From: Melampsora larici-populina 98AG31
Taxonomy: Eukaryota > Basidiomycota > Pucciniomycetes > Pucciniales > Melampsoraceae
DNA: 64,000 nt
Assembly: GCF_000204055.1 (NCBI RefSeq)
Contig: NW_006768782.1
Span: forward strand, 372,836 to 436,835
Direction of reading: 5' to 3'
Below, in pieces: positions 1 through 64,000 of the stretch (the first letter of the stretch is position 1; each line of letters starts with the position of its first letter). The notes under the pieces are model-generated. The model saw only the letters and a list, made by a program, of their open reading frames with translations, had not been told where the DNA came from and ran no database searches. A program made the translations under genes and the position numbers.

Positions 1-380
1 TCCGAAGGTGATTCCACCAAGTTTGGAAATACCGCCACCTGTCTTGTCGGGTAGATGGGTAGCACCTTCTCCGTAGGAGTAATCTGCTGAGTCCATTTCA
101 CAATGAAAGATGAAAGATGAATAAAGGCCTTGATGAAATCAACATAGGTGACAGAATATCGAGAAATGAAATCGATGACTCCTGACATGTAACATCCACA
201 CACTCTGGACCCTGGTGGAGCTGCGACCCGGCCATGGCTCGATAACGTCAGACCCGATCGAGATTCAGCTTGCGGATATTCTGTTCTGCGCTGATGGTCC
301 ATACTTGTTCTTTTTCTTTCTGCTCTAAATCTTTTTTCTCAATATTTTTGTGAACTTTTCAGCAACATCCTGACCAATTA
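1..380. other. Unassigned flank left of the first transposon
   Basis: I see no convincing gene, RNA or repeat here. The last two bases (379-380, TA) are the left target-site duplication of the adjacent Tc1/mariner-type element. Confidence 0.5.
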
Positions 381-515
381 CAGTCAATCCAAAAAAGCTT
401 GGCCCGCCCAGTTTCCGTAAAATAATATTTTGCCCAATACAGGCCAAAATTCAATCGAGATAGCGATATCTCGATTGAATTTGGCCATTGAATTTGGCCA
501 GTTGACTGCTGTTGA
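381..515 (+). repeat. Left terminal inverted repeat, copy A
   Basis: This matches the complement of 4497-4631 with few mismatches and some small indels. It contains a palindrome, TTCAATCGAGATA/TATCTCGATTGAA (about 450-479), and the motif GGCC spaced by AATACA, which resembles an inner protein-binding site. At roughly 135 bp the repeat is much longer than the 20-30 bp of classical mariner elements. Confidence 0.85.
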
Positions 516-600
516 CCACTCGACTCCATACCCTCCATCCCACCACGACTATACCCTCGATCCCACCACAACTATCCCAACAAACTATTCCAAATCCACG

Positions 601-2690
601 ATGGTCAAAAAACCAACCAAAAAGCAACTTCTCCAACCAAAAAGCAACTTCTCTTAGAAGCTGAACAGAGAAGACGTGAAGAACTGTAAGTATTCAAAAC
701 CCAATTCTTATCAACGATAATTCACTGACCCATGGTTTTTTTAGTGCGATTCGGCAAGCGAGACAAGCTGGACCTGAAGGCCTTAGCCCTGAACGTGGTA
801 GAGAAGGTACCCCTTATCAAATGTACAAGTAAGCTTCTTTCTTCGATTCTATGTCACTTGATCAAAGTTGTTCAGCTGCTTACCTTTGCGTTTAATTTCT
901 CTCCGCAGACGTGGCCATCATTTTGAAGACGTTATCGGCGGCCCACGTCAATATCAAGATAACGAATTGATCCATTTGGATCCGAAACGCAAACCAGGCT
1001 TCCAGGAATTTGAGTGTCGACTTCGTGGACCACACCCAGGTGAGTTTTTCCACCCATCTCAGAATTTCTCATTTCTTCATTCCAAACACTCATCTCGCTC
1101 TTTTTTATTCTCTTTCTTTCTCTGTCCGTTTCTCCGATCATTCAGTTCCAGCCCCACCAATGTCTTTCAACGCCTTTATCGATGAGGCTCACGTCGACCC
1201 AATGCTTAGGAATCACGATATTCAAGGTCAACCTCGAGCTGTGAGCGGTAAGTTCTTTCATCCCTCTGTATAAAACAACTTTCATCAATTGAACTGATGT
1301 GATTCTGATTCAGAACCACATGTTGACATCGACTTGACCGTTACACCACCGCCACGATACCCTGAAGTGGCCGTTCAACCTAGCTTGGAAGCTGACGAGG
1401 CCAAACCAAGCCTTGTCAAGCTATGGTTCCACGTCTATACTCCGATCCCGAAGACCAAGGCTGAAAAACAAGCCGGAACCGCCCAGAAGTACATCGATCT
1501 CACAAGTGAGCCGGCTTTCAACTCCGTCATTCAAATCCATGGGGCTACACTCGTCGATGTCAAAGAGGCCGTCTTCGATGCTTGTGCTGAAGTCAAAGCG
1601 GTATGTGGATCTCTTCTCAGAGAGGCTGATCTAGATGGTAAGTTGGCATTCAAAGGCTACGTGGCTGGCCGTGGACCGTTTCTCAAGTCGGCCTTGAAAA
1701 TTATTGCATCGGAGGTGGTCCTTGACCACTTCAAGGAAACCATGAAGGCCAACAAGGGTAAAGAAGTTGGTTTCAAACTTTTCATTGATAATCCAAAGAC
1801 TGCCAATCGTCTAAAATCAAAGGTAAGTTACTTTTTTACTTTTCGATTCCTTTTCTGAAATCTCATTTGCTGATGATGTTTTTTTTTCAAAAATACTGAA
1901 CAGGAGGACACTTTTGATCGAGCCACTCTTGACAGTCATCCAAATTAATTGGCTCCTCATCGAATCGATGAATTAGAAATGCACGTAAGTACTGACTTCA
2001 TCTTGGCCTCATCATAAACCTCTACTGATCCCTGTTTGATTACAGGATATCGATGTTAATCCAGAATGGCAGCGTATACGAGTCAAGCTCATGCAGGACT
2101 ATGGATGTGTCTCAATTGGCGGTCGGGAGTGTATGGGGCTTATCAACCCAGAAAATACCAACGAGGCAGTCCACTTGAGCCATTCGATGATGGATACTTG
2201 GGCAACTGCATTGGTAAGTACTTCCTTTTTCATCATCTCAATCACTATTGACCAATTTCCTTCTTTGAACCAGTTCAAACGCAAACCTGGAGTAACTGAG
2301 ATGGCGCCACCCAAGCTACCTGAATTCCGATTTTGCCGCATTTCCAACCAGGTTGGTCATCCTCATCAACAACCTGCTGCCCCTGCCGATAACGTTCAAA
2401 CTACTTCCCAAGTGCCTGACAATCGTATTGAGTCACCTATTCCAGGTCCTCCTCCACCTCTTGAAGACTTCCTTAATTGGGCCAAGATTTCACCAGAAGA
2501 CGAACACACCCGTGCCCTTCTCAAGAAGCTTGATATCATTGATTACAAAGCTTTCCTTTTGCCTTCTTTAGATGTTCCAACCCTTTCTGGGTTGGGATTT
2601 GCGTATGGAACCGCAGTACGTTTACACGACCAAGCCCCATTATATCGAGCTGAACTCAAGAGACGCAAGGATCCTGGCTTCTGGGATTAA
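601..2690 (+). pseudogene. Broken partner gene of the two-gene transposon, copy A
   Basis: This multi-exon gene is homologous exon by exon to 48682-50845. Exons are bounded by GT-AG introns of about 50-90 nt. The coding order is a basic N-terminus, a 'GHHFED..RQYQD' block with 'EFECRL', a central 'LVKLWFHVYTPIPKTKAE' block (from 1420), 'YVAGRGPFLKS', 'SIGGRECMGLINP' (about 2115), and a C-terminal region resembling a sterile-alpha-motif fold ('LLKKLDIIDYKAFL..LGFAYGTAVRLHD'). Two lesions are visible. A 20-bp unit at 613-632 is tandemly duplicated at 633-652, shifting the frame directly after the start. A TAA at 1946-1948 stands where copy B has a serine codon. Function is unknown; no enzyme motif is evident. 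Conservation beside the transposase suggests a role in transposition or its control. Confidence 0.75.
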
Positions 2691-3269
2691 TTCAGTCAAA
2701 AAGGATCGAAATTTGTAACAAATTTTATTGTAGCAAGCACTTGTCATCCTTGTACAAGCTTAGCAGATATTGTATTCATTATTAACCCCCGTAAAAGACC
2801 AACTGTTTGACTGTTACTGCTGAAATGAAATCTTATGTATGAATCTGTGAAAAACTGATCTATAAGATCATGAGCCTTTTGCCACAGTGATACTTTTAAA
2901 AAAATACTCGAGTAAAATTGAGGACTTATTGAGTTCATATTGGTTCATCCAAATTGTATTCAACTTGTATCTCAACACACTTTTGGCTATCATGCTTATT
3001 GACTTCATCATCTCACAATTGATGAATTGCACAAACTTATTATGGAAGTTTTGAGATAAGCTCTTGAAGCAATGGGTTATGGCTCATTTTTAATCAAGGT
3101 AATCAAACAAACATCAATGGGTATGAGAACCCTTTTTATTACTCAGGCGCATACAGAGAAATTTCTTTTGGTGAGATGATACAACATGACTTTTCTTTAG
3201 GTTCGAGATGAGAAAACATAATCAAAAACTTCTTCATAGAGGGAACTTTTTGAGCTTGTCCAGATCATA

Positions 3270-4392
3270 TCAGTAATACCCACATGTCTCATAAAGTTTC
3301 TCAATCAGGGTACTCGTGGATACTTCACTCATGATCACCATCAAACATCTTAGTTTATTGATTGCATCGTCTAGAGTCTGATTTCTTCTGAGTCGATCTT
3401 TGAAGACCTTGAAAATTCGCTCGATCGGGTTGAAATCCGGTGAGTACGGTGGTAGATAACGGACAAGGATGCCCAAAGATGCACACAAGCATTCGATCGC
3501 TCCACCATGATGGATGGTGCAGTTGTCCAGCACTAATACCAAATTTCGAGCTGGGTATTGGTTCATGACAGGCAGCTGGAATATATGAATGCATAACCAT
3601 CAGTTTCATCGAATGTACACAAAGAGAGAAGAAAGGAATGAGAGGAACTTACCAAGATGTGCTTGAGGAACGCTTCGAAATCCTTTCGAAGGTATGCGTT
3701 GACCTTTGAGTGTACCGCGAGTAACCCCATTTCACATATGGCTGCAAGCATGCTGTAATGGGGTCCACATCTTCTTTGCTTCAACTTTGCAGGTCGTTCG
3801 CCTTTCTTTGATCTGACTTTGTTTCGCATGACTTCTTGTGATGTTAGACCGGTCTCGTCTGAAAGAGAAAAAAAAGTCAGTTACTGAATCCTCAATTGAA
3901 GATAAGTAAAGAGATTGAACTTACCCAAAAAAACAAGGCATTTGGGATCGACATTAGCAATCCGGATGGAATAAGCTGCCCGTCGTTTCCGCGGGATTGG
4001 TTGGGGATCGACCTTTTGGAAACTGTGTGAACCGTTAAGAAGAGCCTCTCCTTCAAATCGTTTGCGATAGTCTGGCGACATGCGAGTAGATCAGTGTGAT
4101 CATACATCGCCTCTTGAACTTCATCCAGGAAAAGGGTCGGATCGTCTTTGATAAGCTCGATCATGAACTCGCGGTCCTCCTTAGAGTACAAAGTCGGGCG
4201 GCCTTGTCTCTCGTAGGTCATGGTGTTTCTGATGACACAGTGAGTGAGTTCGTAAAGATTCCTCCATCGTCTGAAGGACTTGGCAGAAATATCGGTGAGA
4301 AGCTCGTTGTTGATCGCTGAAATGGGTTGTCCTAGAAGCCATTTGTTAAGGGCTATCACTTTGAGTTGAGGGCTATACTTGATGAACGGCAT
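3270..4392 (-). pseudogene. Tc1/mariner-type DDE transposase, frameshifted (copy A)
   Basis: On the minus strand this reads as an N-terminal helix-turn-helix region ('FIKYSPQLKVIALNKW', then a 'DEVQEAMYDH' second helical segment) and a catalytic core with 'VLDNCTIHHGG' (second Asp) and 'SPDFNPIERIF' (Glu). Introns correspond to those of the intact copy at 46986-48112. Near 4012-4017 this copy has two extra bases compared with copy B ('CCTTTTGG' against two fewer T/A), which shifts the frame before the first catalytic Asp exon. The C-terminal reading frame otherwise looks conserved ('YETCGYY' end). It is therefore a recent pseudogene of a cut-and-paste transposase that would act at the element's TIRs. 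Confidence 0.85.
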
Positions 4393-4496
4393 TCTGTATG
4401 TTAAGTTTGATTCTGTAGTGAATTCGAATCTGACAAAACTGGAAGAACGAAGGCGATGATGTTTGTAGGGGATGAGGATGGTTGAGCTACACTCAA

Positions 4497-4631
4497 CAGC
4501 AGTCAACTGGCCAAATTCAATCGAGATATCGCTATCTCGATTGAAGGCTCAATACAAGCATATTTTGGCCAATACAGGCCAAAATATTATTTTACGAAAA
4601 CTGGGCGGGCCAAGCTTTTTTGGATTGACTG
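4497..4631 (-). repeat. Right terminal inverted repeat, copy A
   Basis: This is the complement of 381-515, with the same outer sequence, the GGCC-AATACA-GGCC palindrome (about 4570-4586) and the TCGAGATA palindrome (about 4522-4548). The outer ends (first about 60 bp) are nearly identical between arms. Confidence 0.85.
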
Positions 4632-4849
4632 TACCAAAGAAGAAGGCCGCCTCAAAAGTGTTCAATTGACCTAGGGCGCATCTTGATTCCCAACCCCGGG
4701 ACTGTTCAATCCCCACAAGGGTTTGGAAGGCTCCATTGTCACATGGGTACATATGCCTCTGAGACAATCTCCAAATGATTGAGACGATAATAAAAATGTG
4801 ATTCATAAGCAGATTTAAGACCCTTTCTGACCATTAAATTCACTACCAA

Positions 4850-6743
4850 ATTTTATTTTGACTAAAACTATTTTACTATGAAAATAATGAAAGAAGACGG
4901 ATAAAATGAAAAGAATTGAAGAAAAAGTCAAAATAATAGGTATAAGGGATTGGAAATGGTTTTTGGCTTAATATGAATTGTTTTGAGGGTTCAAGAAGGT
5001 TAGATTGTGAAATGAAAGAATAACATTATTCAGCAACGACTTCAATCATGGACATTGATAAGAGAGGAGTGAGATTATTCAAGAAAGAAGGGAATTTGAG
5101 GATGGCAAACAAGGGTACTATGGTATCTATGGTATTAATTCCAGTGTAGTGATGTCATTGAGGCATTCATGGCACCAAGAGTTCTTTGGAGGGATTTTAT
5201 AGTTATCATTATGATTGGATTGATTCTGGATGATCTTATGATTGAAGGGAAATCAATATTAGACATGGAAAGGGGTGAGAATGGTCAATAATCATCAGAA
5301 TTGAAGGTTTTCAGCTCATTACATATGTTGAGAGTTGGCATATCAGGATGGGGGATAGCTCAATCAACGCAGAATGTTTCATTTCATATTGTTCAGCCTT
5401 TAAACCTCTAGTTACAGAGGTCCAGTGAAAAAGATATAAGGAAATCAAGGGAATGGTGTGAATTTTGACTTTTGCACTTACATACACACATGTAGCAACA
5501 TTTACATGACAAAAAGTTTATTTTATCAATCTTTACAGCTCAATAGCTTATTCATCACATATCAAAAGTGGGTCATGCTGGGGCAATAAATGATCAGTAT
5601 AAACAGGGCTATAAAATGAGATATAGTAACCCAAAGTTGGACAACTTTACAAAAAGGCCATAATCTAAAAATGGTTTTCAGCTATGGACATGAGGAAAAC
5701 ATCACCTGTATTCATGGTAAGAAGATTGATTCCTCATTTTTAAACATCAATTGATCAATTTCACCGCTTAAATCATGCCAATCCTTATTAATAATTATAT
5801 GATGAGATTATATCATTGGAGTTTTTGTGGTTTTGGAGGTTTCTTGTTGAGTTTTGTTGGTTTTTGAAGTTTGTTTACCATTGTTGGAAGGTTGAAGGAG
5901 TGTTATATACAATTGGTTGTGATTTTAAGGGCATTGTTCCCCTTTCTTTCTGATCTTATGCTTTTGTTAGAGTGTTTTTAATCATTATTAAATTACTTTA
6001 TCAGTAGTAATTCCACTAAATAGCCCCTTTATATCAAAGAAGAAATTTCTTTACGTGTGATAAGACTACAGGCAACCCTGTGCCAGCCATGCACCGCACC
6101 GCTCCGCAACACACCACAAGAATCAGCATTAGACGCTGTGTTGTGGTAAGTACCGCAACAACAAAAGGTCAGGTCAGGTTGCATGGTGCCTTGACCGTTG
6201 CACAACACAACAGGTGCAACAGCACCAAAAAAATATCAAATTGTAATTTTTTTGGGCAACAACACAGCAAATGTTGCTGCGGCCCAAAAGAACTGTTGAT
6301 TTTACAGATCTTGTTGCACAGCAAGTTAGGCCGCAAGCTAGAATTTGATTCTATGTTGTGGTGCGGTCAGAAAACCCGCAAAGCAGGCGCAGTGCAGCAC
6401 ACAACACCTGTGTTGCTGGCCCAGGGTTGCTACAAGTCTTCATTGGAATGACAGTCTAATTGATTGGTGTTGTTTCAGTAATAAAAATTGTGTTTTTGTT
6501 GTGATCAAATTGGAATAACATTATGGCAGTTTTGAGTTGTCTTTTTTATACAAAATTCACGGGAATAATACTTGAATTGAATATTGGTAAACATTTCTCT
6601 GGTGCCTTAAAAAGAAGTCAACAAAACCTGTGTTGGTGCTTTCATGAAGAGGCAGTCTTCAGGCAACTTCTATTAGTTAGTTATACTAAGAGATTATCCC
6701 TCTTTAAGCTCTGTAAAGCTCTTGTTGAGCTTCAAGTTCTACA
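4850..6743 (+). mobile_element. Decayed solo-LTR-like copy (third copy), interrupted by a MITE
   Basis: Long stretches align with the LTR-like element at 46694-52609 (plus) and 27533-29149 (minus). Examples are the AAGTTGGAAATGG-like block near 4950, 'CAACGCAGAATG' at 5365, 'ATTTCTTTACGTGTG' at 6045, 'GGGAATAATACTT' at 6560 and the 3' end 'GCTCTTGTTGAGCTT' to TTCTACA at 6743. It is much more diverged than the other two copies. The 5' end is not recognisable, so the start is approximate. No coding capacity is visible, as expected for a solo LTR. Confidence 0.7.
6071..6431. mobile_element. Non-autonomous MITE inside the third LTR-like copy
   Basis: The inverted ends read GGCAACCCTGTGCCAGC and, complemented, AGCAACCCTGGGCCAGC. 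ACA is repeated at 6068-6070 and 6432-6434. The two other LTR copies carry the corresponding site without the insertion (around 27815 and 52325), which confirms the boundaries to within the microhomology. The interior is richer in CAG/CA than its surroundings and encodes nothing recognisable. The transposon superfamily is not assigned; a 3-bp duplication would suit PIF/Harbinger, but a 5-bp reading (CTACA) is equally possible. Confidence 0.75.
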
Positions 6744-8069
6744 ACACTGCAAGAGTGTGGCCCCCTTTACACTGCAGTGTAAGTCTTTTAACACTCCTCT
6801 CAGTTGCTTCTTGAGATAAACCTGTGCTTATGAGGTGACTTTGAACAATGAGATTTTACAATCTGGTCAATGAATTTGATTGTGCAATGTTTGATGGGAA
6901 CACAGTTGTCACTGACAATCCTGCCACAGTTACTTTTGCATTGCTTACCAATGCTGAAATTGAACAGGAGATGGGTACCATGGAAAACAATCCACATGCT
7001 AAAGAGTGATCACCCACACATTTTTGAAACAATATATATCACATTTGTTTTCTGAAATTAAATCTGTATCTACAAAGATTGGATCAAATGAACCCTTGTG
7101 TGGAATGCCCCTTCAGATCCCTTTTTGTTTTCCTCTTGGTATCTCCTTCTAAATCCCCAATTTGATTGATTTCAAGTCTGAGCATTGAGAAAGATGAGCC
7201 TAGCAAAAAAGCCAATAGGGGCCCTCTGCAGGCCACTTTCCAAGTATCTGATGCTCAACAAATGACTTCCTGGAAGGTGGACAATAGCCACATTGTTTCT
7301 GCCACTGGGGCATCTCTGCACTGACCAGCAGTAGACTGGCATTCACTGCGTAGGCCGCCTGTTGACAAGCGGCACTTACTGCCTGAAGATGGTCCGGACC
7401 CCCTTGTGGTGTAGAGGTGTGGCCTCATCGATCATCACCATCTCTCTCTTTTCATGCAGTGCAGGTTATCATTGTTATATTGTAATGACAGTGTGTTTAA
7501 ATTGCTAGCAGAATTTAGAACCAACATTAACTTGAAGAGGTTTTGTGGGATCAATAGATTTAGAAACAATAGCAGAAGGAAAAACACTAATGGTACAACG
7601 GACATAGATGCAATAGGTGGTAATGTGCTAGCTCAAGTGGGGGTGGGGCTACAGATTGAAGGGCACAACATTGTCAGTACCAAAATCATTCCCTGTGGAA
7701 GTGCAAAGTTCTCTGGTTCTGCTGCCGTTTGGGCGGGAACCACCATTGCCTTGCAATGAGGATAAGACAGGTTGAGCTCCAAGTGCTTGTGTTTGTGTTT
7801 GTTTGACACTTCCACTAAAGGAGGTGGAGCCACGGGGTGTGGTATGGCAAGATTGCCGTAGGCTGTGGTCCGACCTGGTCAGGTCCAACCACATCATTGT
7901 CTGGTAATGCTGAGAGAATTGGGGGGTTGTCATACCCCTGTCTCTGCATTCTAGGTGTATGACCACAATAGTTCTGAGTGAATACAATCACTCCAGTTAT
8001 ATGCCATTATTCTCTAGCCTCACCTTTCCAAATCCCACAATGGTATGAATCAGACGGGAAGTTCCACCA

Positions 8070-8097
8070 AAAATTATAGGCATTGGCCTATAATTTT
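8070..8097. repeat. 12-bp-arm hairpin
   Basis: AAAATTATAGGC and its exact complement are separated by the 4-nt loop ATTG. There is no coding context and the function is unknown. Confidence 0.7.
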
Positions 8098-8391
8098 AGG
8101 TCCAAACTCTTTTGACTTGAACCCCACTAATGATAGGAGTTTTAGGAGGTTGTATATTTTGGTGCCTCATGGTTTTTTGTGTTTAGGCTCATCAGGATGG
8201 GATGATGCCTTACCAGGATTGTAGGCAGTTTTAGTGGGAGAAATAGGAATTGTAGGTGGGAAGTGACAAAACTTTATGTGTCCAGTACATCATCAGAGTT
8301 ATCACCAAAGGTATTATCAATCAAAGCCAAAGGCTTACCTTCACATAGGCGTCTCGAACAAAGATACTGGGATTCCCCACGATCGAACCCA

Positions 8392-8440
8392 TCTCATCAC
8401 CTTGTATATTGATCTGGGCCAGATATACAAGGTGATGAGA
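8392..8440. repeat. 18-bp perfect inverted repeat
   Basis: TCTCATCACCTTGTATAT (8392-8409) is followed by 13 nt and then its exact complement (8423-8440). It could be a remnant of a foldback element; I see no TA or TTA flanks that would define ends. Confidence 0.75.
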
Positions 8441-9299
8441 CGGGCATGATGGAAATTCATAAAGGAAAATTGGTGGTTGATCCGGGAAGACCTCGTGTTG
8501 GATCCACATTGCCTTATTAGCTTCCTGAGTGTGATGTGATTCACAAGAGACACAATCATAGAATTTGTTGGTTTACTTGAAGATTCAAAGATGATCATCA
8601 GCTTTCCTTTTGAAAACATGTAAACGATTGTCAGTCCTGTTTCCCCCATGATCTTTCTTGCCGTCTTTCAGACCTTTTCATCATTCATGGCTATGTTTTA
8701 ACGCAAACTCGCTTGCAAGCGAGGCTTACTCAAGCTCAAGGCCTATAAGTCATCTCAAGCCTCACAAACAGAGGATCAAGGCTTGCATGAATCAATAAGA
8801 CCCAAGACAGTTTCAAGTCAAATCACCTAACACCATATACCCTAATACTTCAAGTACATAAAACACATACTCTAGCCTAAGCTTATCAGCAAATGACAAG
8901 GGTGTGAATCACGAGGCTCATGAGAATCATACTGTCAAGGCTGACATTCTCAATTACAAACCAAGCCTTTTATGTTTTCCAACAACAAATAAGATCTGTG
9001 ATAAGTCACATTTTTCTTACACGATCAAATAACCCCATGCAATGAAGAGAAACGGGTTGAAAAGATATATACACTTTAAGCTGAAAATGATCAGAAGTGA
9101 GATGATAAGTTCTTGAATGAAGGACATGTATTGAAGAACCTGATGTCAGATTCAGTTTGTCTGTTTCTTTCATTTCGGTACCTCCTCTTGTGGGCCAAGG
9201 GTCATCACCCACTCTGTATTAATCACTGTGACAAAGAAGAACAAGGTATCAGGTAAGATTACAATACGGAAACCACGCCCTCACTGGTAAAGCGATGTG

Positions 9300-11662
9300 T
9301 CAGGAAAAAGAGGACTCACTCCAAGGAGGGGTACCAGCAGGTGGCATATTTTGACGTGTGCTACCAAGTACTCTTCGATAAGCCCTTTCAGGTTGTTTGA
9401 TAGCATCCAAAAAGGTGAATAAGTTTTGAAGGATGTTTGACCTCCAACCTGGTCTACAAATTGCAAAGATCTTATCAGAGAGTGAAAGACTACTTTCAGG
9501 TCTTTCAGGTCCGACTGAAATCGGATTTTCAAAGTCTTGTAAGTGAGCTTCATCTTCACTTGACATATATTTCAAATCTAATGATTCTTCCCAACTATTC
9601 AAAATTTCTTCTTCTAAAGTCTTTTGAGTCTGATCTGAAGATGAAGATGTGATTGGAGGTCGATCGGGTAAGATGATATCAAGATCTTTCATTTTGGAGA
9701 TGAAGCTGGCCGGATCAGATCGATATTCATCCAATGCCTTCTTCCTTCGTTTACATTTATCTTCTTTCAGACCTCTCTTCTTGTTTCGAGCTCGATGAAC
9801 TTCTTTCTTCACCATTTTCGTCGGATCAATTTGATTCTCTCGTTCACGTCTCATATTAGTGTATGCACTATCGATCGCGTCGTCCAAGTACTCCCAATCA
9901 CCAATAGGAACGTCAGTATGCATCGCCTTGCTAGTATCCTCTACTTCTGAAACAATCACATTTCGTATCTCTTTCGCGAATGCCGTATTATTGGGCGATT
10001 GACGAATTGTCTTTGACCAATCCCATCTCCAGATTTTGACCTGAGTCACTGGATCGATTAAATCTTCATCCGTATATTCGGGGAAGCAGGGTGTAGTGGT
10101 GTAACCATGATAAGCTCGACTTTTCTCATTACCAAATTTAGGCTCATGATGCATTGATTGCATTGATGCGGATGGTGAAGCATTAGAGGAGATTCCCATC
10201 AGACGAAACACGGTGGCACGGACTGTACGGGATAATTCGGGTCTTCGGTGTTTCTTGACCTTATTGAGTAGGCTGTGAGGATTTGTGAAGCTCACACTCG
10301 TAGGTAATCCAGACTTTTTCGGGGTACTTCGACGTAGCGGCTCCTCATGGTCGAACCGTGACAATGAACCACTTCTGAGGATAGCGGCAGAGGAGAGTGG
10401 ATTGACGTTCCCTAGATGGTGTGACAAGAGTGAAGTCCGAGATTCATCGTGGTGATTGCTGTGGGCAATCATATGTGATAGATGCGGATTGGGAAGCGTG
10501 TTCTGTAGAGCATTGGAGGGGAGCACAACGGGAATGTCCAAAACATTCACATGTAACCCTGGAGGCGGGGTCTGGCCACTAGCACCGGAGATCTGAGGAT
10601 CGAACGCGGAATGCTCAATCGCTCCATTGTCAATCGACTCGTGCGCGTTCCCGGTCAGCGCTTCAATTTTTTTGAAGGCTGTAGTTAGCAAATCTCTAGT
10701 TGAAGTCATTTCCCGAACTGCTGACTGGCGTTGACGCTCCAACGTATCTACTTGAGACTTGAGGTGGGCGATCTAACCCAATGCAAGATCCCAATGGTCA
10801 ATATCAATGATAGCAAGCGAGATGATGAATTCCAGACGGAGAACGCACCTGAACCTTCAAAGGATTCACTGCAGCCTCGATTCGAGACATCACTTCGCGT
10901 TCGGTGAGAGGTTGTTGCTGATTGTTGGGAGTGGATTGTGATCCACTCGGCGGGTTAGCGTTACTGTGGTTAGATGGGGAAACGCCCAAGCCTCCAAGAA
11001 TATTAGGCGAGCCGGTGCCATAGAATGTAGTGGCTTGTTCTAAATGAAAGAAATCAGACAATATTAGACTGTGCATCTGGATTGATACGTCTTATCGAAA
11101 GAGATCGAGATTCACGCTGAGCTTGAATTAGAGCGACTGCGTGTGCTAATTGGATAGTATCGACAGAGGTACGCATGTCGGAGGGATTCGAAGAGCGAAA
11201 CGAACGTTTCTTACGCTTCGACTTGTGTTTCTTCTTGTTCTTGGATCGCTCAGCTGTTCCAGCTCTTGCCGATCTAGAACCGAGAGCACCTTCATCTTCT
11301 AGATTATCTTGATCTTGATTATCGGATGACTCTGAATCGGAATCATAACTAGAATCACCTGAATGGTCATCTTCAAGTCCTAATGAGGTTCGATGACGAG
11401 TTCGTTTCGATGAAGTAGAATTGGTGAATCGATGATGATGAAGATGATTAGAAGAAGAAAGTTCATCTGATTTATGACTGAAAGAGATTGATAAAGGAGG
11501 TGGATGAAGTAAAGGTGCTAATGAATTGTTAGAATCAGTGAATTGATTTTGAGAAGTAGTACTATTCTGATTTGGTGGTTGGATTTCATTGGAGGTGGTG
11601 GTGGAGGTGGTGGTGGTCAAAGGCAAAAGAGTTGCCGTTGGTAAAGAAGGGTCGATGTTCAT
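9300..11662 (-). CDS. Unknown low-complexity, probably nuclear protein
   Basis: I do not recognise this family by function. It reads through at least three exons: 11662-11089, then after a 49-nt intron (11088-11040) 11039-10850, then after an intron of about 75 nt 10774-9300. Frame is kept at both joins. The N-terminus is rich in Ser/Thr/Asn/His and acidic runs, followed by a Lys/Arg stretch ('KNKKKHKSKRKKR') that could be a nuclear localisation signal. A coiled-coil segment follows ('IAHLKSQVDTLERQRQ'). The C-terminal half has 'KIWRWDWSKTIRQSP', 'KKEVHRARNKKRGLKEDKCKRRKK' (split basic region) and 'CRPGWRSNILQNLF', a pattern I associate with an expanded uncharacterised rust family. I chose the ATG at 11662; the frame is open further upstream. 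It may be a chromatin- or transposon-associated protein, but that is inference. Confidence 0.65.
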
Positions 11663-11737
11663 TTGGATGTCAAGTGAATTCGATCGATTGTACCTTTCGT
11701 CTTTGATGAGTGTGTCACAGGTCTTTTCACTTTTCAC

Positions 11738-12739
11738 TTTCCTTGAGATACTCCATTCGAACTTTTCACCTTGAAGTCATCAATCGGGTTTACCTTTCGT
11801 CGGGGCCACCAACCACTTCAGTCCTGTGACACGCAACCTCACTCTGTATTAGCATTATCCTTATCTTGATCAAATTCTCAATAAACAGCCACACAAGTCA
11901 CACTCACAGGAGCTTCTCTTCATGTTATACTAGTAGTGGCATGTGACTTGCATATCTGCGTGGAGATACTCTGCTTCCATCCCTCAAATATAAATGCCTC
12001 ATCTATCTCAACTGGGTAGCTTTGTAATCCAAGTTTGTGACCAGACATTGCAGGGGTGTTTGACATTTGCATACATACTGCCTTGAAGGCCATGTTTACA
12101 AGCATCTCGCCTTACAATATTGGTCAGTAAAAGTTAAGCTCATGATGTACTTTGGCACCCAGGACACGAAAGAAGTTTGTAGGAAAAGCTTTGAAGAAAG
12201 CAAAGGCTTTACATACTTGACATGCCTTTCCTTGTTTGTAAGCCCTCCCAGAAGACATCCTTTTCCAAAGGGTTTCCATTGATTCTGGGGTGTTCCAAGA
12301 ACATCAACAAGCTATTTGACTGAAACTTCGGGGGTTAAGGTCACCTTCTTAGTATTTTGATGAGGCTTGTTTGTGAGATGGAAAGATAAAGAAAGATAAG
12401 GAATCAAACAAACCCAATCTTATGATACAGACTATCGGGATCAATCCGAAGAAAGCTTCCTTGTATGCTGTTGTATGCTGTTGTATGTGTATATGTATGT
12501 ATGTATGCTGTGTATTTATCCGCAAATCTGAATTTTGGAATTTGATATGGGTTTGATTTTTATTCAAACTTGCTATCAACCAACAACTGTTCAAACTTCA
12601 ACAAACATCAAACACTCACCTCTCTTCAAATAATCTACTTTGAAGTGTACTTCCCAGTTTCGAACATTCCTCAGGTCCTTTAACCGCATCGGAGATTTAT
12701 CACCCGATTTCAAATCTAGCTATCCTACTATTAATCAAC
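11738..12739. other. Intergenic region between divergent genes
   Basis: This lies between the minus-strand gene ending upstream and the plus-strand zinc protein at 12740, so it should contain both promoters. No gene was recognised. A TATG/TGTA microsatellite is noted separately. Confidence 0.4.
12464..12516. repeat. Microsatellite (GTATGCTGTT and TATG units)
   Basis: TGTATGCTGT repeats twice and then grades into a TATG run. This is simple-sequence DNA about 230 bp upstream of the next start codon. Confidence 0.7.
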
Positions 12740-13284
12740 ATGGGTGGAGGAAATGTGAGTAATAAAACAATCAAGTAGACGTCGTTAATCGGATCTAACG
12801 AATATTCTTTAGAGACGAGTCTGCTAATCTTGATTGTTGTTTTTCGAAAATCTCGGACATTTAGGGTGCCAAAGCCGCTCAGAAGCGGGAACGGAATGCT
12901 AAGACTGCGGGAACGACAGCCAAATCGCAATTGAAAGTGGTTCGTCTATCATACTTCAACCCTTGTTCATTGGATTCAACATGATTTCAAGGATAACCTG
13001 ACTCAATTTTATATCCTCTTCATTGATCAAAAATTTTACTACCAAAGAACGAAGCAGCCAAAAACATTCAATGTAAAATTTGCTTTCAAACCTTCCTTCA
13101 AACCAGTCGAGAACCTGCGTCAGTCTATCAATCGTAGCCCAACGCTTTTCTCAACTCTTACCACATATAATCTGACGTTCTTTTTAAACCATCGGACTAT
13201 CCTAAAAAATCTAGATTGAAGGAGCACGCCGAGAATAAACACAGTAAGACTCTGGCCGATTGTTTTCCGATGTATAAACCTTAA
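12740..13284 (+). CDS. Small zinc-binding protein, ZNF706/At2g23090 type
   Basis: Four exons (12740-12754, 12865-12936, 13048-13118, 13215-13284) join in frame to 75 residues. The protein begins MGGGNGAKAAQKRERN, a SERF-like basic N-terminus. It continues with 'IQCKICFQTFLQT' and 'LKEHAENKH', a C2H2-like finger (Cys-x2-Cys ... His-x4-His), and ends 'DCFPMYKP'. This order and length are typical of the conserved eukaryotic family that includes human ZNF706 and plant At2g23090. Members are small, and their cellular role is poorly defined; translation- or stress-related and aggregation-modifying roles have been proposed for relatives. The tiny first exon of 15 nt is supported by the family N-terminus MGGGN and a GTGAGT donor. 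High confidence in identity, low in function. Confidence 0.9.
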
Positions 13285-14750
13285 GAATCACCTTAGAACT
13301 CCGACCTTATCCCGCCCTCTGTGTTTCAATCTCTTGGTCTCGTTGTATTGGAAATGTTTCTGTGTTGTCGTTAGTGATGTTTGAGTCATCCGATCGATGT
13401 CGGAAACTTCAAGCCGAAATCGTCCGCTCTACATATCTTTACCTCGCCTGTTTCACTCAATTCTCGTCAACTCTTCTTTCATACTGTCTATGTCTTTTAC
13501 GCTTTCTACACTGAGGCGTCAGTACCCAGCTAGCCAAGCTTTGTGCTTTTGGCTTGTATTAGATGGTGGTTATCTTCATCCTCCTGGAATATATGTTGTA
13601 GTGTCCATGTCCTTCAGCTTTGACATACATTCTTGAACCTATACCGTGTCCATCGTAGAAATTCTGAAGCACTCAAGATGATTTTGAGCATCATTGTTAT
13701 TTCCTACAGAGCTTGTTGGCGTCTTGTAGATGTTCGAGTAGACACCTATAGTGCAAGTCTAGTCAGAGATTTATTCTTTGTGCACCAAAGGCTTCGGCAA
13801 GCTTGTGTAGGATTCGACTAATTGTGCTTATGGCGGAGGAAGTAATTCGGCCCTATCAATTTTATCTGCACATTGGACATACTCTTATCATTTCAATGAG
13901 TAAAATAAACTCTATGGTGTGTTCGATACTCGATCATAGTCTCTTAACTCTTGAATCAACTCGGTGGATTCGTAGGTCCAGGCGAGAGCTGAGATTTGAG
14001 TATACGACGAAGAGAGTCCAAAATCGATTCCCGGGGTGGGTCATCACGTGGCGTTTCCCATTGGCGAGTACGTCATCCCTGCCAAATTCTCATGAATCCA
14101 AATGGTCATCCCATCGGGTGAGTCTGGCGGAAGTGACCGAAGCGGCTTATAAGAGCACAACCACAGCGAGTGGAAGCATCCGATGAGCGTGGGGTGCATC
14201 TTGAGCTGCTCAATATCAGACATTGAGAATTTGTAATATAGCCTCGCAGGACGGTCATCTTGTATTCTGTAGCTACATTGTCTTGTGTCGCAAACCTCTT
14301 GGTCGATGATCGACGCCAAGGGCAATGTCCCAATGGTTTCATACCTTAGGGGGCTAGTGATCTACCTGCATTGGCAGCTGATTCACGAAATGGAATTGAA
14401 AGCTCCGAAATTCGCCAAGCTCAGCACAAAATGGATGGTAATGAAGGTTTTAATCGCACCATTTCAATGTGACATTGAGACACCGCACTCATCCGGAGAG
14501 AGAATTGCGTGTTTCAAAAGCAGGAACAGACCGAACTCCCATGATATGATATGACGAAAGATGTCGAGATTACCAATTGACTGCTAACATGAAAGGTATA
14601 AATTGTTGAGGAGATCTGAGCTTCATTTTTTCGGGCAAACCTTCCACTTTGATTCATACTCACATATTGAGATCTCCTTCGTCCTACGACTTTCAAATCA
14701 AAAGTTCTGACCTCTTAATTATCTCATCGGCCCAACCCTTTCGTGTCCAG
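13285..14750. other. Intergenic region, no gene recognised
   Basis: About 1.5 kb between two plus-strand genes. Short frames on both strands overlap each other and show no motifs. It presumably holds the 3' UTR of the zinc protein and the promoter of the next gene. Confidence 0.4.
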
Positions 14751-15864
14751 ATGCATCTTTGTATCAATCTGATCTTTTTCTCTGCGGCTTTGCAATTTTT
14801 GAAATCCCTGAATGCAGTCCCTGCAGGTCTGGTGCACGATGGTACGTCTCTTTGTTGTTGGAACGCTTCCTATATGCTTGTTCGTTGAGTACATCTGACC
14901 TAAGTTTTTCGGGATGCCCTTCTTCAGCGGTTTTGGATGTCAAGACCAACTTAAAGTACTGTGATGAAACTGTATCGCTAGGATATGATCCAGAAGTCGA
15001 TTTAGGACGAGAAGCACACCGAGATTATTTGAAAAGAGTAGAAAAATCCAAGCCCGTTGTAATCAAAGATATTCGTGGCTCCGAAGATCAATTCAAATGG
15101 GACGTCCACGGATTTGCCTACGTCAAGGACAAAGTCACAGGGCTTGAAGAGTGTAAGAATGACCAAGATTATGATGAACTGCTTAGTCCAGCCGCTGAAG
15201 AGCTAGTAAAAAAGATGTGAGTGTGAGCTAGATGACCATGCGCTCGCATTTATTTACTGATTTGTATGACAGAACCAATGCCGATGCAGTGTATGCCTTC
15301 AATTCTCGAGTTCGAGATCAAGAGCCCAATTCAGAGGTGGTGGGACACAGTCGAAATCCTGTGCCCAGTGTCCATTCTGATTTCTCGTCGGAAGGTGCCA
15401 AAGAAGCTGTAGAAAAAGCCATTGCCCGTCGCGGACTAGAGAGCAATGAAGCAAAAGAATTCAAGGCTTTTGCCCAAGATGATAATAATAGGATTGTCAT
15501 CATTCATCTCTGGAGACCGCTCCAGGTCGTCAAAAGAGATCCCTTGGCACTTTGTGATTGGAGATCTGTTGAGATAGAAAATGCACATGCATACAGACCG
15601 CGAGGTCCTGGACGGTGTGCTTGCGTGCAATGGCGCTTCAACCCAAAGAACAAATGGTATTATCTTAGCCAGCAAGCACCAGAAGAGGTGGCCATGTTTG
15701 TGCAATACGACAGTGCTGCTGAAGGACACATGACCTTACCCCATGCATCATTTGAAGAGTCAAATGCCAAAGCTTCACCAGCAAGAAAAAATGTTGAGGT
15801 GAGAGTGATAGCTATATTCTCCAAGGACTCAAATGTGAGAAAAAACAAGGATATATCCATGTAG
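14751..15864 (+). CDS. CmcJ/NvfI/AsaB-like Fe(II)/2OG-type oxidoreductase with signal peptide
   Basis: Three exons (14751-14841, 14928-15216, 15273-15864) join in frame to about 323 residues. Residues 1-25 form a hydrophobic signal-peptide-like segment ('LIFFSAALQFL' then 'LNAVPA'). The body matches the fungal GA4-desaturase / CmcJ-like family: 'AYAFNSRVRD'-type entry, the metal motif 'VHSDFSSEGA' (His-x-Asp), 'WRPLQVVKRDPLALCDWRS', 'KWYYLSQQAPEEVAMF', 'YDSAAEG', 'LPHASF' (distal His), and 'VEVRVIAIF' at the C-terminus. Relatives hydroxylate or desaturate small molecules in secondary metabolism. The usual 'RES' before the last motif is replaced by 'ARK', and the usual 'DP' after PH-x-SF is missing. 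A secretory leader is unusual for this family, since most members are cytosolic. The substrate is unknown. Confidence 0.75.
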
Positions 15865-16465
15865 CAGATGCATTCGCGCCGTGATACAGATTGATACGGA
15901 AGCATGATCGTGTTCTTGTTCTTATCCACCCAACATGTTTAAATTCCCTGTTTGTCATGCATGCTGCGTTAGGAATCTGGATATGAGTTTCTTGAATGTG
16001 TGGTTATATGTCAGCAATGTGCCCTAGTCCATAAAATCTGTGCTTCGTCTTGTAGCTTCCGGCTTTATTAGTAGAGGTATAGTCTCCCGATAAAGAAACC
16101 GTAAAGAGGATCACCATATGTGCGTAAATCAGGTTGAATGCCTTGGCAGAGCAGGTGCTGATGGTGAAGGGGAAGGAAGACTCCCGTCATTCTACTCAGT
16201 GGCTACAATTGTACTCACCCAGCATGAGTTCTTCTGCACGCTAAGGGTTGCTCCAAGGACATTGACAAGTTGACTTCACACTGCTTTTTGAAACATGACA
16301 TGGCACATAAAGAAAAAGGCCGTGAATTTTACAAGACTTGAAAGTTAACTTGTCATCATGGGACCTGGGTAGGTTGAATATGCAGTTTTGCGAACTGTAC
16401 TTTTCAAAACTACAGGTTTCAAATTTTTGTTGCGGTCGCTCGAATTGAACCGGTGATATATATTA
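15865..16465. other. Intergenic region
   Basis: No gene, RNA or repeat was recognised between the oxidoreductase and the foldback MITE. Confidence 0.4.
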
Positions 16466-16467
16466 TA

Positions 16468-17643
16468 CGATGGACGAGAGAGGAGGGTGGAGGACAAACC
16501 TCAAAACCTGAAACACAAACCTGTATTGTCCTGTACAGATACTCGATTTTCGAGTACCTCTGATCAAACCTCACCAGAACGTCCTAGAAACGATCCAGAC
16601 GATGCCAGAGACGATTCCAGTTAACTCCCAATTGAAAATGCTGTCGAATCATCACATCGAATTGAAAAGTAAGTCTTTAGATCATCTAAAACGAGTTAGA
16701 ATCACGATGATAAGTACTAACTACAGTTTTTTTTGGCCTTTTTATCAAACAAAAAGATTTGCTTTGAAATTCTTCCAATTTTCATCACAGACAAATCTCA
16801 ATCAATTTTAGTCGCACCTTTCCAAAATCAAAGGCACTCAGATTCTGACTGACTTGGTGAACAACACATTTCACTCAACAGACAAATAATTATCCGCGCT
16901 CAATGTTCATACAATGACAAGCGATACCATTCCCTTCAGGTTTAACTTTTTTAGATAAAGACTCCGGTACAAAGAAGGCTTGATTCTCGTTGTGTAACAA
17001 CTTCTTGTTATTACACAATATATGTAGCATGTGATTCAGTTTCTTTCTTGTGCAATGATACTGAAAAGGAAAATCTCAAGGTTTAAATTCAATACGAGAG
17101 TTGAGAATTCAACATTGATGTCTAAACAAAGGTCAGAAAAAGCCCCAAAAGCAGAAATCCAACCCAAGAGACCATCTGCATTTGAAGTAGTGAATTGAAA
17201 TTGAAAGCTTGTGGAATGATCCATACAAAAAGAGGGTCTGTGTGTCCAAATGTACTAATTTTATGCCTTGCTCTCCTGATCTGGTCAAAAGACAAAGCTT
17301 TTAATGTTTTCGATTATAAAGTCAAATCAATTAAACTTGTACTTGATTCCTGGATGTTTGTTGGTCTTTTGAAAAAGTTGTTGAGTGAGATGCGGTTTGG
17401 AATTTGTAATGTACGATTCATTCCTTCATTTTTAGCTAGCATGAGATTTTATATCAAAATGCTGTTTGTTTGATAGAAAGGATAGTTATTATGTACAACT
17501 TATCATCGTGATCTGGATCGTTTCTCGGACGTTCTGGTGAGGTTTGATCAGAGGTACTCGAAAATTGAGTATCTGTACAGGACGATACAGGTTTGTGTTT
17601 CGGGTTTTGAGGTTTGTCCTCCACCCTCCTCTCTCGTCCATCG
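16468..17643. mobile_element. Foldback MITE with 132-bp inverted arms and TA duplication
   Basis: The arm at 16468-16599 (starting CGATGGACGAGAG) is the near-perfect complement of 17512-17643. TA flanks both outer ends (16466-16467 and 17644-17645), which points to mobilisation by a Tc1/mariner-type transposase. The 0.9-kb centre has no plausible coding sequence. The ends differ from those of the two-gene transposon, so a different source transposase is implied. Confidence 0.85.
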
Positions 17644-17645
17644 TA

Positions 17646-18052
17646 GTGATAACCGATCAGACCACTGAACCACATTTTGTAAGCCTTGACTTCAGTTCCT
17701 CAATCTCAAAACTCATGTTGTATCTCAACACTGACCCAGATTGTCATCATAAGGGATACGGTGATACCTACGCCTCGAGGATTATTACTTCTTTCTGCGT
17801 TTCTTTGAAGTCACACCCTCATGTCTGAGATCGACCATGGTGTCGACCAACCGATAAGCTCGACACATGAACAATTTTCTAAATGGTGCTTGAACGTCTC
17901 CTCTTCACCTTGGCCTGCTTGGACCATGAGTGCTTTGCGTAGGTCTTACTCATGATCAACAATCGAATCGGTCGAGCTTCAACATCAGCATAATCAGGAT
18001 TTGCATTTGACGAAATATCATCTACGGAACTACAGTACTGAGTTCACTACCT
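17646..18052. other. Intergenic, upstream of the AIM19-like gene
   Basis: No gene was recognised. This region should contain the promoter of the gene starting at 18053. Confidence 0.4.
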
Positions 18053-18596
18053 ATGGCCAGTCGAAAAACAGCTTTGTCTTTAGGATTGCCTCCACTTTGG
18101 CAGCTATCCCCGCTGGCCATGACATTTGGACTGGGAGGGTGAGCAATCTGCTTTGGATTACGTTACCTATTGTGATTTGACCTTCTTGATGTTCTCCCAA
18201 ACTGAATCAGATACATTACTTCAACTGGTGATGCTTGCAATGGCTCGGGTACTACTTCCGGTAAGGTTGTTCTCGTCACTCACCCACACATCAGTATAAA
18301 AATTAATCTTGGATCAAACTTTTGGGTCACATTTCGAATCACCTCGTCTGAATGTTCAACTTCAACTCTCATATTCGAAAATAGCATGGAGCTTCATCTA
18401 TCTGTTTTTGCACGCTAAACAATCCTTCAAACACACTTTCATGCACGAGTCAAAAACGAGACTTTCTTGCCTCAAACTTCCTTGGTTGTTGACTACCACC
18501 GCTGCTTTCAACGGAGTCGTTCACGGCTATACTTATTGGCTTGGACCATCGCCAAATGAAAAGACTGATGGAACAGAAGCTACGCATAATTCTTGA
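18053..18596 (+). CDS. Small membrane protein, AIM19-like (tentative)
   Basis: Three exons (18053-18138, 18211-18260, 18385-18596) join in frame to 115 residues. Visible features are 'LPPLWQLSPLAMTFGLGGYI', a 'GDACNGSGTTSAWSFIYLF' segment and 'LLTTTAAFNGVVHGYTYW', giving two or three short hydrophobic helices separated by a basic loop. The pattern GD..NGSGT(T)xAWSxxYL..xxxS followed by a second helix with YG-x-x-Y/F resembles fungal AIM19 (altered inheritance of mitochondria 19), a small protein linked to mitochondria in yeast. The identification rests on recall of the pattern rather than on an alignment. The gene structure itself is well supported because both splice joins preserve the frame and the segment order. 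Confidence 0.55.
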
Positions 18597-20687
18597 AAGG
18601 CAACATGGATTCATAAAACTTGGATAGCGAATCTCTGCTCAGTTCAAGTACGAATCTCATTTGGTCGTGCTATTTCAAGACCCGAGATTCGTGTAGTACA
18701 TGGACCCCTCGCTGGATGGCTTGACCTCGAAAGTGGGATCTAATAGAGCTGATCAGGAGCTTTATGCATGTAGCAGGGTGTTGGCCAGCGGAGCAACCAA
18801 GGGTGTATGTAAACGACTCAACAGCCAGAAAAGTGAAATAAAATAAGATGATGCAGAGAGATCTGTCGATCCGTTAGATCTTTGGATCTTACCTACCACT
18901 CAAGTGATGTGAGATGAGAAATTGAAGATGCTGGAAAGGTTGTTACGTATCCTCATACTTCTTATGCAGAGTCAAACTTGATCTTGAAGACAGCGGGGTA
19001 AGAAAACCAATGGATCAAGATTAAAGAAACCGACACAAAAGCTGAGCTGGGATGTATTGACCTGTACTGACTGATTTGCTATGCTTCAAAGAAAAACGAC
19101 ACAGCTCTCTGTCAATTTGAAAGTTCCATGATGTCCAAAGCAAGCAAAGGCTCCAGTGGCTCGGTTACTGGATAGAGAGAGTCAACGGTCCTACCTGAGC
19201 AATTCGTCTTAGCTTCGCTTTTTGGAGAAATTTGAGCATATAGTGCACTACATAGATGGTTGGGATCGATCATCAAGTTTCCTTTGGAGGTATTTTCAGG
19301 TATTCTATGTACCCATTACGCCGCCAAAGGTCTACTTGAAGCTGAGATGAGACCCGATGTAAGTTTACAAATACATCCATCACCTTACGATTTATCTTTT
19401 TGGCACGAATATTCGTACATAAACGATTCGTGAACCGATATACAATCATCCTGGAATTTGTGTTTCGTGCATCGTGAGACGCTCTAGTAGCCACATTGTT
19501 TCTTCTGTATCCTGAAGACTCGAGCCTCTGGCTCTTTGCTTCCTCATCCTGGATTGTGACCATCACCTCCTCACCATCTGCCGACCGATCTGGTATGCGC
19601 GAATCATCCGTTTCAACCTCCTCAAGGTACGTACCTAGATATTATATGCATATGTAGTCAGATTCACTGTTTATGGCAAACAGAAATGATATCGTTTCAT
19701 TTAACTATTGGCGGTTCATAGACCAAACTTGCCGATCGCTTAAAGCTGGATACATCACGCCAAGGTATTCGCCATCAACAATTTGAGCAGGTCAGTTTGG
19801 GACCGAGAGGGTGGTGTTGTGGATGTATATGTATGCTCTGATTTGAACCGGTGGCATACAGGGTGAACGTCATGGAGGATAGCATAGGATGAATTCAAAG
19901 ACGAATGTGGCGGTCACGAAACAACTTCATCTGAAGCATTGCAGGCCTCGACCGACTTTGATATCAGAATTTGACACCTGCTTCACCCTGCTTCTTCCTC
20001 TACCCGAGTAGATCCAGCTTCTCGAGGCTGCATGAGTGAGACTAATGATGATGAGTAGTGATCATGTCAGAGGGAAAGAGCGGGTTACGACTTACCCTCC
20101 TGTCTAAATCTACATCCTCTCTCCTAGCCCCCTCACGAGGTAAACGCATATTTGAGATGATCCGCAAACCTTAGGCAATCTTGTACGCTTGCTGTGAGTT
20201 TTTGCGGAACATCTGAACCCGGTTGGACTGCTCGTGTTTTTTTATATTCGCATAATCTAAAGTCTTTGATCTACTTGGCTATTTGATCGACACGACCGAT
20301 ATGCTGTCCTGCCATTGACCATCTGGAAGTCTTCAAGGTGAATGAGATTGTTTAACTTGAAAGGCTTTTTGGAGATTTCTCGTCAAAGTCTCCAGAAGAA
20401 CTCCCAGAATCGAACATTTTATTCACACTCATCGTCTCAATCGCTTTCAACCTCCATACCCCTATTGATCCGTCTCACAGGGTTTCTTCTCCAAAATATC
20501 CCCAACTAGCCATCAGTCATCATCAGCTTTGATTGGTAAAGTCAACCCTATCACTCGTTCATACTCAAACTCGATTTGGATATATTACTCCCTCAATCGC
20601 CATCACCTCTCGAAACGCGCGCGCGTCAGTCACCCAGACATCTTGTGAGACGACCTTACGCGTACAAGACCAAACCCTTTGACCACA
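18597..20687. other. Long intergenic region upstream of the MFS gene
   Basis: No gene was recognised in about 2.1 kb. A (CG)5 run (ACGCGCGCGCG, about 20616-20626) lies about 65 bp before the MFS start codon and may be part of its promoter. The rest looks like ordinary non-coding DNA. Confidence 0.4.
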
Positions 20688-23584
20688 ATGGCCGATCTTC
20701 AAATCATTAATACTCCTGTGAGAAATTCTTCCCCCGTGTTCGAGATTCATTATTTGGCTTCCAATTCACCACTTAGTGTCTGATATGGTATGGATATTCG
20801 ATTCAAATAGATCACCCCTTCCAAACGCAATTCTTCCCCATCAGAAGCCTTCAAAACAATTTCACCTGAAGAAACTTCCAAGGTAGATGAATCCCCATCA
20901 GATAAAATATCTGAACCAAACGACATGTCAGAGAAAGTGGATCCAAATGGATACGAATCACCATCGAGACCTTCTGCTTCACCAGAGTCTAAACTCGCTC
21001 GTTCAAAGATCTCCAAGGAGTATGATTCTGAAGAAGAGCCACGACCTGTCACCAACAAGAAAATCTTGAGGGGGAAACGACTTTTCTTGGCATTTGTTGG
21101 GATGTTGATGTCCATTTTATTGATCGCCTTGGATCAAACTATCTTGAGTCCCGCCTTGCCTGTCATCGCCTCTAACTTTAATTCTCTTGATCAAATTGGT
21201 TGGATTGCCAGTGCTTACGTGAGTTGACCAAAGTTCGGATCGTTGTGCCATTTTTCTCCCGAGATATTGCAACACACTGAGGAATTTAATTTTGGACAAT
21301 ATACAGTTTATCACTCAAGTCTCATTCCTTTTACTCTACGCGCAATTGTTGATGACCTTCAATCGTCGTTGGGTCTTCATCATGGCTGTTTCAATATTTG
21401 AAATCGGCTCTCTGATATGTGCTTTGTCACCTAATGCGATCTGCTTAATCATCGCTCGAGCAGTTGCTGGTGTCGGTGCTGCTGGAATCTTTGTCTCTTG
21501 CTTGAGTATAATTGCCGATATCACCGAGCTTGAGGACAGGCCAAAATTGCTCGGGAGCTTCGGTGCAGTCTTTGCTGCTTCCTCTGTCATCGGACCACTT
21601 CTCGGTGGGGCTTTCACGGATCACTTGAGTTGGAGATGGTGTTTTGTAAGTTATGATTGCGAGAATTGCAATCCTAGATATCTATCTCATAATTTGCAGA
21701 TACCGTCCTTGCAACTTTATTGAATTCCATTTGGCTAATCATCTCCTACTCGCTCACTCAGTGGATTAACTTGCCTTGTGGAGCAATCACGATTTTATCA
21801 ATATTTCTTGTCATACCCGATTCAACGCCTCCTGAAGTGTCGGAGGAAATGCATGGCATGGTAGACCTCAAATGGAATCGCATTACTTTCGGACGTTGGA
21901 CTCCAATGCACGGTTCTTTTCTCCACAAGCTCGGCACTTTGGATTTCATCGGAGCTCTCTTGATGGTAGGATGTTAGTGAATCCTACGATTGTTATCACA
22001 CATTGTCAAGTGCCTTTTGACTTATAGAATTTTAACTCCAGTAATCGTCCTCTTGGTTCTCCCTTTGCAATGGGGAGGAAACCAATACGCTTGGAGAAGC
22101 CCAGTGGTGATTGGGACGTTCTGCGGTTTCGGCGCCCTGCTCGCTGTCTTCTTACTATGGGAATGGAAAGGAGTTGATGAGAAAATCGGCAGCAGTCTTT
22201 TCCCCTTCCGCTTGTTTGCAAACCGCACTCAGTACGTATCTCATAGACCTAGATCACCTCGTCTTACAAAACTAATCTCCTTGCTATAAAATCATTGCCT
22301 GTGCTCAGAATTGGCACCTGTTTACAGGCCTTTTTCGTCATGCTCACCAGTGAGTTTCATGTCTATCAATTTCACTTTCATATAACTTATCGTTGATGTT
22401 TACTTATTTCTTTCCATTTGCGCATTATCACAGTGCTCACTGCAGTTTGTGCGTAATTCATTGCCCATGAACTAGACCAAGCCGGAGGTTTTACTGAACA
22501 AGGTTTTGATTTCCTTTTTAGACTTTTTGCCGATTCACTTTGAAGCGGTCAAAAATGCGTCAGCTACAAAGTCGGGTATTGACTTACTTCCTCTCAGTAC
22601 GTTTCTCAATCACTCTAAATGATGTCGAAGTCGATTATTGAAACACATCAAAATCTCTCAGTGTTGTCAATTGTTGTATCGGCTGGCTGTGCTGGTTTCG
22701 CCATCAGTTCTACCGGATATTATTGGCCTGCACTGGTAGTTGGGCCTGTTTTGCTGACAGTCGGATCAGGACTTCTACACACTCTTGGTATGTTGCAGCT
22801 AGACTGCCTGGCTCTGATCAGGCTTTCTAACCCATGATTCATTATGTAGATGAATTCTCAAGCAATGGAAAACTGATTGGATTTCAAATCATCATTGGTA
22901 CCGGGATTGGTCTGGTTCTTCAAAACGTAATTGTGAGTATTCAAGACTTGAGTATCAAGAAGTCTCACCTGCTGATGACTATTGAAACATGTCCAGGTTG
23001 CTATACAAGCAAATGTGAGGGAGGAGGATGTTCCTCAAGCAACCAGTATGGTCACTTTTGCGTACGCACATTTCCTTATTCAAGAACGCAACACAGCATA
23101 ACAGCTCATTTCTTGTCTCTTCATGATCTGCAGGCAATTGATCGGCGGAGTGATCGGCATTGCAGTGGTGTGAGTTCACATGATCAATATGCACCATCTG
23201 CTCACTTTTTTCAATGCTTACTCAAACTTTTTGCCCGCTTTTTGACCATAGCCAAACCATCTTTGGGAATGCTCTTACCACCAATCTCATCAAATTTGCA
23301 CCCAACGCACCCTTTGCGCTTGTCCAATCATCAGTTGAAAGTATTGCAACTCTTCCAGATTCAGTTCGACCTGGAGTGATTCATGCTTATACCAACACAT
23401 TACGACAAGTGGGTTCGATATGTTTGATTTGCCCATAAATATAAAGCCTTGGCTGACGGTTTTCCGTCGTTAGGTTTACATTCTTGGGATCCCAAGTGGG
23501 GTTGGAGCTTTTCTATCATCCTTTTTAGTCAAGAGTCGTAACATTAAAGGCATCAAGAGAGATCCTATGATGCACACTGCTTGA
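20688..23584 (+). CDS. MFS multidrug/metabolite exporter, DHA2 (14-TM) type
   Basis: Fourteen exons join in frame: 20688-20717, 20811-21218, 21309-21645, 21762-21972, 22042-22231, 22309-22349, 22434-22448, 22522-22596, 22662-22787, 22850-22932, 22997-23061, 23134-23169, 23252-23408, 23474-23584. A Ser/Pro/Glu-rich cytosolic tail of about 120 residues precedes TM1. Signature segments are 'ALDQTILSPALPVIA' (TM1), 'IGWIASAY', 'FNRRWVFIMAV', 'ARAVAGVGAAGIF', the antiporter motif 'GPLLGGAFTDHLSWRW', 'WINLPCGAI', 'LPLQWGGNQYAW', 'VYFLPIHFEAV', 'SATKSGIDLLPL' and 'RQVYILGIPSGVGAFLSSF'. The family exports drugs, toxins or metabolites by proton antiport at the plasma membrane. One exon is only 15 nt (22434-22448); it is required to complete 'MLTAVYFLP'. 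No premature stop remains after splicing. Confidence 0.9.
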
Positions 23585-24700
23585 TAAAAATTCGCTTAAA
23601 GCTTAGAGCGAGCTATCTAAATGACTAGACACCTTTATTCTCTTTAGTCGCTTCAAAGACATATTTGGACCTCGAGCCAACTACTGCATGCAACCGCAAC
23701 AAGAAAATTTAACTTTGACATTTTGCTTTACTGATTTGAATCTAAGCTTATCTGAACTTTTCTGACTCTATCCCCACTCTCTTAAAATCTTGTATCTTAC
23801 ACACACGTTTTTATCTACCTTTTTATTTTTTTTGGGCCTTCACATATATTTAAACAGGTGTTTTCTTCCTTTTCTAGGTCGTTTTGGTTATCATTTATTA
23901 GTTTGATTTTTTCTTTATACATCATTCGTATTCTTTGTTATTTGGGGCTGTGTCATTCTTGCATTTTAATCCAATTTAATTTGTGCATTCGTGAACTTCT
24001 GGTTTGGGGAAAGAATTTATTAAGTTACTATATGCGGGTGTGCTTTCATATAAATCCTTCCGAATCTCGAAGCGTTGAAGGGTCTTAAGAGATTTGAAGA
24101 TCAAAAGGGGTTCTGGGGTATCTCTACACCACAAGGACACGCCGATGTCCTAGGGACAACCGGTTTTTCTTGCAGGGGGACGGACATCCTGACGAAACTG
24201 ATCCAAGGAGCCCGGACCCGAGCAGTATTTTGTGACACCCCATGGTCTTCCAAAAGGGATCCTTTTACGCTACATAGGGGGTCCTCAAGGCGCCTGTACG
24301 GGCTGTTCTGAGAGCTTCGCTTCCGAGTGAACTGTTGGGGGACTCTGTAGTTGTCATCAGGACGTCTTATGTATTCAACTCAAGGCCCGATTGTAGCACC
24401 AGATTGTAGACTGGAGATATTGGGGCTAGGCTGTCCTAGACATGGGCTTCTCCCTTGTCTCACATACTTGCTATCCATTTCAGTCTTGCGCGGGGAAAAC
24501 TTAAGGACTCCTGTACAAAGGGAACTATGGTATTTGAGCTAGGGTTCATAAACCATAGATATAGCTTTTGCTCAGTTCTAACAAGTCTTTGTCTCACGTA
24601 TGAGCACTGGTCTACCACAGTAGACATTTTGTTTAACCTTACAGTTAAACTTATATATACTATTAGTGGTGTGGGGGAGGCCTTTGAGGGAAAAGGCTAA
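23585..24700. other. Intergenic, MFS 3' side to retrotransposon flank
   Basis: The first 400 bp are AT-rich and pyrimidine-rich. From about 24060 the base composition changes and becomes more GC-rich, which may mark the 3' non-coding part of the retrotransposon on the minus strand. I could not define its terminal repeats. Confidence 0.4.
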
Positions 24701-24761
24701 GGATTCCTTAGAAGTCTCAGCATTTTCGCCTCATTGGCGAGACCAGAACTCCCGGAGACTA

Positions 24762-24841
24762 GGGCTTCTCAGCACCCGAAACTCTCGTCGTCTTGAGACG
24801 AGAGCTCCGAGAAGCCCCTAAACTCTGACGACGAGAGTTTC
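24762..24841. repeat. Nested inverted repeats at the 3' side of the YR retrotransposon
   Basis: GAAACTCTCGTCGTC (about 24778-24792) is complementary to GACGACGAGAGTTTC (about 24827-24841), and GGGCTTCTC (about 24762) is complementary to GAGAAGCCC (about 24808). The position just beyond the tyrosine-recombinase ORF suits a terminal or recombination region of a DIRS/Ngaro element. That role is inference. Confidence 0.6.
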
Positions 24842-25030
24842 TTGCCCCCTAATTCTGATCCCCCTCCAAATGCTTGTATAGTCGATCATCTGTTCGCTCA
24901 CTTTGAACTTTGACTGTACAGTGTCAAATCATTTGTGGCTGCATAAAGTCAGTTGAATTTTAAGTACTTGTGTATTACTCGCTTCTCTGAACTGCATGAT
25001 GAAACTTTAAAATAAATAAGCTTCCATTCA

Positions 25031-26149
25031 CTAATCTACCCGTAGATCTTCTAATAGTTTGACGGTTTTCGCGTAATCTTTCGTTGAGAATTTCCTCAGG
25101 TAAATCTTATAAGCCTCCGACGTCCATCTACCCTGCGATTTCAATTCTTCTCTCAAAGCGCCAAGGTTCCAACGGAGCGAAGCTCCACCTATTCTGAAAG
25201 AGTGACCGAATAACAATTGATCTTTCTTTGGTCTATGTCTATTCCATATGTTTCTAAGGTAAGTTATGGTTTCAATTTTCTTCATTCTAGTCTTTTCTAA
25301 ACCTGAGCCAAGGATGAATATCTCATCTGACAACTTCCTCTCCTTCAAATTAAACCAGTCCTCCATCGCTCTCACGGGATCGAGTTTTGATTTTTGTCTG
25401 TTCAGGTGTATGTATTGTTTCTCGCCTGGCTTTGCAGTCTTCGCGCCCAGTATGGAAATTCTAATGTAGGAGCTATTTGGTCCCCAGGATACGTCTTCCC
25501 ATGAAGGTAAACGTTTGTTCGGGTCGTCCGTTATCAGTTCCCCTAATCGAGCTGTGCCCCAGAAGGCTGCTAGGGCTAGTGCTAGGACCCCTACTCCCTT
25601 CTCTCCTTCATTTCTTAGTTCGTTCATAAGAATTACCAGATCAGAAATCAGTACCGGTGGGCGTTTCTTGTCTCTTTCTTCGAATTCCGCTTCTATTTTT
25701 CTTGATGCTTTCAACAGTCCAGCTACCGCCGAGTCTACATCTTCTGGGTACCTTTGGTTATGAAACATATGCCAGGCTTTCACACCCGCTATGTATGCCT
25801 TGATCGTTGAGGAGCTGACTGACTCATCATCTATCGCTCTTTCCTCCTGTTTCTTTGATGCCCAGACAATAAATAATTTTAAGGTTTCGGGAGCAATTGG
25901 TAAGAGTTCTTCTTTGCTTATTCCTTTAACTATCGAGAACCTTATGAGCTTCACTATTGCTGAGTTGTAATGTTTTAGAGTACCATCCGCCCATGTACCT
26001 CGTAGGAAGTGTTGTTGCACCTCGTCTTCTTCCGACTTATCCACCCCTCTAGCATCCTGCCTGAAGGAATTAAACGACTTCGTTAGGCAGATCAGCTCCT
26101 TCGTTTGTTTGGCGGTTTCTGAGGAAAGATTTCCTTTCTTTCTTCCCAT
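25031..26149 (-). CDS. Retrotransposon tyrosine recombinase
   Basis: The 372-residue protein has a core-binding N-terminal region ('FLRGTWADGTLKHYNSAIVKLIRF') and a catalytic domain with the first Arg in 'GTARLGELI', the HxxR box in 'HSFRIGGAS', and the Tyr nucleophile in 'SEAYKIYLRKF'. It would integrate the circular cDNA of the element through a phosphotyrosine intermediate. No stop or frameshift interrupts it. The ATG at 26149 lies inside the RT ORF, giving the usual overlap. It appears intact although its partner RT is disrupted. Confidence 0.9.
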   Translation of the reverse strand: MGRKKGNLSSETAKQTKELICLTKSFNSFRQDARGVDKSEEDEVQQHFLRGTWADGTLKHYNSAIVKLIRFSIVKGISKEELLPIAPETLKLFIVWASKKQEERAIDDESVSSSTIKAYIAGVKAWHMFHNQRYPEDVDSAVAGLLKASRKIEAEFEERDKKRPPVLISDLVILMNELRNEGEKGVGVLALALAAFWGTARLGELITDDPNKRLPSWEDVSWGPNSSYIRISILGAKTAKPGEKQYIHLNRQKSKLDPVRAMEDWFNLKERKLSDEIFILGSGLEKTRMKKIETITYLRNIWNRHRPKKDQLLFGHSFRIGGASLRWNLGALREELKSQGRWTSEAYKIYLRKFSTKDYAKTVKLLEDLRVD

Positions 26150-29100
26150 TTGACGGTGGGTGACCTTCTTTCGGTGATTTCTGGGTAAGTATGTGAGTCA
26201 GATCGGTCGGGACTGGAATTAAAACTTCATTGTACCAGAAAAGGTCTCCTAGATATCCCCTCGATAGGCTATCCGCTTTATTCTCTTTCAATGTAACACG
26301 TCTCTCTTTGATGTTACAGCCTAAAACCGTAAGTACCCTTTGTATCTGTTTCCACTCTTCATTTGTTTGTTTATCTCTGGATTTTCTCTTTTTTATTGTT
26401 GATTGTGTAGTCGTATTATCAGTGTCCACCCAGAAGGCTTTCCCTCTTACGATCATCACTTTCGCTAACACCAGTAGCCCGAGCCTGACAGCAACCGTTT
26501 CTTCCCAAGCGATTGTTCGCTTGTCCGAAACCAGATCTAAACTTTGCCAACCCTTTACGAATTCGAAGCATGCCCAGTTGGCACCTACTAACACTCCTAT
26601 TCCAAAGGATGAGGAAGCGTCGCCTACCCACTCTACCTCCTGTGGTTTTGAGTTTGGAATCAAGGTGAGTGATTCGAAAGTGGATAGACATATCTTCCAT
26701 TCCAGCAGATCGTTCCTTACGTCCTCCGGTGTTTTCCGTAGTGCTCGTTTCTCCTTCCAGCTCTTTAACCATCTGTAGAACGAGCGTAGGTAAGCTGTCA
26801 TGTGTGGTACTATGTGTACCGTGTGTCCCAGCTTTCCTACCAGACTTTCGATTGTGTCGAAGCTCCATGTTTGGTCCACCACAAGTAAGTCTTCTACTAT
26901 TTGTAGTATTTCCGCTAACTTCTCCGCTGGTAGTCTTACTGTGTGGTTTTTCCCATTCCAGATGAAACCCGTATAACGTTGTTCTTCAGCGAAATTGTGG
27001 TTTTTGGCCATGTTAGTCTTCACTCCTAACGTGTCGCTTAGGTTCATGATGTCTGCTAATGATGTTTTGTCTCCCGGTCTCCTCAATATGAGGTTGTCAT
27101 CGACCCAGCAAAAGATTGCGCATAGTTCAAGAATCGTCTTTATTATTGACTTCCAGACTTCTGCCGGTCCTCCGAAGACGCCACAACTTGCCACGCCTCC
27201 AAATCCCACTGCCAGATCTATCCATACTCTGCCATAGAAATCTATTATGCATAGGAACCTTCGTTGACAAGGGTGTACTGGGAGTTGTCTATACGCTTTC
27301 GCCCAGTCAAAAATAGCTAGTTCCCACTCTCCCGGGTTATCACATAGGAATTTTGCTACTGTGCTAAACCCGTCCCAGTAAGTTTCGTAATTTTTCTTGT
27401 TCACGAAAGAATTGACCGATGGAATGTCCTTGTCATGTTTAGGGTGTGACAGATCGTTGATGAGCCTAATGGACCCATCACCGTTCACTGCGCTTCCCAT
27501 CGGGTTTGACCAGAAAAACCCATAGCGATCGTTGTAGTATTTTAAGCTCAACGAGAGCTTTGCAACACCTAAGAAGGGATAATCTACTATGTGTAATATA
27601 GTAGAAGTTGCCTAAAGACTGCCTTCTTCAAAGAAACCAGCACAAGGGCACTTGCTGACCACTTTGTGATAACAGAGAAATAGATAAGGCGCCAGAGAAA
27701 TAAAGCAATACTGTTGTTAAGTATTATTCCCAGATTTTAAGCGCAAAAAGTCACACACTATGTTTATTACTAGCAATACTGTTGTAAGTATTATTCCCAA
27801 TTAGACTTGTAGTCTTTAACACACGTAAATAAATTTCTCCTTGCTTTGAAGGGGCGGATTTAAGTGATCTTAGTACAAATATAGTAAATAAATGATGATT
27901 AATAACACTACAACAAAGGTATAAGATACCGAAAAGGGCGCTATAATCCTAAAATCATCAAGGAGTACTTATATCCACATGTAACAATCTTTACAACAGT
28001 CAACAGCTTCAAAAACCAATCAAATCCGCCTAAATAACCCTAAAAACCATGTAATGACGCAATGTAATGATCTTGTTACTAATGTATGATGTAATTTTCA
28101 CAGCCAAAATTGATCAATGGCGCAATGATGTAATGTACAGCACTTCTTAAGATGAATACAGGTGGTTTTTTTCCTTGTAAACTAGCTGAAACCCAATTTT
28201 TGAGATTACGAATTTTTTCAGATGTGCTCCAATTTTTGATTACTAAAGTACATCTTGTAGCCCACGTGTTACTGATCATTTCTGACACCTATAAGACCTA
28301 CTTCTGATGAGTGACGAGTAAGATATTGAGTTGTGAAGATAAGGTTTTTGGTGTTACATGTGACTTGTGACTGTAAATTCGAGATTCACACCAATTTCTT
28401 ATTTCCCTTATAACTTTTTACATACACCTCCGTTACTAATGATTTAAAGGTTGTACATTATGTAACCCACTCTTCTGCGTTGAATGAGCTATCTACCAAC
28501 TTATTCTGACGTCATTTGACATATGTAATTAGCTGAAACCTCCATTTTCGACGATTTTCACCTATTTTCTTCACTTTTCACAGCTGCTACTCTCTTTCTC
28601 TTGCTCATGTAACATGACATCATCTTCTATAACCTTAAAAATCCCAGAAAATCCTCTTGGCAACCTTAATTTCTACTACTACCACCATTACATATGTAAA
28701 CTACATGCCTAACCCTTGTTTACCAACTTCGAAAAAGTACCTTTCTGCTAATAACATCTGTTTTCCCTTATCAACCTTAAATATTAAAATTGTTCCTGTA
28801 TAGTAAACTGTTGTTCTTTCATATTCTAACCTTATAAAACCCATAACTTAATTATAAATAAGCTAAAAACCATTTTCCAACTTTTACACCTATATTTTCG
28901 AATTTTTCTTATCTTTTCTTTTTCTGTCTTTTTGTAATAACTTTGTAAGTAAACTATGTTGATCTTAATAATAATTTTGAAATAAGATGACATAATAATG
29001 AGCTAATAAGTATACATAAGCCTCTAAGAGCTTCAATTGATCTGAAAACCTGAATTTCGAATTCTCTGCTATATTGAAGTTTGCTAATAAACTGGTAAAG

Positions 29101-29571
29101 TAAAGATGATTAATTTTTTTTTGCTTAATATCATAAATAGATCACCACATCGTGCACTTCTTCCTTCGTGTATGGCCCGGATAATCTACCCTCTCGTGCC
29201 TCCTTCGTCATTGTAGCCTCAATTTCTCTCCTGGCTAGTATTGCTGATGCGTGATTCGGGGGCGTGAACCACTTCATTCCTTGGATTTCATGTTGAGGTA
29301 TACCTAAACAGAAGCCTTCTCTGAAACCCTGCTCAATATATGGTATGTCGTCTTGAAGACCCACTCTCTCCATCAATGTAGTCCATGTCCTGATGTCCAT
29401 ATGTGAATTAACAGCGGCCGGCCATACTGAGTCTACTGCTACTGTGAACGATTTCCTTTGGTTTAACGGTAAAGGGACTTTTACTTTCTCAGTTTCCGTG
29501 TCTTGGGAGGAATGGGTCGATTCAATTGACTCCTCATCGTCCTCTCTGCTTTCCACCTCAGTAGTCACCAC
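26070..29571 (-). pseudogene. Retrotransposon reverse transcriptase/RNase H, split by an insertion
   Basis: The N-terminal piece is 29571-29154 and the rest is 27528-26070; the LTR-like element occupies 27533-29149. RT motifs after the break include 'SNPMGSAVNGDGSIRLINDLSH', 'FDWAKAYRQLPV', 'GVASCGVFGG' and the active-site 'CWVDDN' (YxDD-box equivalent). RNase H acidic residues lie in 'WVGDASSSFG', 'WEETVAVRLG', 'VDTDNTTTQ' and 'NKADSLSRG'. The 4-bp target TCGT is duplicated at 27529-27532 and 29150-29153, and the reading frame matches across the gap when the insert and one duplicate are ignored. The ORF downstream of the insert appears open from a TTG inside the insert, which is not a real start. 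Confidence 0.9.
27533..29149 (-). mobile_element. 1617-bp solo-LTR-like insertion in the RT gene
   Basis: It begins TGTGGTGATC on the minus strand (29149) and ends TACTACA (27533), so it has TGT...ACA termini as LTRs do. It is flanked by a perfect 4-bp duplication TCGT. It is homologous end to end with 46694-52609 once the transposon in that copy is discounted, and more distantly with 4850-6743. It holds a 25-bp motif (GGGAATAATACTTAACAACA) twice about 70 bp apart, and no coding sequence. The parent LTR retrotransposon is not in this window. Confidence 0.85.
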
Positions 29572-30125
29572 TTCTGGATCTCTCTCGGGAATTATATCTC
29601 GGCTGGGTCTATTGTTTTCAGAATTTCAACCATTGTTTTAGAGAATCATATTTTAAATTCCAAGGATGCATTTATTTTCTAATCGCGTACCAGTTACAAA
29701 CAAGGATATCAAAAACCAAGGAATCCCCACAATCATAGTACACGAGACAACAAGTAGAGTGATAGGCAAGGAAAAATTTGGAATTGGAAATTTACGTTGT
29801 CCCAATTTGTGTTCGGACCCGCATCAGAAATTTTTGAAGAAACTCTGTCAGTAAAGCTATCTCTTCCTGGCATATGACTTATGGCTTCTACTCACTTTTG
29901 TGCGTGGTAGTTGACTCTGCCGTTACCTCCTTGCGACTTCGGGTTTTCCCCTTGCGTCGTGTTTCCATTTTGGGGATTTTGATCCACCGACTGGCTGGTA
30001 CTCGCTATCGGAAGTGATTGTGGTTGACCAACCCGATCATTTTGATTTCCGAAGTACTGCGTGGTAAACATGGACGTAAGTAACCATTTTCCCCTCTTTT
30101 TAATGATTAAAGGGTCTTTCTGCGG

Positions 30126-32593
30126 TTAGGAAAACCACCGGCATTTACTTACCGTTGTCTTGTGCGGGTAGCTGTTTCCTCCCGGTCTTGGTCTTCCTCG
30201 AGACCTGTTGTTGTAGTGTTTCTTCGCGTTACTCTTTTGGTGTAACGGCTTTTTAGGAATCAACGCCGAACGATCTTTGTCATGTTGTGACAGATCCGAC
30301 TCATCTTCATTTCTTCCCGTAAAGAAATCGACACCATACTTCATGTGGCCTGGGGCGTATGGATTGGTTTCGTAGAATTTCAATTCACCAGCTGCCTCGG
30401 TGTCCCATCTCGCTTCTTCTTCTACCCTTTTCTTTCTACCTTTTGGTAATGACATTTTCTTCTTCTTTTCTTTCTTGCCTTTACTATTTGTTCTGCCTCT
30501 AAAAATTTCCATTCTAATGGCGAGGTGATAGCGAAGGGCTACTAACCAGCACTTGTTTCGTTCTTTCATGTGCTTCTTTATATAGGTGCTTCTTTATATA
30601 GGTGGCGTATTTCTTTAGGCCATAGATCTCTCTTGCATACCTGGACAAAATCTCCGTGCGTGAATTGGCGTTCGCGATCTAATTCGGTGAGTTTGTGATT
30701 CCCGTGGGAATGCTTCTTCTTCTTTGACCCTGCTGATCTGAAGCTTTCTATGTACGATCTCCTGAAGACTGACAATGGGATATATGAATTCATTTGTCGG
30801 AAGCTTTTTGCCCACTTCTTTGGAAGGTCGGGTAGGTGATTTGCTCTATTGTACCGGTCATCATCGCTTGAGGATGAACTAGAGGAGTCTGAAGACGACG
30901 ACGATTCGGAAGAGTCCGAGGAAGAGTCTGACGAGGATTCTGAGTCGTCTGAAGAAGATGACAAGTCGGAGGAAGATGAAGATGATGATTCTGAGTCTGA
31001 ATCTGACTCTGAATCTGAATCCGAGCTTGAGCTCGAGGATGAGGAATCTGAGCTCTCAGATTTTTTCTTCTTCTTTCCTTTCCGTTTCGACTTTTTCTCT
31101 TTTCTCTTCCTCTTGGCTTTTTCTTTTGACGATTCTTTCTTTTTCCCCTTCGCGGGTTTCCCGTCTTCTTTTGCCACACTTTCGTTAGCTGTGTCCTCCT
31201 TCCACTCATCGAGTTTGAATTTCTTTATATACTTCGCTAAGGTAGGGGTTCCATTATCAGATTCATCATGGCTGTAGGAGTTATGACTCAGGTGTGGAAA
31301 ACCTTCCTCTCACCTTTCAATTTTTTCACTACTTTCCTCTTCCCTTTCCCTTCTTTCAGAGTTATTTTCTCACGTAGCTTTCTTTTCTCTTCCTCCAGCT
31401 TTTCCGCCTTCCTCTCTGCCTTCTTCTCCTTCTTCGAGAGTTTCTTTGGAGGGTCTGTTGACGATGAAGTCGATACGTTAGGTATCGCCCCGGGGGTTGC
31501 CACTGGCGGTGCTGGAGCCGCTTGGTTTGATGGATTTGTAGCTGGGATCGCAACTCCCGTATGCGATTGCGGGTTAATTGTTGTCCCTTGTGGCGGCTGT
31601 TCTGCGCTAGTGTTTGGATTCGCTATCGGCGTTATCACTGCCGGTCGCGATGTGGCTCCATCTCCGCCCGTAACTGTGAACGTGCATTTCCCCATCAGGG
31701 TTCAGAGAGAGGTATGTCAGTTTCTGAATTCAGACTTCTATCATTCTCCTCCCCCGTTTATTTTTATATATATATATATATATATTTTTTTTCCCTTCTT
31801 TCTCCTAGCCGAGGCTTGGTATGGCTACCCTGTTTTGGATCTTCGCCGAGATCTACGAGGATTCCCCGGATCTGCGCTCTGATACAAATGCTAACATTTG
31901 GAGCTCTATTTTTCCAGAACCGCTGAGGGTCTCTCGACGCCCATGGATCACAACTATGTGTTGACCAGGGCTTGGCGATATATCACCCTTTGAGGATAGT
32001 GCCTATGCCACTATTTCTACTCCTATCGGAGGAATTTTGGAACTATGTGGTTCATATAGAGAAGGAAATTTCTTGGGAAAGGGTATGTGAAAATTTTCCT
32101 TACAGTTATCTCTTTCTATGAGATCACTCCTTGGTCTCCTGTCCTCCACGTTTCCCTGAACTTCTTTGTTCTTTGGATCATTTGAAGTTTGAGGATCGGC
32201 CGATGGTTCACCCGAGTTTATGTTTGCAGACGTCATTTTCTTGAACCTAATACCTGCTAACGTATGTTCTTTCATATTAGGCGGGCTTGTGCTCTTTGAA
32301 TTAGAGGTGTACGATTGATCTGAATGTTGACTTGAGATATCTATGCCGTCAATTTTGCTCATCAACGATCTGTCTAGGACTGGTGCCGCCGGTGTTTCCG
32401 ATGTGCTGGCTATTCTTGATGCTGCCCTCTTGTTCCTCTCTGCCGCTTGTTCTAAAACTTTCTTTCTTGCTATTTCTTGTCTTTCTAAATATTGGCTTTT
32501 CGCCAATTTTGTTCTTCTGTCCTTGTTTTCTGAGAGAAATGATTTATTGCCTTTCTCGACTCTAAATCCCATCCAGTATGAGAGTTCAATCAA
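30126..32593 (-). CDS. Gag-like ORF1 of the YR retrotransposon (spliced or broken)
   Basis: Open segments at 32593-32003, 31695-31288, 31250-30578 and 30569-30126 appear to be one spliced gene. For example, a GGTGAG donor near 31310 and a CTACAG acceptor near 31271 join 'KKLK' to 'HDESDNGTPTLAKYIKKF' in frame. Composition is Lys/Arg-rich blocks ('KKKESSKEKAKRKRKEKK') followed by a long Ser/Asp/Glu run (31050-30850) and then a more structured part ('KKWAKSFRQMNSYIPLSVFRR', 'QFTHGDFVQVCKRD'). The arrangement is plausible for a nucleic-acid-binding capsid precursor. A 16-bp tandem duplication at 30570-30601 introduces a stop near the C-terminus of one segment, so this copy may not encode a complete protein. 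No CCHC zinc knuckle was seen. Confidence 0.6.
30570..30601 (-). repeat. 16-bp tandem duplication in ORF1
   Basis: GTGCTTCTTTATATAG occurs at 30570-30585 and again at 30586-30601. A 16-nt unit shifts the frame by one, and a stop codon follows on the minus strand. Confidence 0.85.
31768..31789. repeat. (TA)n microsatellite
   Basis: A run of about ten TA units next to poly-T, inside the probable intron between two ORF1 segments. Confidence 0.8.
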
Positions 32594-32798
32594 AAAAAAT
32601 TTAAGAGCTTAGAAGCCCTTCACGAGTCTTAAGAATAGAGAAAGTTAAGTTTGCAGTGACGGAGAGTTGTGGGGTGAGAGAGTGCAAGGTTGCCCATACA
32701 GGGGAAAAGAATTTTCGCCTAGGCACCACACTCCTCTGTCACACGCTCGTGTTGGTGACCTTTCACCAGCCCCGAAACTGTGACTCCACACCGTCTTA

Positions 32799-33153
32799 GA
32801 GCATCCACAGTGGTGGGCTCCAAATTGGGGCTCCAAATCGAGCGAATTCAAATTTGGTGGGGCCCCAAATCAATCCGGATGCAGTCGTTCGGACTTCAAA
32901 AGTGTAGATTCTATGTGTTTACACACACTTTGAGATTGGTACGCGTGGGCTTACATGTGTGAGGTATGGGATTGAACAAGTGCGGGAATTTGGAGCCCGG
33001 CTTTTTGTTGCCAAATATGTAGCCCAAAGCTCGAAATTTGAAGCCGGCTACAAAAAAATTTGGCGATGGGGACTGCCATTGCACCAAAAAATCGGGGCTC
33101 AGTCACCAAATTTGGCGATAGCCCCGATTTGGAGCCCACCACTGTGGATGCTC
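32799..33153. mobile_element. PIF/Harbinger-type MITE with TTA duplication
   Basis: The 355-bp element begins GAGCATCCACAGTGGTGGG and ends with its complement. The terminal inverted repeats are about 34 bp, and TTA occurs on both sides (32796-32798 and 33154-33156). The GAGCATC terminus and TTA target are hallmarks of PIF/Harbinger. An autonomous Harbinger element with a related start (GAGCATCTCC) begins at 63448. The MITE has no coding capacity. It sits beside the 5' side of the YR retrotransposon. Confidence 0.9.
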
Positions 33154-33488
33154 TTAGCAACTTACCCGCTTCAGCCTGAAATGGACTGAAGAGTACCGTC
33201 TCAGGCTTTGGGAACACTTTCAATCAAACCAAGGAGACAGCTTCAACAAATTTGTTAGAAATTTTTTTACTGCATTTCAATGCTTTAAAGGATACAACGA
33301 TGGTGTGTTGGTATTGGATTTGAGAGGTGTAAAAATAGTGACAATGATATCATGAAGGCAAAGCAGTGTTCTCGGCCAAGACAAGATGAAGTGTGACTAG
33401 ACACTACATAGTTGAATCATCAAATAGAAAACCAATGATGGAAGGTTGAGAGTCACTGATGAAGGTAACCTGTGTCATCTATTCATCC

Positions 33489-33796
33489 TCAAGATCTTTC
33501 ACCTCGGAGGTGATGAGTGAGTTGAATGTCTTTGGGTTGAATGGTTACACGTTTGGCGTGAATTGCGGCCAACTTGGTCTCCTCAAAAAGCCTAGAGTTG
33601 GAAAATCGTAACGATATCAGCATATCAGCATAAACAATGGACCGATGATAGAGAAAAGCAAACGAACGAGACAAGATAAGCTTCGGCCGACTCTTGAAGA
33701 GCACCAACAGCAGGAGATTGGAATCAAAGATTGGTCTTAAAGTCTTGAGCGATCTCACAAAGACGTTTTACCACCGGTAGATTTACGTGTAGTTTT
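33489..33796 (-). pseudogene. Histone H3 pseudogene with internal deletion and stop
   Basis: On the minus strand the N-terminal 'TRKSTGGK' of histone H3 (33796-33768) runs directly into '[13 protein letters not shown]', skipping roughly residues 15-68 of the normal protein. A TGA then replaces the Arg codon that should follow 'FKTNL', and the reading continues '[18 protein letters not shown]'. A 76-nt intron (33667-33592) with GT...AG ends is retained. The last exon reads '[15 protein letters not shown]' and '[15 protein letters not shown]'; canonical H3 has 'ARR' where this has 'THH'. Because the intron is kept, this is not a retrocopy. The identity of the H3 fragments is unambiguous. Confidence 0.85.
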
Positions 33797-35077
33797 CTAA
33801 AGAAGAGGAAGAGTAACATAGAAGATGGGTATGAGCAGTAGAGTAAGATGAGGAGAGGAGAGGGAAAAAACAAGCAAGCGATGGGTACTGGAGGTACTGG
33901 TGCTGAGGTACAGAAAATGAAGAGTGGTGATGATGAGTTTTGATCAAAGGGTGGTTGGAACTTTGGGAGATGGTGAACGCAAAGTGGACTTGTGAATTTT
34001 CAAACTCCCTCCGATTTCTTCCTTTTTTCTTTCTTTCTAGAAGCTTCCTTCATTGAGTGGTCAGCGCACAGACCTTATGAACATCAAGGCTGAGAAGGGG
34101 ATCAGTTGGCGATGTGTTGTTCACGGACAACTTGATGCTCACCTGAGGGAACCTGCCAGGTATCATAATCTCAGGTCATGTGAGGACATCCAGGCTTCAC
34201 TCTGATGACAGCCTCAATAGGAATCTTCAGGTCAGGCTGAGAGCATGGGGGCTGATCCAGCGTCCAAGATCAGAGAACCTTCACACTATCCTGAGAGTGC
34301 GCAAAAGACGTCGGCACTCAAGGACGCCCAAAAGACACCCTGATTGGGGACGCGGAGTTGAGCATCGGGTCTCGGACGGCTCGGACATCGTTCTGCGCAA
34401 AAGTGTCTTTGTGGTGTAGTCCCTTGTCGTATCATCTCCGTGCCTCATTCCATCTTGTTCAAAATGATGCAACCATGACCATATCTGGAGAAACAGGATG
34501 AGCCTATCAGATTTATGGTCTAGTTTCCTTCCTGTGGACTCTACCATGAAAATGTATATCAAATTATTGTTGGTGATTACAACAACAAAAAAAATTCATC
34601 AGTCTTATCAAAGGAAAGAAACAAGAACTTTGAAATGTGGTCCGCTGAGGATAATCTTGAATAGCCTTCAACAAGAGAACCTCAAATATATCTCACTTTG
34701 TCATTTGAGTGTTTTTAGCAGCTTGGGAAATCCTGTTTACTAAAGGACCAATCAAGAGAGTCTTGCTATCCACAGTACCTGAAACATCTTGTGAAAATGA
34801 TGTGCGTTACATGTTCAATGCGCCAAACAAATTACAAACGGTGCAACCCTGTTTGGCAATGATGCATTACTGAGCTGACAGGCTCTAGAGGAAGCAGAAC
34901 TGTTTGCAATACGTAGGGGGATGATATTTCAACACTAACGTACAATGCGTTCGTCCGATCCACAATGGGATGTCTACCTCTGCTTCTGAAGATGAGGCAA
35001 TGAAATACTGGCTACAACCAGAAGGCTGACGCGACACTAACATTTGTCATTAAAACTTTGGGATTGTCATAGCATTA
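33797..35077. other. Intergenic region
   Basis: No gene was recognised in about 1.3 kb. It separates the H3 pseudogene from the 3' end of KRI1. Confidence 0.4.
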
Positions 35078-37671
35078 TCATGTTGCAACTGTCTCAATCT
35101 GCATATGAACTTCACTCTGATCTTTTTGCCTCTGTCGCTCCTTTCTACCCATACGCTTCTTGGGGGGCCCTTGAGCTCCATCAGCATGCTGAGCTGCCCC
35201 TCGCTTGCCATATTTGTTAAGCGCAGAGGAATCTGCAGGACCAGTTTGGTTGGCTTCGCCCCAACTTCTGTCCTTCAGCCTTCCACGAAGCTCCTTCAAC
35301 TTCTTTTTCCTCGTCGCGCTTTTCTTATCAGGCTCTGTACGATAGGGAGCTAGCTTACCCAAACCGATGATGTCATTCAGTTCGGCGTCTGTTGCCATCA
35401 GAATCTCGGCCGGGGTAATATTGAGTGGGTCAGGTTCAACTTCGGTGTACTTGAACCGAGTACGAAGATCGCCAATCTATTCACACCACATAAGTGATTG
35501 TTAATGTCGCATATCTTCGTCGATTGTGTCATATCCAATTCCATCGTTGAGACTCACGAGATCTTCATAATCCAGCTTATGGTATTCATCCAAGGCATCG
35601 AGTATTCGTTTCTTTCGTTTGTCCGATGGTAAAGCTTCGAGGTCAATGAGTTCCCGCTCAAGTTCTCCATTAGGCTCTTCTGCTTCTACTTCTTCTCCCA
35701 GAGTCTCACCGATGAACTTTTGCTTCTTGGATTGTTTTTTCTCGCGCTTCTTTTGCCGTTTAGAACCTTTGGGAGCTGGCGCCAACGGGTCATATGCATC
35801 TCCTCCTGGCTCAAAGTCTATTTGAGTATCATCGGCTTCGTACTCTTGGGGTGGGATTATGTCGTCGATATCAATGTCATCATCCCAGACAGGCTTCCCA
35901 TCGGGGTCCTGGAAGACATTTCGGATGAGCGGCTGATCAAAATGGATCTGAAATTCAAAGATAGATGTACCTCTTGACCGTAAAATTGATTGTTGAACGC
36001 ATTGCCCATTCGCCGATCGTGGCTGTCAGGATCAAAGTCACTTTCCAAGTCGAAATCGTCCATATTAAATTCTAGATTGAAGTGACAATGAATTAGTATC
36101 ACTAGGGTTGGGAGTGGTAGGATTAACGTTAGCTGGCTTACCTTCTGCTCCAGCGTTTTTCTTGATAACATCAAGTTTAGCCATTAAAGCAGTTCGCTTC
36201 AGTTCTTTGAGTCGATTCAGTTCGTCCATTTTCTGCTGCTTTTCTTCTCTCTTCCTGGCTTTTGCCGCTGCTCTTGCAGTCTTTCGGGCATCGTCTGTCC
36301 GACGAACGGAATGATCCATCTCTCGAGCATGGGTTACGATAGTCTGTGCTGAACTGCGGGACAATGAAATGAGAGAAAAACATCAGGCCTCAAATTTCAT
36401 AGTTAGCGCAAGGAAAGATAACACACTCTTCAAACCTAAAGTTATATTTGGCTTCGAACTCTTCCGCTTTCTCTACAAACTCTTCATCCTCATCGTCATC
36501 CTGAGTTTCATCAATCAATGTCCGTCCCGGGGCTTGTGATTTAGCCGCATGTGATGGATTAGTGGAATCTGATTGATGGCGTCGTCCTTCTGATTTCACT
36601 ATCTCGGCATATTTTGGTATCTTTTTGGCCTCCTTATCAATCCATCCTCGACCCAAGACGTAATTCTTCAAAAAAGTTTCATCATCCTCCCCTAGATTAT
36701 CTTCATTTGTCTTGACCACATTGGATGGTTCGGCTAGTGATTCGAAAGCCACACGAATATCTTCACGTCCCACTCGCTCCAAAAGAAAATTTTGATAATC
36801 TTCCTCGTCCTTTTCAGCTTCATCTAATGTTTTCTCTCTCGGAATCAGCAAATCTTCAACTTCATCTGAACTTCCGCCTTCACTTGCTTCGCCTTCTTTG
36901 GTAGCATTGTAGAATATCCGCTTAGTCTCTTCTCGAAGTATTTCAGCCTCTTCAGCCGGTGTTGGATCGAATTGTTTCTTCTCTTCAGATCCATCATTCA
37001 ATTTGACATCCTTTCCGGAGAGTAAAGCCTGCCTTTGATAGTCACGTAGGAGTAGGGGTTTCTGACGATGAGCGGATTCGTTGTCATTTTTCGTTTTGGT
37101 TCGGTTAGCTCGTGCAGCAGAATGCTGAGATTCTTCCTCTGGTCAAACAGCATACAATTTACAAATTTCAGATTAGACTTCCCATTCCTGAAAAGGCTCT
37201 GGACCCATTTTTTGGAAGTAAACAAAGAGAAAGAGTATTAACCTTGAAAGACTGGTTGACCTCCTTCGTAAAGTGTCGGATCAGATCTTTTGATCCTTGC
37301 AAGCGTTTTGAGAATTGCAGCATCCACTTCAGGAGTGATGAATTCGGCATCTGAATCCTCAGAAGATAAATCTTCATCTTCTGATTCCTCGTAATCTGGT
37401 CCGTATTTATCTTTCACTGTGAAGCAATAAAGCAAAATGATCAATTGAGATGAAAATCGGGCAAGATCTTTGGTTTTGCACTTCAGTTTTGCCAGATTGG
37501 CGCACACTTTGTTAGTTCTTCGCCTCGTTTGCGTGTTTCATACTTTTGGGCATATTGTTCGTTGAAGTTGAATCCATTTTCGGTTTGTTGCTCGGCTCTG
37601 CCTTTGCCTTTACCTTTGATGACTCGCTCACTAGATTCGGCAACAGTATCGAAGAGGTCGATGGGTGCCAT
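35078..37671 (-). CDS. KRI1: Kri1-like ribosome biogenesis factor
   Basis: Several exons on the minus strand encode a protein of about 700 residues. It starts 'MAPIDLFDTVAESS' and continues 'FNEQYAQKYETRKRGEELTKLKDKYG' (joined across the first intron), 'SEDSDAEFITPEVDAAILKTLARI', 'LLLRDYQRQALLSGK', 'RGWIDKEAKKIPKY', 'DDDEDEEFVEKAEEFEAKYNFRFEE', a Lys/Arg-rich segment 'RAAAKARKREEKQQKMDELNRL' and 'GKPVWDDDIDIDD'. The C-terminal Kri1 domain contains 'KLDYEDL', 'IGDLRTRFKYTEV' and 'PYRTEPDKKSATRKKKLKELRGR'. Kri1 works in the nucleolus with Krr1 in 40S subunit assembly and is essential in yeast. The acidic and basic blocks and the order of motifs match the family throughout. The start lies 336 bp from the divergent PUS9/RIB2-type gene, which suggests a shared promoter region. 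Confidence 0.92.
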
Positions 37672-38007
37672 TTTGTTCCAAATGATGAATCGCGATGTGT
37701 CAAGAAACAAGTCGACGAACGGTTTGGAACTTCCAAGAGGTCAAATTTTACTTTCTTTTTCTGCAACTCAAATTTTGAAGGTTGTGTAACCAGATATGCT
37801 TATACAGTACACCGGATATGTTTATAACGCAACTCCGAAAGTCTTGTAAATCACCGGCCTTCATAAACTTGTTGGCCACCTCAATGTATGCGTCCAAACC
37901 ATTTTTTGATTAACCGCAATTTGCGAAACGAAATCAAAGTCAATCTATTCGATCAACTACTTCAATCTCGCTCAATTCTATTGGTACATCGATCAGGACT
38001 CCCCTCC
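37672..38007. promoter_or_regulatory. Shared divergent promoter region of KRI1 and the pseudouridine synthase gene
   Basis: The two start codons face away from each other 336 bp apart with no gene between them, so both promoters must lie in or overlap this interval. Specific elements were not identified. Confidence 0.5.
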
Positions 38008-40521
38008 ATGGCTACAGCTTCCCCAGCTCATATACACACTTCTGCGGCTAAGTAGTAAGCCCACCCACCAGCTACCGGAGCACGCTGAAACTGAGGAAGA
38101 CTATCTTTCTGTCACTGTGGTAATTCCCTCGCTCGAAGTGAGGTTAAACCGGAGTGGTATTTTGAAAAAGGTTTACGAAAAGTGAAGCCTTACCTATTCA
38201 AGTACTCAACTTATGCCAAGGTAAATCCAATGTACTTAAGATCATAAGGCTTTCCATGTCCTGGCTTATGTTTTTAACCGGACCAACAGGAAAGATGGAG
38301 GGGGCGAAGTGTAATTGACGTGTTCAGGTGCGCGTCTAGGTTCGATTGCCCAATGATCATTCAGAATGCGTGCAAATATACTGACAAGATGTTAATTTTC
38401 TATATAGCTCTGACTTCAGGTTAGTGACTAAAGAGAACTTGATTCTACTACGAGCTTGACATCCAATTTTAACGCAGAATACGTGTATCACTCACACCCG
38501 CCTTCTAGAGACCGTAGCCCTGAATACTATGTCAGTCAAGAGAAGTCCTCACGGTTGCGAGACTTTCATTTTACTGATTCGAACCGCACACGATTTGATT
38601 AGGCTCAAGCCGTAGCTTCCGGTGTGTCAATTTTTACCCTTGAGGATATTTTCTTTGGCCAGCGCTAACTAGCCAAGACGCATTCACTATCTCTAATGGT
38701 CTTCAAAGGTGTTATCAAGATCAACGGAAAAACTATCACACAAGATCTTATCATCCGAAATGGTGATCTGATCACTAATACATTACATCGACATGAGCCA
38801 CCAGTGATCGGAGATCCTGTCAGAATCCTCCATCGCGATGATGTCAAAGGTTTACTTGTGGTCGAAAAACCTGGAAGTATGCCAGTGAGTGTTCATCTCA
38901 TTATGATCTCGACACAACATCAAGCTTCACAAATCTGCATTTTTGTGCTATTGAGAAATTTACAGATTCATCCAACGGGTCGATATAACTATAACACCTT
39001 GTTATCAATCCTCAAATTCGATTACGATCTTCCATTGGTTCACAGTGAGTTTCTCGCATGGATGTTCGACCATGATACTCAACCACAAAATGCTGATTGC
39101 CTGTTTGTATTGCGTAGCTAGCAATCGTTTGGATCGTCTAACTTCAGGCGTGATGATTTGCGCGTTGACAATTGAAGCATCCCGTGGCTTGTCAGCTTAC
39201 TTTGGCCAAGAAGGTGCCGTGAAGAAAGAATATATTGCCAGGTGCCGAGGTAATTTCCCAGAGTAAGTGCAACCACTCCATCGAAAATAACCATGGTATC
39301 CTCGCATCCTCCTTGACTCTGTTTTCCGCGCCTTCCTGGTCAGCGAGGAGATTGTGTGTGAGGAACCCCTTTTAACCATCGACCGACAGGTGGGACTTAA
39401 TGTCGTCCATCCTGAAGGAAAGGTTTGTCCGAGTCTCTCTTTTGGATCCACGGTAGATTAGTATTGAATGAGATCAATCATTCCTATTCACATCTAGCAT
39501 GCTAAAACGTTCTTCAAGAAGATGTCATACGACAGACAGACAGACTCCAGTGTAGTTCATTGTACGAGCCCTCGTTTCTCCTTACTTCCAGTGATATCCG
39601 AATTGGACCCGATTCTTGGCCTCTGACAGTTACCTTTACTAGGTCGTCCTATCACTGGGCGGTCTCATCAAATCCGTGTTCATCTCCAGTTTCTAGGACA
39701 CCCAATCTTAAATGATGTGATATATTGTAGTAATGTAGCTTGGGGCCCTGAAGGTGGCAAGGGTGGAATATTTAGTTCACCTACAGATCAAAGGCCAAAA
39801 TCAAGCGAGAAAGAGGAAGCAATAGAATCGGTCGCGCATGAAGTTCCCATTGAAGCTAATCTTGAAGCATCAGAAGAAAATTCGCGTCCTAAACGTTCGG
39901 GATCAGCTATCAAGCTGGGTAGGGGTCAACGACAAGGAATTTCTCAAAACGACTCAGGAAAACGTGCTCGATTGAATCCAGAAGATCCGGATTCAGGCAA
40001 TTGCAGTGGGATTGCCTTTAATGAAACAGCTCGAGCGGTAGTGAATGAATTGAGGAAGGCTAGAGACATCGAAGATGGATTTGGACGTGAGAAGGATACG
40101 ATTTGTATTGATCGAGCTTTTAAAACACCGACAGAATTATTGAACTCACAGGTTGATAAAAAGAATGATGATGCAAAACAAGAAGATGGAATTGAAAGCA
40201 GTCAACCTGATCATCATGAGTTTTGTTCAGATTGTGGTATACCTCTCTTACCGGATCCAAAACCTGAACAACTTTTCATCTATTTACATGCATTTAGGTC
40301 AGTCTCTTGTTGCTATATCTAGTTTTTTCAAAAGTTGATTTGTATAAGCTCAAAATAATTGAACTTATCAGAGATTAAGACAAAATAATTGATTGATGTT
40401 TTATTTTGTGTGAAAAAATATCTTTAGATATCATACAGATGCTTGGGACTTTTCTAGTGGTTTACCTTGGTGGGCAGATGAAGAGAAGTGGAAGGAAAGG
40501 CAGATCGAAACAATTGAGTAA
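38008..40521 (+). CDS. PUS9: RluA-type tRNA pseudouridine synthase (PUS9/RIB2-like)
   Basis: A multi-exon gene starting '[14 protein letters not shown]'. Recognisable segments in order are '[17 protein letters not shown]', '[11 protein letters not shown]' (S4-like region), '[18 protein letters not shown]', '[17 protein letters not shown]', '[18 protein letters not shown]', the catalytic '[11 protein letters not shown]' (Asp nucleophile), '[12 protein letters not shown]', 'VVHPEGK' and '[17 protein letters not shown]'. A Ser/Lys-rich insert follows, then a C-terminal '[31 protein letters not shown]' tail ending at 40521. In yeast, Pus9 and Rib2/Pus8 make pseudouridine 32 in tRNAs; no deaminase domain of the Rib2 type follows here, so PUS9-type is preferred. 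The presumed N-terminal exon (from 38008) is the least certain part. Confidence 0.85.
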
Positions 40522-42580
40522 TTCACATTTGTCTTTCATGTTGTATATAGATCAAAAATAATCGTGAAGATGAAACGATAAAGGAAAATTAGAGCTGAAT
40601 AATATTCCCTGTGGCGAGCTTCAGATCGTGATCATCAATCATCGAAGCAAATGACACCTGAAGTTGACAAAAAGAACTGTCACGAAAACTTTTAAAGAGG
40701 ATAAGGGTATGTTTAGCTAGCTTTTTTGAGTGAGCTTGCAAGCAAACCAATTTTTGGTCTCAGGTAGGGTTCTCAAAAAATGTCAAAGAAAGCAGCAAAA
40801 AATGAGATGAGAGGACGCCTGTGGGTCAAGGGATTTGTTACATATTCAAGCTTACATAGGCTTTCTCGCACATGTTGTTTTGCAAACGTCCGTTGATTGA
40901 TCCTCACTTTACAGATGGCTCATGTTGTAGCTGCTGTGAAGGCAATTTATGATCATCTCATATATATTCTGCTTCATTCACAACAGGATCCAGACAAGAA
41001 GATCCCACGTGGATACAAAGGTTGATGGTGCAAGGGTTTTGATTTTGATGGTGAAACTAATCACTTGAGCCATTGGGGCCATTGATATGGGCAAAAAAAG
41101 CTTTGTCCAAATTGTCATCTGGAAAAGGTGGCTGTACTTGTATTTCTCAAGACTTAACAAAGCCACTCAATCAAAAGGGATGTAGGACACCTTTCTAAAT
41201 TCTAGGTGCCCCAAATTTGGAAGTCAAAAGACTCACTCAAATCTTTTTGGTATGGCAAAACTCAACAAGCTTTGCCCTGGTGTTGCATTGATGACCCCCT
41301 GCTGCAAGTCACTTTCCTCTTGGCTAACCCAGCTGTGGTCCTTTGATCCAGATGGTGGGCTAGACAAACAGTTTGCAAGCTGTATCACGACTACCAGTTG
41401 TAGAGATGCTACCTAGAATCCAAAAAGATGAGGTATACTCAAACATAGGTTCCTTTGGACCAACAAAAGCCTTACCAGACATCACACTAGACTCTTGACC
41501 CTCTCTGAGTCTGACCCCGTAATCCAGACCATCCCATTAACTCACCCACCAATTATGAAACAAGAGTTTCACAAGTAAGATGATCACAAGCTCTTGTGGT
41601 TAGTTACTCATTCAATATAAACATCTTCATTGAAAGAATTCCAGAACCTCTTTGCACATATGCACAACTTTCAAAAGAAAGAAAAAAACAGTAGACACCA
41701 TACAGACCAAAACAAATTCAAACATACTTTCAAAAGCCTTAATAACAAGAGTCTAGTAAAATTCAACTTCTTTTACTTTTCAAAAAAAAACAAATTTAAC
41801 ATTCGAGAGAAACATATTATTATTAATGTTAACAAACATAATCAATCAATCAATCAAAACACAAAGCTTGATTTGAATAAGATAAGAATAAACAATCATG
41901 TCAAATAAAATTTATGGTCATCATGCAAAAAGAAAAAAGAAAAAAACAAACAGACAGAATAATTTATCAAGTTTTGGTCTATGTAACACTGAATCATAAA
42001 GATTGAAATGGGAAATAAAAAAACAAAAAAACAAAAAAAAAGTCCTTAAAAGGTAAAAAGAAAAATTGAAAATCTTTTCAAGAATTTAAAAGTTCAGTTT
42101 TTCAAATCAAATTGTCTTTTTTTTCATTATTCTGAATTCAAAAGAAAAAGAAGCAGAAAAAAAATCAACAAAACGAACCAAACCAAACTGTTTTTTTTGT
42201 GGAGAAAAGAAAAAGATGATGAGAATGAGAATGATATATCAAGTGGTCATAAAAAGAGAAAGACATGATACAAAAATAGAAACTAAATGGAATCAAAGTG
42301 AAAAGAGAAACACTAGTTTGATAATAAGAAAAAGATAAGTAAAAAGTAAATCACTTCAGAGATCAAAACCTTGGCATATAAAAATAAAGACGAATTGGTT
42401 AAAAGAAAAGAAGGAAAAAGTTCAATCAAAGAAAACAACAACAAATCGAAAATGTGAAAAAAGAAATTCATGCAGTCAAGAAATCAAAAAAAATCAATTG
42501 ATAAAAAAAGAAAAAGAAAAAAAAACATTAAATGAGTGTAGGATGAGTTTATAAATGAAGAAAAGAAAAAGCTGATGTCT
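40522..42580. other. AT-rich intergenic region
   Basis: About 2 kb between convergent genes. From about 41650 it is dominated by A-rich runs (AAAGAAAAAGAAAA-like) on the plus strand, which would be T-rich 3' UTR or downstream sequence for the minus-strand phosphatase gene. No gene was recognised. Confidence 0.5.
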
Positions 42581-44110
<1,530 letters not shown>

Positions 44111-44831
44111 GTCTTATAAACTTTCAATTCGATTCGATATCTATATAGCTTCAATTCGATTTCTTTTCGGTTTTCGTTTTTCGTTTTCCGTTTTAGTGGT
44201 TGAGGTTAGTTTGTGATTGAGATGAGGATGAGTGATTTCTTCGTTTTTGCTGTTCAGGTGAATTGAGTTTGAGTTTTTATAGTTAGAGTGAAGAGAGTCT
44301 GTCAGTCTGACTAACACTTGACTAGTGAAAGTAAAACTAAAATCCAGAAAACCAGGAACAAATTCAGTCAAAGTCTCTATGTACTTAGTATGTGCATACA
44401 TACATAGATGGCTCATCTTAAAATTTAGTACCTAAACTTGATCAAATCAGTTCAACTTGAAACTTTCAATCTGACCTGAACTCAATACAACTGATCCTTC
44501 ATCGATTTCGACCATACATAAGTACTTACAACTCATCCTCATCGTCGCTTCATACTTGGTCATTTTTTCAATTCTACCTTCTTTTAAAGCTCAAATTCCC
44601 TTCCGCAAATCAATACATACAAATCTCGATCGCCTCTTAGAAATTCAATCACCCTCACCGAATCTCACCGAAATAAAAAAACCCAACCATCGTATCATTT
44701 GACTACAATTTAGATCACCAGTTTGATCAAAATTAAAAAAAGGTACAAGCTATGATTGGGAGATCTTGTTTGCCTTTTGTGCCTTTTGGAGATCAGAAAA
44801 CCTAGCTTGTGATCAAAGTGACATGGATATT
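44111..44831. other. Upstream region of the phosphatase gene
   Basis: No gene was recognised. It should hold the 5' UTR and promoter of the minus-strand phosphatase. Confidence 0.4.
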
Positions 44832-44833
44832 TA

Positions 44834-45041
44834 CGGTACTCAAAACAATCAGGTTCGTGCTACCTTTCTTGAAAACCTGCTTTCAAAATGTCGTTTTTGT
44901 GGGGAAAATGAACTGTAGAAAAATCCAAAAACAAAGTTCCAGCGAATTCCCAGGAATTCCCCCGCCAAAAGGTCAACTTTGAATCTATGGTTTTGACATT
45001 TTTTGAAAAAGGTGGCACGAACCTGATTGTTTTGAGTACCG
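44834..45041. mobile_element. 208-bp MITE with TA duplication
   Basis: The ends read CGGTACTCAAAACAATCAGG and its complement; inverted repeats extend to about 35 bp with one mismatch. TA flanks both sides (44832-44833 and 45042-45043), indicating Tc1/mariner-type mobilisation. No coding capacity. Confidence 0.88.
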
Positions 45042-45423
45042 TAAATGAAAAATGAATAGGCCTTGACTGTTCAGGGACGAAAAATGATCCAGTTTAGCCA
45101 TCGAACAAACCTACAGGCTATATGTCAGACAATATCTCCTCTCTCTTTATCGCCTGCTGTGCCTGAAAAACTATAATTGGCTGAGTAATAAACACGTGAT
45201 ACTCAATAGTTTGCTAGTTTCCATGAGTTTTCAGAATCAGATGGATGTATAGTGCGTGGAGGCAAGTCCTTGTCATTCTTAAATTGAGAAAATACTCGAA
45301 GAATTTTCAAAATGACCCCACGGGGCCGACTTTCAGACCCTTCAATCAAGTCGGCTTTCCACTTTCCCATTCATCGAGATCGATCAGCTTCTGTGATTCC
45401 AATCACAACAACCCCGATTCACC

Positions 45424-45570
45424 GTGAGCATCAGCAGACTTGTGATTCCCGTTTCTCGCCCGCCGGCAGGACGGATTTCAAAAATCAAAGCTTCTGCGCA
45501 GTCGACACAGCATCCCTCAAAGCATCCAATTACCAAATCCAAACAGAGAACGCGAGTCATTGAGTAATTG
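45424..45570 (+). repeat. Diverged direct repeat, copy 1
   Basis: GTGAGCATCAGCAGACTTGT, then a CGCCCGCCG-type block followed by GGACGGAT, then 'GCGCAGTCGACACAGCAT', resemble 46087-46240 in the same order and spacing. Confidence 0.7.
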
Positions 45571-46036
45571 GTTCCAACCTTTCTCTCTGGAAGTGGCTCA
45601 TGCTTTTAGGTTCGGATGTGAAATACAAAGAATCAAAATGGATACATCATCACATGCTGATCCATCCATTTTAATCAGGCCAAGGCAATGATTGGTGATG
45701 ATATGTGCAAAATACACAGACTCTGTCTATACTATTGCCAGGAGGAGGACGTTATGCACTTGCACAAAAAAGTAGATGAAAGTGCTAATGAACATCCATC
45801 ATGCTACCGCTGAGCATCTCCGTTTTGCAAGGTCCTTCAATAGCATTCTGATTATGCAGAAGTAGATTTTGATGTTGAGTGATATTGGATGAGAAGTGAG
45901 CTGCAATGAGTTGAGATTACAAAAAGTGCATTTGGAATAGTTCCAAGCAGAATTTGAGATTGTTGACGGTACGGAGTTGTGATGCTTAATTTCTCTATTT
46001 GTAATTCCAAATGAGTAACATCTGGCCGTCCCACAG

Positions 46037-46240
46037 GCGGGAATTGGGTTGCACAAAGGGGCCAATGTTCACAATTCACCACTATGGTGAGCATCAGCAG
46101 AGTTGTGGTTCCCAATTCCCGCCCGCCGCCAGGACGGATCACAATTTGTAAATTTCCTGCGCAGTCAACGCAGCATGCCTCATCCGGTCACAAGCATCCA
46201 TTTACCAATTCCCAAAAAGAACGCAAGATATTCAGTCATT
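46037..46240 (+). repeat. Direct repeat copy 2 with an adjoining inverted repeat
   Basis: The block from 46087 parallels 45424-45570. In addition GGCGGGAATTGGG (46037-46049) is complementary to CCCAATTCCCGCC (46111-46123). A related 'GCGGGAATCGGCTTGCACACTAGGG' motif occurs near 52693, so these may be terminal fragments of one unidentified element. Confidence 0.65.
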
Positions 46241-46753
46241 GGTAATGCCCTTGTTGACTGAGGTTGTGCGGAATCAAGGCTCTCTCCAAGGTGGGCATGA
46301 CACAGGTGAGGGTCGTAAGGAACCTTTGGCCCTTTTCAGACAACCCACCAACAGTGTTGCAAAGATGGTGAGCTGTGCTCAGGTTATCAATTCTCATATT
46401 TCAGGATAGGTAGCAGACACCATTTGGCGAGGTCCTTCTAAAGCATTATTTTGGAATACAACAGGGCAGGTCAAGTATGGCACTTTTTTGCTCATTTATG
46501 GGCCAAAACAAGTGAAAAAGTGGCCTACTTACCTGCCCTAATTGTTCACAATCATATGATATGATGTTGATGAGCTGTGATGACAAGATTCAAACAATAG
46601 GAAGAGTTGAATGGGAAGCTTAGTTAATTTTAGGGTGGGATATTGGTCTTGAATTGTGGAAATGTCAATATCCTTTGGTACACTGTTAAACGTTGTGGTG
46701 ATCTATTTATGATATTAAGCAAAAAAATTAATCATCTTCACTTTACCAAGTTA

Positions 46754-46879
46754 CAGTCGTTCCACATTCTGTTGTCAATCTGAAATTTAATAAAATAATA
46801 AATTGGCCAATACAGGCCAATTTATGCTTATAAGTAGCCTTCAATTGAGATTGGGATATCTCGACTGAAGCTGTTGACC
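46754..46879 (+). repeat. Left terminal inverted repeat, copy B
   Basis: Complementary to 50928-51049 with few mismatches and a 4-nt indel. It contains TTGGCC-AATACA-GGCCAA and a degenerate TCGAGATATCCCAATCTC-type palindrome, in the same order as in copy A. Confidence 0.9.
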
Positions 46880-46985
46880 GTTTCATCCACCTCCATAACC
46901 CTTGATCCCACCACACTCCATAACCCTCGATATCACCACAACACTTCCTATTCGACACATCAGATTCCAATTCCTTCCACTCAAA

Positions 46986-48112
46986 ATGCCGTTCATCAAG
47001 TACAGCGCTGAAGTCAAAGTTATTGCCGTCAACAAATTGCTTCGAGGTCAATCAATCGACGAAATCAACGACAAACTTACCACCGACATCTGTCCACGTT
47101 CTTTCTCACGATGGAAGTTACTCTACGAACGTACCCACGCTGTAGTCAGAGACCCGGATACCTATGAGAAACGAGGTCGTCACACCATCTATTTGGCCGA
47201 AGATTGTGCATTCATGGTCGAGCTCATCGATGACGATCCAACTCTATTCCTTGACGAGATCCAGTTGGCGATGTACAATCATACCGATACCCCTGCATCT
47301 TTACAGACCATCGCCAACGACTTGAAAGAACGGCTCTGTCTTACGGTTCACAAAGCTTCCAAGGTCGATCCCAATCAATCACCCAAGCTTCGAACTGATT
47401 ATTCAATTCGGCTTGCCAATATCCCACACAAATGTCTTGTGTTCATGGGTAAGCTTGATTCCTTTTTTCTGTCTTTGATAACTGACTCAATAACTGACCT
47501 GTAGCATGACTATTGCATCAATTAGACGAGACCGGGCTCCAAACACTAGATGTGATGCGCTCAAAGGTTCGATCCAAGCAAGGCAAACGTCCACCAAAAT
47601 TGAAACAAAAGCGACTTGGACCTCACTACAGCATGCTTGCAGCTGTATGTGAGATGGGATTGTTGGCAGCCCACTCACAAGTTGGTTCCTATCTTCGAGT
47701 CGACTTTGAGGCGTTCTTGAAGCACCTCCTGGTAAGTTGTTCATCTCTTTAAGCTTCTGGTTGATAATCATTCAAACTGATGATGTATCAATTCCAGCTT
47801 CCAGTGATGAATCCGTATCCAGCTCGTAATTCGGTCTTGGTGTTGGACAACGCCACCATTCATCGCGGTGGAGCGATCGAAGAGATGTGCGAAGAGATGG
47901 GGATTCTCATACGCTATCTACCACCCCTTTCGCCGGATTTCAACCCCATCGAGCGGCTCTTCAATGTATTTAAAGACAGGCTTAGGAGGAACCGGATGTT
48001 GGATAATGCTGTTGATAAGCTGGGTTGTATGCTAGTGGTGATGAGCGAGGTTTGTACCAGCTCATTGATAATGAGTCTTTACAAGACTTGTGGATATTTC
48101 AATACCGGGTAA
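46986..48112 (+). CDS. Tc1/mariner-type DD34E transposase
   Basis: Three exons (46986-47448, 47526-47731, 47798-48112) join to 327 residues. The N-terminus carries a helix-turn-helix ('FIKYSAEVKVIAVNKLL' to 'RSFSRWKLLYERT') and a second helical segment ('FLDEIQLAMYNHTDT'). The catalytic core has the first Asp in 'VFMDETGLQ', formed exactly at the first splice join. The second Asp is in 'VLDNATIHRGG', and the Glu in 'SPDFNPIERLF' lies 34 residues later, giving a DD34E triad. It would cut and paste the element at its TIRs into TA sites. I chose the ATG at 46986 because homology with copy A begins there ('MPFIKYS'). Confidence 0.93.
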
Positions 48113-48681
48113 TCATCTTAATCTTTAAAGGACTTATTGTATGATTACAGTTTCACTTTTAAATCATCACTACAAGTCCAGCAGCCTGTTTCAAAAAAAA
48201 CTTCTTTATTTGTGTTTAAGAAATCAAAAAGGGCTCTCATACCCATTCTGCGTTTTTTTCCTACTGCCCCAAGTTTCTATGAGAGAATTGATGATTCAAG
48301 AGTTTCTTTTCATGGATCAAGTTTTAATTTTTTGAATAAAATCTGAGCAATCAAAGAAACCACACATCTCAGAAGTCAAAAGATGTAGAAATCTCCTGAT
48401 GAACCTGAATGTTATTTTCAAGTCTTATCAATGGATTTATCAAATCAAAAAATAAGACGGGAGAGCACTAGAAAATTTTACTTCTCATTTGAATTGTCTC
48501 TCACTTGGGGCAGAGTCTCATCTTATGGATCAATACATCACAAAATCATGTTTTTAATTTCAGCAGTACATATAACCAGTCATACAGTTGTTTGGGGGGG
48601 TTAATAATGAATACAACAATAATCTGTTGAGCTACAAGGATAAGTAATGTTTACAAGACTGATTACCAATTGCATAATCTT

Positions 48682-50845
48682 TCATTGATCTTTTATTTGG
48701 TCAAGATAGGCCATTTGCATTGCCTTGCGCTCCTTGAGGTCGGTACGATATGATGGTGCACTATCATGTAGACGGACAGCGGTGCCAAAAGCAAATCCCA
48801 ACCTCTCAAGGGCAGTAACATCCATTGAGGGAGACAGGAATGCTTTGAAGTTGATAATGTCGCATTTGACTAGAAGAGCTCGGGTTGCTTGATCATTGGG
48901 CGCAATCTTAGCCCATTTGAGATAATCTTCAAACTCAGGCAAAGGAAGAGGTGCTGGCGACTCAGGTCGATTGTCAGGAATCTGTGAGGTTGATTGAACG
49001 GTATCGGCAGTGTATTCCGATCGTCGACCGGGTTTAGGGTGGATTGGAATCCATCGAAATTCAGTTCGTCCAGTGGGTGGTAGAAGCTCAGTAGCACCGT
49101 GCTTATGCATCACCTAAAAAATAGAAATGATTGATGAGAAAACTCTGATGAGGAAAATGAGAAGGATGAAAAGGAAGACTCACCGCGTCTTGAGCCCAAG
49201 TGTCCATCATCGCATGGCTCAAATACACTGCTTCCTTAGTATTTGCTGGATTAATGCATCCCATGCATTCTCTACCTCCAATCGAGATGCACCCAAATCG
49301 TCTCATGAGCCCCACTCTGGCTTTTTGCCAGTCAGGTCGAACATTGATTCCCTGTAACAAAGAAGGAATCAATAAACATATTGATTGAAAACAAAGCAAA
49401 AAAGAGCACTTACTAGCATTTCTAACTCGCTGACTCGGGCTGGAGTCAATGAGTTTGGATGGTTCTTGACAGTCGATCGATCAAACTCGTCCTCCTGTTC
49501 AATCCATCAAAGATAACATGAGCAATCAAACAATAAAAAGGAAAGAATAGAAAAGAAATGGAAAGAAAAAGAACTGACTTTTGATTTCAAACGTCTGACC
49601 GTCTTTGGGTTGTCCATGTTAAGACGAAAACCCACCTCACTATCTTTATTTTTGATCATCGTCTCCTTAAACTTATCCAGGATCTCCTCCGTTGCAATAG
49701 TCTTCATATCTGTTTTAAGAAAGTCTCCACGTCCAGCGACGTAACTTTTGAATTGAAGGTGGCCTTCTTCAAAAGATTCCTTGAGGATAGATCCACAAAC
49801 CGTCTTGTGAGCATCACAAGCATCGAAGATTGAATCCCGTACATCGATGAGGTGAGCACCGTGCACCTGTATCGTGGCATTGAAGGGCTCTGCGGTGGTA
49901 TAGTCACTGTACTTCTGGGTGGCTCCAGATTGCATCTCGGCCTTGGTCTTTGGAATCGCGCTGAAGACATGAAACCAGATCTTGACGTGACTCGGTTTGG
50001 CCTCAAACTCCACACCAGGTGCAGGTTGAACCGAGTAGGCGGGTGCTGGGAGTGGTGGTGATCGAGTCAAATCGATTTCAACATGTGGTTCTGAATGAAA
50101 ATATGATCAGTTACAATTCCTCCAATTGCGGTAGGCATAGATCAGATTTTACTTACTCGGAGAAGCTCGGTTGTCGTTTGTTGGAGTGGTGAACATTGGG
50201 TCTTGGTGACCATGTTCGACTTGTATAGCCTCTTGAGCCGGTTGTGGGGCTAAAAACAGTTGAGTGGATTGGGAAAAGAGAAACAGGAGAATAAGAAAAC
50301 AATAAACCAAAAATAAGGAAGAAGGGAAAGAAAGGACAGGGAGAAGACAAGTTGTAAGGAAAGAACTCACCGTTGTTGGTTTCGAGGTGGAGTCGACAAC
50401 GGAATTCTCGGTGGCCTACTGGAGCAAATGGGTCGATATGAAAGACCTCGGTGTTAAGATATTGACGTTCGCCAGTGGCACAAGTTTCCCAATGATGCCC
50501 GTCTCTAAAATACCAAATCAAAGGCAATCAGCAATTGAAATGATTTGAAGAAAGAAATTTGAAAAGAAACTCACTTGTTGAAATGGCAAGGGGTTCCACC
50601 TCTTCCAAGATCAGGACTGAGGCCTTCTGGCCCAGCCACTCGGTCTCGTCGGGCTTGACTAAAGAAAAAACAATCAGTCGGAATGAACAAAAGAAATGAC
50701 CAAAAGGAATGGTCAACAGAGAAACGATCGAAAGAAATGGTCAACAAGAAATGATCAAAAGAAATGATTGAAAAGAAACTTACAAATCTTTCTTTGCTTG
50801 TGCTGCGTTGTCCGCACGTTGTTTTTTAGTGGTCCTCGTGGGCAT
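48682..50845 (-). CDS. Partner protein of the two-gene Tc1/mariner-type element
   Basis: Eight exons on the minus strand join in frame to roughly 500 residues. In order: a basic start 'MPTRTTKKQRADNAAQAKKD', 'RRDRVAGPEGLSPDLGRG', 'GHHWETCATGERQYLN' with 'EFRCRL', a linker, 'HVKIWFHVFSAIPKTKAEM', 'YVAGRGDFLKTDMKTIA', 'EVGFRLNMDNPKTVRRLKSK', 'CISIGGRECMGCINPANTKEA', and a C-terminal 'KCDIINFKAFLSPSMDV' to 'LGFAFGTAVRLHD' region that looks like a SAM-type helical domain. No nuclease, helicase or zinc-cluster motif is evident. It is convergent with the transposase inside shared TIRs. Homology to copy A across every exon shows it belongs to the element. Function is unknown; a DNA-binding or transpososome-assembly role is inference. 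Confidence 0.85.
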
Positions 50846-50927
50846 TGTGGTATCGGTGGTGGTAATGGTATAGGTGTTGTGGATATGGGTGAAGTGGTGG
50901 GATCGAGGGTTACGGAATACTGGAAAT

Positions 50928-51049
50928 GGTCAACAGCTTCAGTCGAGATATCCCAATCTCGATTGAAGGCTATGCTTATAAATTGGCCTGTATTGGCCAA
51001 TTTATTATTTTATTAAATTTCAGATTGACAACAGAATTTGGAACGACTG
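50928..51049 (-). repeat. Right terminal inverted repeat, copy B
   Basis: Complement of 46754-46879, including the GGCC palindrome at about 50982-50999. Confidence 0.9.
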
Positions 51050-52783
51050 TATTAGAAAACTTCAGTGTAGCAGGAAATTTGAAATTCAGGATTTCAGATC
51101 AATTGAAGCTCTTAGAGGCTTATGTATACTTATTGGCTCAATATTATGTCATCTCATTTCAAAATTATTCTTAAGATCAACATAGTTTACTTACAAAGTT
51201 ATTATAAAAAGACAGAAAAAGAAAAGATAAGAAAAATTCGAAAATATAGGTGTAAAAGTTGGAAATGGTTTTTTAGGGTATTAATGTTAGGTTTATGGGT
51301 TTAGTAAGGTTAGAATATGAAAGAACAACAGTTTATTATACAGTAACAATTTTAATCTTCAAGGTTGATAAGGAAAAACAGAAGTTATTAGGAGAAAGGT
51401 ACTTTTTCAAAGTTGGTAAACAAGGGTTATGCGTGTAGTTTACATATGTAATGGTGGTAGGAGTGGAAATTAGGGTTGCCAAGAGGACTTTCCGGGATTT
51501 TTAAGGTTATAGAAGATAATGTCATATTACATGAGCAAGAAAAAGAGAGTAGTAGCTGTGGAAAGTGAAGAAAATGGGTGAATTTTGTCAAAAATGAAGG
51601 TTTTCAGCTTATTACATATGTCAAATGACGTCAGATTAAGTTGATAAATAGCTCATTCAACGCAGAAGAGTGGATTACATAATGTACAATCTTTAAATTA
51701 TTAGTAACGGAGGTGTATGAAAAAAGTTATAAGGCAAATAAGAAATTGGTGTGAATCTCGAATTTACAGTCACAAGTCAACATGTAACACCAAAAACCTT
51801 AACTTCACAGCTCAATATCTTACTCATCACTCATCAGAAGTAGGTCATATGGGTGTCAGAAATGATCAGTATCACGAGGGATACAAGATGCACTATAGTA
51901 GATCAAAATTGGAGCACATCTGAAAAAATTCGTAATCTCAAAATTTGGTTTTCAGCTAGTTTACAAGGAAAAAATCACCTGTATTCATCTTAAGAAGTGC
52001 TGTACATTACATCATTGCGTCATTGATCACTTTTAGCTGTGAAGATTACATCATACATTGGTAACAAGATCATTACATTGCGTCATTACATGGTTTTTAG
52101 GATTCTTTAGGCGGATTTGACTGGTTTTTGAGGCTGTTGACTGTTGTAGAGGTTGTTACATGTGGATATATATACTCTTTGATAATTTTGGGATTGTTGT
52201 TCCCTTTTCTGCATCTTATACCTTTGTTGTAGTGTTATAAATCATCATTTATTTACTATATTTGTACTAAGATCACTTAAATCCGCCCCTTCAAAGCAAG
52301 GAGAAATTTATTTACGTGTGTTAAAGACTAAAAGTCAATTGGGAATAATACTTAACAACAGTATTGCTAGTAATAAACATAGTGTGTGGACTCTTTTGCA
52401 CTTAAAACTGGGAATAATACTACACAACAGTATTGCTTTATTTCTCTGGTGCCTTTATCTTGTTCTCTGTTATCACAAAGTGGTCAGCAAGTGCCCTTGT
52501 GCTGGTTTCTTTGAAGAAGGCAGTCTTTAGGCAACTTCTACTATATTACACGTAGTAGATTATCCCTTCTTAGGTGTTGTAAAGCTCTTGTTGAGCTTTA
52601 AATACTACAACATATTGGAACGTACAAGAAACTGTGGATGGCTGCGGCTTCTTCTTGTGGAAGGATGCATTGGTACATGTGTCCGACCCGCGGGCGGGAA
52701 TCGGCTTGCACACTAGGGCAAATTTTCACCTGCTATGGTCTGCTCTAAATGCAAACTAGTTCAACATTGATGTCAAAGTCAAA

Positions 52784-53413
52784 ATGCAAGATACTAAACA
52801 CACAGACTTTGATGAAAGCATGTATATTAGTGAATGTAATAGTGAACATGATACCGATGATGAAGACGAGATGGAACTTGAAGATTATGAGCTTATGGAC
52901 AATGAGAATGAATATTTGAATAAGTTTAATCATCAAAACAAACTTCAATCTGAATGTGATTCCGAAGAAAATAGTGGATCAGAATCTGGCTTTGAGGAGG
53001 CTGCTATTGACCAATTAGATCACATTACTTCTCAGGCTCTCAATCAAGCACCTTTGCCCATTGTCAAGACTGATAAACAAATTAAATCAATAAATGAACA
53101 GTGGTTCAAATTAAATGAATCAATTGAGAAAGCTGTATCATTCTATGACCGCAACACCAGCTCTGTTCCCATCGCAATGCACCAATTTGATTCTTTGGCT
53201 GAGCTCTGCAAGTTCAATCATCGTCAAAAAATACTCAACCTTGCCAACAAATGTTGCTCTAGCATGAAGGCTTCAATGGATGTTGCAGCAACATCTTTAC
53301 TTCAAAGGCAAGCACCTCTAACTGGCTCTGAGACGGGGAAGGCTCATGCTGCTTGCATTCAAAAGCAAGCCTGTTATATTGTGATACATAATCAATTGTC
53401 TATATCACAGTGA
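52784..53413 (+). CDS. Acidic hypothetical protein
   Basis: A single open frame of 209 residues. The first third is strongly acidic ('EHDTDDEDEMELEDYELMDNENE', 'SEENSGSESGFEE'). The rest is helical-looking with 'KQIKSINEQWFKLNESIEKAVSFYD' and a Cys/Ala-rich end. No domain was recognised, and there is no clear intron. It begins 175 bp after the LTR-like element ends. It could be a fragment of a transposon gene or a small nuclear protein; whether it is expressed is unclear. Confidence 0.4.
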   Translation: MQDTKHTDFDESMYISECNSEHDTDDEDEMELEDYELMDNENEYLNKFNHQNKLQSECDSEENSGSESGFEEAAIDQLDHITSQALNQAPLPIVKTDKQIKSINEQWFKLNESIEKAVSFYDRNTSSVPIAMHQFDSLAELCKFNHRQKILNLANKCCSSMKASMDVAATSLLQRQAPLTGSETGKAHAACIQKQACYIVIHNQLSISQ

Positions 53414-53789
53414 GGCCTTTCAACACCACACCCTTCAATTTTAGATGACCATAAAGTACTAAAGATAGTAACAGATTGGATATCAACTCAAAAAGTTGGT
53501 AAAGTGAGTCTTATCTTTCTCTTTGTACCTTCATTGACTAAAGCATCAACAAAATCTAATTTGCTTTTATGTGTTAGGTTCACCTGTGCGCACTGGATCG
53601 CACCTAATGTATTGGATGATACTGTATACTGCATCATCGCATGTACTCCGAAAACGTCCCTATAGAATTAGCTAGTTGCATAGCTGCTCCTAGGGTCATC
53701 CTCACTACACAATGAAAATGGCCAAGTCCCCACTTTTCCAAGGGGACCCCCTTGGTGAACTCACGTACATACAAATACCATTACCACCT

Positions 53790-54180
53790 AAGCATGAGAA
53801 CTTACCATCTCATTCAACATATCACCACCATAGCAAAGACCTCACCACCGCATTGAAAAACTCACCACCCCGAACTTCAAATTACCACTGCATTACATAT
53901 CTTACCACTACAGTACAAACATCACCACCACATGAAAAAACTTACCACCCGGAAAACTAAATCACCACTACACTACAAACATCACCACTACAATATAAAA
54001 CTTACCACCACGAAAAATATCACCCCCAAGCAAGTACAAAAAGTCACCATCACAAAAAACAACCTATGTACAATACAAACATCACCACCGCAAACCAAAA
54101 CTTACCACTAAAAAAATTTCACCACCAAATACCAAAAGTCACCATCTCGAAAAACAACTCACCACCACACCCGAAACCAA
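53790..54180 (+). repeat. Degenerate CACCAC-rich repeat tract
   Basis: The motif A(A/C)TCACCACNAC or CTTACCACCAC recurs about every 20-30 bases with variable A-rich spacers, giving more than a dozen copies. It lies directly upstream of the gene at 54295 and may be its 5' UTR or promoter. Confidence 0.75.
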
Positions 54181-54294
54181 AACCCACGACTCGTCATCAA
54201 TCACTACCAATAAGAACACCCCACCTCCAGACGCCCTTATCCTCATCAAGCTTCCCTCACCGTATCATACACAACGCCCACTACCTCCTAACGG

Positions 54295-56303
54295 ATGCGT
54301 CCTGGACTTCGAAGACGTCGGGCGGCGTCGTCACCTCCTCCTCCTAGTCCTGACCGCGAACCTGGAAACGAAAGCGATTCTGGCAGCGAATGGAACTTGC
54401 CACCCCCTCTCACTCCCCCTGCCACTGTCACTACCTCGACTAGAACCGCAAGACCTATCACTCCCCCTATCACTACAACCGCGCGTCAACAAAGAGCTAC
54501 ACAAAGTCAGCCTCAAGCTTCTCACACTCAAGGACAGCCAAAAAGAACCTCCCGGAAACGAGCACGACCCAATGAAACTGCAATTGAACCCCCCATCCTT
54601 CCCGATCCAGACAAAGAAGATGACGATCTCGACATCAACATGGTGCCCACCATCACCAACTACCGGGACCTCGGACGGAAATGGGGAACGGAGCACGCGC
54701 AAAAAGCACTTGCATCTCTAACTCTCCCCAAGAACCTCTCACCTACTGGCCTGTATGAGGCACAAGCCTTACAATCAGACTACGAGTTGGATAAGACCAT
54801 GCTCTGCCTGGTCCTCAAATGTAGCCGCCGAGTATTGGACGAAGCTCTGTAAGTCATATCCCCCTTATCCCAACTGGATCGATTCCAAATTGACTAATTC
54901 CTCATCTTTTACATTCACCTTATTAGACTTGAAGGACCTTTGGCTCGCGAGCCAAACATGTACACTAACTACCAGACCTATAGTGTCGTGGCAACAACAA
55001 CCACAAGTAAGACAAATCAACTTCAATCTCTCTTCAACGTTACATAAAATATAAGTTTACTAACTTAACATTCCAACCAATTACGGTTTTTTAGTGCCAC
55101 CTAAAGGAACATCAGTTGGCTTCAAGGAGCGTAATGCCATCGTCGGATCCACGTGGTCCACCTATAACGAAGAGGAACATGAAGTCTTCACCCCTCGTCT
55201 ATTCGAGCGATTATGTGTAGCTACTAGCGAGGCGTATGCATTAACTAAAACCCCATTAGGAATTACTCCCAATCTTCCGCTGGAACAGACCCCCTCTACT
55301 AAAACCCCTGCTTCAACCTTAGAACCGCTAAGCCAAGACGAAGTCGATAAATATGTTCCAGTATTTGAGCGCCTAGTCAATTTAACCAAAGTCTCACATG
55401 ACTTGTACCAGGCCCGCTTGTGGAGGCACAGTGGGAAATCTAAGAATCGATCGATGGAGAACTTAATGACACTCAAAATCAGCAAGATTGTTCGACAGGT
55501 AACCTAGCTATTAATTACATACTAAAGCGTATCTTCAAAGTTAATTTACTAACACATCAAATGATTTCACAACCATTCTCTCCTGCCTTTAGCTCCACGT
55601 ATTAAAAAATCAGTTCAATTTACAATTTCACCTTCTCGTCGCAAGTTGGAACCCAGGAACGTCGGCCCCACGAGCCCTTTTTCAGAATGAGTTCACCTCT
55701 TGTGATCGCTGGGCCCGCAACCAACAAAAGAATCACCTACTCGAGTGCTTCACTTTCGAATCAACGAAGGCACCACTGCATCTGCGCCCTAAACGAAATG
55801 AAATTAAGCCTATGTGTGAAGGTGCAGCACGACAAGCCCAAAGACGGACCGAGCTCGCGAACGCCCTTAATGGATTGATAGGTAAGCACAAATCCATGTT
55901 ATCACACATAAAACATCATAAAATTGCTAATCAAAATACGTGAAAAGCCCCGTACCTTCGTGGGGGTTATATGGGCAGGGGAGACGCACATCCTAAAGTT
56001 CCCAACTTGAAGGCCGCCTTTGAAGCAAAGACCTTTCGCGGTGATATCAAGCTGAATTTTATTTGCACACCGCAGAGCCGTATCACAGACCTGATGCTTT
56101 CAAAGGGGCCTGGCCATCTTTCCAATGACGAAGTGGACATTTGGATTGAAGATATTAAAATGAAAAATTATATTATCAATCGTGTCGTTCAGGCCGGCAA
56201 ACCTGACCCGGACGGCATCGTTGAAACAATTGATACCACTGCTGGTGACCCTCACTCTAACACCGATTTACCTCAGGAGACCATGGGACTAATGTCAGAC
56301 TGA
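54295..56303 (+). CDS. Uncharacterised rust-expanded protein ('EHEVFTPRLF' family)
   Basis: At least five exons join in frame to about 550 residues: from 54295 to about 54848, an exon at about 54928-55009, then 55095-55500, about 55594-55880 and about 55949-56303. The N-terminus is Pro/Thr/Arg-rich with a basic cluster ('RTSRKRARPNE'). A conserved block reads 'GFKERNAIVGSTWSTYNEEEHEVFTPRLFERL', which resembles an HMG-box-like helical motif. Later segments are 'LSQDEVDKYVPVFERLVNLTKV', 'EFTSCDRWARNQQKNHLLECF' and 'APYLRGGYMGRGDAHPKVPNL'. I recognise this as an abundant protein family of unknown function in rust genomes, probably spread with mobile DNA. It lies 1.08 kb upstream of a TET/JBP-type gene on the same strand. 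Splice joins preserve frame and no internal stop was found. Confidence 0.65.
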
Positions 56304-57380
56304 TTACTTTAATGTTTCCAAAGAAATGGGATTTCAACTTCCACTCTCAGCTCTCTCATTTCAATTTATTTTCAAAGCAGGCTACATTCTCATGATGACA
56401 CGAGCCTATGAAGTTTTCCAAATCCCTGGTACAAAAGATTCGAATGCGCCCTTTGTTGATTTGACTGTACAGTTTGTAAATATTCTGTTAGTTTGTGAAT
56501 GGTATTAATAAATAATATTTCCACCGTCAAGATATCAATTGTGTAGAGCCTTTGCCAGCCACTGGGGGTTCTACAAGATATTCAGGAGCGTACTGTAGGG
56601 TCGTCATTTAAGTGTGTTAAAATTTCGACAAAACCAATCAATTAAATTTAGGGGCAATGTTATGTGATTTAAGGTGACCAATGATATTACATGTAGATAA
56701 TTCATATGTTGGACGTAACTAACTGGTTTTTATCCTGGGTCTTAATATTTGTGTAATTTAATGACCATTAGTGTAAGTATGGCCTTGTATGTATGTAGGT
56801 CAATTCACTTCACACGACTTTTTACGTGCTTACGTGGCACAATCCACACTAGGGCCAAGTTCCACACCCCATCATCCACAGCCGTTCATCGTACAACTCC
56901 ACCTTTCACGTCGAACCCTCTCCGGTCAGTCACCTTTCCCTTCATCTTGGTTCCGCTTACTTTTTCTAACACATTTTCGTCCATTTTTGTCGCGTTCGTT
57001 CAGCTCCTCGGCAACTGGCTTATCAAGTTATCAATTTCGTATCAACAGCTTTGAACCCAGCCGATTGAGTCCGGAGGTGACTACCCTTGAATCACCTTCA
57101 GCTCAGTAAGTTATCATTTCTTTACTATTCGTTCATTTGTTTATTGGAGCAATCATCTTTGGCTAGCTTGGGATGATTATGATACTACAGGTCTGGGGTG
57201 AGCGGTAGTAGTTGCAACTGGGTGGAGAGACGGCTTCTGCATAACCAGACATCCATCCAGATTGCAACTTCTTCCACTCGCCCCGGATATGTATGTTTCC
57301 CATGTCATCCCAGGTGCTGAGATGACCTTGCGAAACTAAGTACTAAGCCATGATTTGCGGCGGTTTCAAAGCCAGGCACG
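56304..57380. other. Intergenic, upstream of the TET-like gene
   Basis: No gene was recognised; pyrimidine-rich stretches at 56930-57110 may be its 5' UTR or an upstream exon I could not confirm. Confidence 0.4.
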
Positions 57381-59649
57381 ATGTCGACTGACCTAGATCC
57401 TGGATGGGAGAAACGCAAGAGGGACAAATTCCCTATTGGATCAAATGAGAGGTGAGGTTATAATGCTCACAAAACGTTCTATCGATGTAAACTAACCAAG
57501 GTGAAACTTAATTATAGTGTTTCCACTGCTTTGCCTGGCGTAACATATCTTTCGGATCTTCTAAAGCCCATTGATGTAAAACGTCAAACAGGTTTCAGCG
57601 ATCAGGATGTAAGCTACAACCCGTGATTTATGGCTTGGATTAACTTTACTTACATCCTCCATACTATTACCTCCTCCTACTACTTATAGCTCCCCCAGCC
57701 TTTCCGCACTGGAAAATCATATGCTCATGTACCACATGAGCTCCTGGCCCCGGATGGTTACCCAAGTACTGGCAATTGGCTACACCCAGCTTGCAAATTC
57801 GCTGTGCTAGGGCCTGATCCGACTTCGGGTAAAGGTCGACTAGTGTTAGTAAACTTTCTATCTGTTATCATTAATACCACGCTTAACTTCCTTTGACTGA
57901 CTCACCCATTTGATATGTAAATTTTCCAGGCAAAGGGCTTTGGATCAGTATCGCGAGCAGGGGTTTGAAAATGTACCCGAGCCTCTACCGCGTGTGGTGA
58001 AGGTGAAGGCAAGTGGTAAAGAAAATACGTATGTCAATATCGTACTTATTGCGGAATCACATAAATGTTAGACTAATGAAGTGTCCTATTATAGTCGCCT
58101 GCCTTCTGTTAAGGCTGCTCGGTTTTTGGCAGCGAAGCAGGCTGATCAGTCTGCTAACTCAGCAAAACGAACTTTTGATCGCAAGTTAACTCGATTTGAC
58201 GACCCTATCCTCCCTTTCGAAAATCTTGAACGGACCATGGAGATAGTAAACAATCTCTATACTATTGTCACCCATGGTAATGGACAATTTGTTGATCGCC
58301 AATCTAAGAAGCTTATTTGCACATTTTTGTATGACGACCTGGAATCTATAACTTCTGAGGAACGAGAGAAACATGAAAAGGATGTTACCACAATCATGAT
58401 GGCAACTAAGCTATTTAGACGGTTACCCCTCCCTCGTTGTCCAACTGTGATTAATCCGACCGACCAGCATCCCGATGGCCGCCCAAGTTCACCTGGACCT
58501 ATATTGCAAGAAGATACGACGAACATATCCCAAAGTCTTGTTGATCATGCACTTCACCGGGTCTCAACTCCTGACCAATTGTCATGCCCTCTTACGTTAA
58601 TGGACTCTTCCCCCCTATCTGCACTCCCGCCTTCTGATACCGAGTACATTGACATGGATATGGATGTAGATGGCGTTATGGAACAAAGTCTCACTTTGGA
58701 ATCACATACTATTGATCAAGCTCTCGATTCTTCCCCACTGTCCTCTCTTAATTCAACACCCCTATCTTCGCCCCTATCTTCACTCCCACCTTCTGACGTG
58801 GACAATGCCGAATCGGATGATATGGACTATAATGAATTGGCCCTATCTGAGGAACCTTCCACAAAAATGACACCTCTTGCAACTGTTAAGCCGAAGAAAC
58901 CATTGACTACGAATGCTGCCCTGATTTCGGGTAAAATGTTCTGTTTCGGACAAACCGTAGGCTATTCAAGTGATATCCTTATTTCTCCTTATATGCCTAT
59001 GAAAGGCGCTTCAAAGCGGCTATACAAGTGTTTCCTCTGTAATCTTCCTGGATTTGGTTCTCGTGTTGGTGCTCGATTTTGAAGTTTCTGTGATCAAGGA
59101 TTCCTTATCGCACGTAACGAGCTAAACAAACTCAAAGCTCCGTCAATGGCTTCGACTTCAAGATTTCAACCTTCCGGTCCGCTTGACTTTGCGGCTAATT
59201 TTGCCTTTACGTTTGAAGGTTTCTACAATAAGCCGCATACCGACAATGATAAGGGCAAGGTATACTGTCTTTGGTACCCATTTGATAGTGAGAGTGGTAA
59301 GATAGTAACTGAATGTGAAGGCTATTACCTTGTTGGGGGCTGGTTTATATTTCCTGAGTACAGAGTGGCCTTCAACTTAGGCACAAAATACGCGGTACAA
59401 ATCGCTTGGAATGGTAAGACTACTTTCCATCATACTCTACCCTCAAAGGAAAAGGACGACATAAACGAATTGGGCCAGAAAGTTCATTACACCCGCCTGG
59501 GGTGTTCATCTCAGATCACTCACAGGATGGCCCGTGCCTGTGCAAAGGCTGGTACTGATGAGCAATTTAACTATAAGTCCAATTGTGAACGTCACATTAG
59601 GGATGCCGAGGATATAGTCAATCTGAAAGATAGAAAGTGGAAGAAGTAG
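57381..59649 (+). pseudogene. TET/JBP-type 2OG-Fe(II) dioxygenase with in-frame stop
   Basis: Exons 57381-57451, 57518-57608, 57690-57844, 57930-58028 and 58095-59649 join in frame. The N-terminal part has 'STDLDPGWEKRKRDKFP' and 'STGNWLHPACKFAVLGPDP', followed by a Ser/Pro/Asp-rich linker. The C-terminal part matches the fungal TET-like dioxygenase family: 'PLDFAANFAFTFEGFYNKPHTDND' (His-x-Asp iron ligands), 'LWYPFDSESGKI', 'GGWFIFPEYRVAF', 'VQIAWNGKTTFHHTLPS' (distal His) and 'YTRLGCSSQITHRMARA' (likely 2-oxoglutarate Arg). Enzymes of this family oxidise 5-methylcytosine in DNA. A TGA at 59080-59082 interrupts the frame just before 'SFCDQGFL', and the frame is otherwise open to 59649. No plausible intron removes it, so the copy is probably inactivated by a recent nonsense change. 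Confidence 0.82.
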
Positions 59650-60750
59650 AACTTTTACATATCGGTGAGTAAAATCTCTCTTAGTTAGTACGTGGTTAAA
59701 CCTAACTTCTGTGATTCCAATTACTTTATCAGTAAGGTCGTAACAAACAATTTGTTTATTTTACTCGGAATCATGTAAATGGGTGATATGTATTCTGGCT
59801 TATTTGTTGGTCAGCCAACATATTTTAGGGTTCCTTGATTGCGTGTTTTTGTTCGAGTCCTTACATCCTTCTATCCAAAAGTTGGTGTAATGATCAACTG
59901 CTTGCCTAAAACCTTGATTAGTTTAGTTTAGTTTTGTGTTTAGTTTTGATGAGTTCAGTCGTCTCTTTGGTCGAGTTTAGTCGCTTCTATGACATTACAC
60001 TGGTATATGACATCACTGGTATAACACACTTTGGAGCCCATTTTTTATCATCAAGATGCTCTTCCAGGTCAAACACTTTAAAGATTTTTCGTCCACTCGG
60101 ATACATGAAATAAACAATATGTTTTCTTACTGAAGTGAGGGTCTTCAAAAGGCTAGTGTGTTTTCTTTTGTTGTGTATGGGTTGAATTTACAATTTATAC
60201 ACCCTATACTCAACAGTAGGTGTAGAGTACTTGTGCTTTGGAAATGCAAAGCAATCAACTAAGATTGCTTGGCGTTTCCTTGTAATTAATTGTGAGAATT
60301 TGGTTTTCAAGGACATTGATTTTGGTGCGGTTCTGAATTTTGAAGGGTTATAACCCGTATGTTTGATGTGCTGTGAAAGATAACTCATGCTGTGAAATGA
60401 ATACTGCATTCCAAAACAAGATTATAACTGCCAGGCATAACCAAGGCGGTATCAATGATATCTACCACCAATCTCACAATCCACTGGCCATTCAAGTGAG
60501 TGGCACTATGTTATCTTGTTTCATACAAGAGCTTTATATTTCTAACCATCTTTCATATATTACTCACATACCTATCCTTTTGTTGATTATTGCTGACCCT
60601 TCACAGCATACCTGAGTTAAATGAAATTAAACTGTGTATGTTCTCAATATCTTTTTACACCTCAGTCCAATGGCAATGCAATGTATGGCCATTCAACCTT
60701 CACCCCTTGCGCAACTGAGATATATATATTTTGCATGTCTAACAAGTGTA
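59650..60750. other. 3' flank of the TET-like gene
   Basis: No gene was recognised. The sequence is AT-rich and leads into the satellite-like block. Confidence 0.4.
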
Positions 60751-61054
60751 AAAGATGACTTTGTTGGAGTTTATTATGAACTCCAACAATTATACCTTCA
60801 CCTCTTGCGCAACTGTATCATGTATATTTTGCATGTCTAACAAGTGTAACTGATGACTTTCTGTTACACTTGTTTATACTCAATGAACTTGTACCCCCAT
60901 AAAAAGATGACTTTGTTGGAGTTTATTATGAACTCCAAAAATTATACCTTCACCTCTTGCGCAACTGTATCATGTATATTTTGCATGTCTAACAAGTGTA
61001 ACTGATGAATTTCTGTTACACTTGTTTATACTCAATGAACTCGTACCCCCATAA
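60751..61054 (+). repeat. Two tandem 152-bp units
   Basis: AAAGATGACTTTGTTGGAGT begins at 60751 and again at 60903. The two units are almost identical through CTTGCGCAACTGTATCATG, AACAAGTGTAACTGATGA and TACCCCCATAA. A further half-unit precedes them (from about 60700). Confidence 0.9.
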
Positions 61055-61065
61055 GAGGATGTAAT

Positions 61066-61960
61066 ATACTGATACCTCTCTACGCCTCAGGGCAGGGCAT
61101 AGAATGATTGGAATGTTCCATTGTATTGCCTGACTCCATTGTATTCCCAAACCATAATTGGTGCCATAATATGATTTTAGACCTGAGGCCAGGCAAGGAC
61201 TTTGGTTTGGTCCAATGATCCAATGTCCTTACAAAGCACCATTAATCATGGACTTTGGATTGATCCAATGAACCAATGACTCACACTTGGGCAACCACCA
61301 TTAATCCTTGCCCAAGTGTGTGTATCATATATACATATGATGCACTTGGCCAACGGATGACAGATACATTTCATAGACGTATAGTTTATAACACTTACAT
61401 CATCAAAGGTTGTCATTCATTGATACATCTCTACACACAACATGACTAAGGCATGTAGAAATAGTTCCATTGTAAATATCTTCATACCTCTCTTCGCCTC
61501 AGGGCATAGAAAGATTGGAATGTTCCATTGTATTTATTACATACTCCGCTTGATATATCATATGATGCACTTGCGCAAAATACGACGGATACCGCGCATA
61601 GAGAGATGCACAATAGTTTAGAACAATGAATGACACCATCAAAGGTTGTCATTCATTGATACATCTCTACACACTACATGACTAAGGCATTAATAAATAG
61701 TGACATTGTAAATATCTTGATACCTCTCTACGCCTCAGGGCATAGAAAGCTTGGAATGTTCCATTGTATTACATACTCCGTTTGATATATCATCTGATGC
61801 ACTCGCGCAAAGAATGACGGATACCGCGCATAGAGATATGCGCAAAGGACCACAGATATCTTCCATGGAAGGATGGTTTAGATCACTTACACCATCAAAG
61901 TATGTCATTCATTAGTACCTTTCTACCCTAAGAGGCTAAGGCATTAATAAATAGTTCCAT
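61066..61960 (+). repeat. Satellite-like array with units of about 235 bp
   Basis: ATACCTCTCTACGCCTCAGG followed by TTGGAATGTTCCATTGTATT recurs at about 61075, 61486 and 61721. CATCAAAGGTTGTCATTCAT recurs at about 61402 and 61638 and in diverged form at 61897. TACCGCGCATAGAGA recurs at about 61590 and 61824. Confidence 0.85.
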
Positions 61961-62182
61961 TGTTTTCCAACAAGGGAACAATTCCCCCTTGCACAAAGGC
62001 AAGGGGGAATATCTGTTGCATGATCAACAAGTGTACAACTTGCCTTTTACATTGAACACATACCCCCTTAGATGACCCCATATAAGTTTGTAATTGATTA
62101 ATACCTTTCTACACCTCATGACTACGGTATTAAAGCATTGTTCCCTTATACTCCACAATGCTTGGCTTTTACTTTGAACGCC

Positions 62183-62391
62183 TACCCCCGTAAAAGGTTG
62201 TAAACTCTTAATACCCTCCTCAGCCTCAGGCCAATGATCTTTTGGAGTGTTACTTTGCAGTGGCCAAATGTCATTACCCCTTGGCCAACTCTATCTTAAA
62301 TGTCTTGCCTCTTCTAACCATTTTACTTTGAACACATACCCCCGTAAAAGGTTGTAAACTCTTAATACCCTCCTCAGCCTCAGGCCAATGG
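62183..62391 (+). repeat. Direct repeat of about 55 bp, 153 bp apart
   Basis: TACCCCCGTAAAAGGTTGTA and the following CTCTTAATACCCTCCTCAGC occur at 62183-62238 and 62336-62391. The TACCCCCRTAA core is shared with the 60751-61054 repeats. Confidence 0.85.
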
Positions 62392-62399
62392 TCATTACC

Positions 62400-63315
62400 C
62401 CTTGGCCAACTCTATCCTTAAATGTGTTGCATCTTCTAACCAGTGTAACATATAACTTATCTGTTGGAATCACCCATCCGGTGATTCTCTTGCGCAATTG
62501 TTATATATTATTTAAACCAAAGAACCAAGCCATTTGTTTTACTTTCATATATGTTTGTGGTTTGATTAGAGTTGCTCATGTTATTGGTTGGACACAAACT
62601 GTCTCCCATAAAATGTCGTAACTTATAGAATTCCCCCAACCACATTGCTTGTTGTGCAACTCTATCATAGACAATTTGGTTGTACACAAGGAAATGATAT
62701 CACTTTGATATCACTTCCATAGTGATATCAAGTTGATGAACTTCTAAGGGGGTTGTATCATGATTACTTTGTACACCTCTGTCCAATATCTCCACTTAGT
62801 GAGCTTCTAAGGGCCTGGTTATTGATTACTTTGTACACCTCAGTCCAATGACACTCTATAAACAAATAATAATTTTGGTGGACAGGGTTTCCCCACCCTA
62901 TCAAAACTCAACCCCTTCATAAATTTTTACACCTCTGACCAATGCCAGATGCCATTGTTCCATTGAATCCCCTACATTTCATTCCGCTGGGACCACTCTT
63001 TCTTATTTATTTGGGAAGCATAATGTCACCAGTAACATAGCTTAAGAGAAACAAACTGATTTCAATATATATAATAACCTTGTTCCTTGTTTTGTTCATG
63101 CCTTTTTTAAAGATTTCAAAAAATATAAACTTATTCCTTTATTTTCCCATGCCATTCTTACAGATTTAAATATATATACACTTCTTCCTTTCTTTGTTCA
63201 TGCCTTTTGGAACATGTAATACCACCAATATTTATGATAACTCGGTTCGGCTACGCACTACCATTACCAGGTGCAGAGGCCATATATATGTGGTATCAAT
63301 TTTATGGACGTATTT
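62400..63315. other. Repeat-like non-coding DNA
   Basis: No gene was recognised. Phrases such as 'TTGTACACCTCNGTCCAAT' recur at about 62770 and 62832, continuing the repetitive character of the preceding block. Confidence 0.45.
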
Positions 63316-63420
63316 TACAATTTTGATCATTGGGTGAAAACTACATGTACTGTAGCTTTCAACTTGTGACATGTTGAAAGCTACAGGACATTTAGTTTTC
63401 CCCCCATGATCAAAATTGTA
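63316..63420. repeat. Foldback hairpin with 48-bp arms
   Basis: TACAATTTTGATCAT through GCTTTCAAC (63316-63363) is complementary, with a few mismatches, to GTTGAAAGC through GATCAAAATTGTA (63373-63420). The loop is 9 nt. It could fold into a long hairpin if transcribed. It lies 27 bp before the Harbinger element. Confidence 0.85.
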
Positions 63421-63447
63421 CACTAGTCAAGCACAAGGCGCAGGTTA

Positions 63448-64000
63448 GAGCATCTCCACCCACGGCGTGAATAAACACCGTCTATACAATGACAGTTCAA
63501 CAGGTCTTGACCTGTACAAACATTTTACGCGGTGTTTGACAAAACCGCAGCCGTGTAAGTGAAAACGACCAATTACCAATTGAGCCACGCGAGAGATATT
63601 CCTGTGTCATATTCATCCGGCTATGACATCAGGGTGATAGGTGATCTTCACCCTGATGGGTGATATGATCGGATTGTGATGAAGAAATGCAATTTGATCA
63701 AAACCGCTTTGATTAGATTTTTGGTCCATTATCATCATAAGATGGCTGAGCCACCTGATCAACACCCTTTATCGTTGAACAACCTCTTGACTATGTGTGG
63801 ACAAACCAACGATCGATTACGTGTAATCATGAATGCAGCTCAAGTTACTACGGACGTTGCTCGTCACCTCATCACATCGGGTGGTAATCAAAAGCGCCGA
63901 GGCGGTGGCTCCAAGAAGGGCAAACGCCCGAACATATTAAGAAATCGGGAGGAAGCTCACATAGAACTTTACAATGATTACTTCTCTGATAACCCTCGTA
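63448..64000 (+). mobile_element. Left end of a PIF/Harbinger-type transposon (runs off the window)
   Basis: TTA at 63445-63447 is followed by GAGCATCTCCACCCACGG, the same GAGCATC start and TTA target as the MITE at 32799-33153. A transposase-like frame begins at 63742. The right end lies outside the window. Confidence 0.75.
63742..64000 (+). CDS. Harbinger-type transposase/nuclease, N-terminal part
   Basis: The frame starts MAEPPDQHPLSLNNLL and stays open to the window end (86 residues). A basic Gly-rich stretch ('QKRRGGGSKKGKRPN') is followed by 'NREEAHIELYNDYFSDNPR'. That segment corresponds to the N-terminal 'R..GH..L..DYF...P' region I know from plant and fungal HARBI1-like nucleases. 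The catalytic DDE residues would lie downstream, beyond 64000. The call rests on this short motif and on the TIR/TTA context. Confidence 0.7.
   Translation, partial: MAEPPDQHPLSLNNLLTMCGQTNDRLRVIMNAAQVTTDVARHLITSGGNQKRRGGGSKKGKRPNILRNREEAHIELYNDYFSDNPR

Follow-up and report, generated by a model that had tools for sequence, protein, structure and literature searches.

A Tc1/mariner-type element of Melampsora larici-populina with a transposase gene and a convergent accessory gene

The window, a 64,000-nucleotide stretch of the Melampsora larici-populina 98AG31 genome, contains an element of 4.3 kb that is flanked by TA and bounded by long terminal inverted repeats (copy B, 46754-51049 without the TA) and a decayed copy of the same plan (copy A, 381-4631 without the TA). 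Comparison of the arms placed the TA-flanked ends at 46752 and 51051 in copy B and at 379 and 4633 in copy A, in agreement with the coordinates that a first-pass annotation, made from the sequence alone, had given for the two copies. In copy B, the left terminal inverted repeat with its TA target site (46752..46944, plus strand) lies on the transposase side and begins TACAGTC, and the right repeat with its TA (50874..51051, minus strand) lies on the side of the second gene. The two arms align over 174 positions, 166 of which are identical, and their outer 74 nt are 99% complementary. Between the repeats, copy B holds a DD34E transposase of 327 aa encoded in three exons and, convergent with it, an intact eight-exon gene model of 521 aa, here termed the partner; a 569-bp spacer (48113..48681) separates the two convergent 3' ends. 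Both genes, likewise described in the first-pass annotation, were also recovered in copy A (379..4633, TA on both sides) as remnants: the partner (601..2690, plus strand), whose exons 1 and 6 contain in-frame stops, and the transposase (3270..4392, minus strand) with first-exon matches in two frames.

The transposase of copy B is encoded on the plus strand by exon 1 (46986..47448), which ends within the codon of the first catalytic D and is followed by the donor GTAAGC at 47449, exon 2 (47526..47731), which contains a DDE_3 match, and exon 3 (47798..48112), which carries the second D and the E with 34 residues counted between them. The protein matched PF13358 (DDE_3, E 1.4e-29) and gave a weak Sleeping Beauty match over the DDE_3 region (E 0.016). 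A helix-turn-helix was sought in the first 154 residues, and a Pfam scan at E up to 1 gave no match there. Judged by transposase type, catalytic spacing, TA site and CAGT ends, the element is a Tc1-like DD34E member of the IS630-Tc1-mariner group, and it is of autonomous type, its inverted repeats enclosing two genes.

The partner gene model of copy B lies on the minus strand and has seven GT..AG introns and no internal stop. Its predicted exons are exon 1 (50784..50845), encoding a basic N-terminus, exon 2 (50575..50658), exon 3 (50371..50504) with a GHHxE stretch, exon 4 (50157..50249), exon 5 (49579..50090), which contains the conserved core, exon 6 (49414..49494), exon 7 (49184..49351) with a SIGGRECMG block, and exon 8 (48682..49113), which encodes a second conserved domain, located at the C-terminus. 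The copy A remnant aligned piecewise with the copy B protein from residue 24 to 508, residues 100-124 remaining unaligned. Nothing above the cut-off was found when partner pieces and nine family members were scanned against Pfam, and a PDB sequence search with the copy B partner and with its alignment gave no match. In the protein database, the single sequence found eight matches and the alignment nine, seven being common to both; all came from Melampsora americana, M. larici-populina or one further source, and no obvious conserved fungal gene was among them. The distant form of the core had no match in the protein database, against 57 such places in the genome, so absence from that database is uninformative for Puccinia and other rusts. 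The partner belongs to a protein family that has two conserved domains but lacks a Pfam entry; databases label its members hypothetical or uncharacterized (e.g., MELLADRAFT_95969).

The conserved core (49603..50007, minus strand) very probably adopts a PB1-like fold, a ubiquitin-like interaction fold, as its predicted structure corresponded to the ubiquitin-like beta-grasp fold of PB1 type. The sequence hallmarks of PB1 domains are a lysine in the first strand or an acidic OPCA motif. The lysine was present in only 26 of 38 partner cores, no acidic OPCA-type stretch was seen in them by eye, and the PB1 profile gave no Pfam match in the nine members at E up to 5; the core is therefore described as PB1-shaped and not as a PB1 member. 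As general-purpose interaction modules, PB1 domains point to no particular function. The full-length model had a mean pLDDT of 54 and only its core was usable. Structure prediction, which the first-pass annotation had proposed, yielded a PB1-like core and did not confirm the SAM-like C-terminus expected there: the C-terminus was predicted as helices with pLDDT under 60, and no Pfam match was found in the nine members.

Ends were surveyed as TACAGT/ACTGTA pairs in ten-kb loci, leaving out L041 (a short piece) and L047. Both genes lay within a single pair of ends, with a TA target-site duplication and CAGT at the start of the inverted repeats, at 12 of 18 loci as well as in both window copies; at L035 (no transposase match) and at L049 and L050 (transposase wholly or partly beyond the stretch taken) a complete unit could not appear. 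Ten 3.4-kb loci overlapped by other sequence were left out of one locus set. That transposase and convergent accessory gene belong to one TA-flanked element is almost certain.

Genome-wide, 99 of the 138 partner loci among the matches listed had a convergent transposase within 5.5 kb (about 2 at random), and 98 of the 265 merged transposase loci among these matches had a convergent partner. These counts, which left out two second pieces of exon-8 matches, are lower bounds, the best 150 of 418, 484 and 676 candidates having been scored. When the partner loci were shifted along their own contigs, convergent pairs averaged 2.0 and never exceeded 7 in 500 random placements, against the 98 observed; the convergence is far beyond chance. 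No partner was detected at 167 of the 265 transposase loci and no transposase at 39 of the 138 partner loci, again among the matches listed. Since further queries repeatedly added transposase-partner pairs, some of these 167 loci may hold a partner too diverged for detection; others may be one-gene elements, the partner being dispensable in related transposases. The window's transposase clade comprises the 42 most similar transposases, of which 38 had a partner within 5.5 kb, the window's two included, so that the predominance of transposase-only copies that would have spoken against the first-pass annotation was absent from this clade. The partner was also present in other transposase lineages, at about 25% identity. 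Both genes have been inserted together at different sites, and many diverged lineages in the genome contain the pair.

Purifying selection was detected on both genes, with a pN/pS of 0.42 for the partner, not near 1 and similar to the 0.39 of the transposase. Pairs with fewer than 3 changes, fewer than 100 codons or more than 0.3 synonymous differences per site were excluded, and stop codons were skipped. No synonymous excess was seen in three of 13 disjoint partner pairs (L013-L015, 0 synonymous and 3 replacement changes; L021-L049, ratio 3.06 on 11 changes; L035-L046, ratio 1.05 on 34 changes) and in one of five transposase pairs (L038-L042, ratio 1.36 on 11 changes), as decaying copies would behave. 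Divergence of partner and transposase was correlated (r = 0.92), the mean amino-acid difference being 0.52 for the partner versus 0.33 for the transposase. The two trees have close groups in common and disagree at weakly supported deep nodes and within the L032/L034/L038/L042/L048 group. The element group is old, and the partner travels and evolves with the transposase.

A subterminal motif, ACCCTYRW, occurs in copy B upstream of the partner start (ACCCTCGATCCCACCAC; 50894..50910, minus strand) and twice upstream of the transposase start (46898..46943, plus strand). Of 14 elements, 12 have it near the partner end and 6 near the transposase end, with a density near the ends about 25 times that elsewhere in the elements; the motif was defined post hoc, and the 14 include several close relatives. 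It could also serve as a promoter element.

Single-gene fungal Tc1/mariner elements have a transposase of the same superfamily but carry no second gene and are about half as long. CACTA/En-Spm (TnpA) and MuDR (mudrB) carry an accessory gene beside the transposase, and the En/Spm accessory protein binds subterminal repeats; these elements differ from Tc1/mariner in superfamily and ends, and the rust partner lacks a Pfam match. PIF/Harbinger elements have a Harbinger-type transposase and a 3-bp target site, whereas the rust element has a DDE_3 transposase and a TA target site and lies outside Harbinger. PIF/Harbinger and Pong have two ORFs (PMC5543537) and resemble the rust element as cut-and-paste elements that encode another protein besides the transposase, but no Myb-type or other Pfam domain was found in the rust partner. 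That Tc1/mariner elements normally carry only a transposase, as the first-pass annotation had it, holds as the norm and needs a qualifier for ciliates: additional ORFs are described for Tec, TBE, Sardine, Thon and Anchois (PMC7325037, PMC3464196), and these elements together with Tennessee are alike to the rust element in having extra ORFs beside a Tc1/mariner-type transposase. The same papers report purifying selection on TBE ORFs and one hypothetical ORF common to Anchois, Sardine and Tennessee (PMC7325037, PMC3464196). The ciliate ORFs are set apart by their description there as recombinase, zinc-finger protein and hypothetical proteins (PMC7325037, PMC3464196), whereas the rust element has one eight-exon partner, is fungal, and combines convergence with the transposase with a PB1-like predicted core. 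A description of this partner was not found in the literature searched, mainly titles and abstract beginnings. Extra genes in Tc1/mariner are already known from ciliates, and the rust partner adds another variant.

An element-encoded helper and an anti-silencing factor are both reasonable readings of these sequence data. We favour, at a probability of roughly 0.55, the reading that the accessory protein works with the element's own transposase, in the way of the second proteins of PIF/Harbinger-type elements. Where a start could be placed, both genes begin about 205-270 nt inside the ends, so the end regions would carry both promoters and the two proteins would probably be made together. By means of its PB1-like domain, the accessory protein would oligomerise on subterminal DNA, either by itself or together with the transposase, and would aid pairing of the ends or control cleavage. 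The chances that the partner is required or helpful for transposition are about even, and its oligomerisation on the element ends is proposed only tentatively.

The main rival is an anti-silencing role. VANDAL elements are plant Mutator-type elements. They encode VANC anti-silencing proteins and have short motifs in non-coding parts (PMC10398659, PMC5735166), and are alike to the rust element in an element-encoded non-transposase protein accompanied by such motifs; anti-silencing is demonstrated for VANC and would be a putative role of the rust partner. Acting at short repeats near the ends, the rust partner could similarly block host methylation or heterochromatin, with transposition left to the transposase alone. 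This is rather unlikely but would accommodate a partner that diverges faster than the transposase and yet is constrained, as an arms race would predict, and the enrichment of ACCCTYRW near the ends, although the post hoc choice of the motif, the relatedness of several elements and a possible promoter role weaken the latter. The excess of TGA among stop codons in sampled exons (25 of 30, with CGA the commonest codon at the positions of 15) fits decay of methylated CpG, but five of these 15 share a single position in related copies. The absence of Pfam family similarity above the cut-off also counts against this role.

Less probable still is a self-limiting role, in which the partner would repress or titrate the transposase and hold copy number down. 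The 74-nt end of copy B had six matches genome-wide, two of them its own, and revealed no swarm of short non-autonomous copies; so small a subfamily and an oligomerising partner able to block the transpososome would suit such a role, but silencing also predicts low copy number, and cheating copies would easily lose a repressor that is in fact kept in nearly all of the window's clade. Capture of a host gene by chance (transduplication), or a passenger, was rejected as very improbable: partner loci without a detected transposase speak for it, and the M. americana relatives may be stand-alone genes, but the identical convergent placement in lineages with about 25% partner identity, the transposase-like constraint, the co-divergence and the database matches, none obviously a conserved fungal gene, argue against it. 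The genome is rich in DDE_3 matches, but no specific support was found for two nested or neighbouring transposons, which are refuted for the copies examined: one pair of ends encloses both genes, near-identical two-gene units occur at different genomic sites, and a search inside copy B found no second long arm pair. The first-pass interpretation is partly supported: the outcomes that would speak against it were absent in the window's clade, while the SAM-like C-terminus was not confirmed and the norm needs its qualifier.

It is possible, though doubtful, that a whole branch of Tc1/mariner in rust fungi depends obligately on two components, with a PB1-fold protein forming polymers on subterminal motif repeats to build or license the transpososome, and that the branch has kept this arrangement through deep diversification. 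The usual model of a mobile enzyme that is self-sufficient and independent of its host is the Tc1/mariner transposase, hence its use as a tool. If the obligate system were true, the single-protein Tc1/mariner machine would not be universal outside ciliates. A branch rarely without the second protein in its best-sampled clade suggests that the superfamily could come to depend on an accessory factor, and the matched transposase-partner pairs form a natural set for asking whether that factor serves end pairing, regulation or escape from silencing.

The element at 46754-51049 of the window (copy B; the window corresponds to C18:372836-436835 of the 98.3-Mb assembly) was flanked by TA at both sides, and its terminal arms were identical at 166 of 174 aligned positions. 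The transposase is encoded on the + strand by three exons (46986-47448, 47526-47731 and 47798-48112; 327 aa) and contains a DDE_3 domain (E 1.4e-29) with 34 residues separating the second D from the E. The convergent partner gene runs on the - strand from 50845 to 48682, with eight predicted exons and seven GT..AG introns, and encodes 521 aa without internal stop. The facing 3' ends of the two genes are 569 bp apart and their start codons lie 234 nt (transposase) and 206 nt (partner) inside the outer ends. Copy A (381-4631) has the same layout, but its partner gene contains in-frame stops and the frame of its transposase gene is broken.

Eighteen ten-kb loci and both window copies were searched for end pairs of the form TACAGT...ACTGTA. 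A single matching end pair enclosed both genes in copies A and B and at 12 of the 18 loci, one of them (L036) with a weak end match; no end pair was found at the other six, and for three of these six the fetched stretch did not include the complete transposase. Two loci (L037 and L039) each contained a unit of 4,220 bp; the two units share their 63-nt ends, carry nearly identical genes and sit in different flanking sequence, showing that both genes had moved together. The transposase and the partner are one element. At C6:1923168-1925606 lies a 2.4-kb relative of copy B that retains both ends; its matched pieces of transposase and partner adjoin directly, which marks it as an internally deleted derivative. 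A different element (L042:6728-8723), starting CTACAGCTATT and with 517-nt inverted arms 95% identical, was located 0.5 kb from a two-gene element.

The partner core, a conserved stretch in exon 5, gave 48 genome matches. With the N-terminal half of the transposase as query, the best 150 of 418 candidates were scored. Among these, the 42 most similar transposases (at least 52% identity, including the window's two) had a partner within 9 kb in 39 cases, all convergent, and within 5.5 kb in 38; beyond them identity falls to 47% or less. One more distant transposase (C16) had a weak partner match nearby, and the core taken from there (L051) returned 72 matches, which fall at 57 places outside the window's group; cores of this type lay within 9 kb of 35 of the 108 second-tier transposases scored, again all convergent. 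Queries from other groups (L053 and L054) added further lineages, that from L052 recovered mostly places already found, and the exon-8 domain reached distant groups too, adding seven paired loci known by exon 8 alone, one of which is part of an interrupted copy. After merging, among the matches scored, a convergent partner was present within 5.5 kb at 98 of 265 transposase loci and a transposase at 99 of 138 partner loci; no partner was detected within that distance at 167 transposase loci and no transposase at 39 partner loci. Three neighbouring pairs had another arrangement, and random placement gave a mean of 2.0 pairs (maximum 7). The core preceded the C-terminal domain at all 53 loci with both partner domains, 14 of them in distant groups. 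A profile of 38 cores scored 42.3, 41.4, 32.9 and 24.1 bits against four distant cores (best of 2000 shuffles, 9.5), and hhalign gave 97.8%. The recurrence in distant groups, the domain order and these profile scores indicate at the sequence level that the pair is old.

At six transposase loci (C28:782735, C31:897658, C22:735961, C70:151326, C27:1105895 and C65:197283) the C-terminal domain of the partner alone was detected, in convergent orientation, so the counts above probably underestimate how common the partner is. The same domain was found with neither core nor transposase detected within 5.5 kb at C1:2739793, C7:1813441, C41:51230, C76:104075 and C81:210572; these copies may be derivatives or another element type. 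At C20:1191312-1191773 an open frame of 3670 codons, possibly a fusion or a long chance frame, contains a stop-free N-terminal half of a transposase belonging to the same clade (64% identity), and no partner was found nearby.

For pairs of copies with dS 0.1-1.5, which overlap, the median dN/dS was 0.34 for the partner core (118 pairs) and 0.31 for exon 8 of the partner (122 pairs); for transposase exons 1, 2 and 3 the medians were 0.20, 0.14 and 0.16 (30, 20 and 22 pairs). Because of this overlap disjoint pairs were also taken, giving pN/pS of 0.42 for the partner (13 pairs; 168 synonymous and 242 replacement differences; binomial P 4e-17) and 0.39 for the transposase (5 pairs, P 4e-6); the synonymous excess was absent in 3 of the 13 and 1 of the 5 pairs, respectively. 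Partner and transposase distances were correlated across 18 copies (r 0.92, Spearman 0.65; r reached in none of 5000 permutations) and across 12 spaced copies (r 0.80), the partner diverging faster (mean 0.52 vs 0.33). The two trees agree in their close groups; the differences between them lie at weakly supported deep nodes and within one of the close groups. Exons of one copy pair differed in age, both in L015/L016 (dS 0.018 in the core vs 0.18 in exon 8) and in L032/L034 (0.11 in the core vs 0.42 in transposase exon 3), which suggests recombination between element copies.

Protein database relatives of the partner (eight by sequence, nine by alignment) came from M. americana, M. larici-populina and one further source, and include MELLADRAFT_95969 of strain 98AG31. 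With copies on C22, C10, C16 and C94 the M. americana protein P0007 shared 72-79% identity over the main core and C-terminal stretches; with most other copies it shared 34-66% (70% in one short stretch on C2). Being close to some copies and far from others, it makes the partner subfamilies seem either older than the split of the two species or moved between them. The distant L051 core had no protein-database match despite its 57 places in this genome, so that database silence says nothing on other rusts.

Tc1/mariner elements carrying extra genes are already known in ciliates (Tec, TBE, Sardine, Thon and Anchois; PMC7325037, PMC3464196), which the present element resembles in this respect, and two ORFs have been described in PIF and Pong elements (PMC5543537). 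A 2025 survey of rust transposons reported Tc1-Mariner in Pucciniales but none in the other Pucciniomycotina that it compared, and one family as retained in Melampsoraceae; the accessible part of that survey yielded no mention of a second gene in these elements (PMC12210899). No description of this partner was found in the accessible part of the literature on rust, fungal and multi-gene transposons.

The shared ends, the two convergent genes starting just inside them and a co-constrained partner with a predicted oligomerisation-type fold would fit a helper acting with the transposase at the element ends. A motif ACCCTYRW, which CCCACCAC often follows and which some copies repeat roughly every 20 nt, occurred near the partner end in 12 of 14 elements and near the transposase end in 6, at about 25 times its density in the rest of the elements; the motif was picked after looking, and several of the 14 are close relatives. 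It is a candidate landing site and may equally be a promoter element. The main rival is that the partner is an anti-silencing factor, for which its fast evolution speaks as well as the decay of copies mainly through TGA stops, as expected of methylated CpG. Among 30 stop codons in the exons sampled (copies L001-L050 and the window), 25 were TGA. Fifteen of the 25 stood at positions whose commonest codon is CGA, five of these 15 at one shared position; this points to CpG decay and hence perhaps to methylation of the elements. The most economical reading is that the partner would be a helper working with the transposase on the ends of the element.
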